From an uncultured Clostridia bacterium (GTDB lineage Bacteria; Bacillota; Clostridia; Oscillospirales; Acutalibacteraceae), in the NCBI GenBank assembly GCA_947589415.1, contig CANQBP010000001.1, forward strand, positions 1 through 64,000: a stretch of 64,000 nt of DNA, written 5' to 3'. The notes beneath the pieces are model-generated. The model was given only the letters and a program-made list of their open reading frames with translations. It searched no databases and had not been told where the DNA came from. Shown here piece after piece: positions 1-64,000 of the stretch. Position 1 is the first letter of the stretch, and every line of letters begins with the position of its first letter. The position numbers were made by a program, and so were the translations under genes.

Positions 1-1590
1 AAGAACCGCAGAGGATTGCTCGCTGCCTGCGTATATCCTGCTGAGGAGGGTTTGGAGGTATTTACAAATACCCCTGCCGTAATAAAATCAAGAAAGACAA
101 CTATCGAGCTTCTTCTTTCCACACACCAAAAGAAATGTCTTTCATGCGTAAGAAATAATAATTGTGAGCTTCAGAAGCTCGCTCTTGAGTATGGCGTTGA
201 CGAGGATCGTTTTACGTCTGAAGATATGCATCATGAAATAGATGAACAGTCACCTTATATAATTCGTAATAATAATAAGTGCGTTCAGTGTATGCGTTGT
301 GTATCTGCCTGTAAGAATGTTCAGACCGTATCCGTTATCGGAGCGATTAAGAGAGGCTATAAGGTTCATGTCGGAAGTCCGTTCGATAAGAGCCTTAATG
401 ACTCTCCGTGCGTAGGCTGCGGTCAGTGTATTGTAAGCTGTCCCGTAGGCGCTTTGACGGAAAAGAGCGATGAGGATAGAGTATGGGATGCAATTCAGGA
501 TCCGGAGAAAGAGGTTATATTCTTTACTGCTCCTTCTATCAAGGCTACACTCGGCGAAAGTTTCGATATGCCTATCGGAACAAATGTTGAGGGCAAAATG
601 GCTGCTGCCGTACGCAGACTCGGTGAGGGCGTTAAAATATTCAACATGGATTTTACTGCCGACCTTACAATTCTTGAGGAAGCAAATGAGCTTATCGACA
701 GAATAAAGAACGGCGGAACTCTTCCGATGTTCACATCATGCTGTCCGGGTTGGGTAAAATTTGTTGAGCATTATTATCCCGATTTCATTCCGAACCTTTC
801 GACCTGCAAATCACCGCAGGCAATGTTCGGTGCGGTTCTGAAGGGCTATTATGCACAAAAGAACGGTATTGATCCCAATAAGCTGTTTGTTGTCAGCGTA
901 ATTCCCTGTACCGCTAAGAAGTTTGAGTGTACACGTCCCCAGCTCCGTTCGGGTGACGGTGATTATGATGATGTTGATGTTGCTCTTACAACAAGAGAAC
1001 TTGCAAGAATGATAAAACGTGCAGGAATACAGCTCCCCGATCTTGAGGACGAGGATTATGATGCACCGTTCAATAAGGCAACCGGCGGCGGAGCAATTTT
1101 CGGTACAACAGGCGGTGTGCTTGAAGCTGCACTCAGAACTGCCGCAAGAACTCTTGACGGTGACTTCAAGAAGGTAGACTTTGAAGAAGTAAGAGGACCG
1201 AAAGAGGTTCGTACCGTAACCTATGAAGTTGCAGGCATAAAAATCAATGTTGCCGTTACATCGGGACTCGGTAATGCACGTAAGCTGCTTGAAAAGATAA
1301 AGAACGGCGAAGCAGATTATCAAATGGTAGAGATTATGGCTTGTCCGGGCGGCTGTATTAACGGCGGCGGTCAGCCTCTCCAGAGTGATAGTGTACGCAA
1401 CTATGTTGACTATAAGTCACTTCGTGCAAAAGCACTCTACGACTATGATAAGAACTGCGAATACAGATGCAGTGACGAAAGTCCTGTTATAAAGATGGTT
1501 TATGACGAATTCTTTGAGGCACCGGGCAAGGAGAAAGCTCATAAGTATCTCCATACGTCCTATGTGGCAAGAGGAAGTAAGATGCAGTAA
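1..1590 (+). CDS. hydA: [FeFe]-hydrogenase catalytic subunit, 5' end cut by the window edge
   Basis: Catalytic subunit of an iron-only hydrogenase that reduces protons to H2 in the cytoplasm. The frame is open from base 1, so the gene starts upstream and its N-terminal 2Fe-2S region is largely missing. Visible in order: a His/Cys3 4Fe-4S site (HQKKCLSC..NNC), two ferredoxin-type clusters (CVQCMRCVSAC and CVGCGQCIVSCP), then the three H-cluster signatures TSCCPGW, PCTAKKFE and MACPGGCINGGGQP. This is the domain order of M3-type subunits, which in clostridia often belong to electron-bifurcating NADH/ferredoxin complexes with hydB and hydC upstream; that partner set is inferred because it lies outside the window. 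A strong terminator follows. hydG, needed to build the H-cluster, lies at 34 kb. Confidence 0.96.
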   Translation, partial: KNRRGLLAACVYPAEEGLEVFTNTPAVIKSRKTTIELLLSTHQKKCLSCVRNNNCELQKLALEYGVDEDRFTSEDMHHEIDEQSPYIIRNNNKCVQCMRCVSACKNVQTVSVIGAIKRGYKVHVGSPFDKSLNDSPCVGCGQCIVSCPVGALTEKSDEDRVWDAIQDPEKEVIFFTAPSIKATLGESFDMPIGTNVEGKMAAAVRRLGEGVKIFNMDFTADLTILEEANELIDRIKNGGTLPMFTSCCPGWVKFVEHYYPDFIPNLSTCKSPQAMFGAVLKGYYAQKNGIDPNKLFVVSVIPCTAKKFECTRPQLRSGDGDYDDVDVALTTRELARMIKRAGIQLPDLEDEDYDAPFNKATGGGAIFGTTGGVLEAALRTAARTLDGDFKKVDFEEVRGPKEVRTVTYEVAGIKINVAVTSGLGNARKLLEKIKNGEADYQMVEIMACPGGCINGGGQPLQSDSVRNYVDYKSLRAKALYDYDKNCEYRCSDESPVIKMVYDEFFEAPGKEKAHKYLHTSYVARGSKMQ

Positions 1591-1611
1591 TCATCTGTAT
1601 GTGTAAAATTA

Positions 1612-1648
1612 AGATCGGAAATTTCGTATGGAGTTTCCGATCTTTTTT
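1612..1648 (+). terminator. Rho-independent terminator after hydA
   Basis: Perfect 10-bp stem AGATCGGAAA/TTTCCGATCT (1612-1621 with 1634-1643) followed by a T run. Confidence 0.9.
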
Positions 1649-1803
1649 ATGAAAATTATGTCAAAATTTGCAAATTGTCGTAAAACGAAATTATTTTTGC
1701 TTAAAAGAAGTATAATGTATGCTCATATGTGGTACAATAGGAATGTATCGGTGTTTATTACCGAATACAAGGGATAAATTTATTTTTAAAGGAAGAAGTA
1801 TGT

Positions 1804-2121
1804 ATGAGTTTTGATGAGCAATATAAGGTTATAGAGGATAAGTTTATGGAAAATAATACTGCCGTAAGCAGGAATTATACCGCTCAGTTCCACATAACCG
1901 GAAAGGACGGAGGGGACATATTCTTTTCCTATATGAACGGACACAAGTTTATTGAGCCTGTACGACATAATGGTGCGGATATAAATATAACTATGACATC
2001 TGATACATTTGAGGAGTTTATGTCAGGCAGACTCGACGGCTTCAAGGCGTTTACAACAGGTAAAATAAAGGCTACGGGTAATGTTATGCTCGCACTCTCG
2101 ATTTATAACTCTCTCAGGTAA
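1804..2121 (+). CDS. SCP2 sterol-carrier-like domain protein
   Basis: A 105-aa single-domain protein resembling the SCP2 (sterol carrier protein 2) fold. The C-terminal segment GRLDGFKAFTTGKIKATGN followed by a short hydrophobic helix is the typical SCP2 ending, and the strand pattern before it fits. Stand-alone bacterial SCP2 proteins are thought to bind hydrophobic ligands; the ligand here is unknown. The start is the ATG at 1804, with an AAAGGAAG ribosome binding site just upstream. It stands alone between the hydA terminator and glgB, on the same strand as both. No signal peptide or membrane segment is seen, so it should be cytoplasmic. Confidence 0.75.
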   Translation: MSFDEQYKVIEDKFMENNTAVSRNYTAQFHITGKDGGDIFFSYMNGHKFIEPVRHNGADINITMTSDTFEEFMSGRLDGFKAFTTGKIKATGNVMLALSIYNSLR

Positions 2122-2220
2122 GCACATAAACAGACAAATGTTAGAATATGTCTAATGACAACGTAACGTTCATATTTTATAATATAAATGATGATGTTTT
2201 ATGCTCCGGGAGATGGTGAT

Positions 2221-4122
2221 ATGGCAGTTTTTACTATGGATAAATATTACAGCGGAACGTGCTGCGATGCATATAAATATTTTGGCGCACACCCGATTTC
2301 CGAAAACGACAGCGGTGTTGTCTTTAGAGTGTATGCACCGGCTGCGCAGGGAGTCGATGTTGTCGGAGAGTTTAACGGTTGGAACGGCGGATATCACCCT
2401 ATGAACCGTATTGACGGCGGTGTCTATGAGCTTTGTATTCCCGACGCAAGAGTTGGTCAGCTCTACAAATTCAGAGTGTATCAGCAGGGCGGAACGGTTG
2501 TCGATAAGTCTGACCCCTATGCTTTTTATAGTGAGCTTAGACCTAATACTGCTTCTATAATAACAAGAATATCACCGGAAAAAATATTCCATGATGAAAA
2601 ATGGATGAAAAACCGTTCAAAGTGCTATGATAAGCCCCTCAATATATATGAGATGCACATGGGTTCATGGAAAAAACCGCAGAATAAGAGCGAGGCAGAC
2701 GGCAGTGCGCAGTGGTTTTCCTATGATGAAACTTCAGATGAGCTTATAAAGTATGTAAAGGAAAATAATTTTACGCATATCGAGGTCATGCCGCTTGCCG
2801 AGTATCCCTTTGACGGTTCTTGGGGATATCAGGCATCGCAGTATTTCAGCGCTACATCAAGATACGGAACTCCCGAACAGCTTATGAGGTTTGTGGATAA
2901 GTGCCATGTTGCCGGGATAGGTGTGATAATTGATTTTGCATTTGTCCATTTTGTAAAGGATAATTATTCGCTTGCAAAGTTTGACGGAACGTATCTTTAT
3001 GAATATCCGCCGTCAGATGTGAACCAAAGTGAATGGGGTACATATAATTTTAATGTTTCAAGAGGAGAGGTTCAGAGCTTCCTTATATCTTGTGCCGCTT
3101 TCTGGCTTGATACATACCATTTTGACGGCATACGTATGGATGCCATAAATAACGGAATTTATTGGATGGGAAACAGGGACAGAGGAGTTAATGAACGTTC
3201 GGTTGAATTTTTTAAGAAGATGAATTCAATCCTTGACAGTAAATTCCATAACATAATGCTTATAGCGGAAGATTCTTCGGATTATCCCGGAGTTACCAAG
3301 CCCGTGGATAAGGGCGGACTCGGTTTTGACTATAAGTGGGATATGGGTTGGATGAATGATACTCTTGAGTATTTGAAAATAGATCCGCTTTTCAGAAAGG
3401 GCAGCCATAACAAGATAAATTGGTCTATGGCATATTTCTATTATGAAAGGTTTATACTCCCGCTTTCGCATGATGAGGTCGTACATGGAAAAGCGACCGT
3501 TGTTCAGAAAATGTGGGGCGGCGATTACGCAAATAAGTTTGCGCAGGTAAGAACGCTGTATGCTTATATGTTCACGCACCCCGGCAAGAAACTCAATTTC
3601 ATGGGAAATGAGCTTGCAATGTTTAGGGAATGGGACGAAACTAAAGAGCTTGATTGGTTTCTTATAAATGATTATGAGATGCACCGTTGTTTTCATCGCT
3701 TTTTTAAAGAGCTTGGTGCCTTGACGACACAAAATCCCGCTTTCTATGAAAAGGATTACGAAGAGGACGGCTTTTTGTGGATTGATGCAGATGACGGAGA
3801 TAACAATGTATATTCATATTATCGTATGACAGACGGGCAGAAATATGTCATTGTATGTAATATGTCACCCGTTTGCCGTGAAAGTTATCGTATAGGTCTA
3901 AAGGACGCCTGCACATTGACGGAAGTCCTTAATACCGATTTTGAAATTTACGGCGGTAAGGGAATAACGAACGCTTACCCTGTAAAGTCCGAGGCGGTTC
4001 AGAATAAACAATGGGCTAATTCGGCGCAAATTCGTTTGGCTCCGTTCGGAACTTGTATTTTTGAAGTAAAGGAAGAACCGAAACCGAAAAAAACGAATGC
4101 AAAAAAGATTACAACTCTATAA
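2221..4122 (+). CDS. glgB: 1,4-alpha-glucan branching enzyme
   Basis: GH13 enzyme that introduces alpha-1,6 branches into glycogen. An N-terminal CBM48-like domain (VVGEFNGWN, YKFRV) precedes the GH13 barrel. The catalytic aspartate lies in FDGIRMDAI, the acid in IAEDSSDYPG, and the third carboxylate region in LPLSHDEVVHGK. Region I reads IIDFAFVHF, where branching enzymes usually have a Pro/Gly-rich DWVPxHF-like segment, so substrate contacts may differ. I place the start at the ATG at 2221 because GGGAG lies 9 nt ahead; an in-frame ATG at 2188 has no ribosome binding site. The tail (PKPKKTNAKK) is basic. No other glycogen genes are in view. A long perfect terminator follows. Confidence 0.93.
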   Translation: MAVFTMDKYYSGTCCDAYKYFGAHPISENDSGVVFRVYAPAAQGVDVVGEFNGWNGGYHPMNRIDGGVYELCIPDARVGQLYKFRVYQQGGTVVDKSDPYAFYSELRPNTASIITRISPEKIFHDEKWMKNRSKCYDKPLNIYEMHMGSWKKPQNKSEADGSAQWFSYDETSDELIKYVKENNFTHIEVMPLAEYPFDGSWGYQASQYFSATSRYGTPEQLMRFVDKCHVAGIGVIIDFAFVHFVKDNYSLAKFDGTYLYEYPPSDVNQSEWGTYNFNVSRGEVQSFLISCAAFWLDTYHFDGIRMDAINNGIYWMGNRDRGVNERSVEFFKKMNSILDSKFHNIMLIAEDSSDYPGVTKPVDKGGLGFDYKWDMGWMNDTLEYLKIDPLFRKGSHNKINWSMAYFYYERFILPLSHDEVVHGKATVVQKMWGGDYANKFAQVRTLYAYMFTHPGKKLNFMGNELAMFREWDETKELDWFLINDYEMHRCFHRFFKELGALTTQNPAFYEKDYEEDGFLWIDADDGDNNVYSYYRMTDGQKYVIVCNMSPVCRESYRIGLKDACTLTEVLNTDFEIYGGKGITNAYPVKSEAVQNKQWANSAQIRLAPFGTCIFEVKEEPKPKKTNAKKITTL

Positions 4123-4142
4123 TCGTATGATACTCCTTAATG

Positions 4143-4184
4143 TAGACCGGCAGCACAAGTTTTCTTGTGCTGCCGGTCTATTTT
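4143..4184. terminator. Bidirectional terminator between glgB and the DUF4363 gene
   Basis: Perfect 17-bp inverted repeat (4143-4159 with 4164-4180), tetraloop TTTT, T-rich downstream flank. It separates convergent genes. Confidence 0.9.
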
Positions 4185-4284
4185 AGCATAATTCAATCGG
4201 TCTGTAATGAATACGGCAACATTTTACGGATAACGCACAATATACGATTGAAAAATCACGTATTCTTTGACAACATATATCACC

Positions 4285-4665
4285 CTATAAAATATTATTT
4301 ATTGTAGGATATTCGAGATCGTAAAAGTGCTTTATCAATATTTCGGTTTTTCGGCATTCTAATGAAAATGCTTTCAGCTCACCAAATTCTATATAGGTAT
4401 TTGCGCTGTTGAGTGACTCTTCTATCTGGTCAAGTCTGCCGTGGGAAACGAATACAAGCATTGCCTCCATTTTGCTCTCCCACTCATTGAGGGCGGATCG
4501 GATTTGCTTTTTTGCATTTTCGGAGTCACCGCTGACAGCATAATTTTCGGCAGATTCTATCTTGCCCGATACCGACTTTGATGTTGAGGTATTTATTATA
4601 AATCCGGAGATAATTATTGTAACCGTAATTATAAGAATAACCAACGCAATATATATTCTATGCAC
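4285..4665 (-). CDS. DUF4363 family membrane-anchored protein
   Basis: A 126-aa protein with one N-terminal membrane helix (residues ~5-26, rich in I/V/T) and a soluble, mostly helical extracytoplasmic part. The layout and the segment LNEWESKMEAMLVFVSHGRLDQIEESL match the DUF4363 family of spore formers, whose function is not established. The GTG start at 4665 overlaps the end of the DUF421 gene by 8 nt, and its AAGGAGGG ribosome binding site lies inside that gene. The two genes therefore form a translationally coupled pair, and the proteins probably act together in the membrane. Confidence 0.75.
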   Translation of the reverse strand: MHRIYIALVILIITVTIIISGFIINTSTSKSVSGKIESAENYAVSGDSENAKKQIRSALNEWESKMEAMLVFVSHGRLDQIEESLNSANTYIEFGELKAFSLECRKTEILIKHFYDLEYPTINNIL

Positions 4666-5341
4666 ACTTATTTCCCTCCTTTTTTATAATATTATATTTT
4701 TTCGTTTTATCGGCAGTCATAATAAAAATATCACTTATTTTAAGTTTTTCGAGTTCAAGTATCTTGTGCAGCCATTCCTCACTCAATCCGCAAAATTCAA
4801 GAGATGACTGAGCAATTTCGCCGTCACTTATGACAACCGCCTGCATATGATTGTCCTTTGCCTGTACTCCGAGCTGACCCGCTGTTACCGTATCACTTGC
4901 CGATTTTTTCAGCACACTCATTTTACCGTTGGTTTCGATTATCGCAAATGCTACATCTTTTATATCAAATACATCTTTTTGACGCAGTTCCTCAAAAAGT
5001 TCCTCGATACTCATACGCAGTTCCGTCATAGCCTTTTGATCTACCCTCCCGTCATTTATTATGATAACGGGTTTTCCGCAAATCGCCCTTCTTATTGATG
5101 AATTTTTAAGCATAAGCAGAGATATCAGTATTTCACATACAACAAGTATCAATATAGGAATTATTCCGCTCAACATAGATTGATCGGTATCCTGCATCGG
5201 TATGGAGGCAATATCAGACATAAGTAATGTAACAACAAGTTCACTTGTTTGCAGCTCACTTATTTGCCGTTTTCCCATTATCCGTACGGTTATGATGATT
5301 ATAATATACAAAAGTACTGTTCTTATAGCGGATATGATCAT
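4658..5341 (-). CDS. DUF421 (YetF-like) membrane protein
   Basis: A 227-aa protein with three predicted N-terminal membrane helices (residues ~1-20, 35-50, 58-80) and the conserved cytoplasmic DUF421/YetF domain, including GKPVIIINDGRVD, MSIEELFEELRQKDVFDIKDV and an AIIETNGKMSVLKK-like strand. DUF421 proteins of Bacillus and Clostridium are linked by earlier work to the spore inner membrane and heat resistance, for example the 2Duf protein in spoVA-type operons. Here the gene is divergent from a germinant receptor operon with only ~120 bp between, which supports a spore role by context. An AAAGGAAA ribosome binding site precedes the ATG at 5341. Confidence 0.85.
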   Translation of the reverse strand: MIISAIRTVLLYIIIIITVRIMGKRQISELQTSELVVTLLMSDIASIPMQDTDQSMLSGIIPILILVVCEILISLLMLKNSSIRRAICGKPVIIINDGRVDQKAMTELRMSIEELFEELRQKDVFDIKDVAFAIIETNGKMSVLKKSASDTVTAGQLGVQAKDNHMQAVVISDGEIAQSSLEFCGLSEEWLHKILELEKLKISDIFIMTADKTKKYNIIKKEGNKCA

Positions 5342-5464
5342 TTTTTTGTTTCCTTTCGCTGGTTCTTTAATTTATTTTGGACGTTTTAGGACGAAATATT
5401 CATATAAAATGTATAAACAGGTCATTCCCGTGGAAAATTAAAATCAAAACGGGGGTATGAAATT

Positions 5465-7012
5465 TTGTATGAATTTATTAAATCTATAAAGGAAACTTAT
5501 ATGCCTAAATCCGATTCGGATAATAAAAAGGAGGAGATAAAAACATTTTTTTATCCTCAGCTTCAAACCAATTTGGATTTTATAAGGGACAGCTTTAATA
5601 ACAGTGCTGACCTGACTATTCACGAGATGAAACTCAAGGGTATAGACGGGGCTGTTATATCCATAGATAATCTTACCGACAAGGAAGTACTCGGTGAAAG
5701 CGTTATAAAGCCTTTGCTTTCACATGACTTTTCCGGTGATGCGAAAAAGGATATAGATGATATTAAGAATAAAATGCTTTGTACCGATGATGTAAAAAAT
5801 ATAACAACGTTTGAAGAACTTTTTAAGGTAATAATGTCCGGCTTTGCCGTTATTGCACTCGACGGCTGCAATATTATGATTTCAATAGGAATACAGGGGT
5901 TCAAATCAAGGGGAATTTCAGAGCCGGAATCCGATGTTGTTCAAAGAGGTTCAAAAGAGGGTTTTGTTGAGCCTATAAGAACAAATATGGCACTTCTCAG
6001 GAGGAGAATGAAAAATCCTAAATTATATTTTGAGGTGATGACACTCGGTAATTTGACCAAGACGGAAATCTGCCTTTGCTATTTGAGGGATATAGCATCA
6101 CCGGATATTGTGACAGAACTTAAAAAAAGACTTCGGAAAATTGATATAGATACCGTGCTTGCTGCGGGATATATCGTACCGTATTTGGAGGATAAAAAAG
6201 GGGTATCGCTTTTCAGTACGGTAGGAATAACCGAGCGTTCGGACACCGTGTGCGGAAAGTTGGCGGAGGGGAGAATTGCCATATTGATAGACGGCGTACC
6301 GTCTGCACTTATAGTGCCGTATTTATTTGTGGAAAATTTTCAGACGCTTGACGATTATTCCAATAAACCGTATTTTGCTACATTCACAAGACGTCTGAAA
6401 TATGCGGCGTTTTTTATTGCAATGATGCTGCCGGGTATTTTCGTTGCTTTAGGAACATTTAATCCGGAAATGTTTCCGACTCTTATGTTGAATAAGATAG
6501 CAGGGTCAATAGGGGCAACTCCGCTGTCGCTTATGTCGGAAACCGTACTTTTACAGTTTGTATATGAAATAATGAGGGAATCGGGTTTGAGAATGCCGCA
6601 GCCGCTCGGATATGCTGTAAGTATAGTAGGAGGTCTTGTAATAGGTGATACGGCAATAAGTGCGGGGCTCATAGGTGCGCCAACACTTATGGTAGTTGCT
6701 GTTGCGATAATATGCTCATATATTATCCCGAATTTGTATGCACCCGTTGCGATACTAAGACTTGTATTTACGATTGCGGGAGGAATTTGGGGCATATGGG
6801 GAATAGCTGCCCTGTTTTGCTTTGTGTTTATAAATATATGCAGTAAATCCACATTCGGAATACCGTATACAGCTCCCCTTACGCCGATAGGAAAAGGTGC
6901 TTTGAGGGATGTATTTATAAGAGCTGATTGGAAAACGCTGTCAGATAAATCGGCAAAGGTACAAAATATGCCGGGATCTCATGTTGGCGGAGGTGCTTTG
7001 TATGAACAGTGA
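5465..7012 (+). CDS. GerA-type spore germination receptor A subunit
   Basis: A 515-aa GerAA/GerKA family protein, the A subunit of a nutrient germinant receptor in the spore inner membrane. The N-terminal ~290 residues form the soluble GerA domain (LTIHEMKLKGIDGAVISID, AILIDGVPSALIVPYLFVE), followed by a membrane bundle (~310-470) with the conserved PQPLGYAVSIVGGLVIGDTA region. The only well-placed start is TTG at 5465, with GGGGG 9 nt upstream; the ATG at 5457 is in another frame. A GTATA box at 5411 with a GGAAAATTA-like element about 16 nt downstream could be a forespore sigma promoter, but the match is weak. The gene overlaps the next by 11 nt. Confidence 0.93.
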   Translation: MYEFIKSIKETYMPKSDSDNKKEEIKTFFYPQLQTNLDFIRDSFNNSADLTIHEMKLKGIDGAVISIDNLTDKEVLGESVIKPLLSHDFSGDAKKDIDDIKNKMLCTDDVKNITTFEELFKVIMSGFAVIALDGCNIMISIGIQGFKSRGISEPESDVVQRGSKEGFVEPIRTNMALLRRRMKNPKLYFEVMTLGNLTKTEICLCYLRDIASPDIVTELKKRLRKIDIDTVLAAGYIVPYLEDKKGVSLFSTVGITERSDTVCGKLAEGRIAILIDGVPSALIVPYLFVENFQTLDDYSNKPYFATFTRRLKYAAFFIAMMLPGIFVALGTFNPEMFPTLMLNKIAGSIGATPLSLMSETVLLQFVYEIMRESGLRMPQPLGYAVSIVGGLVIGDTAISAGLIGAPTLMVVAVAIICSYIIPNLYAPVAILRLVFTIAGGIWGIWGIAALFCFVFINICSKSTFGIPYTAPLTPIGKGALRDVFIRADWKTLSDKSAKVQNMPGSHVGGGALYEQ

Positions 7013-9089
7013 AAAAATAATAACTTCGGGTCAACTGTTTGTATTGCTGTTTATATGCAAAGTTTCAAATATACTCCTTTTCCCGGAAGCATTTTCCGGT
7101 AGGGGGGCAGTATGGGAGTTGTTTTTTCCTTTTATAATTTTTACGTTATGTTCATTTCTTCTGCTTATACCGATAATAAAATATCGTAATTATACAATCA
7201 ATAATGAAAATATGCAGAATGATAAATTTATGAAATACGGCGGCTTGCTCTATATATTATATTTTATATATTTGGCGGTTTACCATCTGTTTTGCCTCAA
7301 CAGTTTTATAGGAGAACTGTCGGGGACAGGTATAGAAAAATACAGTATTATATTCTTTATACTTGCAGTTTCCGTTTACGCAGCTTATAAAGGACTTGAG
7401 GCATCTGCAAGATTTTCCGCCGTTGCATTAGCAGGTATCGTAATATCCGCTTTGCTTATGATATTTTTCCTTGCTCCCTCCTTTGATACCGAAAACCTTA
7501 TGCCAATCGGCAGCATGAGTGCAGACTCCGTGTACGGCAACATACTTTTTATTCTGTCACAAACAGAAGAAACAGCAATACTTTTTGTATTGTGCCGTAC
7601 TGCAAAGGGAAAATTCGTTAAAACGTCAATCATGTGGAATGTATTTACCTATATATTTCTTGGCACAATGCTGATTTTGGTTTGCGGAACACTCGGAGTA
7701 TATTTGAAAGATATACCGTTTCCGTTTTACCGCAGCATAGACGGTTCGGGTGATTTGCAGAGGTTTAACCCGTTTTTTATAGGTACGTCAGCGGCATCGT
7801 TCTGTTGTCTGCTATCCTCGGAGCTTTATATAATATTACGTCTTATACGAAATTTCAGTACGGACAAAAAAACGGTAAATTTCGCATATTTGCCGATAGT
7901 TGCCGTCATATATTGTGCAGCGGTATTTCTTTTCAATAATAATTATATTGTTAATATAATATTCGATAGGAAAATAACATCTGTTTTGGCGGTTATATTT
8001 TCGTTTATAATACCTCTCGGTGCAGCAGTTTTGTATAAAGTGAAATCGTCTAAGGCTGTAAAAAGAGTTTTGCGTACCGCATCTCTTATTGTATGTATAT
8101 CTCTTATAATACCGCTTTTGTGCGGGTGCGGAGCAGCACAACTTAACCAAAGACTTATTGTTCAGGGTATAGGTATAGATAAAAACGGAGGTAATTATAC
8201 TTTGACCTGTATTGTGCTTGATACCGAAGCGGAAGAAGAAAACTCTGCCGAAATTTTATATGCCGAGGGTGAAAATGTACGGAAAGCCGTCGAAAACCTT
8301 GAAAATCAAAAAGGACGTTCGGTACTTTTGAGTCAATGCCTTTTTATAATGATAAATCCCGCTGCCGCAGATAATATTGAGAGCAGTCTTTCGTATTTTA
8401 AGCACAATAATGATATAATGAAAACGGCAAATATTATTGTTGCCGATAATTCGAGGGAAACAATAGACAATGCGGTAAAAAAACTCGAATATACCTCGGA
8501 AAATATCAATTTGTTGTATGACAGCAGTGCGGTAGACCAATCATCTGTTCATTTTTCGATTTTTGATTATGTATCATGTATCAACGATAAATACAGTGAT
8601 ATGCTTATACCGTATATAGAAACGGATAATGAATTAAGACTTATAAAAACAAACGGAAGTTATCTTGTAAGAAGTGATATGAAAATTGCCGAAAGACTGA
8701 ATGCGGACGTTACTGACGGTATTCTTATGTTAAGTGAGAAAGCTGACGGATTAAAGGTAGATATATCAGATGATACAATAAGCTACGGCGTACGTTCATG
8801 CAAAGTACAGACCGATGCCGTCATTAAAAATGATAAATTAAAAGTTAATTTTAATGCAGATATTGAGCTTAACTCAAAATATAAAAAAGAGGAATACGAT
8901 AAAATATATGACGATATCATGTATAAACTCAATTCGGCGGTGCAATCAGGTATTCTTAAATGCGGGTGTGATGTCATATCTCTCTATAAATATATAAGCA
9001 CGGCTTATCCGAAAGAAAATATAAGTGCAAATGAATGGCATTACCTTTTGCAGTCATGCAAATGCAGTATAAATCTTAACATTAAGTAA
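7002..9089 (+). CDS. Fused GerB permease-GerC lipoprotein germinant receptor subunit
   Basis: One 695-aa polypeptide that joins two normally separate receptor subunits. Residues 1 to ~350 are a GerB-type permease of the amino acid-polyamine-organocation class with about ten membrane helices. A further hydrophobic segment then ends in the lipobox-like LLCGC (lipidation candidate Cys376), followed by a Ger(x)C domain beginning RLIVQGIGIDK and running to the end with the three-domain GerC pattern. No stop, frameshift or internal ribosome binding site is seen at the junction. The ATG at 7002 is chosen over 6981 because GGAGG lies 8 nt ahead; it overlaps the A-subunit gene. Signal peptidase II might cleave internally and release a normal GerC lipoprotein; that is inference. 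Confidence 0.88.
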   Translation: MNSEKIITSGQLFVLLFICKVSNILLFPEAFSGRGAVWELFFPFIIFTLCSFLLLIPIIKYRNYTINNENMQNDKFMKYGGLLYILYFIYLAVYHLFCLNSFIGELSGTGIEKYSIIFFILAVSVYAAYKGLEASARFSAVALAGIVISALLMIFFLAPSFDTENLMPIGSMSADSVYGNILFILSQTEETAILFVLCRTAKGKFVKTSIMWNVFTYIFLGTMLILVCGTLGVYLKDIPFPFYRSIDGSGDLQRFNPFFIGTSAASFCCLLSSELYIILRLIRNFSTDKKTVNFAYLPIVAVIYCAAVFLFNNNYIVNIIFDRKITSVLAVIFSFIIPLGAAVLYKVKSSKAVKRVLRTASLIVCISLIIPLLCGCGAAQLNQRLIVQGIGIDKNGGNYTLTCIVLDTEAEEENSAEILYAEGENVRKAVENLENQKGRSVLLSQCLFIMINPAAADNIESSLSYFKHNNDIMKTANIIVADNSRETIDNAVKKLEYTSENINLLYDSSAVDQSSVHFSIFDYVSCINDKYSDMLIPYIETDNELRLIKTNGSYLVRSDMKIAERLNADVTDGILMLSEKADGLKVDISDDTISYGVRSCKVQTDAVIKNDKLKVNFNADIELNSKYKKEEYDKIYDDIMYKLNSAVQSGILKCGCDVISLYKYISTAYPKENISANEWHYLLQSCKCSINLNIK

Positions 9090-9108
9090 TTGAATTACAC
9101 GCAATCAA

Positions 9109-9150
9109 ATAATCGGGGCATTATCTTTGACTCAGCCCCGATTATTTTTT
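9109..9150 (+). terminator. Terminator after the germinant receptor operon
   Basis: Stem ATAATCGGGG/CCCCGATTAT (9109-9118 with 9136-9145) followed by TTTTT. Confidence 0.88.
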
Positions 9151-9319
9151 ACTTGGTTATATTTACTAAATATTTTATTTTGCTTGAAAATATGAGGAAA
9201 TATGATTATAATATAATGCAATATTACTTGTTTACGATTATACATAATAAAAAGCTGCGGTTGACGTTTGCTCTTTTGTAAATTTAGGACAGGTAATAAA
9301 TAGTGAGGAGGATTATAAA

Positions 9320-11650
9320 ATGTCAAAAAAAGGTTTAAGTATCGGCTTGTCGCTGGCTTTAGTCTGTACAGCAGCCACAGTTGCCGTGCCTGCTGCGGCA
9401 GAAAGCGGTGATACACCGAAATCGGGAGATAACAATACCGTGACTATCTATACAACAAATGATATTCATGGCGTTGTTGAGGGAAGTGATACAGCAATAG
9501 GTTTACCGCAGACGGCAGCGATAGCAGCATCAACCGAAAATGCGTTGTTGGTAGATGCAGGTGATGCAACTCAAGGAGCGTCGTTCGCAACAGTTTCGCA
9601 GGGATCGGATGTTATCCGTATGATGAATTCCGCAGGATATGATCTCATGGCGGCAGGAAATCATGAATTTGATTACGGATATGACAGCCTTATGGCGAAT
9701 GTTGAAATAGCGAATTTCCCGATTTTGGGTGCAAATGTTCTCTACAACGGCTCACCTATGCTTCAGCAGAATACCGTAATTACGGTAGGGGAGCATAGAA
9801 TAGGCTTTATAGGTATTACAACGTGTGATACGGCTACATCTACAAACCCCGCAAAACTCACGGGTGTTACATTCGCTGACGAGATCACAAGTGCAAAAGA
9901 GCAGATTGCAATGCTCAGCGACAGTACAGATGCCATAGTTCTTGTATGTCATCTCGGAAATAATTCGTCTGCCGTAGAATGTACAAGTGAAGATCTTTTA
10001 AGCGGACTTACCGCAGATGAACTTTCAAAGGTTACGGCAGTTGTAGACGGTCATAGCCATACAGTTGAGGACGGTGTGTTTGAGGGAACGTCTATACCCG
10101 TAATTCAGACGGGAACAGGTTTTACCGCATTGGGTGCGATTGAGCTTACATTCGATGAAAGCGGTGTTTCTGCAAGCGGCAAGGTTATGAGCTATGATGA
10201 TGCAATGAATTTTGAATTGACTTCCGAGGGTCAGTCGGTAAAGGAAGAAATTCAGGGTACGCTTGATATTTTCAAGGAAGAACAAAGCGCAATTTTAAAT
10301 AAGGAACTCTGTGTAAACGAAACACCTCTTTGGGGCGGATATATTTATTACGATTATGCCGAACCGAGAATCGTTGAAACCAACTACGGTGATTTTGTGA
10401 CAGATGCATTTGCTGAAAGTGCAAGGATATTTGCTGACAATCAAAATATGGATATTCCTGTTATAGCTGTTGAAAACGGCGGCGGCATTTCTTCCGCACT
10501 GCCCTTTGGCACGGTTACAAAGGGTGATGTTCTTAATGCATTCAACCACGGCAATATGGTAGAAATGCTGAAAGTTACACCGGCACAACTGTATGCCGCT
10601 ATTGAGGCAGGTCTTGTCACAACGGGACAGGACGAAACAGGTCTTTTGCTCAGGGAACGTGTAAGCGGCAGCTTTTTACAGATCAGCGGATTTAACTATA
10701 CCTATGATCCTGCCGGAGAAAGCGGGGCAAAACTGACTTCCGTTGTGCTTGATGACGGTACGGAGTTGGATCGTGATGATACAACAACGGAAATTCTTGT
10801 TGCAACAAATAACTATGTAGCCGCTTCTGCCTTTAACGGTGCAGAAAAAATCGGTGAACTCGGCGGCGAGGACATGATTGTGGAAGATTATATTTCCAAT
10901 ACGACAAGAGAGGGTACGATTCCGCTTTATGTATTGACAACTTCTGACAGAATAAAGATAGAGAATGATAAGTCACCCGAAAGCTATGAAGTAGTTATTC
11001 CTATAACAAACTTCGATAATGGCGAAGCAGTACCGGAAAACAAGACGGTTCGTTTGAGAGTTGACGGAAATGACTATGAGGAGTATGTAACAGATGCCGA
11101 AGGTAAGGTAAGCATTGTTGTTGAAAAAGGTCCTCATACGATATATATGGATAATGCAAAAGATCCCCGCCCCGTATATGTTAATAACTATTCGGGTTCG
11201 GGTACCGTAACAACAACGGACGGATATTATCATCTCGGATTTATGGTTGACCCGGCAGATTTTGATACGCAAGAGTCAAGTGATGTTGAGGAGTCAAGCG
11301 ACATCGAAGAATCAAGCGAAGTTGAAGAGTCAAGTGACATCGAAGAATCGAGTGATATCGAAGAGTCAAGTGATATCGAAGAGTCAAGCAATACCGAAGA
11401 GTCAAGTGATGTTGAAAAACCGAGCAGTCCGGAGGTTTCAAACGGTTCACAAAATTCCGGATATGAACCGTCTGAAAATACACCGAGCAATAATGAGTTT
11501 TCGTCTGCAACACAAGAGGGTACATCAAACGGTAATGTTCCCGTAACGGGTGAGGACGGAAATCCTGCTCCGGTACTTTTGGCAGTTCTTATTGCATCTG
11601 TCGGGGTAGCTGCGGCTCTTACATTAAGGCGCAAAAGAAATTATAAATAA
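9320..11650 (+). CDS. Secreted, wall-anchored 5'-nucleotidase / metallophosphatase
   Basis: A 776-aa exported enzyme of the UshA/YfkN family that should hydrolyse extracellular nucleotides or cyclic nucleotides. Order: signal peptide (1 to ~28, ending VPAAAES), metallophosphatase domain (TTNDIHG, ending the metal set with AAGNHEFDYG and VDGHSHT), 5'-nucleotidase C-terminal domain (AVENGGGISSALPFG, FNHGNMVEMLKVTP), a small beta domain (~550-640), a Ser/Glu/Asp repeat stretch (ESSDIE units, ~650-700), then VPVTG, a hydrophobic helix and the RRKRNYK tail. VPVTG is a deviant sortase signal (LPXTG-like). An AGGAGG ribosome binding site precedes the ATG. The gene has its own terminator and is monocistronic. 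Confidence 0.92.
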   Translation: MSKKGLSIGLSLALVCTAATVAVPAAAESGDTPKSGDNNTVTIYTTNDIHGVVEGSDTAIGLPQTAAIAASTENALLVDAGDATQGASFATVSQGSDVIRMMNSAGYDLMAAGNHEFDYGYDSLMANVEIANFPILGANVLYNGSPMLQQNTVITVGEHRIGFIGITTCDTATSTNPAKLTGVTFADEITSAKEQIAMLSDSTDAIVLVCHLGNNSSAVECTSEDLLSGLTADELSKVTAVVDGHSHTVEDGVFEGTSIPVIQTGTGFTALGAIELTFDESGVSASGKVMSYDDAMNFELTSEGQSVKEEIQGTLDIFKEEQSAILNKELCVNETPLWGGYIYYDYAEPRIVETNYGDFVTDAFAESARIFADNQNMDIPVIAVENGGGISSALPFGTVTKGDVLNAFNHGNMVEMLKVTPAQLYAAIEAGLVTTGQDETGLLLRERVSGSFLQISGFNYTYDPAGESGAKLTSVVLDDGTELDRDDTTTEILVATNNYVAASAFNGAEKIGELGGEDMIVEDYISNTTREGTIPLYVLTTSDRIKIENDKSPESYEVVIPITNFDNGEAVPENKTVRLRVDGNDYEEYVTDAEGKVSIVVEKGPHTIYMDNAKDPRPVYVNNYSGSGTVTTTDGYYHLGFMVDPADFDTQESSDVEESSDIEESSEVEESSDIEESSDIEESSDIEESSNTEESSDVEKPSSPEVSNGSQNSGYEPSENTPSNNEFSSATQEGTSNGNVPVTGEDGNPAPVLLAVLIASVGVAAALTLRRKRNYK
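11272..11420 (+). repeat. In-frame Ser/Glu repeat in the 5'-nucleotidase gene
   Basis: About eight degenerate 18-bp units coding ESSDIE/ESSDVE (GAGTCAAGTGATATCGAA-like). They form an acidic, probably unstructured wall-spanning linker between the enzyme and its anchor. Confidence 0.85.
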
Positions 11651-11671
11651 TCTTAAAATTAAATAATAATA

Positions 11672-11713
11672 ATCGGGAGAGTTATTTCAAAATGAAGTAC
11701 TCTCCCGATATTT
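11672..11713 (+). terminator. Terminator after the 5'-nucleotidase gene
   Basis: 11-bp stem ATCGGGAGAGT/ACTCTCCCGAT (11672-11682 with 11699-11709), then ATTTT. Confidence 0.88.
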
Positions 11714-11860
11714 TCGCTTATATGTTTACATAAATGACAGCAGTCACCATTATATCCGCTCATAGTTTTAAACCGCAATATTGCCGTTTGCTAAAAATCA
11801 GTCGAAAAATGCGGACAGAAACTAAATGTTCCGCAGTTGTCCGATAAATTACATTATACA

Positions 11861-11901
11861 AAAACAAGCGGCTCGGATAATTTACGAAAGCCGCTTGTTT
11901 C
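11861..11901 (-). terminator. Terminator after tRNA-Thr
   Basis: Perfect 12-bp inverted repeat AAACAAGCGGCT/AGCCGCTTGTTT. Read on the minus strand it ends in TTTTTG, just downstream of the tRNA. Confidence 0.85.
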
Positions 11902-11915
11902 CTGTATTTCTAAAG

Positions 11916-11988
11916 AGCTGGAAATGGGACTCGAACCCACGACTTCCTCATTACGAGTGAGGTACTCTACCAACTGAGTTATTCCAGC
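11916..11988 (-). tRNA. tRNA-Thr (anticodon CGU)
   Basis: Full cloverleaf on the minus strand. The acceptor arms GCTGGAA/TTCCAGC pair perfectly, with discriminator U. The anticodon stem CCTCA/TGAGG closes loop CTCGTAA, giving anticodon CGU, which reads ACG (Thr). The T loop reads TTCGAGT between GTGGG and CCCAT. The 3' CCA is not encoded and must be added. It stands alone, with its own terminator, divergent from the str operon. Confidence 0.95.
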
Positions 11989-12113
11989 ATATCGGACACC
12001 AAGTGCCGACTTAGATATTATATAATAAAGTTTTGTTAATGTCAAGAATTTTTAAAGAAACTCTACGTGATTTTCAATGACAAATAATAACAGGGAAATT
12101 TGAAAAATAATGC

Positions 12114-12143
12114 TTGACAATGGGTATGGAAATATGGTAGAAT
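12114..12143 (+). promoter_or_regulatory. Sigma-A promoter of the str operon
   Basis: TTGACA (12114-12119), 18-nt spacer, TAGAAT (12138-12143). It gives a ~160-nt leader before rpsL in which I recognise no known r-protein operator or riboswitch. Confidence 0.75.
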
Positions 12144-12312
12144 ACTTGATTGTAGGCTGAAGTCCTATATGAGTTTTTGTTGCCGTGAAAGCGTACAAAA
12201 ATGCTGAAGTATATATAAAAAATACGGCGACAATGTATAAAACGGCGTTTAACGGACAATCATCTGATTATCCGCTGAACATAAACAGAAAATAAGCAAG
12301 GAGGTGCGAAGA

Positions 12313-12735
12313 TTGCCTACGTTTAACCAGTTGGTTCGCAAGGGAAGAGAGGTTTCCGAAAAGAAAGCTAAGGCTCCTGCATTGCTCAAGGGTTGGAACT
12401 CGAAAAAGAGAAGAGCCATTGATCAAAGCTCACCTCAGAAAAGAGGAGTATGTACAGCCGTTAAGACAGCTACACCTAAGAAGCCTAACTCTGCTATCCG
12501 TAAGATCGCCAGAGTAAGACTTTCCAACGGTATTGAGGTGACATCCTACATTCCGGGTATTAACCATAACCTTCAGGAACACAGCGTTGTTCTTATAAGA
12601 GGCGGACGTGTAAAGGATCTCCCCGGTGTGCGTTACCACATCATCAGAGGTGCGATTGATGCACAGGGCGTTGCAAACCGTATGCAGGCAAGATCCAAGT
12701 ACGGAGCTAAGCGTCCGAAAGCAGGCAAGAAATAA
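12313..12735 (+). CDS. rpsL: 30S ribosomal protein S12
   Basis: Decoding-centre protein of the small subunit, 140 aa. The sequence [11 protein letters not shown] at the start, [20 protein letters not shown], the [13 protein letters not shown] loop and the basic C-terminus are diagnostic of S12. Positions where streptomycin resistance mutations occur read wild type (the Lys in TPKKPNS and in RVKDLPG). The start is TTG at 12313, not the GTG at 12304: AAGGAGG lies 8 nt ahead, and only this start gives the conserved N-terminus. First gene of the str operon; rpoB and rpoC are not upstream here, where tRNA-Thr lies divergent instead. Confidence 0.98.
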
Positions 12736-12882
12736 TTGCCGTATTATTCCAAAGGATTATGATTTTGAATAAGCAATACAGAGATGTATTATTTACATAA
12801 ATATATAGCCTCTGTTGTGCTGACGGAAGAAATCCTTTCGAGTACCTATGAAATCACCACTATTGTGAAGGAGGGAAGTAAA

Positions 12883-13353
12883 GTGCCAAGAAGAGGTAAT
12901 GTTGCAAAGCGTGATGTTTTGCCGGATCCTGTCTATAATTCAAAGCTTGTTACACGTCTTATCAACAATATAATGTATGACGGAAAGAAGGGCGTAGCCC
13001 AGAAGATCGTTTACGGTGCATTCAGTATTGTTTCCGAAAAGACAGGCAAGGAGCCGCTCGAGGTTTTCGAGGAGGCTATGGATAAGGTTATGCCTACCCT
13101 TGAGGTAAAGGCTCGCCGTGTCGGCGGTGCTACCTATCAGGTACCTATGGAGGTAAGACCCGAAAGAAGACAAACACTCGGTCTTCGTTGGATTTCAAGA
13201 TATGCAAGAGAGAGATCCGAAAAGACAATGAAAGAAAGACTCGCCGGTGAGATCCTTGATGCTGTAAACGGTGTTGGCGGTGCTGCCAAGAAGTGTGAGG
13301 AAACTCACAGAATGGCAGAGGCTAATAAGGCATTCGCTCATTACAGATGGTAA
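12883..13353 (+). CDS. rpsG: 30S ribosomal protein S7
   Basis: Primary 16S rRNA-binding protein that nucleates assembly of the 30S head, 156 aa (usual length). Starts [17 protein letters not shown] and contains [20 protein letters not shown] and [21 protein letters not shown]-like ends typical of S7. The GTG at 12883 with AAGGAGG 8 nt upstream is the start; the frame stays open for 33 codons further upstream, but those residues match no S7. It lies 147 bp after rpsL and 72 bp before fusA in the same transcript. Confidence 0.98.
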
Positions 13354-13425
13354 TAATCTGTACGGGAAACGTATGACACAGCAACGGCAGCCGTGTGCTG
13401 CATGAATAATTTAGGAGGATACATA

Positions 13426-15531
13426 ATGGGCAGAGAAGTCTCGCTTGAAAAAACAAGAAATATCGGTATCATGGCTCATATTGATGCCGGTAAGACAACC
13501 ACAACAGAACGTATCCTTTTCTACACCGGTATCAACCATAAGATTGGTGAAACACATGACGGTGCATCTACCATGGACTGGATGGTACAGGAGCAGGAAA
13601 GAGGTATAACAATCACTTCTGCTGCTACAACGTGCTATTGGGAAGGAACAAAGCACGATAAGGGCAGAAACAGAATAAATATAATCGACACTCCCGGTCA
13701 CGTTGACTTTACCGTTGAGGTTGAACGTTCACTTCGTGTACTTGACGGCTCGGTAACTGTTCTTTGTGCAAAGGGCGGTGTTGAACCCCAGTCTGAAACT
13801 GTATGGCGTCAGGCAGATAAATATAAGGTTCCCCGTATGGCATATGTAAACAAGATGGATATTATGGGTGCCGATTTCTACCGTGTCGTTCAGATGATGA
13901 AGGAAAGACTCAAATGTAATGCTGTTCCGATACAGCTTCCTATCGGTTCGGAGGATACTTTCAAGGGTATCATTGACCTTATAGAAATGAATGCCGATGT
14001 TTATTACGATGATCTCGGCAAGGATATGAGAGTTGAAGATATTCCCGAAGATATGAAAGAGCTTGCGGAGAAATATCATGCAGAGCTTATCGAACACGTT
14101 GTAGAACAGGACGAGGAGCTTATGGAGAAATACCTCGAAGACGGCGAAGAGCCCTCTATTGAGGATATAAAGAGAGTTATCCGTAAGTCAACCATTGATA
14201 ATACTATGGTTCCCGTAACGTGCGGTACGTCATACCGCAACAAGGGTGTTCAGAAGCTCCTTGATGCCATAGTTGACTATATGCCTGCTCCGACTGATGT
14301 TCCCGCTATAAGCGGTATCAACCCCAAGACGGAGGAAGAGGTTGAGGTTGAGTCAAGTGACGAGCTTCCGTTCTCGGCTCTTGCATTCAAGATTGCAACC
14401 GACCCGTTTGTCGGAAAACTCGCATTTTTCCGTGTATATTCGGGTACACTCAATGCCGGTTCTTCGGTTTACAACTCGACTAAGGACTGCACGGAGCGTA
14501 TCGGAAGAATACTTCAGATGCATTCAAACCACAGAAAAGATATCGAAACCGTATATGCCGGAGATATCGCCGCTGCGGTAGGTCTTAAAAATACTACAAC
14601 GGGTGACACGCTTTGCGACGAAAACCACCCTGTTGTACTTGAATCCATGGAATTTCCGGAGCCGGTTATCCGTGTCGCAATAGAACCCAAGACAAAAGCC
14701 GGTCAGGAAAAGATGGGTATTGCCCTCGCAAAACTCGCTGAAGAAGATCCGACTTTCAAGGCATATACAGATGAGGAAACGGGTCAGACTATCATAGCAG
14801 GTATGGGTGAGCTTCACCTTGAAATTATCGTAGACAGACTTCTCCGTGAATTTAAGGTAGAGGCACATATAGGTAAGCCGCAGGTTGCCTATAAGGAAAC
14901 GATACGCAAATCTTCTGACGTTGATGAGAAATATGCCCGTCAGTCAGGCGGTAAGGGTCAATACGGTCATGTTAAACTTAAACTTGAACCGAACCCCGGA
15001 AAAGGCTATGAATTTATCAATTCCGTTGTCGGCGGTGCAATCCCGAAAGAATATATTCCTGCCGTTGATGCAGGCATACAGGGAGCAATGCTCAGCGGTG
15101 TACTTGCTAATTACAATGTCGTTGACGTTAAGGTAACACTTTATGACGGTTCATATCACGAAGTAGACTCTTCGGAAATGGCCTTCAAGATTGCCGGCTC
15201 TATGGCATTCAAGAGCGGTATGAGAAAAGCAGATCCCGTAATTCTTGAGCCTATAATGAAGGTTACGGTAACTGTACCCGAAGAATACATGGGCGATGTT
15301 ATAGGAGATCTTAACTCTCGCCGCGGTATGATTCAGGGTATGGAAGCAATTGCCGGCGCTCAAAGAATTATAGCAATGGTACCGCTTTCGGAAATGTTCG
15401 GATACGTTAATGACCTCCGTTCCAAGACACAGGGAAGAGGCGCATACGTAATGGAGCCTAACAATTACGCTGAGGTTCCTAAGAGTATTGCAGACGGCAT
15501 AATAAGCGGTCGTGCGAAAAAGGAAGATTAG
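13426..15531 (+). CDS. fusA: Translation elongation factor G
   Basis: GTPase that drives ribosomal translocation, 701 aa. G1 [15 protein letters not shown], switch [13 protein letters not shown]3 DTPGHVDFT and G4 NKMD are all present, followed by domains II-V with GMGELHLEI and the C-terminal [20 protein letters not shown] signature. The start at 13426 has AGGAGG 7 nt upstream; a longer open frame upstream is not conserved. Third gene of the str operon. The following 117 bp hold a promoter of its own for tuf. Confidence 0.98.
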
Positions 15532-15564
15532 TTAATAATTTTTCCTAAAATTTCGTAAAAATGC

Positions 15565-15593
15565 TTGCAATTTGTTTTTATAATTGATAAAAT
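15565..15593 (+). promoter_or_regulatory. Internal promoter for tuf
   Basis: TTGCAA (15565-15570), 17-nt spacer, TAAAAT (15588-15593), about 50 bp ahead of the tuf start. It allows extra EF-Tu expression beyond the str operon. Confidence 0.6.
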
Positions 15594-15648
15594 AGGTACA
15601 AGGTGCATTGCATTTATAATAAATTTTATTTATAGGAGGTAATTTCCA

Positions 15649-16851
15649 ATGGCTAAGGAAAAATTTGAAAGAAATAAGCCGCACGTAAACATTGGTACTA
15701 TCGGCCATGTTGACCACGGTAAGACAACACTTACAGCAGCTATTACAAAGGTTCTTAACCTTGAAGGCGATGCTGAATTTGTTGACTATGCCAACATTGA
15801 TAAGGCTCCCGAAGAGAGAGCGCGCGGAATTACAATCAATACCGCACACGTTGAGTATGAAACAGATTCTCGTCACTATGCACACGTTGACTGCCCCGGT
15901 CATGCTGACTATGTTAAAAACATGATCACAGGTGCTGCACAGATGGACGGTGCTATCCTCGTTGTATCTGCTGCTGACGGTCCTATGCCCCAGACAAGAG
16001 AGCATATACTCCTTTCTCGTCAGGTTGGCGTTCCCTACATCGTTGTATTCATGAACAAGACGGATCAGGTTGACGATGAAGAACTTCTCGACCTCGTTGA
16101 GATGGAGATTCGTGAGCTTCTTAATGAGTATGACTTCCCGGGTGATGACATTCCGATCATCAGAGGTTCTGCTTATCAGGCACTCGCTTCTGACAGCAAG
16201 GATACTAATGCTCCCGAATATGCTTGTATCCATGAGCTCATGAAGGCTGTTGACGATTATATCCCGACACCCGAAAGAACAACAGATCTTCCTTTCCTTA
16301 TGCCTGTTGAGGACGTATTCACAATTTCCGGTCGTGGTACTGTTGCTACCGGTAGAGTTGAAAGAGGACGTATCACGGTTTCTGAAGAAGTTGAGATCGT
16401 TGGTCTTGAGGAAGAAAAGAAGAAGTCGGTTGTTACAGGTCTTGAGATGTTCAGAAAGACTCTTGACTTCGCAGAGGCAGGCGACAACATAGGTGTGCTT
16501 CTCCGTGGTATCCAGAAGAACGAGATTGAGCGTGGACAGGTATTGGCTAAACCCGGTTCGGTTCATCCTCATACAAAGTTCCAGGGACACGTTTATGTTC
16601 TTACTAAGGACGAGGGCGGCCGTACAACTCCGTTCTTCAGCAACTATCGTCCGCAGTTCTATTTTAGAACCACAGACGTTACTGGTGTTATTACTCTTCC
16701 GGAAGGCACAGATATGTGTATGCCTGGCGATAACGTAGATATGGACGTTGAGCTTATCAAGCCCGTAGCTATGGAAGAGGGACTCCGTTTCGCTATCCGT
16801 GAGGGTGGTCATACGGTAGGTTCAGGCGTTGTTTCTAAGATTTACGAATAA
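15649..16851 (+). CDS. tuf: Translation elongation factor Tu
   Basis: GTPase delivering aminoacyl-tRNA to the ribosome, 400 aa. G1 GHVDHGKTT, switch [18 protein letters not shown]3 [13 protein letters not shown]4 NKTDQ and the domain III ending [13 protein letters not shown] are intact. A TAGGAGG ribosome binding site precedes the ATG. Synonymous codon use looks highly biased, as expected for a very highly expressed gene. Last gene of the str operon; two terminator hairpins follow. The long open frames antisense to this gene are codon-bias artefacts. Confidence 0.98.
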
Positions 16852-16878
16852 TTTTGTTCACGCAAGTGGATAATATAC

Positions 16879-16916
16879 GGCTCTGTATGGTTTGTCCGTG
16901 CAGAGCCTTTATTTTT
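16879..16916 (+). terminator. Terminator after tuf
   Basis: GGCTCTG/CAGAGCC stem (16879-16885 with 16901-16907) followed by TTTATTTTT. Confidence 0.75.
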
Positions 16917-16923
16917 CAGGGTA

Positions 16924-16969
16924 AAGCGGCTGTTATATCAAAACATACAGTTTGATATAACAGCCGCTT
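16924..16969. terminator. Strong bidirectional hairpin between tuf and the AspA-like operon
   Basis: Perfect 19-bp inverted repeat (16924-16942 with 16951-16969) and 8-nt loop. It probably terminates the minus-strand operon ending at 17031 and backs up the tuf terminator. Confidence 0.8.
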
Positions 16970-17030
16970 AATTATAATCATATCAAATTTATCCGACCTG
17001 CAAAATAGTTGGGGGATATATCAACAAAAA

Positions 17031-17969
17031 TCATATGAGAACATCAGTGGGTATGATGCGGTAGAGGGGTGTGTGGGAATAAATTACGGGCTGGTCAGCG
17101 TGAAAGAAAATAATTCCGCATACGGGGGAAAGGATTTCATCTAATAACTCTCCCGAATACGGGTCGATGATTTCCGCAAGCCTTTCGCCCTTTCTTACTC
17201 GTGAATTAACCTTTGCATGGCGTATGAAAAAGCCTGATTTTGTTGTTTTTACATTTACAAGCCGACTGCCCTCAATAAGCTCGGATTTGTACCCTTCATG
17301 GCAATTGTATTCAATAATACTGCGCTTATTCAAAAAGCCGAGTACGGCATTTATGACCTCCGCCGCACTTTCTTCGTCTATCGTATCGGTAGCATTGGTA
17401 TAAAGTGAAAAAGCCTTTGTTTCCCATATCTGCCAGTTGTAATTAAGAGTTGTAGTATCATACGGTTTGGCGTTACGTCTGTAAACATAGGGCAGACCAA
17501 AGTCTTTTGCAAGCTCTGTATCCTCAAAACCTGTTTTCATCATTCTTACGTGCGGGATAAAACTTCCCTGCATATAAAAGCTCGTAAACTGTATTCCGTA
17601 TGTAAAATCATTTATATTGCGAAAAACCCCGTCCGCAATTCTTTGAGTGGTTTCTCCGAGATTATAACCGGGGAACATTCTGTTTATATCAGTATTATCT
17701 GTTGACCAGAAGCGCTTGCCTATGTTCATTGAAGCGGGATTTACACATGGTATGATAAGGATTGATTTACCGGTTCTGATCTTCCCTTGTTTTTCCAACT
17801 GTCTGAATACGGATATCAGCTTTGAGCATATGTAAACTTGTTGTACTTCGTTTCCTCTTGTAGCTCCGACTATGCATACGGAATGGTCGCCCTTACCGAA
17901 GCTGTAACCCTTTATGCGCATATTATCCCTATATACCGAATTTAGCTCGAACAATATTTTTTCTTCCAT
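17031..17969 (-). CDS. AstE/AspA-like M14-clan protein, predicted inactive
   Basis: A 312-aa protein of the succinylglutamate desuccinylase/aspartoacylase family, the same length as its upstream neighbour and clearly a diverged paralogue. It keeps the fold landmarks (IIPCVNPASMN, DINRMFPG, C-terminal beta domain with VRKGERLAEIIDPYSGE). However, the zinc motif HGxE reads RGNE (Arg38), the DxH histidine is Gln127 (GIQ), and the catalytic VVEMG glutamate segment is replaced by LYTNA. It therefore probably cannot bind zinc and may be a binding or regulatory partner of the intact paralogue. Last gene of a five-gene operon; 12 nt after the previous gene. Confidence 0.8.
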   Translation of the reverse strand: MEEKILFELNSVYRDNMRIKGYSFGKGDHSVCIVGATRGNEVQQVYICSKLISVFRQLEKQGKIRTGKSILIIPCVNPASMNIGKRFWSTDNTDINRMFPGYNLGETTQRIADGVFRNINDFTYGIQFTSFYMQGSFIPHVRMMKTGFEDTELAKDFGLPYVYRRNAKPYDTTTLNYNWQIWETKAFSLYTNATDTIDEESAAEVINAVLGFLNKRSIIEYNCHEGYKSELIEGSRLVNVKTTKSGFFIRHAKVNSRVRKGERLAEIIDPYSGELLDEILSPVCGIIFFHADQPVIYSHTPLYRIIPTDVLI

Positions 17970-17981
17970 TACAACACCTCC

Positions 17982-18920
17982 TTATGAAAGTATTCTTGCG
18001 ATAAGTGAGCCTTCGGAAACAATGGGGTATTCACGCAGTGTAAATACCGTACCGTCGGTTTCCGCCTCTATACGTTCGTTTATCTCACCTGTAAGCGGGT
18101 TAAGAATATCTCCTATATGCTGTCCCTTTTTTACATCTTTCCAATGCTCTACGCTCGGCAGGAATACTCCCGAACTGCCGGCGTTGATAAATGAAACCTC
18201 GCCGTCATCAGATATTATCGGTTCTTTAGGTGTTTTAACCTCACCGCTCCATATTCCCAACTCTTTCATAAGAGCAAAAATACCGTCTGTGAGTTGGTCA
18301 CCGTATCTTTTGGTTATACGCATACCGACTCCCATTTCTACGACAAGAGTGGGTGTTCCTATTATATTGAGCGAATATGCAAGAGTAGATTCAAGCACGG
18401 TAGCAGATGAATGTATCCATATATAGTCTAAATTCAGTTTTTTTGCAAGGGGTACAAGCATATCCTTTGACAGCTCGTTTATTCTGCATTGAGGTATTTC
18501 CTCAAGAAATATATTGCTTGCGTGTATATCAATAACTGCCGCACTTCCCTTGAGATCATCAATTATTTTTGAGGCAATGTATTCCGGCATAGAACCGTTT
18601 TCGGAGCCGGGGAAAAGTCTGTTCATATCAAGATCAAATCCGGGTATCCCTCTTGTTATGGAATCTATTCCCAGCGGATTGAGGGCAGGATATATGTCAA
18701 CTATACCCGTAAGACATTTTATGTTTTCCTTTATTCTCCGTTGGAGTTCGTAGCAGACATATTGTCCCTCAAGCTCGTCACCGTGCGTTCCCGTGACAAT
18801 ACTTATTCGCTTATCATTTTCGCTCATACCTTTTTCGGGTATGAGCCTGTTTTTTTGTATTACAAGCGTTTCGTCGATCGGCAATCCGACAGACGCAACT
18901 GTCTGAACCATTCTAATCAA
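17982..18920 (-). CDS. AstE/AspA family zinc-dependent amidohydrolase
   Basis: A 312-aa zinc hydrolase of the M14-clan AstE/AspA family, expected to cleave an N-acyl or amide bond of a small amino-acid-like substrate. The metal set is intact: His46 and Glu49 in THGDE, His133 in DIH, Arg101 in MNRLFPG, and the catalytic glutamate in VVEMGVG. A C-terminal beta domain (KGQHIGDILNPLTGEI) resembles a lipoyl/barrel extension seen in family members. It overlaps the transglutaminase gene by 4 nt (ATGA). Given its neighbours, I infer that its substrate is the product or precursor of the ATP-grasp enzyme in the same operon; the compound is not known. Confidence 0.85.
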   Translation of the reverse strand: MIRMVQTVASVGLPIDETLVIQKNRLIPEKGMSENDKRISIVTGTHGDELEGQYVCYELQRRIKENIKCLTGIVDIYPALNPLGIDSITRGIPGFDLDMNRLFPGSENGSMPEYIASKIIDDLKGSAAVIDIHASNIFLEEIPQCRINELSKDMLVPLAKKLNLDYIWIHSSATVLESTLAYSLNIIGTPTLVVEMGVGMRITKRYGDQLTDGIFALMKELGIWSGEVKTPKEPIISDDGEVSFINAGSSGVFLPSVEHWKDVKKGQHIGDILNPLTGEINERIEAETDGTVFTLREYPIVSEGSLIARILS

Positions 18921-19735
18921 TCCTTTACATCAATTTCTTCCACTAATACGGACTCACTCTGATTTTGCACACCACCGCCGTAAAAACTTCCCTTTATGAC
19001 CGAACAGTCGCTTGAATCTCTGCCGCACGACATACGGATATATTCATCATTTACCAGCTTATTGTTAGTGGGGTCAAAGCCGTACCAATATCCGCTGCAA
19101 AGAGCTTCCACCCATGCGTGTGACGAACCCTCTCCAAGCATCATACCGACAACATATCTCGCCGGAATATGTTCCATTCTCAAAAGAGAAAGCATAATAT
19201 GTGCATAATCCTGACATACTCCCTTGCCGAGTGTGAAAGCACTTTCCGAAGTTTCGTGTATATGGGTAGAACCGCTGTTATAACTAAAAACATTCGGAAT
19301 GTCACGCATAATTTTGAGTGCCCTGTTATAAACCCCGTCCGATTCCTCGAATGTAAAATGTTTATGATATCTTGTAAGGCTTTCACCGGGTCTTGTCAGC
19401 TCGGTTTGTGTCTTGTAGATTATTGCACCGAACGGATAATCCGTAAATTCCTCAAATATATCAATTCCCGCATCGGCAGTACCGCTTATATGTATTCCGA
19501 AACTTGTATGGGGTGCTTTGATTTTCCCGTACAGTTTTTTATTTAAAAAGCTGTCGTTTGTTATTTGACAAACTGCGTCTTTATCCGTTGAAATGTTCAA
19601 TTCTAATATTTTCTGTCTTTGAGTATCCTGCGGTACGCATAAGGCGGAAAAATTGTGGTTGCTGATTTCTTCGCTGTATGTTGCCGTGAGGTCATAATTA
19701 AATTTCAGCCGTTTGATAATATCGCCGCCTCTCAT
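18917..19735 (-). CDS. Transglutaminase-like cysteine protease-fold protein
   Basis: A 272-aa protein with an N-terminal beta domain (the bacterial transglutaminase N-domain) and a transglutaminase core. The catalytic triad is visible: Cys174 in GKGVCQDYAH, His206 in GEGSSHAWVEA and Asp221 in YGFDPTNN. Proteins of this COG1305 type are conserved neighbours of the circularly permuted ATP-grasp and alpha-E proteins, as described by Iyer and co-workers for amidoligase systems, and are thought to hydrolyse or transfer amide bonds. It overlaps the genes on both sides by 4 nt, so stoichiometric coupled translation is likely. No signal peptide is present, so it is cytoplasmic. Confidence 0.88.
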   Translation of the reverse strand: MRGGDIIKRLKFNYDLTATYSEEISNHNFSALCVPQDTQRQKILELNISTDKDAVCQITNDSFLNKKLYGKIKAPHTSFGIHISGTADAGIDIFEEFTDYPFGAIIYKTQTELTRPGESLTRYHKHFTFEESDGVYNRALKIMRDIPNVFSYNSGSTHIHETSESAFTLGKGVCQDYAHIMLSLLRMEHIPARYVVGMMLGEGSSHAWVEALCSGYWYGFDPTNNKLVNDEYIRMSCGRDSSDCSVIKGSFYGGGVQNQSESVLVEEIDVKD

Positions 19736-20400
19736 TCAAGAATAAGATTTCTTACAAGATTTTTTATACTTTCGTAATTCAGCTTATTTTCCGAAAGCAT
19801 ATTGTCAAGAGTGTATAATATACTTTCGTCATATCGAAGTTTGGATTTTTGTAAAAAATTCTTCATTCTTTTGTATTCCTTTTTGATATCATAATCGGGA
19901 ATGGCAAGGCATAAATAGAGGTCAAGTCTTTCGATACCCTTACCGAGTTTTATTATGTTTCTTATTTGTTCATCATCTATGATATCATTAACACAACCCC
20001 AAAATGCGAGAATATGGTCAATAACAAGCATAATATCGGCAATAGGCGAATTACTTTTTTCGGCGTTTTTCATATCGTCTATTGCAAGCTGGATATATGC
20101 CATTGTTTCCGTTCCGATATAATCCCTCATAACGATAGCATTATCATATGCTCTGTTAAGATTACTGATTATGGAGTTCGGATCATTCTCATCAAAGGGA
20201 TATTTTTTCTTAAAGTTTTCCCTTGAGCCGTAAACGTCGGATATACCGATTTTTTCGCAAAGAACGGCATAATAATTCGGATCGGAATCTATCATCATAT
20301 CCGCCGTTTTAATATAATATTTAAGTGTCGTATGCACCCTTTCCGTGTATCTGCCAAGCCAGAAAAGGTGGTTGCTTTTGTCTACCGTGATAATACCCAT
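19732..20400 (-). CDS. Alpha-E domain protein (DUF403)
   Basis: A 222-aa all-helical protein of the alpha-E (DUF403, COG2307) family. The N-terminus (SNHLFWLGRYTERVHTTLKYY) carries the signature WLGRYTER of the family, which otherwise lacks an assigned activity. Members are nearly always encoded beside circularly permuted ATP-grasp and transglutaminase genes, as here, and may serve as scaffold or carrier for the ligase. GGAGG lies 12 nt before the ATG at 20400, inside the upstream gene. It overlaps the ATP-grasp gene by 19 nt and the transglutaminase gene by 4 nt. Confidence 0.88.
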   Translation of the reverse strand: MGIITVDKSNHLFWLGRYTERVHTTLKYYIKTADMMIDSDPNYYAVLCEKIGISDVYGSRENFKKKYPFDENDPNSIISNLNRAYDNAIVMRDYIGTETMAYIQLAIDDMKNAEKSNSPIADIMLVIDHILAFWGCVNDIIDDEQIRNIIKLGKGIERLDLYLCLAIPDYDIKKEYKRMKNFLQKSKLRYDESILYTLDNMLSENKLNYESIKNLVRNLILE

Positions 20401-21698
20401 GTGTCTTTAAAACCTCCGCCCTGTGATGAATTTACTATAAATGAATCGGGATTTCTTGAAAACCTCGTAAGCCCGCTTGCCCATACCTTTGTTGTTTTTC
20501 CTGTGAGAACAAATGCACGAAGATCGGCTTTCCTCGGTACTCTTACGTTATTCTCACCGAGAATATCAAGGTCATAGAAATCTATAATTTCCTGTGCTAT
20601 AAATCTTCTCGGCTGACTTTTCAGCATTTCTATGAAGTCTGATTTTTTGTCGGAAGTGAGTGAGCTTCCAAAGACAACGCCATAGCCTCCGGCCTCGGCA
20701 ACATCTTTTATTACAAGATTATCGAAGTTTGACAATACATACTTCATATCCTCTTCATAATAGGGGAGATAGGTGGGAGCATTCATAAGAACAGCGTCCT
20801 CGCCGAGGTAATACTTGATCATTTTAGGAACAAAATAGTAGATACCCTTGTCATCGGCAACACCGTTTCCGGGAGCGTTGATAATAGCGGTATTTCCTTT
20901 TTTGTATGCCTCGAAAATGTGTGGTATGCCTATAACCGATTCCTCATAGAAAGTCATCGGATCAAGGTATTCGTCGGATATTCTTCGGTAAACGGCACCG
21001 ACACGCTGTTTTTTTCCGTTATAATCAATGTAGTACAGGTTATCGTTTTCGCATACCATATCCTTACCTGTTGTAAGTACTGCGCCTGTTTTTTCCGCAA
21101 GATAGGAATGTTCAAAAAAAGCGGCATTATACCTGCCCGGTGAAAGTATTACGTTGATACCGCCGGTATTTACATTATCCATAACTTCTTTGAGAAGCTC
21201 TGCATAATTGCGGTTGTCCGTAATGCTGTTATCGGTAAAAACATCAGGTGCGCTTCTTCGCTGAAGTTCTCTTGCAATCAAAGGATATGACGCACCTGAC
21301 GGAACTCTCAAATTATCCTCAAGAATGTACCAGTTGTCATCTTTTGATTGAACAAGGTCAATACCCGAAATATGGCTGTATATATTTTTCGGGGGACTTA
21401 CACCATCGCAAGGGGCAAGAAATCCCTTTGCGGAAAATATAAATTCTTCGGGGATAATTCTGTCCCGTACTATTTGTTTTTTTCCGTAAATATCCGATAA
21501 GAAGCAATTAAGTGCGTCAACACGCTGCCTAAGACCCTTTTCGAGATATGAAAACTCATCTTTTTTTATTACCCTCGGAATGGGGTCAAAAGGAAACAAC
21601 TGTTCCTTGAACTCCCCGTTTTTATAAATACCGAATTTAACACCATACCGTGCAAGAAGCCTGTTTATGGTTTCCGAGTTTTTGATAAGGTCATTCAT
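20382..21698 (-). CDS. Circularly permuted ATP-grasp amidoligase (COG2308 type)
   Basis: A 438-aa circularly permuted ATP-grasp protein (old names DUF404/DUF407). Diagnostic segments are LEDNLRVPSGASYPL, ILSPGRYNAAFFEHSYLAEK, NAPGNGVADDKGIYYFVPKM and the nucleotide-binding LVIKDVAEAGGYGVVFGSS. The family is predicted to join a carboxylate to an amine through an acyl phosphate; its substrates are unknown. The start at 21698 has AGGAGGGG 7 nt upstream. An in-frame extension reaching 21752 would run through a leader hairpin and is rejected. First gene of the operon, under a clear promoter at 21769-21797. The order ATP-grasp, alpha-E, transglutaminase is widely conserved; the two AspA-like genes are the addition here. 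Confidence 0.88.
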   Translation of the reverse strand: MNDLIKNSETINRLLARYGVKFGIYKNGEFKEQLFPFDPIPRVIKKDEFSYLEKGLRQRVDALNCFLSDIYGKKQIVRDRIIPEEFIFSAKGFLAPCDGVSPPKNIYSHISGIDLVQSKDDNWYILEDNLRVPSGASYPLIARELQRRSAPDVFTDNSITDNRNYAELLKEVMDNVNTGGINVILSPGRYNAAFFEHSYLAEKTGAVLTTGKDMVCENDNLYYIDYNGKKQRVGAVYRRISDEYLDPMTFYEESVIGIPHIFEAYKKGNTAIINAPGNGVADDKGIYYFVPKMIKYYLGEDAVLMNAPTYLPYYEEDMKYVLSNFDNLVIKDVAEAGGYGVVFGSSLTSDKKSDFIEMLKSQPRRFIAQEIIDFYDLDILGENNVRVPRKADLRAFVLTGKTTKVWASGLTRFSRNPDSFIVNSSQGGGFKDTWVLSR

Positions 21699-21721
21699 AC
21701 ATTTTCCCCTCCTATAAAAAT

Positions 21722-21755
21722 AAGGTGTCTTTTCACCTGAGCGAAAAAACACCTT
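21722..21755 (-). promoter_or_regulatory. Leader hairpin at the 5' end of the ATP-grasp operon mRNA
   Basis: Stem AAGGTGT/ACACCTT plus an inner 5-bp stem after one mismatch. On the minus strand it is followed by ATTTTTAT, then the ribosome binding site. It lies directly after the predicted transcription start, so it may be an attenuator, a 5' stabiliser, or a terminator for readthrough from the lysozyme gene. Confidence 0.6.
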
Positions 21756-21768
21756 TGTTCATAAGTAT

Positions 21769-21797
21769 ATATTAGCACAATATAGATTTTATGTCAA
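21769..21797 (-). promoter_or_regulatory. Promoter of the ATP-grasp operon
   Basis: Minus-strand TTGACA (plus 21792-21797), 17-nt spacer, TAATAT (plus 21769-21774). Confidence 0.75.
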
Positions 21798-21907
21798 CTG
21801 AATTTGCATAATTGCATTGATAATATTTCATTTTTATACAATTTACAGATATTTTACGGCAGTTTATAAATAATTTTGAAAGTTTTAACATATACAATTT
21901 CAAATTC

Positions 21908-22666
21908 TTATGGTTTTTTAGGATAAATATCAAATTCATAACGAGTTCCGTAAAATACATTCATATCAATGAATTTCTCGTCACCGTCATAGCCGTTCAG
22001 TCTGCTTTTTTCACTGTACTGCCAAAACGTCCAGCTTCTGCCGTCCGATAATTTCGGCTCACAAAAAATATCCCTTATCCATATATCACAGTCCTGATAT
22101 CCTCCTGAAATATACATATCATAGGCTTTTTTGGTTGAGTATATTATCGGTTTCATGCCGTAATGTTCCGAAATTTCCGATATCAGAATATCAAGCTCAC
22201 GATCTATGTCCTCACGCTTGGGAGGATCTTTGTCATTACCGCCGTAAAATTCAACATCTATGGCGGGAGGGAGCATATTGTCAAATTTTTTAACGGTACG
22301 TATGTAATTTTCTGCTTGTGTTTCTCCGGGTGAATCAAAGCTGAAAAACATATAGAAGCCTACACGTATGTTTGAATTAACAGCACCCGCATAATTATCA
22401 TAAAATTCGGGGTCAACCGAGCTGCTGCCCTCGGTAGCCTTGATATAGGCAAAGTCAATATTTTCGGACAGTACATTCCAATCTATGTTTCCCTGATATG
22501 ACGACACATCAACCCCATGAACCATATAGCCGTTCGGCTCATTCGGGATAAGCAGACCGTTTATGTATAATGCAAGCCCCGTACCTCCGCATAAAAACAA
22601 TGTTAATGCGGCCATAAGGATACTTCGCCCTATCATTATAAGTATATCACTTTTTATTTCTGACAT
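21908..22666 (-). CDS. GH25 lysozyme, membrane anchored
   Basis: A 252-aa muramidase of glycoside hydrolase family 25 that cleaves the MurNAc-GlcNAc bond of peptidoglycan. One membrane helix or uncleaved signal (residues ~10-33) is followed by the catalytic domain: GVDVSSYQGNIDW with its active-site Asp, FAYIKATEG, VGFYMFFSF, PPAIDVEFYG carrying the acid/base pair, and WTFWQYSEKSRLNGY. The absence of a typical signal peptidase site suggests a surface-tethered enzyme. AAAGGTGT precedes the ATG at 22666. It is upstream of the ATP-grasp operon on the same strand but separated from it by ~210 bp with a separate promoter. Confidence 0.93.
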   Translation of the reverse strand: MSEIKSDILIMIGRSILMAALTLFLCGGTGLALYINGLLIPNEPNGYMVHGVDVSSYQGNIDWNVLSENIDFAYIKATEGSSSVDPEFYDNYAGAVNSNIRVGFYMFFSFDSPGETQAENYIRTVKKFDNMLPPAIDVEFYGGNDKDPPKREDIDRELDILISEISEHYGMKPIIYSTKKAYDMYISGGYQDCDIWIRDIFCEPKLSDGRSWTFWQYSEKSRLNGYDGDEKFIDMNVFYGTRYEFDIYPKKP

Positions 22667-22700
22667 ATTCTACACCTTTCGCTTTAACCTTATAAAACTA

Positions 22701-22729
22701 TTGTAAAATCAATATAAAAATAGTATAAT
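22701..22729 (+). promoter_or_regulatory. Promoter of the restriction-modification genes
   Basis: TTGTAA (22701-22706), 17-nt spacer, TATAAT (22724-22729). Confidence 0.65.
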
Positions 22730-22745
22730 ACCTATTGTATCATAC
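22723..22745. promoter_or_regulatory. Inverted repeat over the -10 box of the R-M promoter
   Basis: GTATAATAC-N5-GTATCATAC (one mismatch in 9 bp). It covers the -10 element and the start point, so it is a candidate operator. No controller gene is seen nearby. Confidence 0.45.
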
Positions 22746-22797
22746 TTTTAGTACAGATAGGTAACAAATTTTAAATTTTATAGTCGGGGTGATTAGT

Positions 22798-23637
22798 TTG
22801 AATAATATAATTAACGCAATATATAATCTTGTTACAAATCCGATATTAGATCTCAAATCTATACATATTGGAAAGAACAGAGCAAATTCGTCCGGAGATG
22901 CTTTGGAGGTTTATATTAAGAATTTGTTTGCTAATACAGTAAATTCGGATGAGGAATCCAGACTTGAGGGTTGGTCTGAAACATTTTCATACACAGGTAA
23001 CAACAGTAATCCGCCTGATGCAATGCTTTTTGGTGGCGATGCTATCGAAATAAAAAAGATTGAAACCGATAACTCTGCATTAGCACTTAATTCCTCATAT
23101 CCAAAGCAGAAATTATTTTCTTCATCAAATATGATATCAGAGGCTTGCCGGAATGCTGAGGAATGGTCGGTCAAAGATATGCTGTATTGTGTAGGAACTG
23201 TAAAAAATATGCATCTTAGGCATTTGGCTATGGTCTATGGTATGGATTATTGTGCGTCTGAACCAACTTATGCTCGTATAAAATATAGAATAAAGAGCGG
23301 TATTGAAGAAATACCAAATATTGAGCTTTCCGAAACAAATGAGCTTGGTCGTCTTAATAAAATTGACCCACTCGGTATTACATATCTGCGTATTCGTGGT
23401 ATGTGGGGAATAGAAAATCCGTTCCATGTGTTTGACTATCTTTATAGGAGAAATGGCAAAATATTCAATTTTATGTGCATAATAGATGAAGAAAAATATT
23501 ATTCTTTCCAAAATTATAGAATTATTGAGGAACTTTGCGGAAAAATAACAGGATTTGATATACGCAATGTAAAGGTTAAGAATCCCGATAATCCTGTGCA
23601 ATTACGACGGGCAAAGCTTATTACGTTTGAAAGGTAA
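22798..23637 (+). CDS. NgoPII-like type II restriction endonuclease
   Basis: A ~279-aa protein resembling the NgoPII family (Pfam RE_NgoPII), whose characterised member recognises GGCC. The order of conserved blocks matches: an N-terminal N-ANI-like helix, [15 protein letters not shown], then the likely PD-(D/E)xK-like core [19 protein letters not shown] (Asp, then Glu-Ile-Lys), followed by [12 protein letters not shown] favour TTG at 22798 because GGGGTGA lies just ahead; GTG at 22789 is in frame but overlaps that site. The cytosine methyltransferase follows within ~5 bp, as expected for an R-M pair. The pair sits between housekeeping genes and reads AT-rich, which suggests acquisition by transfer. 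Confidence 0.8.
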
Positions 23638-23641
23638 AATT

Positions 23642-24640
23642 ATGATTAAATTAATTAGTCTTTTTTCCGGAGCCGGAGGTTTGGATCTGGGATTTGAAAA
23701 AGCAGGCTTTGATATAGTAATCGCAAATGAATATGACAAAAGCATATGGGATACATATGAAAAAAATCATACTGCAAGATTGATAAAGGGTGATATACGA
23801 GATATAAATGAGTCTGATTTTCCGGATGATATTGACGGAATAATAGGTGGACCGCCATGTCAGAGCTGGAGTGAGGCCGGAGCACAGAGGGGAATATGTG
23901 ATTCCCGAGGTAAGCTTTTTTTTGAATATATAAGAATATTACGAGAAAAACAGCCCAAATTTTTTCTTGCAGAAAATGTATCGGGTATGCTCGCAAATAA
24001 ACATTCCGATGCTGTCAAGAATATAATATCGCAATTTGAAGATTGTGGATATAATATAACTCTTAATCTTGTCAATGCGGCTGATTATGGTGTTCCTCAG
24101 GACAGAAAAAGGGTATTCTACATTGGTTTCAGAAGAGATCTGGGGGCTGATTTTGAGTTTCCTGTGCCTACAACACCCGAGCAATATCAAAAAATAACAT
24201 TAAGACAAGCAATTGATGATTTGGAGTTTACGGCGGTTCCCGCAAAGCCGGGAAATAAAACAAACGGGAAGTTGCAGGTACCTAATAATGAGTATTATAT
24301 CGGTGCTTATTCCACTATTTTTATGAGCAGAAACAGAGTTCGTTCATGGGATGAACAAGGGTTCACGGTTCAAGCAAGCGGAAGGCAGTGTCAGCTGCAC
24401 CCACGTGCACCCAAAATGTTGTTTGTAGAAAAGAACAAAAGAATTTTTGTACCGGGAAAGGAAAGTTTGTACAGAAGGCTTACTGTAAGGGAATGTGCGA
24501 GGTTGCAGGGCTTTCCTGATGATTTTGAATTTATTTATAATTGTGTTGATGATGGGTATAAAATGGTGGGGAACGCTGTTCCGGTGCATTTAGCCTACGT
24601 AATTGCAAAACAGATACATAAAACTTTGAATAATTTATAA
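23642..24640 (+). CDS. DNA (cytosine-5) methyltransferase of the R-M pair
   Basis: A 332-aa C5-cytosine methyltransferase, protecting the site cut by the adjacent nuclease (GGCC by family; inference). Motifs in order: [26 protein letters not shown] with the catalytic Cys, [25 protein letters not shown], a target-recognition region (~residues 190-260), [21 protein letters not shown] and [14 protein letters not shown]. All key residues are intact. The ATG at 23642 follows the endonuclease stop by 4 nt; the in-frame TTG at 23627 lies inside that gene and adds five non-conserved residues. Its stop lies 13 nt ahead of tmk, so the two are probably cotranscribed. Confidence 0.93.
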
Positions 24641-24653
24641 AAGGGATTAAAAT

Positions 24654-25277
24654 ATGGAAAAGGGAAAATTCATAGTATTTGAAGGATTAGACGGTTCCGG
24701 AAAGGGAACGCAGATTGATCTTCTTGTAGAGGAAATGAAAAGACAGGGCAGGAAAGTATATAAGACTGCCGAGCCTACGGAATCCTCAACGGGAGGAATG
24801 ATAAATGATGCACTTGCAGGTTTTGTAAAGCGTGATGAATATGAGCTTTCGGCACTTTTTCTTGCGGACAGAATATTTCACAATGTAAACCCCCAAAACG
24901 GGATAAAGCAATTTCTTGAGCGGGGGATAGATGTTGTATGCGACAGATACTATTACTCATCGTTTGCTTATCAGGGGATAGATGCGGATATTGATTGGGT
25001 GATGAACTTAAACCTCGGTTGCAGGGAAATAATGCGGCCCGATTTATGTATTTTTCTTGATGCCGATATAAATTCATGTGATGAGAGGATTGAAAAAAAC
25101 CGTTTCGGAAGAGAAATATACGAGAATAAGGAAACACAAAGAAAGGTGCGTCAACGGTTTTTTGATGTATTTAAAAGGCTCGAAAAAAGCGAAAATATAA
25201 AGATTGTAGATGCCTCAAGAGAAATATCGGAGGTATTTTCTGATATTATAGAGATTTATAATTCTTTAATGCAATAA
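24654..25277 (+). CDS. tmk: Thymidylate kinase
   Basis: Phosphorylates dTMP to dTDP, an essential step of dTTP synthesis; 207 aa, usual length. P-loop FEGLDGSGKGTQ, substrate motif CDRYYYSSFAYQG and a LID region (RFGREIYENKETQRKVRQRF) are visible. The arginine usually in the P-loop of type I enzymes is absent and the LID carries arginines, as in type II enzymes. In many Firmicutes tmk sits with holB and an Orn/Lys/Arg decarboxylase; here it lies behind the R-M pair, and a decarboxylase gene is found only at 61 kb. AGGGATTA-like ribosome binding site, ATG at 24654. Confidence 0.95.
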   Translation: MEKGKFIVFEGLDGSGKGTQIDLLVEEMKRQGRKVYKTAEPTESSTGGMINDALAGFVKRDEYELSALFLADRIFHNVNPQNGIKQFLERGIDVVCDRYYYSSFAYQGIDADIDWVMNLNLGCREIMRPDLCIFLDADINSCDERIEKNRFGREIYENKETQRKVRQRFFDVFKRLEKSENIKIVDASREISEVFSDIIEIYNSLMQ

Positions 25278-25297
25278 TATACCTTACGGGAAAGAAG

Positions 25298-25330
25298 AAA
25301 TGCCCCGCGCCATATAAAGCGGGAGCATTT
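25298..25330. terminator. Weak hairpin after tmk
   Basis: AAATGC...GCATTT with an inner CCGC/GCGG arm and mismatches, no T run. It may end tmk or the convergent small gene. Confidence 0.3.
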
Positions 25331-25430
25331 CAAGACACGGTTACACGGGTAAATCCGCACTACCGGTTCGGTTTTGCAAATATCTTGCCGTTTGAAATCA
25401 AACATTCCGACAGCAGACGCAAACCATAAA

Positions 25431-25580
25431 TTACTGAATAGAGCTGTCAAGATAATGTTCGAGTTCTTCCTCGTCCTTTTTCTGTTTATCCTTGAAGATA
25501 AGGAAAGCGGTAACGGCCGCAGTAATAGCGGCAACTCCGCCTATAACGGAAAGAAGGACAGTAAGTAAGGATTTATTCAT
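25431..25580 (-). CDS. Small single-pass membrane protein, 49 aa
   Basis: A 49-codon frame below usual gene-calling cut-offs. ATG at 25580, with GGGAGG 9 nt upstream, runs to TAA at 25431. The product has one membrane helix (about residues 4-28: LLTVLLSVIGGVAAITAAV then TAFLIF) and a charged cytoplasmic tail KDKQKKDEEELEHYLDSS. The good ribosome binding site, the clean helix-plus-tail architecture and the otherwise empty gap argue that it is real. I do not recognise the family. It lies downstream of tatD on the same strand, 71 nt away, and could share its transcript. Confidence 0.7.
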   Translation of the reverse strand: MNKSLLTVLLSVIGGVAAITAAVTAFLIFKDKQKKDEEELEHYLDSSIQ

Positions 25581-25651
25581 AACTTTTTACCTCCCGATAA
25601 ATTTCAATATGACAATTATATAACATAAAATCATAAAAGTCAATATTGTTA

Positions 25652-26470
25652 TTATAATTTGCATGGAAACTTATCAGAAAGTAAACTGAAATTGTGCAAA
25701 AACAATCTTTCGGTATTTTCTTTTGTGCATTTTATTATTTCATTTTCCGAAACTCCCATATATTTTGAGAGATCCTTTACAACATATTTTATATTTTGCG
25801 GAACATTTATGCGGTCAAGTCCCCATACATTTTTCGGAGTAAGGTATGGAGCGTCTGTTTCAATCAGCAGTCTGTCAAGCGGAATAAGCCGCACGGCTTT
25901 TCTTAATTCCGAGGCTCTCCCGTCATCGCATATCCAACCGGTTATTCCGATATTAAAGCCCATTTCGAGGTAACACTCCAATTCTTTAACATTTCCGGTA
26001 AAACAGTGGACAACGGATCTTGAACATATTTCTCTATGATTTTTAAATTGTTCCGTAAATTCCCTAAAAGCGGCTCTTTCGTGCAGAAAAAGAGGTTTGT
26101 TGTGTCTTTCGGCAATTTCAATCTGCATCTCAAGACAGCTTATTTGATTTTCTTTTGTGGAAAACATTCTGTCAAAGTCAAGTCCGCATTCCCCCACGGC
26201 GACAATCTTGGGATTACCTTTTACAATTTGCTCAATTCTTTCAAAGTCATCTTTTTTGGCTGAATTGGCATTGTGCGGGTGAATGCCGGCAGTTCCGAAT
26301 ACATTGTGATTTTTTACAAACTTATCAATGCGTATGTTTTCTTTTGTATTTGTTCCCGTAAGGAAACATACAATTCCGTCTTTTTCGGCATCGGATATTA
26401 TTTGTTCGGGAAATTTGTATTGTCTGCAAAATAAATTCAGTCCGATGTCATAGTATTTTACTTTATTCAA
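25652..26470 (-). CDS. tatD: TatD family metal-dependent hydrolase/DNase
   Basis: A 272-aa TIM-barrel metallohydrolase. The start YYDIGLNLF matches the TatD branch proper (DIGxNL) rather than the YcfH DTHAH type. Further ligands are in GIHPHNA, VGECGLDFDR, PLFLHERA, VVHCFTGN and LIETDAPYLTP. TatD proteins are Mg-dependent 3'-5' exonucleases thought to act in DNA repair or turnover. The Asp replacing the first His-x-His is normal for this branch. The gene is upstream of the 49-aa membrane protein gene and downstream of the rpsT terminator. Confidence 0.92.
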   Translation of the reverse strand: MNKVKYYDIGLNLFCRQYKFPEQIISDAEKDGIVCFLTGTNTKENIRIDKFVKNHNVFGTAGIHPHNANSAKKDDFERIEQIVKGNPKIVAVGECGLDFDRMFSTKENQISCLEMQIEIAERHNKPLFLHERAAFREFTEQFKNHREICSRSVVHCFTGNVKELECYLEMGFNIGITGWICDDGRASELRKAVRLIPLDRLLIETDAPYLTPKNVWGLDRINVPQNIKYVVKDLSKYMGVSENEIIKCTKENTERLFLHNFSLLSDKFPCKL

Positions 26471-26522
26471 TTATATTTCGCCTCTTTTCCGTTATACTCT
26501 TTTAAACTGTACCCGATAAAAA

Positions 26523-26552
26523 ACAAAAAGCTGAACAAAGTCCAGCTTTTGT
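26523..26552 (-). terminator. Terminator after rpsT
   Basis: ACAAAAGCTG/CAGCTTTTTGT stem with one bulge; on the minus strand it ends in TTTTTGTTTTTT. Confidence 0.75.
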
Positions 26553-26586
26553 ATTGACACAATATATTGCGGTCGTGCCCCGAAAA

Positions 26587-26853
26587 TCAGGCCTGAACGC
26601 TTGCGTTCAGTTTACGAGCCAATGCAGACTTCTTTCTCGAAGCGGTATTTTTCTTGAGAATACCCTTAGCTACGGCCTTATCCAATTTCTTGACAGCCGC
26701 ACGAACAGCCTCACTCTTATCGGCAGCACCGGTTACGATAGCGGTTTCAGCCTTTTTTATGTCTGTTTTCATCGCACTCTTGAAATTTTTGTTGACTGCT
26801 GTTTTAGCAGCGGCAACACGGACACGCTTTTTTGCTGATTTAATATTCGGCAT
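26587..26853 (-). CDS. rpsT: 30S ribosomal protein S20
   Basis: 16S rRNA-binding protein, 88 aa, basic and helical. The start PNIKSAKKRV and the region NTASRKKSALARKLNA are characteristic of S20. Two ATGs are adjacent (26856 and 26853). The second is preferred: it lies 7 nt from AAGGAGG and gives the conserved MPNIKSAKKR start. It is monocistronic with its own terminator, as is common for rpsT. Confidence 0.97.
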   Translation of the reverse strand: MPNIKSAKKRVRVAAAKTAVNKNFKSAMKTDIKKAETAIVTGAADKSEAVRAAVKKLDKAVAKGILKKNTASRKKSALARKLNASVQA

Positions 26854-26856
26854 CAT

Positions 26857-27203
26857 TACACCTCCTTAAACTCATTATGCGTACAGTTTATGATACCATT
26901 TATTTTAAGAAAAAGCAAGAGTTTTTTTCAATTTTTTTATTATTAGTGAAATACTATTAAATTAGCCAAAGATTGAATTATTTTTGGGAGCATTTTATGT
27001 AGATTTTTCCATTGAAATATGATAAAATATAAAAGTTACAGCAGGCAATAAATATTTGCTGCCGCAGCCGGCGGCGTTACGCTGTCAAGATCATAAAAAG
27101 AAGTGGCATTGTGCTGAAATAATTGCAAAAAGGCAGTATTTTTTGCATTATCTTCTATCGGCATGAGTTATATACACTTCGTCGAAAAAAAGGAGGTTTC
27201 ATA
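26857..27203. other. 347-bp intergenic region between rpsT and the yfhO-like gene
   Basis: No gene seen. It holds AT-rich sequence, a GATAAAAT -10-like box at 27021 without a convincing -35, and GC-richer imperfect repeats at 27041-27075 (GCAGGCAA...TTGCTGC, then GCCG-CAG-CCGGCGGC) that could fold in a leader RNA. I match them to no known riboswitch. Confidence 0.5.
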
Positions 27204-29750
27204 ATGACAACAAGCAGGGTTCTTCAAAGAGCCAAAGAAAATCTATGCCTTCAAACCTTTCTTTGGGGACTTGGACTTTCATTTTTGATTTTTATTCCAT
27301 GGATAATTTATAACGGGGGATATTTCTTCTTTTACGGTGATTTCAATGTTCAGCAAATACCGTTTTATCAAATGATCCACGACAGTATTCAGGGCGGAAA
27401 TGTCGGGTGGAGCTATACCACGGATCTCGGAGCGAATATTATCGGTTCGTACAGCTTCTATATGATAGGCAGTCCTTTCTTTTGGCTGACGCTCCTGTTT
27501 CCGAGTCAGGCAGTTCCGTATATGATAGCACCGCTGCTTATGCTGAAATTTGCATTTGCCTCACTTGCGGCGTATTTGTTCCTCAGAAGATATGTTCGTG
27601 AGCAGAGGTACGCAATGTTCGGTGCGCTGATTTATGCGTTCTCCGGTTTCGGAATATACAATATATTTTTTAATCATTTCCATGAAGCTATGATAACGTT
27701 CCCGCTTATGTTGGCGGCAATAGACTCGTTCATATATGATAAACGGAGAGGACTGCTGCTCCTTTCGGTATTTGCGGCAGCTCTTGTAAACTACTACTTC
27801 TTTGCCGGACAGGTAATATTCATATTGATATATTGGTGTTTCCGTATGGCTACGGGAAGTTATAAGATGAAAGTGACAGAGTTTGCCCGCTTTGCCGTTG
27901 AGGTTATTATCGGCTTTATTCTTGCGGGTATTATATTGATACCGTCAATTGATGCCGTGCTGCAAAACTCAAGACTTGATAATTTCCCGCACGGTTGGGG
28001 AGCTTTGGCTTATTCGAGCGAACAAAGATATCTTCAGATCCTGCTTTCGTTTTTCTTCCCTCCCGATATGCCTGCATATGCCAATTTTACTCCCGATTCA
28101 AACGCCAAATGGGGAAGTGTTGCGGGCTGGCTGCCTTTGTTCAGCATGGTCGGAGTGTTTGCGTTTTATAAGCTCGAAACGCATAAATGGCTTCGTAAGC
28201 TCATACCGGTATTGTTCATAATGGCACTTGTACCCGTGCTTAACTGTTCGTTCCAGTTGTTCAATGCAACGTATTACGCAAGGTGGTTCTATATGCTGAC
28301 ACTGATGCTGTCAATGGCAACAGTGGTATGTCTTGATCGTGATGAAACAAATTTCCGACCTGCACTTATGAGAACATTTGTTATTACAATTGCAGCGGCA
28401 GCGCTTATCGGATTTATGCCCGTTAATTCACCCACGGACAAAAATGCCGAACAGACTTTCGGACTTGAAAAATACCCTGACCGTTTCTGGGGTTGGGTTG
28501 CCATTGCACTCATCGGTCTTGCGGCTCTTACAGTATTGCTCGTATTTAGAAAGAACAGGAAGGTTTTTATAAGATCAACAGCAATAGCACTTTCGGTTAT
28601 GATAGTGGGATACGGTAATTTGCTTGTTGGCACGGGTGTTGTTAATTCAAGCTATAAGAAAGATTTTATAGGCGGATATGCAATAGGCAATAAAGGCGTA
28701 TTTGATAACGAGTTTAAAGATATACACAATGTCCGTTCGGATTTTTACGAACCTATGGATAATATGGGTATGTATTGGCAGATACCCACAATTCAGGCAT
28801 TCCATAGTATAGTTCCGGGGTCGGTTATGGATTTTTATAAATCTATCGGTGTTGAGAGAAGTGTCGGTTCAAGACCGGGCAAGGACGTTTACGGAATAAG
28901 AAGCCTTCTTTCCGTAAAATATCTCTTTGATTATACGGGTGATACAAAATCCTTTAGGAACAGTCTTAAAACGACCGAGATGCCCGGCTGGGAATATATT
29001 ATGACTAAGAACAAATATAGTGTATATGAGAATAAATACTATATACCCTACGGTTTTACCTATGACGAATATATCACCCAGTCGGAATATGAAACGGTAG
29101 GCGAGGATAACAGACATCTTCTTTTGCTCAAGGCTATGGTACTGACGGACGAACAAGCGAGAAAGTACAGGGATATTCTTCAACATCATGTAAATATGAC
29201 GTCATACGAATATGATGACGATGAATATTTCTCGGATTGTAACGAACGCCGCAAAAACACCTGTTATGATGTCAGGTTTGAAAATAACCGTGTCAGTGCG
29301 AAATTTGATGCGGGAAATTCGGATGAGCTGGTATTTTTCAGCATACCGTATGAAAGCGGCTGGAGTGCTTCCGTGAACGGTAATCAGGCGGATATCGAAA
29401 AGGTCAATGTGGGTTTTATGGCGGTGCGTGTTCCTGCCAACAGAACTTCCGAGATAGTTTTCAGCTACACAACGCCGGGACTTGCCGCCGGAGCGGCAGC
29501 AACCGGAGTCGGAGTTATTCTTCTTATTGTTTACATGGTAGTGTGGAAAGCTCCTGCGGGCCGCAAAAAGTCGTACATGAATTATATTGAGGACGATACT
29601 TCCGTATCCGATGAGGTATTTGAGGATACATTGATATCCGAATATAAAGAATCGACGGACAATAACAAGAGAGTGCCCGTGAAAGCGGAAAAAGAAAATA
29701 ACACGGAAACAGGTCAGGATACCGAAAATGACAGCGGTTCGGATAAATGA
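27204..29750 (+). CDS. YfhO family multi-pass membrane protein
   Basis: An 848-aa membrane protein of the YfhO family (GT-C-like glycosyltransferase fold; in Bacillus and Listeria linked to glycosylation of lipoteichoic acid). About twelve membrane helices span residues ~20-500; the conserved first loop FFFYGDFNVQQIPFYQ holds the acidic residues typical of the family. A soluble extracytoplasmic domain (~510-770) is followed by one helix and an unusually long, acidic ~80-residue cytoplasmic tail. The ATG at 27204 has AAAGGAGG 7 nt upstream; in-frame sequence further upstream has no such site. A GT2 polyprenyl glycosyltransferase follows at 29980, a pairing that fits wall polymer decoration. 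Confidence 0.9.
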   Translation: MTTSRVLQRAKENLCLQTFLWGLGLSFLIFIPWIIYNGGYFFFYGDFNVQQIPFYQMIHDSIQGGNVGWSYTTDLGANIIGSYSFYMIGSPFFWLTLLFPSQAVPYMIAPLLMLKFAFASLAAYLFLRRYVREQRYAMFGALIYAFSGFGIYNIFFNHFHEAMITFPLMLAAIDSFIYDKRRGLLLLSVFAAALVNYYFFAGQVIFILIYWCFRMATGSYKMKVTEFARFAVEVIIGFILAGIILIPSIDAVLQNSRLDNFPHGWGALAYSSEQRYLQILLSFFFPPDMPAYANFTPDSNAKWGSVAGWLPLFSMVGVFAFYKLETHKWLRKLIPVLFIMALVPVLNCSFQLFNATYYARWFYMLTLMLSMATVVCLDRDETNFRPALMRTFVITIAAAALIGFMPVNSPTDKNAEQTFGLEKYPDRFWGWVAIALIGLAALTVLLVFRKNRKVFIRSTAIALSVMIVGYGNLLVGTGVVNSSYKKDFIGGYAIGNKGVFDNEFKDIHNVRSDFYEPMDNMGMYWQIPTIQAFHSIVPGSVMDFYKSIGVERSVGSRPGKDVYGIRSLLSVKYLFDYTGDTKSFRNSLKTTEMPGWEYIMTKNKYSVYENKYYIPYGFTYDEYITQSEYETVGEDNRHLLLLKAMVLTDEQARKYRDILQHHVNMTSYEYDDDEYFSDCNERRKNTCYDVRFENNRVSAKFDAGNSDELVFFSIPYESGWSASVNGNQADIEKVNVGFMAVRVPANRTSEIVFSYTTPGLAAGAAATGVGVILLIVYMVVWKAPAGRKKSYMNYIEDDTSVSDEVFEDTLISEYKESTDNNKRVPVKAEKENNTETGQDTENDSGSDK

Positions 29751-29830
29751 CCGAAGCATAAGATAAATTATTTTGTTTTAGCATTAAAACGATAATTTAT
29801 ATCGGTTTCTTTTATGGCAAATACTGACAG

Positions 29831-29866
29831 TTCCTGCTCCGAAATGACATCGGGGCAGGAATTTTT
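29831..29866 (+). terminator. Terminator after the yfhO-like gene
   Basis: TTCCTGC-TCCGA / TCGGG-GCAGGAA stem (29831-29842 with 29850-29861), then TTTTT. Confidence 0.85.
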
Positions 29867-29888
29867 CGTTAATATGGTATTACACTTA

Positions 29889-29916
29889 TTGACATAAATG
29901 TGTAATTTGATATAAT
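29889..29916 (+). promoter_or_regulatory. Promoter of the GT2-pepV pair
   Basis: TTGACA (29889-29894), 16-nt spacer, TATAAT (29911-29916). Confidence 0.75.
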
Positions 29917-29979
29917 TATTGTAGTAGTTTTACAAATTTACGAAAATAATATTATATATGTTTTATAAGGGTGAATAAT

Positions 29980-30957
29980 ATGTCTGTATTGTATTTGGTT
30001 ATACCGTGCTATAATGAGGAAGAGGTACTTCCCGAAACAGTCAAAAGGCTGACGGTAAAACTCGGTAAAATGATTGAAAGCGGAAAAATAAGTGATGATA
30101 GTCGTATGCTGTTCGTGGACGACGGCAGCAAGGACAAGACGTGGCAGCTTATAGAGAAGTTTACAATCGAAAATAAGTATGTCGGCGGAATTAAACTGAG
30201 CCGCAACAGGGGACATCAAAATGCCCTGCTTGCCGGTCTTATGACGGCTAAAGAAAGATGTGACTGCGCAATTTCACTTGATGCGGATCTTCAGGACGAT
30301 ATAGAAGTTTTGGATCAGTTTGTTGATAAATACAAAGATGGTTGTGAGGTCGTATATGGTGTGAGAAGCAGCAGGGATAAGGATACCGTGTTTAAAAGGA
30401 GTACGGCACAGTTTTATTATAAATTCATGAAGTCGCTCGGTGTTGATATTGTTTACAACCATGCCGATTACCGTCTTATGGGAAAAAGAGCCCTTGAGGC
30501 ACTTTCGGATTATAAGGAGGTAAATCTTTTTCTTAGGGGTATAGTTCCCCTTATAGGTTTCAGGAGCGATTATGTATATTATGAGAGAAATGAACGGTTT
30601 GCGGGAGTGTCAAAATACCCGTTGAAAAAGATGATTAAGTTTGCGGTTGACGGTATAACGTCATTCAGCGTCAGACCGCTTAAAATTATTTCAAATTTGG
30701 GAATAATAAGTTGTATGCTTAGCGTAATATTTCTAATATATGCGTTGGTTTCTTTCTTTATGGGCAGCAGCGTGGCGGGCTGGGCCTCGGAAATGTGTTC
30801 GATATGGTTTCTCGGCGGACTTCAAATGTTCTGCATAGGCATTGTGGGTACGTATGTAGGAAAGATATACAGTGAGGTCAAGGCAAGACCGAGATTTATT
30901 ATTGATAAAACCGTTATAGATAATAAAGAGGAAACCTCGGCAACAGATAAAAAATAA
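29980..30957 (+). CDS. GT2 polyprenyl-phosphate glycosyltransferase, GtrB/DPM1-like
   Basis: A 325-aa membrane glycosyltransferase of family 2. The N-terminal GT-A domain has VIPCYNEEEVLPETV, VDDGSKDKTW, LSRNRGHQNALLAGL and DADLQDD (metal-binding Asp-x-Asp), followed by the NERFAGVSKYPLKKM acceptor segment. Two C-terminal membrane helices (~235-260, 270-295) are those of GtrB and bacterial dolichol-phosphate-mannose synthase homologues. It should load a sugar onto undecaprenyl phosphate, which a GT-C enzyme such as the YfhO-like protein just upstream could use outside the membrane. The start at 29980 has AAGGG 8 nt ahead; GTG at 29971 is too close. Confidence 0.92.
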   Translation: MSVLYLVIPCYNEEEVLPETVKRLTVKLGKMIESGKISDDSRMLFVDDGSKDKTWQLIEKFTIENKYVGGIKLSRNRGHQNALLAGLMTAKERCDCAISLDADLQDDIEVLDQFVDKYKDGCEVVYGVRSSRDKDTVFKRSTAQFYYKFMKSLGVDIVYNHADYRLMGKRALEALSDYKEVNLFLRGIVPLIGFRSDYVYYERNERFAGVSKYPLKKMIKFAVDGITSFSVRPLKIISNLGIISCMLSVIFLIYALVSFFMGSSVAGWASEMCSIWFLGGLQMFCIGIVGTYVGKIYSEVKARPRFIIDKTVIDNKEETSATDKK

Positions 30958-30969
30958 GGGGTGCAGGTT

Positions 30970-32346
30970 ATGAATTTCGGTGACAGAATAACAGATTACA
31001 AAAATGATATATTGCATGATTTAAGTGAGCTTATTTCTATAAAATCGGTTTCGTGCGAAAATGAGAAGGAAACGGAAAAAGCACTTGATTACGTACTCGA
31101 AAGGGCAAGACAAATGGGTTTTGCCGTAAAAAAAGTCGGTACGGCGGCAGGTCACGCAGAATACGGGGAGGGCAGCGAAACAGCGGCGGTTCTTGCTCAT
31201 GTTGACGTTGTCCCGTCGGGTGACGGTTGGAATACCGATCCTTTTGTGCTGACCGAAAGGGATGGCAGATTATACGGTAGGGGTATTGTTGACGACAAAG
31301 GGCCTGCAATAATTGCGCTTTACTGTTTAAAGGCACTAAAGGACAGCGGTATTGTTCCGAAAAGGAAGATAAGGGTAATATTCGGGGCAGGCGAAGAAAT
31401 AGGAATGAATGATATGGAAACATATTTTTCGGAGGAGGAAATTCCTGCAATGGCATTTACACCCGATTCCGATTACGGAATATGTGTATGCGAAAAAGGG
31501 ATATTACAGCTTGAAATATCGTCAGCCCAACATGACGGTACGATTCTTACGGAACTTCAGTCGGGCGGAGCTGTTAATGCTGTTCCGTCAAAAGCATATG
31601 CACTTGTGGATTGTACGGAATCGGAGGATAATCGTTTAAGACGCTTTGCAGATGCTAAGCCGGGTGAATATGATTTTATATATACGATGGACGGTCTTGT
31701 GATATTTGCAAAGGGCAGAGCCGCCCATGCTTCTGTTCCCGAACAGGGACTTAATTCCGCCGCACACCTTATAAGAATACTTGCGGATAATTTCGGCGAA
31801 TCGGTTTTGGGAAGTCTTTGCGGTTTTTTGGATAATGCGATTGGAACGCAGACGGACGGAGAGGCTCTCGGAATATCGTGCAGTGATGAGAAAAGCGGAA
31901 ACCTGACCGTAAATCTCGGAAGAGTTGACATTGGGGAGAATATAAGCAGGGCTTTAATAGATATAAGATATCCCGTTTCTGCAAACGGCGATGAAATTTT
32001 TGAAAAAATAAGGCGCCGTGCGGAGGCGGAGGGATTGAACGTTAAAATGTTGAACCATGAACCGCCGCTTTTTACGGACAGTGATAATCCCATAATATCC
32101 GTTCTTTCCGATGCCTACGAAAGCGTTACGGGAGTAAAACCGGAATTATATTCAACGGGAGGAGGAACATATGCAAGAACTCTCGGCAACAGGGGAGTGG
32201 CATTCGGCCCGGCATTTTCGGGAGATGAAACGCATATACACGATGTTAATGAGGGAATAAGTGCGGAGAATTTTTGGAAACACGCCAAAATATGCGCACA
32301 AGCCGTGTATTTGATGAGTATGTGGGAGAATACGACTTTGGGATAG
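30970..32346 (+). CDS. pepV: M20 family dipeptidase, PepV-like
   Basis: A 458-aa zinc dipeptidase of the PepV/Sapep branch of M20. Metal ligands are visible in LAHVDVVPSGDGW, GRGIVDDKGPA and AGEEIGMND, plus TPDSDYGI; the C-terminal ligand lies in DETHIHDV. A lid domain is inserted from ~190 to 330. It should cleave dipeptides released by peptide uptake or wall turnover. The ATG at 30970 follows AAGGGG, which overlaps the end of the GT2 gene; GTG at 30961 lies within that site. It is cotranscribed with the GT2 gene 12 nt upstream. Confidence 0.93.
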   Translation: MNFGDRITDYKNDILHDLSELISIKSVSCENEKETEKALDYVLERARQMGFAVKKVGTAAGHAEYGEGSETAAVLAHVDVVPSGDGWNTDPFVLTERDGRLYGRGIVDDKGPAIIALYCLKALKDSGIVPKRKIRVIFGAGEEIGMNDMETYFSEEEIPAMAFTPDSDYGICVCEKGILQLEISSAQHDGTILTELQSGGAVNAVPSKAYALVDCTESEDNRLRRFADAKPGEYDFIYTMDGLVIFAKGRAAHASVPEQGLNSAAHLIRILADNFGESVLGSLCGFLDNAIGTQTDGEALGISCSDEKSGNLTVNLGRVDIGENISRALIDIRYPVSANGDEIFEKIRRRAEAEGLNVKMLNHEPPLFTDSDNPIISVLSDAYESVTGVKPELYSTGGGTYARTLGNRGVAFGPAFSGDETHIHDVNEGISAENFWKHAKICAQAVYLMSMWENTTLG

Positions 32347-32391
32347 TTCATGTAAAAGTTATACACATATATAAAATAAACATTTTATATA

Positions 32392-32420
32392 TTGAAATTT
32401 TCCGTAAATTATGATATATT
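32392..32420 (+). promoter_or_regulatory. Promoter of eno
   Basis: TTGAAA (32392-32397), 17-nt spacer, TATATT (32415-32420); leader of about 100 nt. Confidence 0.5.
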
Positions 32421-32511
32421 TACTATGATGTATTTTTCTTCCATATTACGGAAGTTCTAAACGTCATATAGTGCTTTCCTGTACGGATTGTGCTGTAATA
32501 TATTTTCTTAA

Positions 32512-33834
<1,323 letters not shown>

Positions 33835-33855
33835 GTTATATATTACGGGTTTTTA

Positions 33856-33895
33856 CATTCTGCGGTCATCTTTCAGACCGCAGAATGTTTTTTGC
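33856..33895 (+). terminator. Terminator after eno
   Basis: Perfect 12-bp stem CATTCTGCGGTC/GACCGCAGAATG followed by eight T-rich bases. Confidence 0.92.
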
Positions 33896-33936
33896 CCGAT
33901 CGTGTAACAGACTGTAAAAATATTACGGATAATGAA

Positions 33937-33979
33937 TTAACACCGGATAACAAAGAATAATTTTGTTATTCGGTGTTAA
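33937..33979. terminator. Hairpin between eno and hydG
   Basis: 18-bp inverted repeat with one G-T pair (33937-33954 with 33962-33979). It probably ends the minus-strand hydG transcript. Confidence 0.6.
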
Positions 33980-34071
33980 AATTCTTTTGTGTTTCATATG
34001 CGGGGATTTATAAAATTATAATGCCGCTTTGTACCGTTAGAAAATACAAATACGATAAACGTTACATCGTG

Positions 34072-35523
34072 TCAGAAACGGAAATCACGCTTACCGCCGA
34101 CTTTGATTTGTTCAAGATAATCTATGGCACGCTGTCTGCGTTTTTCGTCCGGAACTTTGAGTATCTCTTTTGCAATAAGCTCCTCACCGATTTTTCTTGT
34201 TTCGGGGGAGGCGTAATCCGAAAGATATTCCTGAAGTGTCATTAGTGCATTGGGGTGACAGCAATTCTGAATTTGACCTACTTTGCAAAGAGCCATAAAG
34301 CGGTCGCCCGTTCTGCCCTCACGGTAGCAGGCAGTACAGAAAGATGGGATAAAGCCCTTGCCCATAAGCCACCTTACAACTTCGTCAAGAGTACGCTGGT
34401 CGGATACGTCGAACTGTTCCGTATCATGAGGTCTTTCCTCCGGCGAATATCCCGCATAACCTCCTACCGAAGTTCTTGAGGCACCCGATATTTGTGATAT
34501 TCCGAGATCAAGCACCCTGTCACGGCAGGCCTCACTTTCTCTTGTGGATATAATCATACCCGTATATGGTACGGCAATTCTTATACAGGCAATTATTTTA
34601 GCGAAAATATCGTCATCAATACCGTTATCAAAGACAGACGGATCAATATCGGCAGCCTTTTTAATTCTCGGAACACTTATTGTGTGCGGTCCTACGCCGT
34701 GTACTGCCTCAAGATGTTCGGCGTGCATGAGTAATCCCGCAAATTCATATTTGTACATTTCCAAACCGAAAAGAACACCGAGTCCCACATCATCTATACC
34801 GCCCTCCATGGCTCTGTCCATAGCCTCGGTATGATAAGCATAGTTATGCTTCGGTCCTGCCGGGTGGAGCTTTTCGTAGCTTTCTTTATGGTAGGTTTCC
34901 TGGAAGAGAATATATGTTCCGATACCCGCCTCTTTCAGTTTTTTGTAATTTTCAACCGTGGTTGCGGCGATATTAACATTAACACGGCGAATAGCACCGT
35001 TTTTGTGTTTAATAGAATAAATGGTGTTAATACATTCGAGAACATATTCTATCGGATTGTTTACGGGGTCTTCGCCGCATTCAATTGCAAGACGTTTGTG
35101 TCCCATATCCTGCAAGGCGGTAACTTCGGCTCTTACTTCGTCTTGGGTGAGCTTCTTTCTCGGTATCTGTTTATTCTGATAATGATACGGACAATACACA
35201 CATTTGTTTACACAGTAGTTTGAAAGGTAAAGCGGGGCAAACATAACAATTCTGTTTCCGTAAAATGCCTCTTTTATCTCCTTTGCAAGCGAATACATTT
35301 TTTCGTTGAGTTCCGGTATATCACAAGCAAGCAGAACGCTTGCATCACGGTGGGAAAGACCGGCACATTCCACACCACGTCCCGTTTTTTTCGGTTTTGC
35401 TTTTTCAAGAATTTCTTCTATAAGCTCACGGTTATGCTTATTCTGTTCGGCATATTCAAGGGTTTCGACAATTTCGCCGTGGTCGATAAATTCTTCGGCT
35501 TTAAGTGACTTTGGGTTATACAT
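34072..35523 (-). CDS. hydG: [FeFe]-hydrogenase maturase HydG (radical SAM tyrosine lyase)
   Basis: Cleaves tyrosine to make the CO and CN ligands of the H-cluster precursor. 483 aa with the radical SAM motif CVNKCVYC and the ThiH-like barrel (AIECGEDPVNN, ILFQETYHKESYEKLHP). The C-terminal cluster site CTACYREGRTGDRF...C holds the second 4Fe-4S/dangler-iron site that distinguishes HydG from ThiH. Directly preceded (74 nt) by the TM1266-type regulator gene. HydE and HydF are not in the window, and the hydrogenase itself ends at 1590. Confidence 0.96.
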   Translation of the reverse strand: MYNPKSLKAEEFIDHGEIVETLEYAEQNKHNRELIEEILEKAKPKKTGRGVECAGLSHRDASVLLACDIPELNEKMYSLAKEIKEAFYGNRIVMFAPLYLSNYCVNKCVYCPYHYQNKQIPRKKLTQDEVRAEVTALQDMGHKRLAIECGEDPVNNPIEYVLECINTIYSIKHKNGAIRRVNVNIAATTVENYKKLKEAGIGTYILFQETYHKESYEKLHPAGPKHNYAYHTEAMDRAMEGGIDDVGLGVLFGLEMYKYEFAGLLMHAEHLEAVHGVGPHTISVPRIKKAADIDPSVFDNGIDDDIFAKIIACIRIAVPYTGMIISTRESEACRDRVLDLGISQISGASRTSVGGYAGYSPEERPHDTEQFDVSDQRTLDEVVRWLMGKGFIPSFCTACYREGRTGDRFMALCKVGQIQNCCHPNALMTLQEYLSDYASPETRKIGEELIAKEILKVPDEKRRQRAIDYLEQIKVGGKRDFRF

Positions 35524-35597
35524 TTAGAAATCTCCTTATAAAAAATTTATGATAAATAATAAGGTTTTCACGCAAACCTTAATGCGTTACCCGGACG

Positions 35598-35855
35598 TTA
35601 TTCGCTGAAAGTATATTTTGAATAAGCAGTTTTAGTGCTTACTCCGTCCAGTTTTCCGAGTTTTCCCGAAAGTGTGGAGATAACGTCCTGCGGTGAATCA
35701 ATAACAATGCAAATAACCGATATGCCCCTTTGCTTATAGGGTATTCCCATACGACCTACTATATAGTTGCTGCAGCTGCTTATCAGTCGGTTTACCTGTT
35801 CGACAGAGTTTGAATTTTCAAGAATAATACTGATAACAGCAACCCGGTTTTCCAT
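35598..35855 (-). CDS. TM1266-type putative regulator of the iron-only hydrogenase system
   Basis: An 85-aa ferredoxin-like (ACT/NikR C-terminal-like) protein. RVAVISIILEN at the start, the SNYIVGRMGIPYKQRGISVICIVIDSP core and the LGKLDGVSTKTAYSK end match the TM1266 family (iron-only hydrogenase system regulator), found beside hydE/F/G in many anaerobes. It has no DNA-binding domain, and its ligand is unknown. First gene of the hydG operon, with an AAAGGGC ribosome binding site. Its leader carries competing RNA hairpins (see 35874-35930), so operon expression may be set by attenuation. Confidence 0.88.
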   Translation of the reverse strand: MENRVAVISIILENSNSVEQVNRLISSCSNYIVGRMGIPYKQRGISVICIVIDSPQDVISTLSGKLGKLDGVSTKTAYSKYTFSE

Positions 35856-35873
35856 AAGATCAGCCCTTTCAAA

Positions 35874-35930
35874 TAAAAAAACCGCACCAAAAGGCGCAGT
35901 TGCATAATCATGCAGCGGAGCCTTTCACCT
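35874..35930 (-). promoter_or_regulatory. Attenuator/riboswitch-like leader of the TM1266-hydG operon
   Basis: On the minus strand, TGCGCC-TTTT-GGTGCG followed by GTTTTTTT is an intrinsic terminator ahead of the first gene. Upstream AAAGGC (plus 35920-35925) can instead pair with GCCTTT (35890-35895), which overlaps the terminator's 5' arm, and encloses a TGCAT/ATGCA hairpin. Two mutually exclusive folds are the layout of a transcriptional riboswitch. I cannot match it to a known class. Confidence 0.6.
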
Positions 35931-35964
35931 CAATTAAATTTCAGTGTCAGTATCTTGCTTGATT

Positions 35965-35993
35965 ATTATACAACAATTCTACAATTTTTTCAA
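35965..35993 (-). promoter_or_regulatory. Promoter of the TM1266-hydG operon
   Basis: Minus-strand TTGAAA (plus 35988-35993), 17-nt spacer, TATAAT (plus 35965-35970), followed by a ~100-nt leader. Confidence 0.75.
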
Positions 35994-36092
35994 TAGTAAA
36001 TTCGGAATTTATAAATATTTACAGAATAAAAGCCGTTTTTTCCCGACTGGAATAAAACGGCTGCTGCTTACAAATAATCATAATTTTTACGG

Positions 36093-36875
36093 TTATAATT
36101 CTTTTTTTATTTTACCGAGGGCGGTTTTTTCAAGCCTTGATACCTGCGCCTGACTTATACCTATTTCGTCAGCAATTTCCATTTGTGTTTTTCCTTTTAT
36201 ATACCTCATTGTAAGGATTTTTCTTTCACGTTCTCCCAATGATTTGACTGCCTCCTTGATTGCGATATGCTCAAGCCAGCGGTTGTCATCATTGTCATCG
36301 CCGAGGGTGTCCATGATATAGACAGTATCCGCACCATCGGAATATACAGGCTCGTATATTGATACCGGCTCGACAATGGCTTCGAGAGCGAGAACAACAT
36401 TTTCACTCGGAATATTTAAAATTTTGGCAATTTCGTCAACGGTAGGTTCTTTTCCCGTTTCGGCTGTTATTCTTTCTTTTGCCTGCATGGCTTTATAAGC
36501 AGTATCCTTAATCGAACGGCTTACCCTTACGGAATTGTAATCCCGCAGATATCTTCTTATTTCCCCAATGATCATCGGAACACCGTATGTGGAAAATCTT
36601 ACGTCCTTGTCGCAGTTAAAATTATCAATAGCCTTTATCAGACCTATACAGCCGACCTGAAACAGATCATCGGGGTTTTCCCCTCGTCCGGCAAATCTTT
36701 GTATCACACTGAGGACAAGCCGAAGGTTGCCGTTTATCATTTCATCCCTTGCGGCATCTGCCTCTTCGGGAGTCCCGTTTCTCATAATTCTTAATAATTC
36801 CTGCTTTTTTTCCTCGGATATAACTTTCAATTTTGAGGTGTTCACACCGCATATTTCTACCTTATTAAAAACCAC
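36093..36875 (-). CDS. sigG: Forespore sigma factor SigG
   Basis: Late forespore RNA polymerase sigma factor, 260 aa. The N-terminus NKVEICGVNTSKL is the SigG hallmark. Region 2 reads MINGNLRLVLSVIQRFAGRGENPDDLFQVG, with GIPMIIGEIRRYLRD-like core (VPMIIGEIRRYLRD), and region 4 ends QMEIADEIGISQAQVSRLEK. The start is GTG at 36875 with AAGGAGG 7 nt upstream. In Bacillus sigG follows sigE; here it is monocistronic, between the ferredoxin gene and the hydrogenase genes. A SigG-like promoter upstream would fit autoregulation. Confidence 0.96.
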   Translation of the reverse strand: MVFNKVEICGVNTSKLKVISEEKKQELLRIMRNGTPEEADAARDEMINGNLRLVLSVIQRFAGRGENPDDLFQVGCIGLIKAIDNFNCDKDVRFSTYGVPMIIGEIRRYLRDYNSVRVSRSIKDTAYKAMQAKERITAETGKEPTVDEIAKILNIPSENVVLALEAIVEPVSIYEPVYSDGADTVYIMDTLGDDNDDNRWLEHIAIKEAVKSLGERERKILTMRYIKGKTQMEIADEIGISQAQVSRLEKTALGKIKKEL

Positions 36876-36900
36876 GTTAATACCTCCTTGATTTTATAGA

Positions 36901-36930
36901 AGTATTGACGAAGTTTATATAGATTATTCA
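36901..36930 (-). promoter_or_regulatory. Possible SigG-type promoter of sigG
   Basis: Minus-strand TGAATA (plus 36925-36930) and CAATACT (plus 36901-36907) with a 17-nt spacer resemble the SigG consensus TGAATA...CATACTA. The -10 match is imperfect. Confidence 0.4.
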
Positions 36931-36940
36931 AATAAGGAAA

Positions 36941-36968
36941 GGCAGTCAATGCAAACACATTGACTGCC
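36941..36968 (-). terminator. Terminator after the ferredoxin gene
   Basis: 11-bp stem GGCAGTCAATG/CATTGACTGCC, followed on the minus strand by TTTCCTTATTT. Confidence 0.75.
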
Positions 36969-36990
36969 ATAATTCGGATCATTTGCGGAA

Positions 36991-37161
36991 TCATTCACCT
37001 GACGGTGCGCCGACCGGACAAACCCCTGCACAAGAACCGCAGTCAATACAGGTATCGGCATCAATTTCATACTTGCCGTCGCCCTCGGAAATAGCACTTA
37101 CGGGACATTCGCTTTCACAAGCGCCGCAAGCAATACATTCATCGGAAATCTTGTAAGCCAT
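36991..37161 (-). CDS. 2[4Fe-4S] ferredoxin, 56 aa
   Basis: A complete clostridial-type ferredoxin that is too short for usual open-frame cut-offs. Two CxxCxxCxxxCP sites are present: CIACGACESECPVSAIS and CIDCGSCAGVCPVGAPS, in an acidic 56-residue protein starting AYKISDE. AAGGAGG lies 7 nt before the ATG at 37161. It is the likely low-potential electron donor to the [FeFe]-hydrogenase and other ferredoxin-dependent enzymes of this anaerobe. It has its own promoter (37196-37223) and terminator, so it is expressed separately from sigG downstream. Confidence 0.96.
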   Translation of the reverse strand: MAYKISDECIACGACESECPVSAISEGDGKYEIDADTCIDCGSCAGVCPVGAPSGE

Positions 37162-37195
37162 AAGTAAGCCTCCTTATAATAAATTTCTTTAAATA

Positions 37196-37223
37196 ATTAT
37201 AACACTTTTTCCGAAAAAAGCAA
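37196..37223 (-). promoter_or_regulatory. Promoter of the ferredoxin gene
   Basis: Minus-strand TTGCTT (plus 37218-37223), 16-nt spacer, TATAAT (plus 37196-37201). Confidence 0.65.
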
Positions 37224-37426
37224 TACATTTATAAAAAATAAATATTGTAAAATTGTTGTAGGTTTGTCAATTATGTGTTGAAAATTTCTAAGAGGAATTA
37301 AATTCGTATTTCGGAAATGGCTTTCACAAAATACTTATTTCCGTTTTGAATTTGTATGCAAACCGCCCTGATGAGGATTATATATTGCTGTCTGAATTTG
37401 ATATATTATCACATAAAATTTCACAA

Positions 37427-37457
37427 TTGAATTATGCGGATATTTATATGGTATAAT
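37427..37457 (+). promoter_or_regulatory. Promoter of the PAP2 phosphatase gene
   Basis: Extended -10 TGGTATAAT (37449-37457) with a weak TTGAAT at 37427. The gap 37224-37426 is AT-rich, with nothing further recognised. Confidence 0.55.
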
Positions 37458-37524
37458 ATACGTGTGTTTGTGCGCACGACAGATATTGAATGTCTGATAA
37501 ATAAATTAAGGAGGAGGAAATTTT

Positions 37525-38484
37525 ATGGATATTCAAATACTCTTGTTTTTGCAGAATATGAGAGATTCCATGGGAGGAGTGCTGAATGACTTTTTTGTTC
37601 AAATAAGTGACCTGTCCTACGGTATTTTCGTATGGATGCTCGCTTGTATTCTGCTTTGGGGCGCGGATAAAAAAAGCGGAAGATTTTTATTTCTGAATAT
37701 AGGTTTTGCCCGTTATTTTATGCAGCTTCTCAAACTTACGTTTTGTGTGTACCGCCCTTGGATACGTTCGGCGGATATAGTTCCCGTGGAAAAGGCATCA
37801 GGATACTCGTTTCCGAGCGGACATAGTGTTACGGCAGCATCTAACTACGGAACGGTCATTCAAAGGTTTAAAAATAACAAACCGCTTTGCGTACTTATGG
37901 TGATTATGATCGTTCTCACTATGTTCTCAAGAAATTACATAGGAGTACATACACCGCAGGACGTGCTTGTCGGTGCTGTTCTCGGACTTGTTATTGTATT
38001 TGCCGGAGCAAAATTTTGGGAATGGATAGAAAAAGATCCGAAAAGGGATTTCATAATACCCTGCATAGGAATAGTTTTATCCGTACTGTTTTTGGTATAT
38101 ATTTCTGTAAAATCATATCCGCAGGATATTGTTGACGGTAAATTGCTTGTTGATCCGGCTAAGATGATGAAAGACGGATATAAAGATGCGGGAAGATTGT
38201 TAGGTGTAACATTAGGCTGGTTCATTGAAAAACGTTTTATCGATTTCACAACAGATGTATCGGTTCAGCGTAAGGTGACAAGATGTTCGGTTGGCGTTCT
38301 GCTTATAATCCTTTATGAAACAGCAATTATGCCTGCTGTAACGGAGCTTGTGAACCGGTCATGGATAGATTTTATACTTACATTTGCAGAGCTTATGGTT
38401 TTTATGGTTCTGTATCCGCTTTGTTTTTCAAAACTTGAAAATTTCAAAGACAGAAAATCTGCCGTAAAAGTACAAAATGCATGA
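37525..38484 (+). CDS. PAP2 superfamily membrane phosphatase
   Basis: A 319-aa integral membrane lipid phosphatase. The three catalytic motifs are intact: K-x6-RP in KLTFCVYRP, PSGH in YSFPSGHSVT and SR-x5-H-x3-D in SRNYIGVHTPQD. About eight membrane helices are predicted, including a C-terminal extension (~residues 225-305) beyond the minimal PAP2 core. The likely substrate is undecaprenyl pyrophosphate, phosphatidate or a related lipid pyrophosphate; the sequence does not decide. AAGGAGGAGG precedes the ATG at 37525. It is monocistronic, with a terminator after it. Confidence 0.9.
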   Translation: MDIQILLFLQNMRDSMGGVLNDFFVQISDLSYGIFVWMLACILLWGADKKSGRFLFLNIGFARYFMQLLKLTFCVYRPWIRSADIVPVEKASGYSFPSGHSVTAASNYGTVIQRFKNNKPLCVLMVIMIVLTMFSRNYIGVHTPQDVLVGAVLGLVIVFAGAKFWEWIEKDPKRDFIIPCIGIVLSVLFLVYISVKSYPQDIVDGKLLVDPAKMMKDGYKDAGRLLGVTLGWFIEKRFIDFTTDVSVQRKVTRCSVGVLLIILYETAIMPAVTELVNRSWIDFILTFAELMVFMVLYPLCFSKLENFKDRKSAVKVQNA

Positions 38485-38502
38485 TAAGTAATTAAACATG
38501 GT

Positions 38503-38548
38503 GACTGCCCGAATTCGTTTTTACGTATTTGCGGCAGTTTCCTTTTTT
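38503..38548 (+). terminator. Terminator after the PAP2 gene
   Basis: ACTGCC-CGAAT / ATTTG-C-GGCAGT stem (one bulge) followed by TTTCCTTTTTT. Confidence 0.7.
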
Positions 38549-38562
38549 ATTTAACCTAAATA

Positions 38563-38622
38563 GGCAAGAAGTCCCCCGCTTCTAAAGCGGTGGGATGAAT
38601 TGCCGGTCAGCCACAGGCTGAC
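38563..38622 (+). mobile_element. Solo IS200/IS605-end-like hairpin element without tnpB
   Basis: Nested folds: GGCAA/TTGCC enclose TCCCCCGCT-TCTAA-AGCGGTGGGA, followed by GTCAGCC-ACA-GGCTGAC. The AGAAG-TCCCCC...GGTGGGA core resembles the right-end palindrome/omega-RNA 3' scaffold of IS605-family elements. No transposase gene is near, so it is a relic or a PATE-like remnant. Confidence 0.5.
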
Positions 38623-38713
38623 AAAAATTAGTGTAAATGTACGGACAAGACTATTGATAAAAAATTTAAGTTATGTTAAAATAAGATTGTATCTGAAATA
38701 AGGGGAGAGGTTT

Positions 38714-39376
38714 GTGATTTCTGTTGCAATAGACGGGCCTGCGGGTGCGGGAAAAAGCACAATATCAAGACGTGCGGCAAGTGAACTGGGGTTTACGTAT
38801 GTAGATACCGGAGCGTTGTACAGGGCGATAGGACAAGCCTGCACAAATAAGGGCATAGATGTGTCAAATTCGGAAGATGTAGTAAAAATTCTTTCGGAAA
38901 CGGATATTAAACTGACATTTACGGACGGGGAACAAAGGGTGATTTTGAACGGCAAAGATGTGTCTGCCGAAATACGCACGGAAAAAGCCTCGATGACGGC
39001 ATCGGTTGTTTCTGCAATTCCCGAAGTAAGGCAATTTTTGCTTGGTTTGCAGAGGAGCTTTGCAAAGAATGAAAATGTCATAATGGACGGTAGGGATATA
39101 GGTACGGTAGTGCTGCCGAATGCCGAGATAAAGATATTTCTTACGGCGTCCCCCGAATCAAGGGCGGACAGGCGCACAAAACAGCTTGCGGCAAAGGGGA
39201 TAGCTGCTGATTATAACGATGTTTTATCGGACATAATAAAGAGGGATCATAACGATTCGAGCCGTGATACGGCACCTTTGCGGCCCGCAGATGACAGTAT
39301 TATAGTTGATACTACGAATTTAACGCTAAAGCAATCCGTAAAAAGGATAACAGATATTATAAAGGCTAAATTATGA
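38714..39376 (+). CDS. cmk: Cytidylate kinase
   Basis: Phosphorylates CMP and dCMP; 220 aa. The P-loop IDGPAGAGKSTISRR, the YVDTGALYRAIG segment, MDGRDIGTVVLPNAEIKIFLTAS, the RADRRTKQL region and RDHNDSSRDTAPLRPADD near the end are diagnostic. The start is GTG at 38714 after AGGGGAGAGG. It heads a gene string cmk-plsC-plsC-ispH/S1 that is widely conserved in clostridia, though the next gene starts 249 bp later. The hairpin 39409-39440 in that gap has no T run. Confidence 0.96.
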   Translation: MISVAIDGPAGAGKSTISRRAASELGFTYVDTGALYRAIGQACTNKGIDVSNSEDVVKILSETDIKLTFTDGEQRVILNGKDVSAEIRTEKASMTASVVSAIPEVRQFLLGLQRSFAKNENVIMDGRDIGTVVLPNAEIKIFLTASPESRADRRTKQLAAKGIAADYNDVLSDIIKRDHNDSSRDTAPLRPADDSIIVDTTNLTLKQSVKRITDIIKAKL

Positions 39377-39625
39377 AATTAAGTTGCTTTGTCCGTATTT
39401 CATATGAAAATTACCCTGTTCCGTACAGGTGCGGGTAATTGTGAAACAAGCGAACGGCAAAAAATAAGTGATTTATTTTGCGGTAGTCTTTTATTTTCTT
39501 TTTGCCGCCAAAGTATGTTGGCGCAGGAAATTCAATGCAGATCATCTGCCGATAATATTAAAAAATATGATCCGTGATAATTGGGATCAACCTAAAATTT
39601 AGCCTGCATACGGGGAGATTTTGTA

Positions 39626-40240
39626 ATGAAACGAAGTATTCCATACATTATAGGAAAAATAATATTGGTTCCGCTGTTCAAATTATTGTTCTTTTATAAA
39701 GTGAACGGTAAAAATAATGTGCCGAGTGAAGGGGGATATATATTTTGCTCTAATCACATTTCAAATTTCGATCCGGTTTTTCTTGAATTGTGTCAGGGCA
39801 GACAGGTATATTTTATGGCTAAAGAGGAACTTTTTAAAAATCCTGTCACCAATTGTATTTGCAGAATGTTCGGGGCTTTCCCGGTACGCAGAGGATCAGG
39901 GGACGGCAAAGCTATAAATAAGGCAGTAGAGGTGGTATCTCAAGGAAAGCTGCTCGGTATATTTATTGAGGGTACACGCTCGAAAACGGGTGAGTTTCTG
40001 CGCCCGAAATCGGGTACTGCCGTTATTGCGGCTCATGCAAATGTGCCGGTTATTCCTGTATGTATAACCCCGAAAGATAAGAAAATCAAACTGTTCCGAA
40101 AGGTAACTGTTTCAATAGGTGAACCGATACCGCCCGAAAAACTCGAAATATCCGAAAACAGCAGTGCTGACGCATACAGAAATGCCGCACGTTCGATAAT
40201 GTCGGAAATACATAAACTCAGAGAGAGGGATTTGAAATAG
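39626..40240 (+). CDS. plsC: 1-acyl-sn-glycerol-3-phosphate acyltransferase (first copy)
   Basis: Makes phosphatidic acid by acylating lysophosphatidic acid at the membrane; 204 aa. An N-terminal membrane segment (~6-25) precedes the acyltransferase motifs: NHISNFDP (HX4D catalytic pair), FPVRRGSGD and IEGTRSKTGEFLRPKSGTAVIA. A GGGGAG ribosome binding site lies ahead of the ATG at 39626. A second, diverged PlsC follows directly; the two may differ in acyl-chain or acceptor choice. Part of the cmk-ispH string. Confidence 0.93.
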   Translation: MKRSIPYIIGKIILVPLFKLLFFYKVNGKNNVPSEGGYIFCSNHISNFDPVFLELCQGRQVYFMAKEELFKNPVTNCICRMFGAFPVRRGSGDGKAINKAVEVVSQGKLLGIFIEGTRSKTGEFLRPKSGTAVIAAHANVPVIPVCITPKDKKIKLFRKVTVSIGEPIPPEKLEISENSSADAYRNAARSIMSEIHKLRERDLK

Positions 40241-40827
40241 TATATTATATTCTGCGTTTTCTTGCGTTTGTGTTTATAAGACCGTTTTACAGAATAAAGT
40301 ATATAGGCAGAGAGAATATTCCGAAAGACGGAGGTATGCTTATATGCAGTAACCACATAAGTCTTTTTGATCCGATAGCGATAGGACTCGGAGTGAAAAG
40401 AAAAATATATTTTGTGGCAAAGTCTGAATTTTTTACAAATTACGGTGCGCTTGTGCGGGGTTTTTTCAGATCCTGCGGAGTGATCCCTATAAACAGGGGA
40501 AAATCGGATACAAATGCAATATGCACGGCGGAGGAATATTTGAAAAAAGGCAGACAAATCGGAATTTTTCCGCAGGGCGGCATATCAGGGGACAGGAGGG
40601 CTTTTTCTCCTAAAGCGGGGGCTGCGCTTATTTCGGTAAGAACACATAGTCCCGTTGTTCCCGTGTCTTTATTTTCACTTGACAGGATACGCCCGTTTTG
40701 CAGGATAACGGTCAGGTTCGGAGAACCCGTATATCCGCCTAATGATAGTTCGCTCAAGGCGGCAAGACGCTTTTCCGAAGAAATAAGGGAAAGAATAATT
40801 TTTCAGTTGGGGGAAGAACATAGATGA
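40237..40827 (+). CDS. PlsC-like acyltransferase (second copy), start codon uncertain
   Basis: An acyltransferase with SNHISLFDP (HX4D), IPINRGKSD and FPQGGISGDRRAFSPKAGA (in place of the usual EGTR: QGGI), ~196 aa if counted from 40237. The frame has no ATG, GTG or TTG between 40216 and GTG at 40270, and that GTG lacks a ribosome binding site and would remove half of the first membrane helix (YYILRFLAFVFIRPFYR). AGAGGG sits 7 nt before an ATA at 40237, overlapping the stop of the previous gene as ATAG. AUA initiation, or a decayed ATGA overlap, is therefore possible. Its 3' end overlaps ispH/S1 by 4 nt. Confidence 0.75.
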   Translation: MVYYILRFLAFVFIRPFYRIKYIGRENIPKDGGMLICSNHISLFDPIAIGLGVKRKIYFVAKSEFFTNYGALVRGFFRSCGVIPINRGKSDTNAICTAEEYLKKGRQIGIFPQGGISGDRRAFSPKAGAALISVRTHSPVVPVSLFSLDRIRPFCRITVRFGEPVYPPNDSSLKAARRFSEEIRERIIFQLGEEHR

Positions 40828-42785
40828 TAAAGGTTGCTAAGACCGCAGGCTTCTGTTTTGGTGTCAGCCGAGCGGTTAGTATTGTTGAAAAACTGATAGA
40901 TGACGGGAAATCCGTATATACACTCGGCCCGATTATCCATAATTCGCAGATGGTTGAAAGCCTTGCGAAAAGGGGAGTGAAAATTGCGGAAAAGCCTGAC
41001 GATGTGAAAGACGGTTCAACTCTCGTGATACGTTCGCACGGGGTTTCGCAAAAAGTTACAGATGAGATAGCCTCACTCGGATTGAATTGTGAGGACGCCA
41101 CCTGCCCCTTTGTTTTGAAAATACATAGGATTGTGGACGAACATTCTAAACAGGGAGATATGATTTTAATTGCGGGGGACGAGGCTCACCCGGAAATTCA
41201 AGGGATAATAGGTCATTGTAAAGGGGAATACCATACCTTTAGAAATTGTGAGGAGCTTGGAGAATTATTGCTTAAATTTCCTGAATGGAAAAATAAACCC
41301 TTGTGTGTCGTTGCGCAAACTACATTTGATATAAAAGAATGGAAAAAATCTTTAAAAATGTTTCAAAAACTATGTACAAATTCCAAAATATTTGATACAA
41401 TATGTAGTGCCACCTCTGATAGGCAGTCCGAAGCGGAAGAACTTGCTTCCCAATCCGATGTAATGATAGTGATTGGAGGCAGGCACAGTTCAAATACTAA
41501 TAAATTGTATAAAATCTGTAAGAATATGTGTGAAAATACGTATCTTATCGAAACTGCTGCGGAAATACCCGTTATTGCCGGGAATAAAGCTGTCAGAGTC
41601 GGTATTACGGCCGGTGCTTCAACGCCGGCAAGCATTATAAAGGAGGTACTTGTTACCATGTCAGAAGAAATTAAAAATCCTGAAGAAAGCAAAGCTGAAA
41701 ACTTTGAGGAGCTCCTTGAGGAGTCTTTCAAAAATTATAATACAAACGGAAGGGTACACGGTGTTGTTGTAGGTGTAACTCCTACTGAGGTACGCGTTGA
41801 CGTAGGCAGAAAGCAGACCGGTATCGTACCGCTCAGCGAGCTTACAAACGATCCCAATGCAAAGACAGAGGATCTTGTCAAGGTTGGCGACGAACTTGAT
41901 CTTATCATCATGAAAACAAATGATCAGGAGGGAACTATACTTCTTTCCAAGAAAATCCTCGACTCACAAAAGGGTTGGGACGAGATCGTCAAGGCTTATG
42001 AGGAGCAGACTCCTGTTCACGGTGTTGTTACGGAAGTAATTAAGGGCGGAGTACTTGCAGTATCGAACGGCGTAAGAGTATTTATACCCGCTTCTCAAGC
42101 TACCGCAACAAGAGGAGAACCGCTTGAGGGTCTTCTTAAAAAAGAAGTTGATTTCCGCATCATTGAAACAACAGGCAGAAATAACAGAAGAAGAGCCGTA
42201 GGTTCTATTCGCTCCGTTCTCAATGACGAGCGTAAGAAAAGAGAAGAGGCATTCTGGGCTTCCGCCGAAGAAGGAAAAGTATATACCGGTGTTGTTAAAT
42301 CTCTCACATCATACGGTGCCTTTGTTGATATCGGAGGCGTTGACGGTATGGTACATATTTCGGAGCTTTCATGGAACAGAATCAAACACCCTTCAGAGGT
42401 AGTCAATGTAGGCGATACCGTCGAAGTATATGTTAAATTGCTTGACAGAGAAAAGGGAAAGATTTCACTCGGCTACAAGAAGGCTGAAGATAATCCGTGG
42501 GAAATTCTGAAAAATAAATATCCTGTCGGAACAGAAACTGAAGTAGAAATAGTAGGTCTTACACAATTTGGTGCGTTCGCAAGAATAATTCCGGGAATTG
42601 ACGGTCTTATCCATGTATCTCAAATTTCCGATCAGAGAATTGATAAGCCTGAAGATGTCCTTAGTATCGGTCAAAAGGTCAGAGTAAAAATCACGGCAAT
42701 AGATTTTGAGAAGAAGAGAATAAGCCTTTCTATCAAAGCATTGTCTGAAAACGATGCTGACGGTGATACGGACGGTCAGGATTGA
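40824..42785 (+). CDS. ispH: IspH-ribosomal protein S1 fusion
   Basis: Bifunctional 653-aa protein. Residues 1 to ~280 are IspH, the 4Fe-4S reductase giving IPP and DMAPP in the MEP pathway: Cys in TAGFCFGVSRA, RSHGV, DATCPFV and ICSATSDRQ, with TAGASTPASIIKEV near its end. Residues ~300-640 carry four S1 RNA-binding domains (GVVVGVTPTEVRVDVGRKQTG, GVVKSLTSYGAFVDIGGVDG and two more). The fusion is known in clostridia. An AGGAGG at 41641 and an in-frame ATG at 41658 lie exactly at the domain boundary and could give a free S1 protein. It starts within the plsC-like stop (ATGA). Confidence 0.93.
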   Translation: MIKVAKTAGFCFGVSRAVSIVEKLIDDGKSVYTLGPIIHNSQMVESLAKRGVKIAEKPDDVKDGSTLVIRSHGVSQKVTDEIASLGLNCEDATCPFVLKIHRIVDEHSKQGDMILIAGDEAHPEIQGIIGHCKGEYHTFRNCEELGELLLKFPEWKNKPLCVVAQTTFDIKEWKKSLKMFQKLCTNSKIFDTICSATSDRQSEAEELASQSDVMIVIGGRHSSNTNKLYKICKNMCENTYLIETAAEIPVIAGNKAVRVGITAGASTPASIIKEVLVTMSEEIKNPEESKAENFEELLEESFKNYNTNGRVHGVVVGVTPTEVRVDVGRKQTGIVPLSELTNDPNAKTEDLVKVGDELDLIIMKTNDQEGTILLSKKILDSQKGWDEIVKAYEEQTPVHGVVTEVIKGGVLAVSNGVRVFIPASQATATRGEPLEGLLKKEVDFRIIETTGRNNRRRAVGSIRSVLNDERKKREEAFWASAEEGKVYTGVVKSLTSYGAFVDIGGVDGMVHISELSWNRIKHPSEVVNVGDTVEVYVKLLDREKGKISLGYKKAEDNPWEILKNKYPVGTETEVEIVGLTQFGAFARIIPGIDGLIHVSQISDQRIDKPEDVLSIGQKVRVKITAIDFEKKRISLSIKALSENDADGDTDGQD

Positions 42786-42802
42786 TTATTTTTTAAACCT
42801 TT

Positions 42803-42832
42803 CAGGCATCTCCAAAGAGGTGCCTGTTTGTG
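42803..42832 (+). terminator. Terminator after ispH/S1
   Basis: CAGGCATCTC-CAAA-GAGGTGCCTG (one G-T pair), then TTTGTGTTATTTT. Confidence 0.8.
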
Positions 42833-42855
42833 TTATTTTAAGAGGATGATTTTGT

Positions 42856-43413
42856 ATGTGTATGTTTGAACAAATTACAAATGATATAAGAAATATTGTT
42901 ATTGACATACTTGAGCAAAGTAAACTAAAAAAGGGAGATATATTTGTAGTCGGCTGTTCGACAAGTACCGTATTCGGAGAGAACTACGGAAGTTCGTCAA
43001 GCATGGAGGCGGCAAGGGCATTGTTTGAGGGGATTTATCCCGAACTCACCGAAAGGGGAATTTATATTGCCGTTCAATGCTGCGAACACCTTAATAGAGC
43101 AATCATAATTCCGCAGGAGGCAGCGGAAAAATCGGGACTTGATATAGTGAACGTTGTACCTCAGCCAAAGGCGGGAGGATCGTTTGCCACAATTGCTTAT
43201 GAAAAAATAACCCGACCTGTTGCCGTTGAACATATAAGGGCTGATGCAGGAATGGATATAGGCGGTGTTATGATAGGAATGCACCTTAGGGAGGTAGCCG
43301 TCCCGCTTAATCTGAAAAATAATATGATAGGAAAGGCTCATATAACAGCGGCAAGAACAAGACCGAAATTTATCGGGGGTGAAAGGGCGCAGTATAATGC
43401 GGCCATAAAATGA
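42856..43413 (+). CDS. DUF436 / TIGR01440 family protein (YwlG-like)
   Basis: A 185-aa cytoplasmic protein of the TIGR01440/DUF436 family (Bacillus YwlG). Recognisable blocks are FVVGCSTSTVFGENYGSSSS, the CCEHLNRA segment, GGSFATIAYEK and DIGGVMIGMHLREVAVPL, ending in TAARTRPKFIGGERAQY. The family is conserved in Firmicutes but has no proven biochemical role; a hydrolase- or transferase-like fold has been proposed. A GAGGATGA ribosome binding site precedes the ATG at 42856; a second in-frame ATG at 42862 is possible. It follows the ispH/S1 terminator, and the HD hydrolase gene comes 20 nt later. Confidence 0.88.
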   Translation: MCMFEQITNDIRNIVIDILEQSKLKKGDIFVVGCSTSTVFGENYGSSSSMEAARALFEGIYPELTERGIYIAVQCCEHLNRAIIIPQEAAEKSGLDIVNVVPQPKAGGSFATIAYEKITRPVAVEHIRADAGMDIGGVMIGMHLREVAVPLNLKNNMIGKAHITAARTRPKFIGGERAQYNAAIK

Positions 43414-43432
43414 ATTTGAGAGGAATAATAAC

Positions 43433-44014
43433 ATGGGGTATAAAGAGGAATTTATTGATATATATACTAAAAACATAAAGAGGGACGGTTCACAAAAACT
43501 GCTTGAGTGGATGCAGACAACGGATTTCTTTACTGCTCCGGCAAGTACAAAATTTCATGGGGCTTGTGAACACGGACTTGTTATGCATAGTATAAGTGTA
43601 TATAAAACTATGATGGAAAGGCATTTTGAACCCGAAAAGGACAGCACGGAAAGTTTTGCAATATGTGCGCTGCTCCATGATTTGTGCAAGGCGCAGTTTT
43701 ATAAAATTTCCACGAGGAATGTTAAGAATGACGAAACGGGTCAGTGGGAAAAGAAACCGTATTATATGGTCGAAGATGCTTTTCCGTACGGACATGGCGA
43801 AAAATCAGTATTCCTTGTGGAAAGGTTTATGCGTCTTAAACCCTCCGAAGCAATGGCAATACGCTGGCACATGGGCGGATTTGATGAGGCGGCAAGGGGC
43901 GGCAGCTTTGCAATCAGCCTTGCATACGAGAAATATCCGCTTGCCGTAAAGCTGCATCTTGCCGATTTGGAGTCTACATATCTGAAAGAAAAAAATACGT
44001 CCTCCGTTCATTGA
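43433..44014 (+). CDS. HD-domain phosphohydrolase
   Basis: A 193-aa single HD-domain protein. Ligand candidates are His in GACEHGLVMHS, the His-Asp pair in ALLHDLCKAQFY, and His in YGHGEKSVFLVERF and IRWHMGGFD. The insert NVKNDETGQWEKKPYYMVEDAFP between the HD pair and the following His resembles HD proteins found with relaxases and in firmicute chromosomes. The substrate is not deducible (nucleotides are typical). It lies 20 nt after the DUF436 gene with GAGAGGAA as ribosome binding site, so the two are probably cotranscribed. Confidence 0.8.
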   Translation: MGYKEEFIDIYTKNIKRDGSQKLLEWMQTTDFFTAPASTKFHGACEHGLVMHSISVYKTMMERHFEPEKDSTESFAICALLHDLCKAQFYKISTRNVKNDETGQWEKKPYYMVEDAFPYGHGEKSVFLVERFMRLKPSEAMAIRWHMGGFDEAARGGSFAISLAYEKYPLAVKLHLADLESTYLKEKNTSSVH

Positions 44015-44109
44015 TTTTTCCGACTGTATTCTTTATTCAAATACTTATTGTTTGTTGAAGAATATGTTATAACTTTGATATCTATTTCTATATCGGAAAA
44101 GGTGAGATA

Positions 44110-44886
44110 ATGAAGATTGATGATGAAAAGAGAGAAAATGACATAATAGCCGGACGAAATCCCGTCAGCGAGGCACTGCGTTCCGGGAGAAACATAGAAT
44201 GTCTTTATATTGCAAGAGGTGAGCTTAGGGGAAGTGCAAGAGTCATAGCGGCACTTGCAAGAGAGAGGAATATTCCGATAAAGGAAGTTGACCGAAAAAA
44301 AATAGATTTTATGACTAACCATGCCTCACATCAAGGAGTGGCTGCCGTTGCGTCTGTAAAGGAATACAGCAGTATAGATGACATTTTTTTACTGGCAAAA
44401 AGCAGAAATGAAGAACCGTTTATAGTCATACTTGATGAGATAGAAGATCCGCATAATCTGGGTGCAATAATCCGAACTGCCGAATGTGCGGGAGTGCATG
44501 GTATAATCATACCGAAACGGCGGGCAGCCGGGCTAAGCGGTATTGTCGGTAAAGCAAGCGCAGGTGCGTATGAATATATGCCTGTTGCAAGGGTAACTAA
44601 TATTTCCTCCGCAATAGATGAGCTTAAAAAAATGGGTTGTTGGATATATGGGGCGGATATGGACGGACAAACGTATTGCAACAGTTCTTTGACAGGTGCT
44701 GCCGCAATCGTTATAGGTTCCGAGGGAAAGGGTTTGAGCCGCCTTGTCAGGGAAAAATGTGATATCATATTATCACTTCCGATGCTCGGAAAAATAAATT
44801 CCCTTAATGCATCGGTTGCGGCAGGGGTGCTGATATACGAGTTTACACGTCAGCGCATGAAATTAGTAGCAAAAAACGGAGGTTAA
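44110..44886 (+). CDS. rlmB: 23S rRNA (guanosine-2'-O-)-methyltransferase, TrmH/SPOUT family
   Basis: A 258-aa SpoU-type methyltransferase, probably RlmB, modifying G2251 in the 23S rRNA P-loop. It has an N-terminal substrate-binding domain (GRNPVSEALRSGRNIECLYIA) and a C-terminal trefoil-knot domain with motif 1 DEIEDPHNLGAIIRTAE, motif 2 IVIGSEGKGLSRLV and motif 3 INSLNASVAAGVLIYE. The three motifs are complete. AAGGTGAG precedes the ATG at 44110. The next gene starts 3 nt after its stop. Confidence 0.92.
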   Translation: MKIDDEKRENDIIAGRNPVSEALRSGRNIECLYIARGELRGSARVIAALARERNIPIKEVDRKKIDFMTNHASHQGVAAVASVKEYSSIDDIFLLAKSRNEEPFIVILDEIEDPHNLGAIIRTAECAGVHGIIIPKRRAAGLSGIVGKASAGAYEYMPVARVTNISSAIDELKKMGCWIYGADMDGQTYCNSSLTGAAAIVIGSEGKGLSRLVREKCDIILSLPMLGKINSLNASVAAGVLIYEFTRQRMKLVAKNGG

Positions 44887-44889
44887 ATC

Positions 44890-47800
44890 ATGTCAGACAA
44901 TAAGAAATCTCCCGATAACAATAACGACGTGTCCCCTATAAGAGGACTTTTCAGACAAAACGAAGAGGCATACAATAAACATCAGCAAAAAGTTGCGGAA
45001 GAAAAAAAACGTATTTCAGATGAATTAAATGAACAGGAGAATACGGAGAAAAGGAAACACAATGAGTCCGAAAACAACAAAGACGGAAAATCCCAAGGGA
45101 CAGAACCGCCGTTAGGCGAAAAGGTTAAGTCTTTTTTCGGTAAGATTGCCGAGATAATTACCCAGCCGGAGGACGGTGCGTTTTTTTCGGATAATAGTGA
45201 TGGCTTTGAGGATATATATTCCGATAAAGCGGAAGAAAACGGAAGTACTGCCGCAAAAAGGCATAATGATATAAAAATATCTGAAGAAAACCATGCCGCA
45301 GCAAATCCTGATGACAGTTTCAGAGTGCTGAGTGACAATAGGGTGCGGTATGACAATGAAAAAGCGGAATATAATGAGAGAGAATCGGTAATTTATCGGA
45401 AAAGTGAGGACATATCCGAACCGCCGAATAATGCTGTAAACGAGAGTGAGCAGGACGCTGCGGTTTCTTTAGGTGTGACCGATATTGTGGAGGATAATAA
45501 TAAGAAAGCAGCAGCTGCTGTTTCCGACGATAATGTTCAAAGCGGGAATGTGCAGGAGAAACTTGTCGAAAATCAAGAGGCGGACAAAACAGAAATTACA
45601 CTTGAGGCAGTTATGTACGCAAAAAATTCCGGTACGGAGGGTGTACCCGTTGCATATAATGTGAATAAGCCTAATGCGGATATTACCGAAAATAAAAGAA
45701 TGCCCGAATCAACACCCGAAAGAGAGGATGTTGTCATTTCTGCGGAAAAGGTCGCTGCAGAAAAAACTGCTGCCGAAAAAGTTGTTGCAGAAAAATCCGT
45801 TGAAGAAACGGCGGTTGAAGAAACTGCAAGTGAGCCGGTACATAATAAATTATCGGAAGATGATGAGCCGACAGCTGTTAAAAGAGTCAATGAGCTTGCA
45901 CATGATATATCGGAGGAAAATTTACCGAATAGTACTCCAAAGCGGTTCAATGAGCTTTCGCATGATGTTAATACGGAAGTGAAAGCACAGAATATTCCAA
46001 ACACCAAGAATGAACTTTCACATAATACAGATGTTGCTGCAAATGTTAATGAAAAATCGGCTGCGGCAAATATAAATAAGAAAACTGTCAAAAAAACGGA
46101 TTTTTCCGAGGGAAAAAGCGGGCCTATGGTATATCGTCGGAGCAGCAGTCCCGAATTTGTTGTTATGGCGGGAAAATTTACCAAAACACTGCGCTCGGAA
46201 TATGAGGATACCCGTCGTATAAGAGGCTGCTCTCCGGTTACTTCGGTAAAAGAAAAGGAGACAAACGAAAAGCCTGCCCGTGTCGAAAAAAAGACCCCAA
46301 AGAAAGAGAAAATACGTCCCGAAAAGGGAACTGCGGAAAAGGATACAAAAGCGTCCGATAATTCTGATGAAAATTCAAAAATACTGCCGTTGACGATACC
46401 GAAGAAAAAAAAGCATTTTCGGATAAAGGATTTGTTTTCGGCGGAGGAGGATACCTTTGACGAGGACGAAGAAGAGAATGAAGAAAAGCCGGAAATTACG
46501 GATTATAATGATAAGGACGATATTTCTGCCATAAGGAATGAAATAAATTATAATTTTCGCAATCGTTTCCTGCGTACCTGTATTTTACTCGCACTTTCAT
46601 TGGCATCACTCATAACCACATTGTTGGTTCAAATATTTCCGTCACTGTTTTTGGAAACAATAGATATCGGCTGGCTTTTATACGGATTTTTAAATTTCGC
46701 ATATGTTGCGGCGGCTGTATTTATAGAAAAATCGACAATATTCTGCGGGCTTGCACCGTTAAGACATTTTAAGGCGACAAGTGATACAGCGGTTTCGGTA
46801 GCATTGTCGGCGGCTGTTATACAATCCGTAACAGGTCTTTTCCTCCCGAATGTTTTCGTAAACGGAACATACCATATGTATTCGTTTCTTGCGATAATTG
46901 CGCTATTTTTCAATAGTGCGGGAAAATTGATGATTATAAAAAGAACTGCCGAAAATTTCAAATTTTTATGCAGTAAAAATGCAACCCATGCCGGAAAAAT
47001 ATTTACCGATAACGGTACGGCTGTAAGATTTATCTCCGGCTTGTCCGCCGACAGACCAATCATAGCTTATGCTAAAAAATCTAAGTTTATGAGCAATTTC
47101 TTACAGCTTTCGTACACTTCCGATCCTATCGAGGACAGTGCAGCCTTTTTAGCTCCGTTTGCGGCAGTAGTATCCCTTATGATCGGTGTGGTTTACGGAT
47201 TATTGGCAAATGACTTTGTCGGCGGTGTTTCCTCGTTTGCACTGTTTTCATTTGTTACGACTCCGATATGTGCGCTTATAGCTTTGAATATCCCGATAAA
47301 GAAGTTGTGTTCTTCCACACTCCGCAAGGGAGCAATGGTAGTGGGGTATGAGGCAATAAAACAATTTGGCGACACCAATGCCGTTATGATAGATTCCAAT
47401 CAGCTTTACCCGAAGGGTTGTATTACGCTTAGCGGAATAAAGGCATTTAATGAAACTAAGTTGAATACGGCACTTTTGGCAGGAGCTGCTGTCAATTTTG
47501 CGGTAGACGGGCCGATGTCGCATATTTTTGAAACGGTTATTCAAGACAGAAGAAATATGGTTCCCGTGGTGGAAAGTGTTTCATATGACGATAACCTCGG
47601 ATTGTCGGGTTGGATAGGCGGTCAGCGTGTACTGATAGGCAATCGTGGTCTTATGATAAAGCACAATATAAATGTACCCGATGAATCACTCGAAAAGAAA
47701 TACCGCAAAATGGGTAATGAAATTTCCTATATTTCTATGTCCGGTGAGCTTATTGCCATGTTCATTCTTAAATACAAAACGGACAGAAAAATAGCAAATG

Positions 47801-48228
47801 CATTGGCTATGCTGACAAAGAATAACGTTAATATCATAATAAGGACAATAGATCCGAATATAACGCAAGAACATATTTCCGAGAAATTCGGCATATTGCA
47901 GCGTTGTGTGAAGGTACTCAATACCGGTCTTGGAAATGTTTGCCACGAAGAACTTCAATCTTCGGAAAACCGTACACGAGCATATGTTGTAACAGACGGA
48001 AGTCTGACGGCGTTTGCATCGGCAATTTGCGGCAGTATAGAAGTGAAACCGACCGTTACCATAGCAAAAGTAATGCAAATTTTAACCGTGACTTTGGGAT
48101 TGGTATTTTTCGGAGTCATTTGCTTTGTTTCCGGTTTTGCGGAACTTAGCGGTTTAGCGGTTATGTGTTGGGCAGGTTTTTGGGGACTGGCTTTGATAAT
48201 TATATCTATCTTTGCAAGAAAAGCCTGA
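44890..48228 (+). CDS. Pseudo P1B-type ATPase with long disordered N-terminus
   Basis: 1112 aa in two parts. Residues 1 to ~550 are highly charged, low-complexity and rich in E, K, N, D, with A/E/K repeats (AEKVAAEKTAAEKVVAEKS) and three NELxHD/N-like motifs; no fold is expected. Residues ~556-1112 have the layout of a heavy-metal P-type ATPase: membrane pairs, a TPIC segment where CPC stands in transporters, the phosphorylation loop, and the N-domain-like GLSGWIGGQRVLIGNRGLM. But the DKTGTLT motif reads DSNQLYP (Asp835 kept, the rest lost), and no GDGxNDxPAL hinge is seen (nearest TDGSLTAF). Ion pumping is therefore unlikely. GGAGG precedes the ATG, 3 nt after rlmB. Confidence 0.78.
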   Translation: MSDNKKSPDNNNDVSPIRGLFRQNEEAYNKHQQKVAEEKKRISDELNEQENTEKRKHNESENNKDGKSQGTEPPLGEKVKSFFGKIAEIITQPEDGAFFSDNSDGFEDIYSDKAEENGSTAAKRHNDIKISEENHAAANPDDSFRVLSDNRVRYDNEKAEYNERESVIYRKSEDISEPPNNAVNESEQDAAVSLGVTDIVEDNNKKAAAAVSDDNVQSGNVQEKLVENQEADKTEITLEAVMYAKNSGTEGVPVAYNVNKPNADITENKRMPESTPEREDVVISAEKVAAEKTAAEKVVAEKSVEETAVEETASEPVHNKLSEDDEPTAVKRVNELAHDISEENLPNSTPKRFNELSHDVNTEVKAQNIPNTKNELSHNTDVAANVNEKSAAANINKKTVKKTDFSEGKSGPMVYRRSSSPEFVVMAGKFTKTLRSEYEDTRRIRGCSPVTSVKEKETNEKPARVEKKTPKKEKIRPEKGTAEKDTKASDNSDENSKILPLTIPKKKKHFRIKDLFSAEEDTFDEDEEENEEKPEITDYNDKDDISAIRNEINYNFRNRFLRTCILLALSLASLITTLLVQIFPSLFLETIDIGWLLYGFLNFAYVAAAVFIEKSTIFCGLAPLRHFKATSDTAVSVALSAAVIQSVTGLFLPNVFVNGTYHMYSFLAIIALFFNSAGKLMIIKRTAENFKFLCSKNATHAGKIFTDNGTAVRFISGLSADRPIIAYAKKSKFMSNFLQLSYTSDPIEDSAAFLAPFAAVVSLMIGVVYGLLANDFVGGVSSFALFSFVTTPICALIALNIPIKKLCSSTLRKGAMVVGYEAIKQFGDTNAVMIDSNQLYPKGCITLSGIKAFNETKLNTALLAGAAVNFAVDGPMSHIFETVIQDRRNMVPVVESVSYDDNLGLSGWIGGQRVLIGNRGLMIKHNINVPDESLEKKYRKMGNEISYISMSGELIAMFILKYKTDRKIANALAMLTKNNVNIIIRTIDPNITQEHISEKFGILQRCVKVLNTGLGNVCHEELQSSENRTRAYVVTDGSLTAFASAICGSIEVKPTVTIAKVMQILTVTLGLVFFGVICFVSGFAELSGLAVMCWAGFWGLALIIISIFARKA

Positions 48229-48263
48229 TTTAAATAATATCCGTAAAGGAAGGACTGATATAA

Positions 48264-48914
48264 ATGAAAGTAGCTCCGTCACTGCTTAGTTGTGATTTTG
48301 CGAAAATGGGTGAGGAGATCATGATGATAGATAAGGCAGGGGCTGATTTAATACATCTTGATGTAATGGACGGACATTTTGTTCCTAATATTACTATTGG
48401 CCCTGCGATAATAAAAGCCGTACGCCCATATACTGATCTTCCGTTTGATGTTCACCTTATGATTGACTACCCGCTTGATTATATAGATGCTTTTGCAGAT
48501 GCGGGTGCAGACATAATAACGTTCCACCTTGAATCAATGTCCGATCCCTGTATGACGATCGACAAAATAAAAAGTCGTGGTATAAAGGCGGGAGTAGTGA
48601 TAAAGCCGAATACCCCGGCGCAGGCAGTTTATCCCTATCTTGACAAGGTATATATGGTGCTTGTGATGACGGTCGAGCCGGGTTTCGGGGGACAGTCATT
48701 TATGGAGGATATGATGCCGAAAGTCAGTGCAATAAAGCATGAAGCCGAACAAAGAGGTCTTGATGTACTTATAGAGGCAGATGGCGGAATATCGGATAAG
48801 ACTGTATTATCTGCGGCTAAGGCAGGAGTTGATATTGTTGTTTCGGGAACAGGAGTTTTTAAGGCGGAAGATCCGTCTAAAGCAATAGAATTTCTGAAAA
48901 ATTCGGATAAGTAA
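48264..48914 (+). CDS. rpe: Ribulose-phosphate 3-epimerase
   Basis: Interconverts ribulose 5-phosphate and xylulose 5-phosphate in the pentose phosphate pathway; 216 aa TIM barrel. SLLSCDFAKMGEE, HLDVMDGHFVPNITIGP (metal His and Asp), DVHLMIDYP, VMTVEPGFGGQSF and EADGGISDKT are all intact. AAAGGAAGGA precedes the ATG at 48264. It lies 35 nt after the pseudo-ATPase gene. The string rlmB-(other)-rpe may be one transcript ending at the 48930 terminator. Confidence 0.96.
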   Translation: MKVAPSLLSCDFAKMGEEIMMIDKAGADLIHLDVMDGHFVPNITIGPAIIKAVRPYTDLPFDVHLMIDYPLDYIDAFADAGADIITFHLESMSDPCMTIDKIKSRGIKAGVVIKPNTPAQAVYPYLDKVYMVLVMTVEPGFGGQSFMEDMMPKVSAIKHEAEQRGLDVLIEADGGISDKTVLSAAKAGVDIVVSGTGVFKAEDPSKAIEFLKNSDK

Positions 48915-48929
48915 AATATATTGCGGCGA

Positions 48930-48966
48930 CCCGTTTATCATAACAATGTGATAAACGGGCCGTTTT
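48930..48966. terminator. Terminator between rpe and mecA
   Basis: Perfect 11-bp stem CCCGTTTATCA/TGATAAACGGG (48930-48940 with 48949-48959) with T-rich flank. It serves the convergent genes. Confidence 0.8.
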
Positions 48967-48986
48967 CTGTTAATATAAAAATAATG

Positions 48987-49550
48987 TCAGAGCATAGCTT
49001 TGCCGACAAGCTCCAAAGCATTTTCGGCTGCGAGTACGGTACATTTTTCCTTTAGGGCAGAACAGGTGATTTTCCCCGTCTGAACGGAATTAGCGTATTC
49101 TCTTGTTATCCTCATAAAACGATCGCTCGGTATAGAATTACCGAGTATCAGATAATAATTACGGCTGTCAAAAAGAATGCTGCTTTTCCTGCTCCTTTCA
49201 TTTGCAATATATAATTGTTCTATACATGACAACATTTCCTCGGCATCGGTAAAACGAAAGGCATAACTGTTGCTTCGGCTTTTTATGCTGTAAACCTTTC
49301 TTTTATGTCTGCTTACGACCGTAACAAGAAGAATACAGCCGCGGTCATATTTCATTGCTTCAATCATAAGTTTTCTTCCGTTTAGTTTCATGCCCGTTTT
49401 GCTTTCGGCACGGATAAGAAGCTCCTGTATCACTCTCTTAGATTGATTGTCCGCAAAGCTGAGTCCTTCATATGTCAAATTATATTCTTCAAGCTCCTTG
49501 TCACATAGTGATATAAGCAGCTTTTCGGAATTTATCTTCTCAATATTCAT
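48987..49550 (-). CDS. mecA: MecA-like adaptor protein
   Basis: A 187-aa protein resembling the ClpC adaptor MecA/YpbH. The N-terminal domain NIEKINSEKLLISLCDKELEEYNLT is the typical MecA target-binding start, and LIEAMKYDRGCILLVT followed by a C-terminal domain with FRFTDAEEMLSCIEQL fits the ClpC-binding part. It should feed target proteins to ClpCP. The ATG at 49550 is chosen because GGAGG lies 8 nt ahead; a frame 8 codons longer has no ribosome binding site. It is monocistronic and convergent with rpe. Confidence 0.82.
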   Translation of the reverse strand: MNIEKINSEKLLISLCDKELEEYNLTYEGLSFADNQSKRVIQELLIRAESKTGMKLNGRKLMIEAMKYDRGCILLVTVVSRHKRKVYSIKSRSNSYAFRFTDAEEMLSCIEQLYIANERSRKSSILFDSRNYYLILGNSIPSDRFMRITREYANSVQTGKITCSALKEKCTVLAAENALELVGKAML

Positions 49551-50041
49551 GTTCTCTGCCTCCGAAATACACAAAGCAACTGTTCCGCTTTGCTATAATA
49601 TCTTCTATATTACATAATATTAAATCAAGAGAGATTTTGCAATCGGAAAGTTATGGAGAATATACATAATATTCCATGTGTCAATACGCACAATACTGTC
49701 AAAAGGGAATGTATATATATATCGGGAATTTTAGGATCATTTTATGGGTCATGTGTGATCAAAATTTATTCTGTATTTTGAATTTTAACAAAAAAATGTA
49801 CAATATAGATAAATATGTTCTGATAAATTTCAAAATTTAGATAAATTTATCGAATATCTCTGTACAAACTTATAAAAAGTGTGTATAATGATACTTGTAT
49901 GATTTGTTAAATACAGTTTATGCCTATGTTTTAATTTTCGTAATTTGCCGAACATAAAAAGAATATTTGAGCGGGTCGGAAATATCCGGACAGAACACGG
50001 TGGTATTTACATTAGCAGACTCGCAGCAGGGAGTGAACTTT
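49551..50041. other. 491-bp AT-rich intergenic region between mecA and the signalling gene
   Basis: No gene seen. A promoter-like TGTACA (49861) - 17 nt - TATAAT (49884-49889) faces the signalling gene, giving a leader of about 150 nt. Short palindromic stretches (GATCA...TGATC near 49735-49763; AGATAAATTTATC near 49839) are present without known function. Confidence 0.45.
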
Positions 50042-53000
50042 ATGAAAAAAATGCTTGTAGCAGATAATTCTGAAATGAACAAATCTATTATTCATGAAAT
50101 TTTTTCTTCACAATATGAAATAAAGGAAACCGCAAGCAGCGAAAACGTATTCAAAATTCTTATGCAAAATAAGAACGATATTTCCATAGTTTTGATAAAT
50201 GAGACCGTTGCGAATAATTTCAGTAAAGACGCCGTGCGCACATTATCGAATATGGAAGTTTTCAGAAATGTACCCGTGATATTGATACTTGAGGGTGAAC
50301 TTTCTCAAAGATCAAAGGCTATGAATATAGATTTTCCGTATTGTGATGTTATAACATCACCTGTAAATCCGTATATAATACGCAAACGTGTAACGAATCT
50401 TGTTGAACTATACTCACATCAAAACGAACTTGAGGACAGAGTGGAACAACAAACGGCAAGAATACTGATACAAAATCAGGCACTAAGACTGCAGGAACGT
50501 AAAATAAGCACAATAAACAATGATATGCTTGATACGTTGAGTACGGTTATAGAATACCGTGACGTTGAATCGGGTCGGCATATACATAGAATAAAAAAAT
50601 TCACAAAAGTAATGCTTGGGGCACTTGCGCAGAGATATCCCGAATATAATATGACAAGAGAAAAAATAGAAATGATATCGTCTGCTTCCGCCCTGCATGA
50701 TATCGGTAAGATTGCAATACCCGACTCTATTTTGCTTAGTCCGAGAAGGCTGACATATGAAGAATTCAGTATAATGAAAACACACACGATAAAGGGTTGT
50801 GAGCTTTTAAATCATTTGGACAGTGTCGAGAAAAATGAGTATTTTACATATTGCTATGATATATGCAGATATCACCATGAAAAGTATGACGGAAAAGGTT
50901 ATCCCGATGGTCTTGTCGGAGATCAAATACCGATATGGGCACAGGTTGTTTCTGTTGCGGACTGCTATGATGCACTTACAAGCGAACGTTCGTATAAATC
51001 AGCGCTTACGCATGAACAGGCAGTTGAAATGATGAGATCGGGTGCCTGCGGCGCATTCTCGGATAAAATGATGAATTGTTTTACAATGGTGCTTTCGGAT
51101 TTCAAAGCACTTGCCGAGGAATATGCCGACGAAAAACAGGTTGACCATTCGATAAATGATTTTGCCGAAGAACCTTTCAGTATAGGCTATGATAGCGGCA
51201 GGAGCAGCGAGCTTTACAAGAGTATGGACAGAAAAGAGCTTATCCGTACCATAGAAAATCAAAAGGAACAAATGCTTAAAAACCAAAAAAGTTCTTTTGA
51301 AATACTAAATAAAGTTTCCGATTTCTTATTTGAATTTGATATTAAAAACGAAGTGACAAGTGAATGTAAGGGTGAGTTTAAAAAATTGTTCGGATATTGT
51401 CCGAAGAATTATTCCGAAGCCGTTATGCTTTTTTCCGAATTGTGTTCCGATGAATTTAAAGGCAGGTTTGGGCGTACTTTCAGGTTTGAAAATATTGCGG
51501 ACGAGATAAAAAAAGGCAGCGACAGAATAGTACTTGAGTGTCCGATGTGTCTTGACGGTAAGTCTGATTCGTTTGTCAGATGTACGGCAATACCCTTGAC
51601 GGAAAATGATGAAATAGAAAAAATATATATGAGCCTTGAATTGCTTAAATGTAGGGATACGTTAAACTCAAACAACGAATTGGAGTACTATTCGCATAGA
51701 GATCCCGTTACGGGTTTGAGGGACTTTAACGGTCTTAAAGATGAAATAGACGATTATATTAAACACACCGGAAAAAGCGGCTCACATCTTTTCGCACTTA
51801 TAGATATTGACGGTTTCGGAACGATAAACCGACGAACAGGATACAGTTTCGGAGATGAGATATTGAGCGATATAGCAAATATACTCAAGGATTATCTCAA
51901 AAGCAGCAATATAACAGGCAGAGCAAAAGATGATCGTTTTGTAGTGTTTGTCAAGGATTGCGCAAGTATGAAAGAAAACATACAAATGGTGAATACGCTA
52001 TTTAAAAAGCTGCACAAAAAATATATTTTTGAAGATAAAAGCTGTCACGAAATATCTGTATGTATAGGTGTTTCTCTATATCCCGAAAACGGCGGTAATT
52101 TTGATGAACTTTTCGCTGCCTCGGAGAAAGCAATCGACCATGCCAAGATAAACGGAAAAAATATGTATCTGTTTTATAATGAAAATATGAGGGATATATG
52201 GAATATCACTTCTTATCAAAAGAAAGAACTTGATGTAACGGAAAAAAATGATGTTTCATATGAAAGTCTTTTCATTCCCGTGAGGGATTCGGTAGGACAA
52301 AGGGTCATGACTTATGAGATGATAGAAACGGCGTCGGGATATGACGAAGATTTCGACTTTGATGAAATATACTCCGCATTGTATTATCATTCCGAAAGTA
52401 TAACGGCATACAGTCTTGACAGCTTGAGAAGAATGTTTGAAAAGATCTATAAATTTGAGAAAAGCGGACATTCTATGCCGAAAATAACGATTATGACTAT
52501 GTTCAGAGGGGAAGATTATGAAGTAGTCATAAAGGCTTTTGATGAAATGCTGTTGTATTACCCCGTTACGTGCAGAAACATATGTATAAGTATAACACAT
52601 GATATGCTTGAGGCTATGGATATGAGGCAGACGGTAAAGTTTGTGGATTATCTTGTCAGCAGAGGTTTTTCGGTGGGAGTCTATAATGTCGGATTGACGG
52701 GTATAAATACCAAATGTTTTATTAACGGACTTTTCGGCACTGTAATGTTTGCCCGTTCCTTTCTTGACGATGTAGACGGCGGGATTGTGCCGCTAAGCAC
52801 ACTTTTGTACCTGCTCGACTGTTTTAAAAGCACCAATACACAAGTTTTGATGCCCATAAATGTAAGTGAGGAGGTATTGGAGCAGGTCAAACAAAAAACA
52901 GATGTTGTGTTCGGAATACATGAAAAGAGATACCTTGATATTGACAGTCTTGAAAATGATGCAGGTTCCGATGTTATGACTTCGCAGATAAAAGCACTTG

Positions 53001-53917
53001 ATTACAGTAATAATTCTCTCGTTGCCAATGAGAAGCTGTATAACGAAATACTCATACAGACAAAGTCGTTTATTATGGAGTGGATACCGAGAACTGACTG
53101 CATAAAAATTTCAAGCTCATTTCAAACCTTGTACGGATATGTTCCCGATGAATTTGATTTTGTTAAAAATATAAGAAGCAATCCTTTCATACATTCAGAT
53201 GATATCAGGAAATTTATTGAAAAACTGAATTTGTCAAGATCGGGTCAAAACGAATCGGAGTGTCTTATAAGGGTTTACAATCACAACATAGATAAGTATG
53301 TGTGGAACAGGGTACGTTTTGCCGCTGCAAGAAATGCGGCGGGGATTGCCTCAAAAATTTTAGTGGTGTTTGCCGATATTTCCGATGAAAAAGATTCCTA
53401 TACCGACGACACGGCAAGAAGAGATCGCACGGACTATATAACAAAATTATACAACCGTTCGGCAAGTGAGAATAAGATAAAAACATATCTGTACGGTGAC
53501 GGGGCAGCACTTCCGAATTCTCTTGTTATGGTGGAAATATGCGGTTTCGAGGAATTGGAAAAATCACTGGGTAAGGTTTTTGCAAATGCTGTTCTCAAAG
53601 AGATTGCCTCCAATATACGTGAGCTGTTTAGCGATTACGATATAGTGGGAAGAATAAGCGGCGCAAAGTTTGTGGTATTCATAAAGGGAATAAATAACAG
53701 AGAAATACTTGAATTAAAGGCAAAACAGATATGCGTTGCCGTAAGACATACCTATGAAACGGATAACGGAAACATCATGATTTATGCTAAACTCGGAATA
53801 GGCACCTACCCGAACAGCGGGAGATCCTATGATGAGCTTTATGAGGCTGCCGGTAATGCCCTTTATTATGCCAAACATAGCGTTGCAAAGGATTACTCAA
53901 TAGATATAAGTAAGTAA
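50042..53917 (+). CDS. HD-GYP signalling protein with degenerate REC, GGDEF and EAL domains
   Basis: A cytoplasmic 1291-aa protein. Domains in order (approximate residues): receiver-like (1-120), HD-GYP (150-360) with HDIGKIAIPD, HHEKYDGKGYPDG and ADCYDALTSERSYK intact, PAS (~425-530), GGDEF-like (553-710) with KDDRF in place of GGDEF, EAL-like (740-970) with YEMIETASG where EAL-x-R is expected, PAS (~1006-1115), and a second GGDEF-like domain (1130-1290) with SGAKF. Only the HD-GYP part looks able to act, as a cyclic dinucleotide phosphodiesterase; the others may bind nucleotide. AGGGAG lies 8 nt before the ATG at 50042; 25 upstream in-frame codons are rejected. Confidence 0.88.
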   Translation: MKKMLVADNSEMNKSIIHEIFSSQYEIKETASSENVFKILMQNKNDISIVLINETVANNFSKDAVRTLSNMEVFRNVPVILILEGELSQRSKAMNIDFPYCDVITSPVNPYIIRKRVTNLVELYSHQNELEDRVEQQTARILIQNQALRLQERKISTINNDMLDTLSTVIEYRDVESGRHIHRIKKFTKVMLGALAQRYPEYNMTREKIEMISSASALHDIGKIAIPDSILLSPRRLTYEEFSIMKTHTIKGCELLNHLDSVEKNEYFTYCYDICRYHHEKYDGKGYPDGLVGDQIPIWAQVVSVADCYDALTSERSYKSALTHEQAVEMMRSGACGAFSDKMMNCFTMVLSDFKALAEEYADEKQVDHSINDFAEEPFSIGYDSGRSSELYKSMDRKELIRTIENQKEQMLKNQKSSFEILNKVSDFLFEFDIKNEVTSECKGEFKKLFGYCPKNYSEAVMLFSELCSDEFKGRFGRTFRFENIADEIKKGSDRIVLECPMCLDGKSDSFVRCTAIPLTENDEIEKIYMSLELLKCRDTLNSNNELEYYSHRDPVTGLRDFNGLKDEIDDYIKHTGKSGSHLFALIDIDGFGTINRRTGYSFGDEILSDIANILKDYLKSSNITGRAKDDRFVVFVKDCASMKENIQMVNTLFKKLHKKYIFEDKSCHEISVCIGVSLYPENGGNFDELFAASEKAIDHAKINGKNMYLFYNENMRDIWNITSYQKKELDVTEKNDVSYESLFIPVRDSVGQRVMTYEMIETASGYDEDFDFDEIYSALYYHSESITAYSLDSLRRMFEKIYKFEKSGHSMPKITIMTMFRGEDYEVVIKAFDEMLLYYPVTCRNICISITHDMLEAMDMRQTVKFVDYLVSRGFSVGVYNVGLTGINTKCFINGLFGTVMFARSFLDDVDGGIVPLSTLLYLLDCFKSTNTQVLMPINVSEEVLEQVKQKTDVVFGIHEKRYLDIDSLENDAGSDVMTSQIKALDYSNNSLVANEKLYNEILIQTKSFIMEWIPRTDCIKISSSFQTLYGYVPDEFDFVKNIRSNPFIHSDDIRKFIEKLNLSRSGQNESECLIRVYNHNIDKYVWNRVRFAAARNAAGIASKILVVFADISDEKDSYTDDTARRDRTDYITKLYNRSASENKIKTYLYGDGAALPNSLVMVEICGFEELEKSLGKVFANAVLKEIASNIRELFSDYDIVGRISGAKFVVFIKGINNREILELKAKQICVAVRHTYETDNGNIMIYAKLGIGTYPNSGRSYDELYEAAGNALYYAKHSVAKDYSIDISK

Positions 53918-54041
53918 ATTTGCATAATTTGCATATATTTTACGGGTTTATTAAAAAAAACTTGAAAATAGCGGAAAGTTATTGTATAATGTAGTGGATG
54001 AAGCGGTTTAGTGCTAAAATAAGTAGAAAGGAGTTTTTCTT

Positions 54042-54503
54042 ATGAAAAAAGTTATAAGCGTAATTATCGTTTTTGTCATTCTTTTGGTTGCAGGAGCGGC
54101 AGTTACGGGTATTGTTGTGGATAATATGACATCACAAAATATCGAGAATGAGTTGAAATCCATAGAGCTTCCGTTGAACACTACCATAGAGGATTCGGTT
54201 TCAAGGACGGGAAAACTGACGGGGCCGAGCAGCTCGCTGGAGTATTACGGTGCAGTTCTTTTAAAGAGTACATATCCTCTCGCCTCACTTAACAGCCACT
54301 ATAAGGCAGCTTACAAAGGTGATCTTGATATAAAGATTATCTCATTGAGAGATGCGCCGGACTGCATGGACTTTGGAGCGGATTTTGCACCGGAACTCAG
54401 GTTTAGCCATCATGATGCATCGCCGGAGGGTTATTATATGGTTTATGCTTTCGGTGAGGGACAGGATCCTTTCCCGATGTTGGATTACCGTAGCTATTTT
54501 TAA
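54042..54503 (+). CDS. Membrane-anchored extracytoplasmic protein of unknown function
   Basis: A 153-aa protein I do not recognise. One N-terminal membrane helix (residues ~4-26, IISVIIVFVILLVAG-like) is followed by a soluble domain with IENELKSIELPLNTTIEDSVSRTGKLTG and a conserved-looking ending EGYYMVYAFGEGQDPFPMLDYRSY. The absence of a lipobox and of a clear signal peptidase site suggests a membrane-tethered outer domain. AAAGGAG precedes the ATG at 54042. It is monocistronic, with a terminator directly after. Confidence 0.7.
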   Translation: MKKVISVIIVFVILLVAGAAVTGIVVDNMTSQNIENELKSIELPLNTTIEDSVSRTGKLTGPSSSLEYYGAVLLKSTYPLASLNSHYKAAYKGDLDIKIISLRDAPDCMDFGADFAPELRFSHHDASPEGYYMVYAFGEGQDPFPMLDYRSYF

Positions 54504-54518
54504 TTAAAGAGCAATATA

Positions 54519-54548
54519 AAAATCCCTGCTATGCGGCGGGGATTTTTT
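54519..54548 (+). terminator. Terminator after the 153-aa protein gene
   Basis: AAATCCCTGC-loop-GCGGGGATTT-like stem followed by TTTT. The upstream in-frame extension of the next gene would run through it. Confidence 0.8.
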
Positions 54549-54650
54549 CTTAAATATGTCGAACGTATTATAATCGGTTTAAGACGGCAGCTTGCGAAGA
54601 TATTTATACGGACGATCGGTGAAAAAACGATTGTCGAGGGGGAGAGATTT

Positions 54651-55379
54651 ATGTATAAAAATTACATTTTTGATTTGTACGGTACGTTGGTGGATATTAA
54701 CACCAATGAATGGAAACCGAGTTTGTGGAAGAATATGTCCATGCTGTATTCTTTGGGCGGGGCATCATATACTCCAAAACAGCTTAGAAAAGCATATGGT
54801 GATTATCTTGAAGAGGAAATTAGAAATGTTCCGAAAGAGAAGTATTCTACAAATCCCGAACCCGATATCGTAAACGTTTTCAAAAGGCTGTATGAGGATA
54901 TGGGTGTGGAATGTACCAGATCGACGGCTGAATATACGGGAAGAATTTTCAGAACGCTGTCGATTAAGTATATAAAACTTTATGACGGCGTAAAAGAGTT
55001 GTTTAAAGCAATACGTGATAACGGTGGTAAAATATTTCTGCTGTCAAACGCACAACGTATTTTTACCGAGCCTGAACTGCGTATGCTTGGCATATATGGG
55101 GATTTTGATGATGTCGTGATATCGTCGGATATGGGCTGCGCGAAACCCGATATAATGTTTTATGAACATATTTTGAAAAAACACGGTTTGAATAAGTGCG
55201 AAAGCATTATGATAGGCAATGATTGTACGACTGATATAAAAGGCTCTCATGATGCAGGTCTTGATTCGTTATATCTTCATACCAATCTCTCACCCGAAGT
55301 CAAGGGGGAGCTGCTTTCAAAATATGAGGTGATGAGCGGAAGTCTTTTTGAAGCGAAAAAAATTCTGTTCGGGGATTAA
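54651..55379 (+). CDS. HAD family hydrolase, YjjG/Gph-like
   Basis: A 242-aa haloacid dehalogenase-type phosphatase. Motif I DLYGTLVD (nucleophile Asp; the general acid position is Gly/Thr-flanked Tyr, as in many DxYGT members), motif II LLSNAQR, motif III Lys in AKPDIMFYE and motif IV GNDCTTDIKGSHDAG are present, with a helical C1 cap (~residues 18-95). The YjjG branch dephosphorylates nucleotides, sugars or phosphoglycolate; the substrate is open. The start at 54651 follows GGGGGAGAG. A frame reaching back to 54531 is rejected because it crosses the terminator of the previous gene. Confidence 0.9.
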   Translation: MYKNYIFDLYGTLVDINTNEWKPSLWKNMSMLYSLGGASYTPKQLRKAYGDYLEEEIRNVPKEKYSTNPEPDIVNVFKRLYEDMGVECTRSTAEYTGRIFRTLSIKYIKLYDGVKELFKAIRDNGGKIFLLSNAQRIFTEPELRMLGIYGDFDDVVISSDMGCAKPDIMFYEHILKKHGLNKCESIMIGNDCTTDIKGSHDAGLDSLYLHTNLSPEVKGELLSKYEVMSGSLFEAKKILFGD

Positions 55380-55396
55380 ATTTTAATTTAAAGCCG

Positions 55397-55431
55397 CCTC
55401 CGTTGACCGGTATAATGACCGTCAACGGAGG
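55397..55431 (+). terminator. Hairpin after the HAD gene
   Basis: Perfect 11-bp stem CCTCCGTTGAC/GTCAACGGAGG with weak T tract. Confidence 0.65.
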
Positions 55432-55484
55432 TGTAATTCTATATACTGATGTGTCGAAATATTTAGCGGATATTATATTAAAAC

Positions 55485-55530
55485 ACACAAGCGGTCAACT
55501 CCGTAAAAGGTTGACCGCTTGTGTAATTTT
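55485..55530. terminator. Strong bidirectional terminator
   Basis: 15-bp perfect stem ACACAAGCGGTCAAC/GTTGACCGCTTGTGT (55485-55499 with 55510-55524), AATTTTG flank on the plus strand. It also serves the minus-strand zinc-ribbon gene. Nothing else is seen in 55531-55670. Confidence 0.8.
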
Positions 55531-55670
55531 GTTTCCGTTTAAAAGGATAAGCGTAAAACTACGACTTTGAGAAAACAGATTTTAGAGCCTCTGTTCCGCT
55601 TTTTAACTGATTTTTTTATATCAATTTGTATTTTAAGAAACTCTATGAAGAAACGGCTAAAGTACACCTG

Positions 55671-57911
55671 TTACCTTGTTTTGCTGCTTTCCTCCGATTT
55701 ACTGCTTTCTTCTGCCTTGCTGATTTCTTCCGGTTTACTGCTTACTGCCTCGCTGATTTCTTCCGGCTTACTGCTTCCTTCGGCATTGTTGCTTTCCTCC
55801 GGTTTACTGCTTCCTTCGGCATTGCTGCTTTCCTCCACATTACTGCTCTCTTCGGCATTGCTGCTTTCCTCCGGTTTACTGCTTCCCTCGGTATTGCTGC
55901 TTTCCTCCGCATTACTGCTCTCTTCGGCATTGCTGTTTTCCTCCGCAGGAGCATCGGTATTTTCATTGATATTCGTGTCGTATGTGTAGTCCATAAGGTT
56001 TCTGGTAACAACATTGTTGAATAATGTATTATAATCCGAATATCCGTGCAGATATGCCCACACATTGTCAAAATTTACGGAATTGGTGCAATTAGATCCG
56101 TCGGAATCGAATGACGACTGACCGTCAACGATAACAATTTCACCGAATCTTTCATATGTATAATATGAAACATCGGTTTTTACGGGTTTATTGTTGTTCG
56201 TTCCGTTTACGGTTACATTAACTTTATAAACGACATACACTTCATTTGAATTGTATGACCAACCGTCGCGCTGTTTCGGTCTTAAAATAATTGAACCGGC
56301 ATATTCATAACTTTTTAGTGTGAAAGTTTCATCAGCAGTATCTGCCTTAATAAAGTCCTCGGTTTCACTTTTAAGTGTTGAAAGTGCATCGGCAGGTATA
56401 TCCGCAACGTTGTTTACAACTTCAGCCAATCCGGTTACGGTATATTTCTTTTGTAGAGCTTCCGGTTTCACATAGTAGTTACTTGCAAGATAATCTTCAA
56501 TATCACTTCCGTCGGGAGTATATGCCGTAAGTGTGACTTCATCTCCGTTTGAAAGCATATCGGTCTGATCTAATTCATAGTTAAGATCATAGGAATTATC
56601 GTCAGATATATCAACATTAGCGGTGCCGTTGGGTGATGTGCCGGAAAAGGTAACTGTGACATTACCCTCGTCGAACAAATCAACCGAACTTAAACCCGCA
56701 AGATTTTCAACTGTAAATTCCTTTCCGGAATATTGCAATTCACATTTTACGACTTCATACAAATCCTCTTTTATCGAGTCGCTTATGTCCCATACTGTAT
56801 TTATTTTATCACCGTTTGAAAGATTGGAGTCTTTATCAAGCGAGCAGTTGTCATAAATTTCGTCAAAAAGGTATGAGGAAGCCGGCAAAGAACTGCTTAT
56901 TCCGTATGTCTGGGAGGGATCAACCTTGTAGGTCAGTTTATCCTTCCAGTCCTTTTTAAATTTTTCACTGTCAAATGTCACACTTGCTTTTCCGTATCCG
57001 TCTGCACCGTAATAAGTTACTTCAATATAGTCATCAAGATTAACTGTCGGGGGACGGTTGATTATATTAACTATAACAATTATGGCAATAACCACAACAA
57101 CGGCAGCAGCTCCGACAAAAATCAAAGGTTTAAAGTTAAATGGCTTTTTTACCGTATTGACAGATGACTGCGCAGCCTGATTATATGGTGATGCCGGTAC
57201 AGGGGGAGCAGGTACGTCCGTATTACTTCCGGCTGTCGGAATATATGGTACTGTTGATGTGGGAGCATTGCTGCTGAAAGTCGGAGAAACAGCATTTGCA
57301 GACCGGTCGGAAAGATTTTTGCCGCAGACAGGGCAGAATTTAGCGTCCGGCTTTAAAGCTGCTCCGCAGTCGGGACACTTATTGTCGGAAGTAACGGGCT
57401 TTTGCGTATTGACAGCAGTCTGAACGTCTTTATCCTGTACCTTTTCGGAAAGATTTTTGCCGCAAACGGGACAGAATTTTGCGTCCGGCTTTAAAGCTGC
57501 TCCGCAGTCGGGACATTTATTGTCGGAAGCGACAGACTTTTCAGTATTGACAGCAGTCTGAACGTCTTTATCCTGTACCTTTTCGGAAAGATTTTTGCCG
57601 CAAACGGGACAGAATTTTGCATCGGGCTTTAATTCCGTTCCGCAGTCGGGGCATTTTGAGCCTGCTGTCGAAGTCGTGTTATTTTCGGTATTCGTTGAAT
57701 GAGGTACAGGCATTTCCTTAATTTTATCCGTACTTGCCCCGCAGATAGGGCAGAATTTGGCCCCTGCCTTGATTACAGCCCCGCAATCCGAGCATACCAT
57801 AGTGTCGGAATTTGCTGTATTCGGATCGGCATTTTCCACTTTAGTACCGCAGGTAGGACAAAATTTGGCATCATCTTTAAGTAATGCTGCACAATTTTTA
57901 CATCTTATCAT
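55671..57911 (-). CDS. Multi-zinc-ribbon membrane protein with Ser/Glu-rich tail
   Basis: 746 aa. Five zinc ribbons (CxxC...CPxC) fill residues 1 to ~210: CKNC/CPTC, CSDC/CPIC and three CPDC/CPVC units, the last three in near-identical 46-residue repeats. A Pro/Ser linker, one membrane helix (~265-290, AAAVVVVIAIIVIV) and a large extracytoplasmic part follow, with repeated beta domains (YYGADGYGKASVTFD; NGTANVDISDDNSYD). The end is a ~90-residue S/E/N/K repeat (EESSNAEESS, EGSSKPEE). The ATG at 57911 has GGAGG 7 nt ahead. Topology suggests cytoplasmic zinc ribbons and an outer sensor or stalk. Related to the zinc-ribbon/DUF proteins common in Ruminococcaceae; function unknown. Confidence 0.82.
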   Translation of the reverse strand: MIRCKNCAALLKDDAKFCPTCGTKVENADPNTANSDTMVCSDCGAVIKAGAKFCPICGASTDKIKEMPVPHSTNTENNTTSTAGSKCPDCGTELKPDAKFCPVCGKNLSEKVQDKDVQTAVNTEKSVASDNKCPDCGAALKPDAKFCPVCGKNLSEKVQDKDVQTAVNTQKPVTSDNKCPDCGAALKPDAKFCPVCGKNLSDRSANAVSPTFSSNAPTSTVPYIPTAGSNTDVPAPPVPASPYNQAAQSSVNTVKKPFNFKPLIFVGAAAVVVVIAIIVIVNIINRPPTVNLDDYIEVTYYGADGYGKASVTFDSEKFKKDWKDKLTYKVDPSQTYGISSSLPASSYLFDEIYDNCSLDKDSNLSNGDKINTVWDISDSIKEDLYEVVKCELQYSGKEFTVENLAGLSSVDLFDEGNVTVTFSGTSPNGTANVDISDDNSYDLNYELDQTDMLSNGDEVTLTAYTPDGSDIEDYLASNYYVKPEALQKKYTVTGLAEVVNNVADIPADALSTLKSETEDFIKADTADETFTLKSYEYAGSIILRPKQRDGWSYNSNEVYVVYKVNVTVNGTNNNKPVKTDVSYYTYERFGEIVIVDGQSSFDSDGSNCTNSVNFDNVWAYLHGYSDYNTLFNNVVTRNLMDYTYDTNINENTDAPAEENSNAEESSNAEESSNTEGSSKPEESSNAEESSNVEESSNAEGSSKPEESNNAEGSSKPEEISEAVSSKPEEISKAEESSKSEESSKTR
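55680..55945 (-). repeat. Ser/Glu repeat tail of the zinc-ribbon protein
   Basis: Degenerate in-frame units coding EESSNAEESS, EGSSKPEE and related patterns. Similar in style to the ESSDIE repeat of the 5'-nucleotidase at 11.3 kb, though the codon pattern differs. Confidence 0.8.
57319..57735 (-). repeat. 138-bp tandem repeat inside the zinc-ribbon gene
   Basis: Equivalent bases recur at 57321, 57459 and 57597, an exact 138-bp period (46 codons). The copies are almost identical, including the linker coding EKVQDKDVQTAVNT, which implies recent duplication. Confidence 0.85.
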
Positions 57912-58044
57912 TATTATTCCTCCAGTCTGTATATTTCGTGTCCGGTTGACACTTTCTAATATTATAAAGTTAATCCGTTTATTAGTCAAGACTTTAGGCG
58001 AAAAAACTCGAAACAGCCTAAGTTATGCATATATTTGCAGTATA

Positions 58045-58857
58045 TTATTTTGATATTTCGTTAATATCCCCGAAACTGTAACCCATATCCTCCCACTTGG
58101 AAAGAAGTTCATCAAGAATTTCGGAATTTGTCTTAGATGTGCTATGCAAAAGAACAACAGCACCGTTGTGTATTCTCGGTATCAGTTTATCCATAGCTTC
58201 ATCTTTTGACGGTTGATTATCATTATACCAGTCTACATAAGCAAGACTCCAGAATATTGTGGTATATCCGAGCTGCTGTGCCATTTTCAGATTATTTTCG
58301 CTGTATTTTCCCTGCGGGGGACGATAAAATTTTTTCATTTTTTCACCTGTTGTTTCCTCATACAGTTTTTCTAATTTTTTCAGTTCGGTTTCAAATGCCG
58401 AACTGTCGGAAATTTGTGACATATCGGGGTGGGTGTAGGTATGGTTTCCGACGGTATGACCTTCACTGACCATACGTTTTACGATTTCGGGTGATGTTTC
58501 TATAAAGTTACCTACAAGGAAGAATGTTGCTTTTGCATTATGTTTTTTCAATACGTCCAAAATATGTTCGGTATATCCGTTTTCATATCCCGCATCGAAT
58601 GTGAGGTAGATTCTTTTCTTTGACGTATCTCCGACATAATAGGCGTTATAATTTTTAAGTTGAGATGCTGTTGCATTTCCAACGGGTGCAGCTCCCTCCG
58701 TTTGAAAGCTCAATCCCCAGTTTACGTCTGCCGCAACTTCACTTGCCGCATTGTGATAAATTCCGCTGCCTGAGATTGCAGCCGCTGTCATCAGCACGAC
58801 AGCCGACAGTACAGCAGCAATAGTTTTTTTGCCGAAAATTATATACAAATAAACCAC
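58045..58857 (-). CDS. pdaA: Delta-lactam-biosynthetic de-N-acetylase PdaA
   Basis: Polysaccharide deacetylase that makes muramic-delta-lactam in spore cortex peptidoglycan, needed for germination. A signal peptide (about residues 9-33, AAVLSAVVLMTAAAISG) is followed by the PdaA-specific NWGLSFQTEG...PVGNAT lead and the NodB domain: YLTFDAGYENGYT (motif 1; TFDAGY is the PdaA form), NHTYTHPDM (metal His pair), FYRPPQGKY and LLHSTSKTN. 270 aa is the family length. Start choice is open: GTG at 58857 overlaps the AAAGGCGGTG ribosome binding site, and TTG at 58848 is an alternative. Confidence 0.92.
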   Translation of the reverse strand: MVYLYIIFGKKTIAAVLSAVVLMTAAAISGSGIYHNAASEVAADVNWGLSFQTEGAAPVGNATASQLKNYNAYYVGDTSKKRIYLTFDAGYENGYTEHILDVLKKHNAKATFFLVGNFIETSPEIVKRMVSEGHTVGNHTYTHPDMSQISDSSAFETELKKLEKLYEETTGEKMKKFYRPPQGKYSENNLKMAQQLGYTTIFWSLAYVDWYNDNQPSKDEAMDKLIPRIHNGAVVLLHSTSKTNSEILDELLSKWEDMGYSFGDINEISK

Positions 58858-58930
58858 CGCCTTTAAATTGTTAATTTATATGAGGTTTACCGATAAAATA
58901 TTACTTATAAAATTTTTGATAAGCATTAAC

Positions 58931-58973
58931 AAAAAAGCTGCCGTATATCCGTATGGGGATAAATACAGCAGCT
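58931..58973 (-). terminator. Terminator after the YbjN-like gene
   Basis: AGCTGC-GTATaTCC type stem (58936-58950 with 58958-58973, two mismatches), ending on the minus strand in TTTTTTG. Confidence 0.8.
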
Positions 58974-58989
58974 CAAGTATTGTCAATAT

Positions 58990-59445
58990 TCAGTTTTCGT
59001 CATAAACATCATCACTTTTAGCAAGTATTTTCAGTTTGGGATAATATTCGTCAATAATATCGGCAGAGGTCGAAAGCATATATTCAAAAATTGTATCATT
59101 AACTTGTGTTTCATAAAAACTGCACGTCATTTTAAAATACAAAAGATTATTTTTGATATCCATACAAAAAGAGCCGTCGTCAAGAGTACTGTTTATCATA
59201 CATAAGGCAAGAGCCATATCGGCAGTTTTTTCACTGCTTATTTCCACGGGCAGAGGGGAGTAAAGGGTAATAAGCATTTTTGAGGGGTTAATGGTAAAGC
59301 GGAAGCTGATCTCTATTTCATTTCCCCCGACTCTGCATATAACACAAAGTTTTTCGTCCTCACGGTTATATCTGATATCATTCCTTTCAAGAGTTCTGCA
59401 AAGAGTCATATAATTTTTCCATGATTTTGTTGTGGTTATTGTCAT
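58990..59445 (-). CDS. YbjN-like (CesT-fold) protein
   Basis: A 151-aa cytoplasmic protein whose pattern resembles YbjN/secretion-chaperone-like folds: a short N-terminal helix, a curved sheet (EIEISFRFTINPSKMLITLYSPLPVEI), then MALALCMINSTLDDGSFCMDIKNNLLYFKM and a C-terminal helix. This class usually acts as a chaperone or regulator, but no function is known for this member. The ATG at 59445 follows GAGGAGG by 6 nt; TTG at 59448 is too close. It is monocistronic with a terminator. Confidence 0.55.
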   Translation of the reverse strand: MTITTTKSWKNYMTLCRTLERNDIRYNREDEKLCVICRVGGNEIEISFRFTINPSKMLITLYSPLPVEISSEKTADMALALCMINSTLDDGSFCMDIKNNLLYFKMTCSFYETQVNDTIFEYMLSTSADIIDEYYPKLKILAKSDDVYDEN

Positions 59446-59521
59446 CAATTTCCTCCTCAGTAATTAAAATAAAATATTCCGATAGTCATTATATCATATG
59501 TTATCTGCGGAAATAAGCGAA

Positions 59522-60826
59522 TTAAAGGGTGTGCTTATCGTATGATAAAATGATTTTCCTCATATCGGACGCAAGATAAAGCGAGCCGAAAACAATGATC
59601 ACGTCATCTTTTCCTGCTTTTGACAAAGCCGACATAAACGCTTCTTTAAGGTCATCAAAGGGCATAACGCACGGACAGTATTTTTTTACTGTTTCAGCTA
59701 ATTCTTTAGAAGGCATTTTTCGGGGATTATTCGGAGTAACCGTAATTATTTCCTCGAACTTCGGCAGGATTACAGACAGTGAGTTTTCAATATCCTTATC
59801 GGCAAGCATACCTACAATTCCGATTTTTCGTTTATCACTTAAATATCTGTCAATAGTATCGGAAAGTGCCTTTGTGCCTCCGGGGTTATGTGCTCCGTCA
59901 AGAAAAATTAGTGGGGAGTTTCCTAAAAGCTCCATTCGTGCGGGAAATCTTACACTTTCAAGACCGGTTAAAACTGCCGAGTCGGGTATATTACAGCCCT
60001 GTTCCCGCAGAATACCGATAGTACAAAGAGCCGTAACGGCATTTTTTACCTGATGTTCGCCCAAGAGTCGGATTTTTATACGCAGGTCATTGTTATCAAG
60101 CCGATAATCAAATGTTGTGCCCGAAATATTCGATGAAATTATTTTTGCCTCATCGAAATTTGCGATTACCAATTTATTGTTTCTCCCTTTAGCCGTTTGG
60201 CATATTACTTCCATAGCATCTTTTTTTTGACTGCCATAGGCAACGGTTATCCCGTCGGGTTTTATTATACCGCATTTCTCAAATGCTATTTTTGCATAGG
60301 TATCACCGAGAATTTTTGTATGGTCAAGGGAAATTGACGTTATAACGGACACTAACGGAGTGTCGATAATATTTGTTGCATCAAACCGCCCGCCAAGACC
60401 TGTTTCAAGCACAACGATATCACATTTTTCCCGAACATACCACATAAGGGCAACTGCAAAAACAAATTCAAATTCCGTTATAACTTTACCCTCACTTTTC
60501 ATCTGCTCGGCAATCGGGAAAAGTTGTTCCGTAATATCCGCAAGTACTTCCGGCGGTATCATTTTTCCGTCGATCATAAATCTTTCACGAAAATCAAGAA
60601 CGAACGGGGAGATGAATAATCCTGTTTTATATCCCGAATCGGTCAATACGGAAGATATAAAGGAGCAGGTGCTTCCTTTACCGTTTGTCCCGGCTACATG
60701 GACAAATTTAAGTTTTTTATCAGGTGAGCCTATTCTTTTAATAAATTCTCCTATACGTTCAAGTCCCGGCTGACTTCCGAAAATAAGAAGAGAATTGATT
60801 TTTTCCACCGCTTCATTATATGTCAT
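59522..60826 (-). CDS. folC: Folylpolyglutamate synthase / dihydrofolate synthase
   Basis: Adds glutamate to folates (and possibly to dihydropteroate); 434 aa of the Mur-ligase fold. The P-loop VAGTNGKGSTCSFI, the FISPFVLDFRERF loop, FEFVFAVALMW, VLETGLGGRFDATNI, SISLDHTKILG, the FPARMELLG segment and LDGAHNPGGTKAL are all present. The start is ATG at 60826 with AGGAGA 8 nt ahead; the frame stays open for 75 more codons, but these are not FolC-like and overlap the promoter. It is divergent from the decarboxylase gene. Confidence 0.95.
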   Translation of the reverse strand: MTYNEAVEKINSLLIFGSQPGLERIGEFIKRIGSPDKKLKFVHVAGTNGKGSTCSFISSVLTDSGYKTGLFISPFVLDFRERFMIDGKMIPPEVLADITEQLFPIAEQMKSEGKVITEFEFVFAVALMWYVREKCDIVVLETGLGGRFDATNIIDTPLVSVITSISLDHTKILGDTYAKIAFEKCGIIKPDGITVAYGSQKKDAMEVICQTAKGRNNKLVIANFDEAKIISSNISGTTFDYRLDNNDLRIKIRLLGEHQVKNAVTALCTIGILREQGCNIPDSAVLTGLESVRFPARMELLGNSPLIFLDGAHNPGGTKALSDTIDRYLSDKRKIGIVGMLADKDIENSLSVILPKFEEIITVTPNNPRKMPSKELAETVKKYCPCVMPFDDLKEAFMSALSKAGKDDVIIVFGSLYLASDMRKIILSYDKHTL

Positions 60827-60874
60827 TTCATTTTCTCCTATTCCCAATAATACTGATGTTGTAACAGCAATACT

Positions 60875-60903
60875 ATTATACATCAGATAACATAATAATG
60901 CAA
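60875..60903 (-). promoter_or_regulatory. Promoter of folC
   Basis: Minus-strand TTGCAT (plus 60898-60903), 17-nt spacer, TATAAT (plus 60875-60880). Confidence 0.65.
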
Positions 60904-61009
60904 CGAGGATAAAATGAACTATACAAAAAAATGTGCAAAAAATTACTTGATTGATTATGATTATTGATGATAAAATAATATCCGAACTATTATGAAAGGA
61001 AATACGGTT

Positions 61010-62335
61010 ATGGAAGAAAAAACACCGCTTTACAGCAGACTGGTCGAACATAATATGCTTAACAGGTCATCATTTCATACACCCGGACACAAATGCGGAA
61101 ATTTTTTTGACGGCAGTATGATTTCTCTTGATTATACGGAGCTGCCCGATACGGACGCATTATATGAAGCTGACGATGTTATTCTTAAAACCGAAATACG
61201 TGCGGCGAAACTTTTCGGAGCATACAGGAGCATTATATCTGCGGGGGGGTGTTCCCTTGCAATACAGACTATGCTGAAGATATCATCGGAAAGCGGGGGG
61301 AAGTTGTTATGTGCAAGAAATGCGCATAGGAGTGCCGTAAACGCTATTGCACTTCTCGGAATTGAGCCGGTTTGGATATCACCGGACGGGGGAAACGGTT
61401 TTACGGGCAGGATTTCACCTGAAAGGGTAGAGGAAATATTAAGTGTCGACAGTACTATAACTGCGTGTTATATAACCTCTCCGAGTTATTATGGAGAAAT
61501 AAGCGATATTCCGGCAATATCGAAAATATGCCGAAAACATGGTACGATACTGCTTGTTGATAATGCTCACGGTTCGCATCTTGCGTTTTTGCATAAAAAT
61601 CTCCACCCGATTTCAAACGGTGCAGATATGTCCGCCTGTTCACTTCATAAAACATTGCCGGTTCTGACCGGAGGTGCTTTGCTTAATATAGCCAATGATA
61701 AACTTGCGGAAAGCGCAAAAGATGCGATGGCTCTTTTCGGTTCAACAAGTCCCTCTTATATTATAATGAGTTCAATAGATTTGTGTGTTAATTATATGTT
61801 TAATGAAGGTAAAAAAGCATATACGGACTGCGAAAAGAGGGTCGGGTCATTGAAACGGCTCGCATGGGAAAGGGGAATAAAACAACCCGACGGGTTGAGC
61901 GATCCTTTGCGTATAACTCTCAATACGGCATCGGTAGGTCTTGTCGGGGAAAAACAGGCAGAATATTTTGAGGAACACGGAATAGATTGTGAATTTTGTG
62001 ACGGCGAAAATGCAGTATTTATATGTACGCCGTTTAACAGCGACAGGGATTTTAACAGACTTGAAAGAGCAATAAAAGAAATCCCCATAAAAAATAGTGT
62101 GCAATACAAGATTATTACAGCGGAAGAACCTGTAAAAAAATTATCCGTTAGAGAAGCAGTGCTGCTGCCTAATGAAATTGTTAAAACAGAAAATTCCGTG
62201 GGCAGGATAGCAGCAAATACAGCTTGTCCGTGTCCGCCGGGAATACCTTTGATTATGCCGGGGGAGGTAATAAGCAGGGGAATTGCGGAAAGAATTTTTG
62301 AGTCGGGTATAATGACAGTAAAAGTTGTAAAATAA
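61010..62335 (+). CDS. Orn/Lys/Arg decarboxylase family protein
   Basis: A 441-aa PLP enzyme of the fold-type I decarboxylase family (YaaO/SpeA-like, the short form without the receiver-like wing domain). FHTPGHKCG, TDALYEADDVI, GCSLAIQTML, VDNAHGSHLAF and ACSLHKTLPVLTGGALL (Schiff-base Lys in SLHKT) are intact. It probably makes agmatine, cadaverine or putrescine. In many Firmicutes this gene adjoins tmk; here they are 36 kb apart. The ATG at 61010 has AAAGGA 9 nt upstream; the ATG at 60992 lies in front of that site. Confidence 0.9.
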   Translation: MEEKTPLYSRLVEHNMLNRSSFHTPGHKCGNFFDGSMISLDYTELPDTDALYEADDVILKTEIRAAKLFGAYRSIISAGGCSLAIQTMLKISSESGGKLLCARNAHRSAVNAIALLGIEPVWISPDGGNGFTGRISPERVEEILSVDSTITACYITSPSYYGEISDIPAISKICRKHGTILLVDNAHGSHLAFLHKNLHPISNGADMSACSLHKTLPVLTGGALLNIANDKLAESAKDAMALFGSTSPSYIIMSSIDLCVNYMFNEGKKAYTDCEKRVGSLKRLAWERGIKQPDGLSDPLRITLNTASVGLVGEKQAEYFEEHGIDCEFCDGENAVFICTPFNSDRDFNRLERAIKEIPIKNSVQYKIITAEEPVKKLSVREAVLLPNEIVKTENSVGRIAANTACPCPPGIPLIMPGEVISRGIAERIFESGIMTVKVVK

Positions 62336-62337
62336 TT

Positions 62338-62380
62338 CTGCCGATAACTCCCCTAACGGTATTATCGGCAGTACACTTAT
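62338..62380. terminator. Terminator between the decarboxylase and flavodoxin genes
   Basis: 9-bp stem CTGCCGATA/TATCGGCAG (62338-62346 with 62363-62371), then TTATTTTTATTTT on the plus strand. Confidence 0.65.
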
Positions 62381-62429
62381 TTTTATTTTCGGTAATGACC
62401 TCTGTTTAAGACGATAGAGGCTTGAATTT

Positions 62430-62852
62430 TTATACAAGGGAAGCTCCGAGTTCCTCACATTTTGCGAGTCCTTCGCCGTCGGGAGTTTCATTTACGATAA
62501 GACTATCCGACACAAGTTCTGCTCCTGCTTTTTTACAGTTTTCTTCCCATATACGCATCCATTCGCCGTCACCCCAACCGTATGAGCCGAATAATGCAAT
62601 TTTTTTGCCCGAAAGCATATCGGTCAGGGAGTCAAACATAGGCTGAAATTCGGTATCTTCAAGTTCTTCTGCACCCATAGCCGGACAACCGAAAGCAACT
62701 GTGTCATATGAATCAAGCATATCAGCATTAAACTCTGATGGTGTAAACAAATCGGTTTCTGCACCGCTATCCTTTGCTCCTTTTACAACAGCCTTCGCCA
62801 TAGCCTCGGTGTTGCCCGTACCACTCCAATATACGACCGCTATTTTACTCAT
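62430..62852 (-). CDS. Flavodoxin
   Basis: A 140-aa short-chain FMN protein replacing ferredoxin in low-potential electron transfer, typically when iron is scarce. The phosphate loop WSGTGNTEAM, FGCPAMGAEELEDTEF and FGSYGWGDGEWM give the FMN-binding set (Trp and Tyr stacking positions). Third gene of the operon with DUF2325 and DUF3793 genes, 43 nt after the latter. Its place behind operator-like palindromes supports iron-responsive control; this is inference. Confidence 0.94.
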   Translation of the reverse strand: MSKIAVVYWSGTGNTEAMAKAVVKGAKDSGAETDLFTPSEFNADMLDSYDTVAFGCPAMGAEELEDTEFQPMFDSLTDMLSGKKIALFGSYGWGDGEWMRIWEENCKKAGAELVSDSLIVNETPDGEGLAKCEELGASLV

Positions 62853-62895
62853 TTACAACAATCCTTTCAAAAATATATTTTTTATACCTGCCGCA

Positions 62896-63447
62896 TCAAT
62901 ACGACACTGCAAGCATATCTGCCGTAAAACCTTTTTTGTTAAGGGAACAGCAAAGCTCTGTACATTTTTTATATTTTTCAAAGAGCTGCTTTGCCTTAAC
63001 CTCGTCACCGTAAACTTTCCAACAGCCTACACATTTGCAGCCGTTGGCATTATTTTTAATAAACCCCCACACATCTTCGGGCGGGTATCCGAGAAATAAG
63101 CCTATTTCATGTGGAAAATCCTTGTTTTTCTCAAGTCTTTGTATAAGTCTTATGATACATTTGTTTATACTGTTGCACGAATATCCTAAGTTTTTAAGCA
63201 GACTTTGAGCAAGGTCTTTTTCCAGATCCTTTTTTAAAAGAGAGGGTCTGTAAACATAAATAAGAGTACTTCCGTTATGTCTTCTCAACGGTACGATTCT
63301 CATGCCTTTTGAAACAAGACGTTCGTTAAGACTTTTAATATAACTGATCTCGGATTTTTCGTTTTTAAATCGGCAGGTAAACATATTACCCGTTTTGATC
63401 CCTAAAATAGTGGGGGAACAATGCCGCACGAATAATTCGTCAGACAC
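62896..63447 (-). CDS. DUF3793 family protein
   Basis: A 183-aa cytoplasmic protein of the DUF3793 family. Landmarks are HCSPTILGIKTGNMF, LNERLVSKGMRIVPLRR, IYVYRP, HEIGLFLGYPPEDVWGFIKN and GCKCVGCWKVYGDEVKA, with several conserved cysteines. The family is unstudied, but its genes sit with feoB, flavodoxin or DUF2325 genes in clostridia, so a role in iron metabolism is likely. The start is GTG at 63447 behind the long ribosome binding site AAAGGAGGTGA. 39 nt after the DUF2325 gene. Confidence 0.88.
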   Translation of the reverse strand: MSDELFVRHCSPTILGIKTGNMFTCRFKNEKSEISYIKSLNERLVSKGMRIVPLRRHNGSTLIYVYRPSLLKKDLEKDLAQSLLKNLGYSCNSINKCIIRLIQRLEKNKDFPHEIGLFLGYPPEDVWGFIKNNANGCKCVGCWKVYGDEVKAKQLFEKYKKCTELCCSLNKKGFTADMLAVSY

Positions 63448-63486
63448 CGCCTCACCTCCTTTAACAGTACGGTTTAAATAGCTTGT

Positions 63487-63780
63487 TCAAATATCTTTAC
63501 TGCCGTTGAGATACTGTTCGAGAATATTTTTAAGTGCTGATTTAGAACTGCTGTGTGAACGGGCAACCGGAATGTCAAGTTTTTTAACATTATCAAGCGC
63601 ACATTTTACCATTTTATGTGATACCGTATCGGTGAAAAGTACAACAAGATCGGGATTTCCTAAATCCTGCAAACCTCTGCTCATTTTAGGATATACCTTT
63701 GCTCTGCAATTATACATTCTGCAAAGATCTACATATTCCCTAATCATACATTCGTTTCCGCCCACAATTACAAGACTCAT
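63487..63780 (-). CDS. DUF2325 family protein
   Basis: A 97-aa Rossmann-like small protein of the DUF2325 family: IVIVGGNE-type start (SLVIVGGNECM), the DLVVLFTDTVSHKMV segment with its conserved Thr/Asp/Ser-His, and PVARSHSSSKSALKNIL at the end. Members are found near iron-related and redox genes; the function is not established. First gene of the operon with DUF3793 and flavodoxin genes, following ~50 bp after a palindromic operator candidate. The ATG at 63780 follows GGGGTGATTA. Confidence 0.88.
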   Translation of the reverse strand: MSLVIVGGNECMIREYVDLCRMYNCRAKVYPKMSRGLQDLGNPDLVVLFTDTVSHKMVKCALDNVKKLDIPVARSHSSSKSALKNILEQYLNGSKDI

Positions 63781-63808
63781 ATTTAATCACCCCATGTTTT
63801 TAATTTTT

Positions 63809-63825
63809 GGTTAGTTATATCTAAC
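63809..63825. promoter_or_regulatory. Operator-like palindrome GTTAG-N6-CTAAC
   Basis: Short inverted repeat at the 5' side of the DUF2325 gene (leader region). It resembles DtxR-type metal-regulator half sites (TTAG...CTAA). Confidence 0.4.
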
Positions 63826-63834
63826 ACACGGTTC

Positions 63835-63875
63835 AAAATACAGTCAGATAGGTTTAATCTATCTAACTGTATTTT
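63835..63875. promoter_or_regulatory. Long palindrome just downstream of the promoter
   Basis: 17-bp arms with one mismatch (63835-63851 with 63859-63875), containing the half site TTAGATAG / CTATCTGA. It covers the expected transcription start of the DUF2325 operon, so it is an operator or a 5' hairpin. Confidence 0.5.
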
Positions 63876-63904
63876 AGTTTAATACATCTTACCGGATTTG
63901 TCAA
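63876..63904 (-). promoter_or_regulatory. Promoter of the DUF2325-DUF3793-flavodoxin operon
   Basis: Minus-strand TTGACA (plus 63899-63904), 17-nt spacer, TAAACT (plus 63876-63881). No gene is seen between 63905 and the window end. Confidence 0.6.
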
Positions 63905-64000
63905 TATTTAAAAAAATTTTTTCTCTAATTATTTTGTAATATTCAAAAAGTATTATGCATTAAAATGTACAATTAACTACGGACTTTTCTCAAAAAAATC

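Follow-up and report, generated by a model that had tools for sequence, protein, structure and literature searches.

The present study identifies, in an uncultured Clostridia bacterium of the gut, a membrane protein that has kept the shape of a copper pump without the parts on which ATP burning depends in known pumps. It is encoded by an open frame of 1112 amino acids at 44890..48228 of the 64,000-nucleotide stretch analysed here (the window), on the + strand like all other features given below unless stated otherwise. We consider it a pseudo-P1B-ATPase, in which the CopA-type fold is kept and the ATP-driven cycle is dismantled, the core serving as a membrane receptor or platform and the N-terminal arm docking partners; the probability that we assign to this reading is roughly 55%. 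Since the pump shape persists without the ATP-burning parts, and since most sampled relatives in the order (which we take to be GTDB Oscillospirales) keep the gene, usually beside rlmB, the family has probably taken on a new function other than pumping.

The protein consists of a charged N-terminal arm (residues 1-547; 44890..46530) and a P1B-ATPase-like core (residues 548-1112; 46531..48225) with eight predicted membrane helices. The P-type fold is present, comprising the 8-helix membrane part and the A, P, and N regions; the A domain is reduced to a shrunken remnant without TGES (residues ~694-753; 46969..47148). NCBIfam models for CopA (residues 807-1041, 7.2e-13) and for heavy-metal ATPases (3.2e-11 over residues 749-1004) gave weak but significant matches, all far below cut-off; for TIGR01525, the score was 42.8 bits against a curated 346.25. 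The closest PDB relative by sequence was LpCopA (6.9e-9), and a Pfam-A scan of the window protein returned no meaningful match. Over 40 family members, any Pfam model matched at most one member at 0.01, and the NCBIfam matches were, bar one stray, to P-type pump models, each reaching no more than 27 members. Thus, the core is covered by no Pfam or NCBIfam family. The profile similarity agrees with the sequence-only reading, which had proposed a P1B-ATPase body with broken catalytic motifs; the loss of those motifs was found to extend to the orthologues.

Among 106 distinct cores (a few partial; 19 true pumps from outside loci, scoring 161-206 bits with the local model, had been removed beforehand by locus number), none contained DKTGT, the SEHP nucleotide motif, or the CPC/CPx metal motif of the sixth helix, the proline of which is retained in 31 of 40 rows. 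In place of DKTGT, the window protein reads DSNQLYP (residues 835-841; 47392..47412). A single TGE string (L063, position 342) lay outside the A region, and a lone GDGxxD string (L120, position 305) was misplaced. The GDGxND, or acidic motif IV, segment is gapped in the profile alignment; about 27 residues of active pumps are missing at 47974..47979 of the window. All 22 outside loci from the class search (L082-L103) have an ORF with both DKTGT and GDGxND, and TGE was absent from one truncated ORF among them.

What stands at the old phosphorylation site is itself conserved. Of 31 order-level rows, 25 have Dx[DE] (DxD in 18) and 29 have F or Y. In the nine rows from the window's genus, position 835 is D or E, positions 836 and 838 are mostly S and Q, respectively, and Y-P is present in every row; D836 occurs in none of them, and Dx[DE] is absent from the window protein and the other eight. 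A motif of this kind also stands in 54 further named cores. The TGD motif survives as D-x-N-I-T (TIDPNIT in the window; residues 986-992, 47845..47865), with D988 in 39 of 40 rows and N990 in 35, and lysine is not one of the common residues where the motif III lysine would align. A conserved new motif at the old active site, together with D-x-N-I-T, therefore indicates a site that was rebuilt and held, and not one abandoned to drift. In agreement with this, dN was 0.20 and dS 1.49 between the window gene and that of L002, although dS was near saturation and undefined in three of five window comparisons. Altogether, it is very likely that the pump cycle has been lost.

The family is a near-constant feature of the order. 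In about 241 of 247 order genomes (134 genera), the best E value was 5e-55 or better, and the remaining six (G342, G086, G307, G330, G365, and G463) gave weaker matches, by eye 5e-33 to 6e-20. In the class sample, eight order genomes scored 319 to 666 bits, and the 188 others, matching only part of the model, reached 130.5 bits at most; in the phylum sample, two of 199 genomes fell below 1e-40, both within the order. A first search with the window core as sole query matched 92 of 99 near genomes, true pumps counted in; most of the seven genomes without a match are incomplete, and three (G029, G040, and G043) belong to the same genus as the window. Named relatives come mostly from uncultured Ruminococcus and Clostridia, and also from Pseudoruminococcus massiliensis and Provencibacterium. 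The gene is broken by a stop at 4754-4756 in L031 and likewise within 4145-5842 in L152, one genome each.

The neighborhood of the gene is conserved as well. The gene for RlmB (44110..44886 in the window) immediately precedes the family gene, in the same orientation, in 31 of 34 order-wide loci, and in a 32nd (L031) it stands before the split gene. It was also found upstream in all 24 further loci with enough sequence (eight were too short). Among the named loci, 20 were too short, and 35 of the other 37 have it, the exceptions being L132 and L167; the three locus sets overlap in genomes. Over 90 loci with this gene pair, the gap had a median of 18 nt, with 64 gaps of at most 60 nt and 12 overlaps, and 79 loci had an ATG with a Shine-Dalgarno-like sequence. 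By contrast, rpe (48264..48914 in the window) follows the gene in 50 of 54 named loci, in two of 30 loci of a mixed set, and in none of 32 order-wide loci. Of the two genes proposed earlier to be cotranscribed with it, rlmB is thus a genomic partner order-wide; the link to rpe is confined to the window's genus and near kin. A shared gene order may reflect nothing more than joint expression. No metal-homeostasis gene occurred among the few named neighbors. The next gene encodes a SpoIID/LytB-domain protein at L041, a homologue of it at L042, and Lon protease at L044. Within the window, an ORF facing the operon (48987-49574, - strand) weakly matches NF002781, a genetic competence negative regulator (3.9e-5). 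Farther off lie a 1316-aa ORF with a TTG start (49967-53917), by eye a signaling protein with response-regulator, HD-GYP, GGDEF, and PAS parts, and a 653-aa ORF (40824-42785), by eye IspH (LytB) fused to ribosomal S1 domains.

In eight of 34 order-wide loci (L031, L040, L050, L052, L054, L062, L063, and L065), a paralogue of EF-G follows in the same orientation at a distance of 39 to 373 nt. In 87 genomes, those with both gene positions among the matches listed and with strand left unscored, the two genes are at most 2.5 kb apart in 29 (seven families; 26 within 500 nt) and non-adjacent in 58; in the window genome, the paralogue is on another contig. The paralogue is encoded, as counted by eye, in some 129 of the 147 order genomes (>560 bits). 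The eight adjacent paralogues keep the P-loop and have M, N, Y, or F after DxPG, whereas the window's housekeeping EF-G reads DTPGH; this histidine (G3) is needed for the GTPase action of EF-G. The presence of rlmB in most loci and of a His-less EF-G paralogue beside the gene in a third of those compared suggests translation or ribosome state, and not metal export, as the partner process, and a translation link of the pseudo-pump is possible.

The arm varies greatly, from 17 to more than 1,000 residues, and some members all but lack it; therefore, the core and not the arm defines the family. The disordered arm of about 550 residues noted in the sequence-only reading thus holds for this protein as a charged arm, its disorder being predicted from composition, and does not hold as a length common to the orthologues. 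Near the N terminus of many order-level arms stands [FY]S[LI][DE]DILxE, the strict form of which occurs in 21 of 101 arms longer than 60 residues (genus arms included) and is absent from the window's genus. Of 31 order-level arms, 16 have a looser form, for which shuffled sequences gave a mean of 0.1; the looser patterns were picked after the arms had been inspected, and this contrast is therefore descriptive. FEDIYS (residues 106-111; 45205..45222) is shared by the window protein and its four nearest relatives (L129, L130, L131, and L174) and may be a local variant of the Phi-[DE]-[DE]-I-L motif seen at order level. The arm also has three NEL[SA]H repeats spaced by 20 residues (residues 334-378; 45889..46023) and an AGKFxxxLRxEY motif (residues 427-438; 46168..46203), which, counting the AGKFxxxLxxEY-like form, is found in 30 of 32 arms of at least 400 residues from the genus and its kin. 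Judged by their sequence, such motif islands in variable charged sequence look like docking arms.

As a DNA pattern, the strict motif had 31 matches in 147 genomes against three for a backwards control; a first, narrower arm-motif pattern had no match. Thirty of the 31 were made into loci, a third match in G345 being left out: 21 lay in recognized family ORFs, one likely does so (L190, at a contig end), and eight lay elsewhere. At L199 (G337:C5 near 91318), a signal peptidase II has a long C-terminal tail that ends in YSLEDILAEF, a motif shared with the family arms. No second case was found with a simple tail pattern in 49 signal peptidase II genes from 50 loci (G337 excluded), and the arm motif as a general hub motif was therefore dropped.

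A docking or sensing role is probable, and a putative sensor, scaffold, or ligand-binding protein would be organized as follows. With the phosphorylation, dephosphorylation, hinge, nucleotide, and metal motifs lost across the examined relatives and the fold retained, the core would act as a membrane-seated receptor or platform. The remodeled phosphorylation site may bind a ligand, and the arm may dock cytosolic partners via short motifs. Since the window's genus lacks both Dx[DE] (mostly S-x-Q there) and the strict arm motif, a mechanism based on these motifs is not simply transferable to the window protein. A more specific and tentative version, to which we give a clearly smaller chance, is recruitment of this order-specific pseudo-pump to translation control: the remodeled P domain would read ion or nucleotide state, and the charged arm would gather ribosome-linked factors, e.g. 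the His-less EF-G paralogue, at the membrane.

Other explanations have to be weighed. Broken motifs could mean a pseudogene decaying in one strain; however, none of the 106 cores has DKTGT, nearly every relative listed retains an open frame, and dN is well below dS (with the saturation noted above). Conservation across the order rules this out for practical purposes. Alternatively, the P domain might have been rebuilt as a HAD-like site of the DxD kind, shifted by one residue from the DKTGT register, giving a phosphatase or an unconventional ATPase. The order-level Dx[DE] and the retained D988 and N990 would suit such chemistry, but the motif IV segment and SEHP are gone, the motif III column has no common lysine, and the genus rows lack D836, making it improbable.

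The protein might instead be a partner that regulates the active P1B pumps of its genome, e.g. in heteromers with CopA, which appears somewhat less remote, though still unlikely. The window genome also encodes two full P1B pumps above the TIGR01525 cut-off, and the outside relatives with the best scores are CPC-type pumps; yet the gene keeps to rlmB, and its few named neighbors include no gene of metal homeostasis. A sporulation function, in keeping with Spo0A in 234 of 247 order genomes and the SpoIID/LytB-domain neighbors at L041 and L042, is about as doubtful as the HAD-like enzyme: all 13 genomes without a Spo0A match, compared by eye, keep the family, which therefore does not depend on sporulation.

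Pseudoenzymes are familiar among kinases and proteases. Among the titles and abstract openings covered by our literature search, with most subscription papers outside its reach, no pseudo-P-type ATPase family was found, and the word-searched passages of a review devoted to unsolved questions about P-type ATPases (PMC10654040) name none. Kept by nearly all sampled order genomes, usually with the same partner gene, the pseudo-pump offers a system for asking what a pump fold does without pumping. Furthermore, the protein might serve as a marker of the order.

The pseudo-pump shares the whole fold, the eight membrane helices, and the P/N order with CopA-type P1B-ATPases (LpCopA, 3rfu/4bbj; ATP7B). 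Unlike them, it lacks DKTGT, TGES, GDGxND, CPC, and SEHP, its A domain is shrunken, and its charged arm stands where CopA-type pumps often carry metal-binding domains. It also differs from KdpB, a P1A-ATPase that is the catalytic subunit of a complex. Bacteroides EF-G2, described as enabling GTP-independent translation (PMC10294740), is an analogue of the neighboring EF-G paralogue and not of the pseudo-pump, both being alternative forms of EF-G; by sequence alone, the paralogue at L040 scores above the NF009381 cut-off and stays below the one set for Bacteroides EF-G2. In apicomplexans, a guanylyl cyclase fused to a P4-ATPase-like domain has been described (PMC7858053, PMC6592433), with the activity of the ATPase domain reported as essential (PMC7858053). 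As far as these accounts go, that system is a works-like comparison only: it places a P-type body in signaling, but it is eukaryotic, of the P4 type, and fused to a cyclase, unlike the pseudo-pump.
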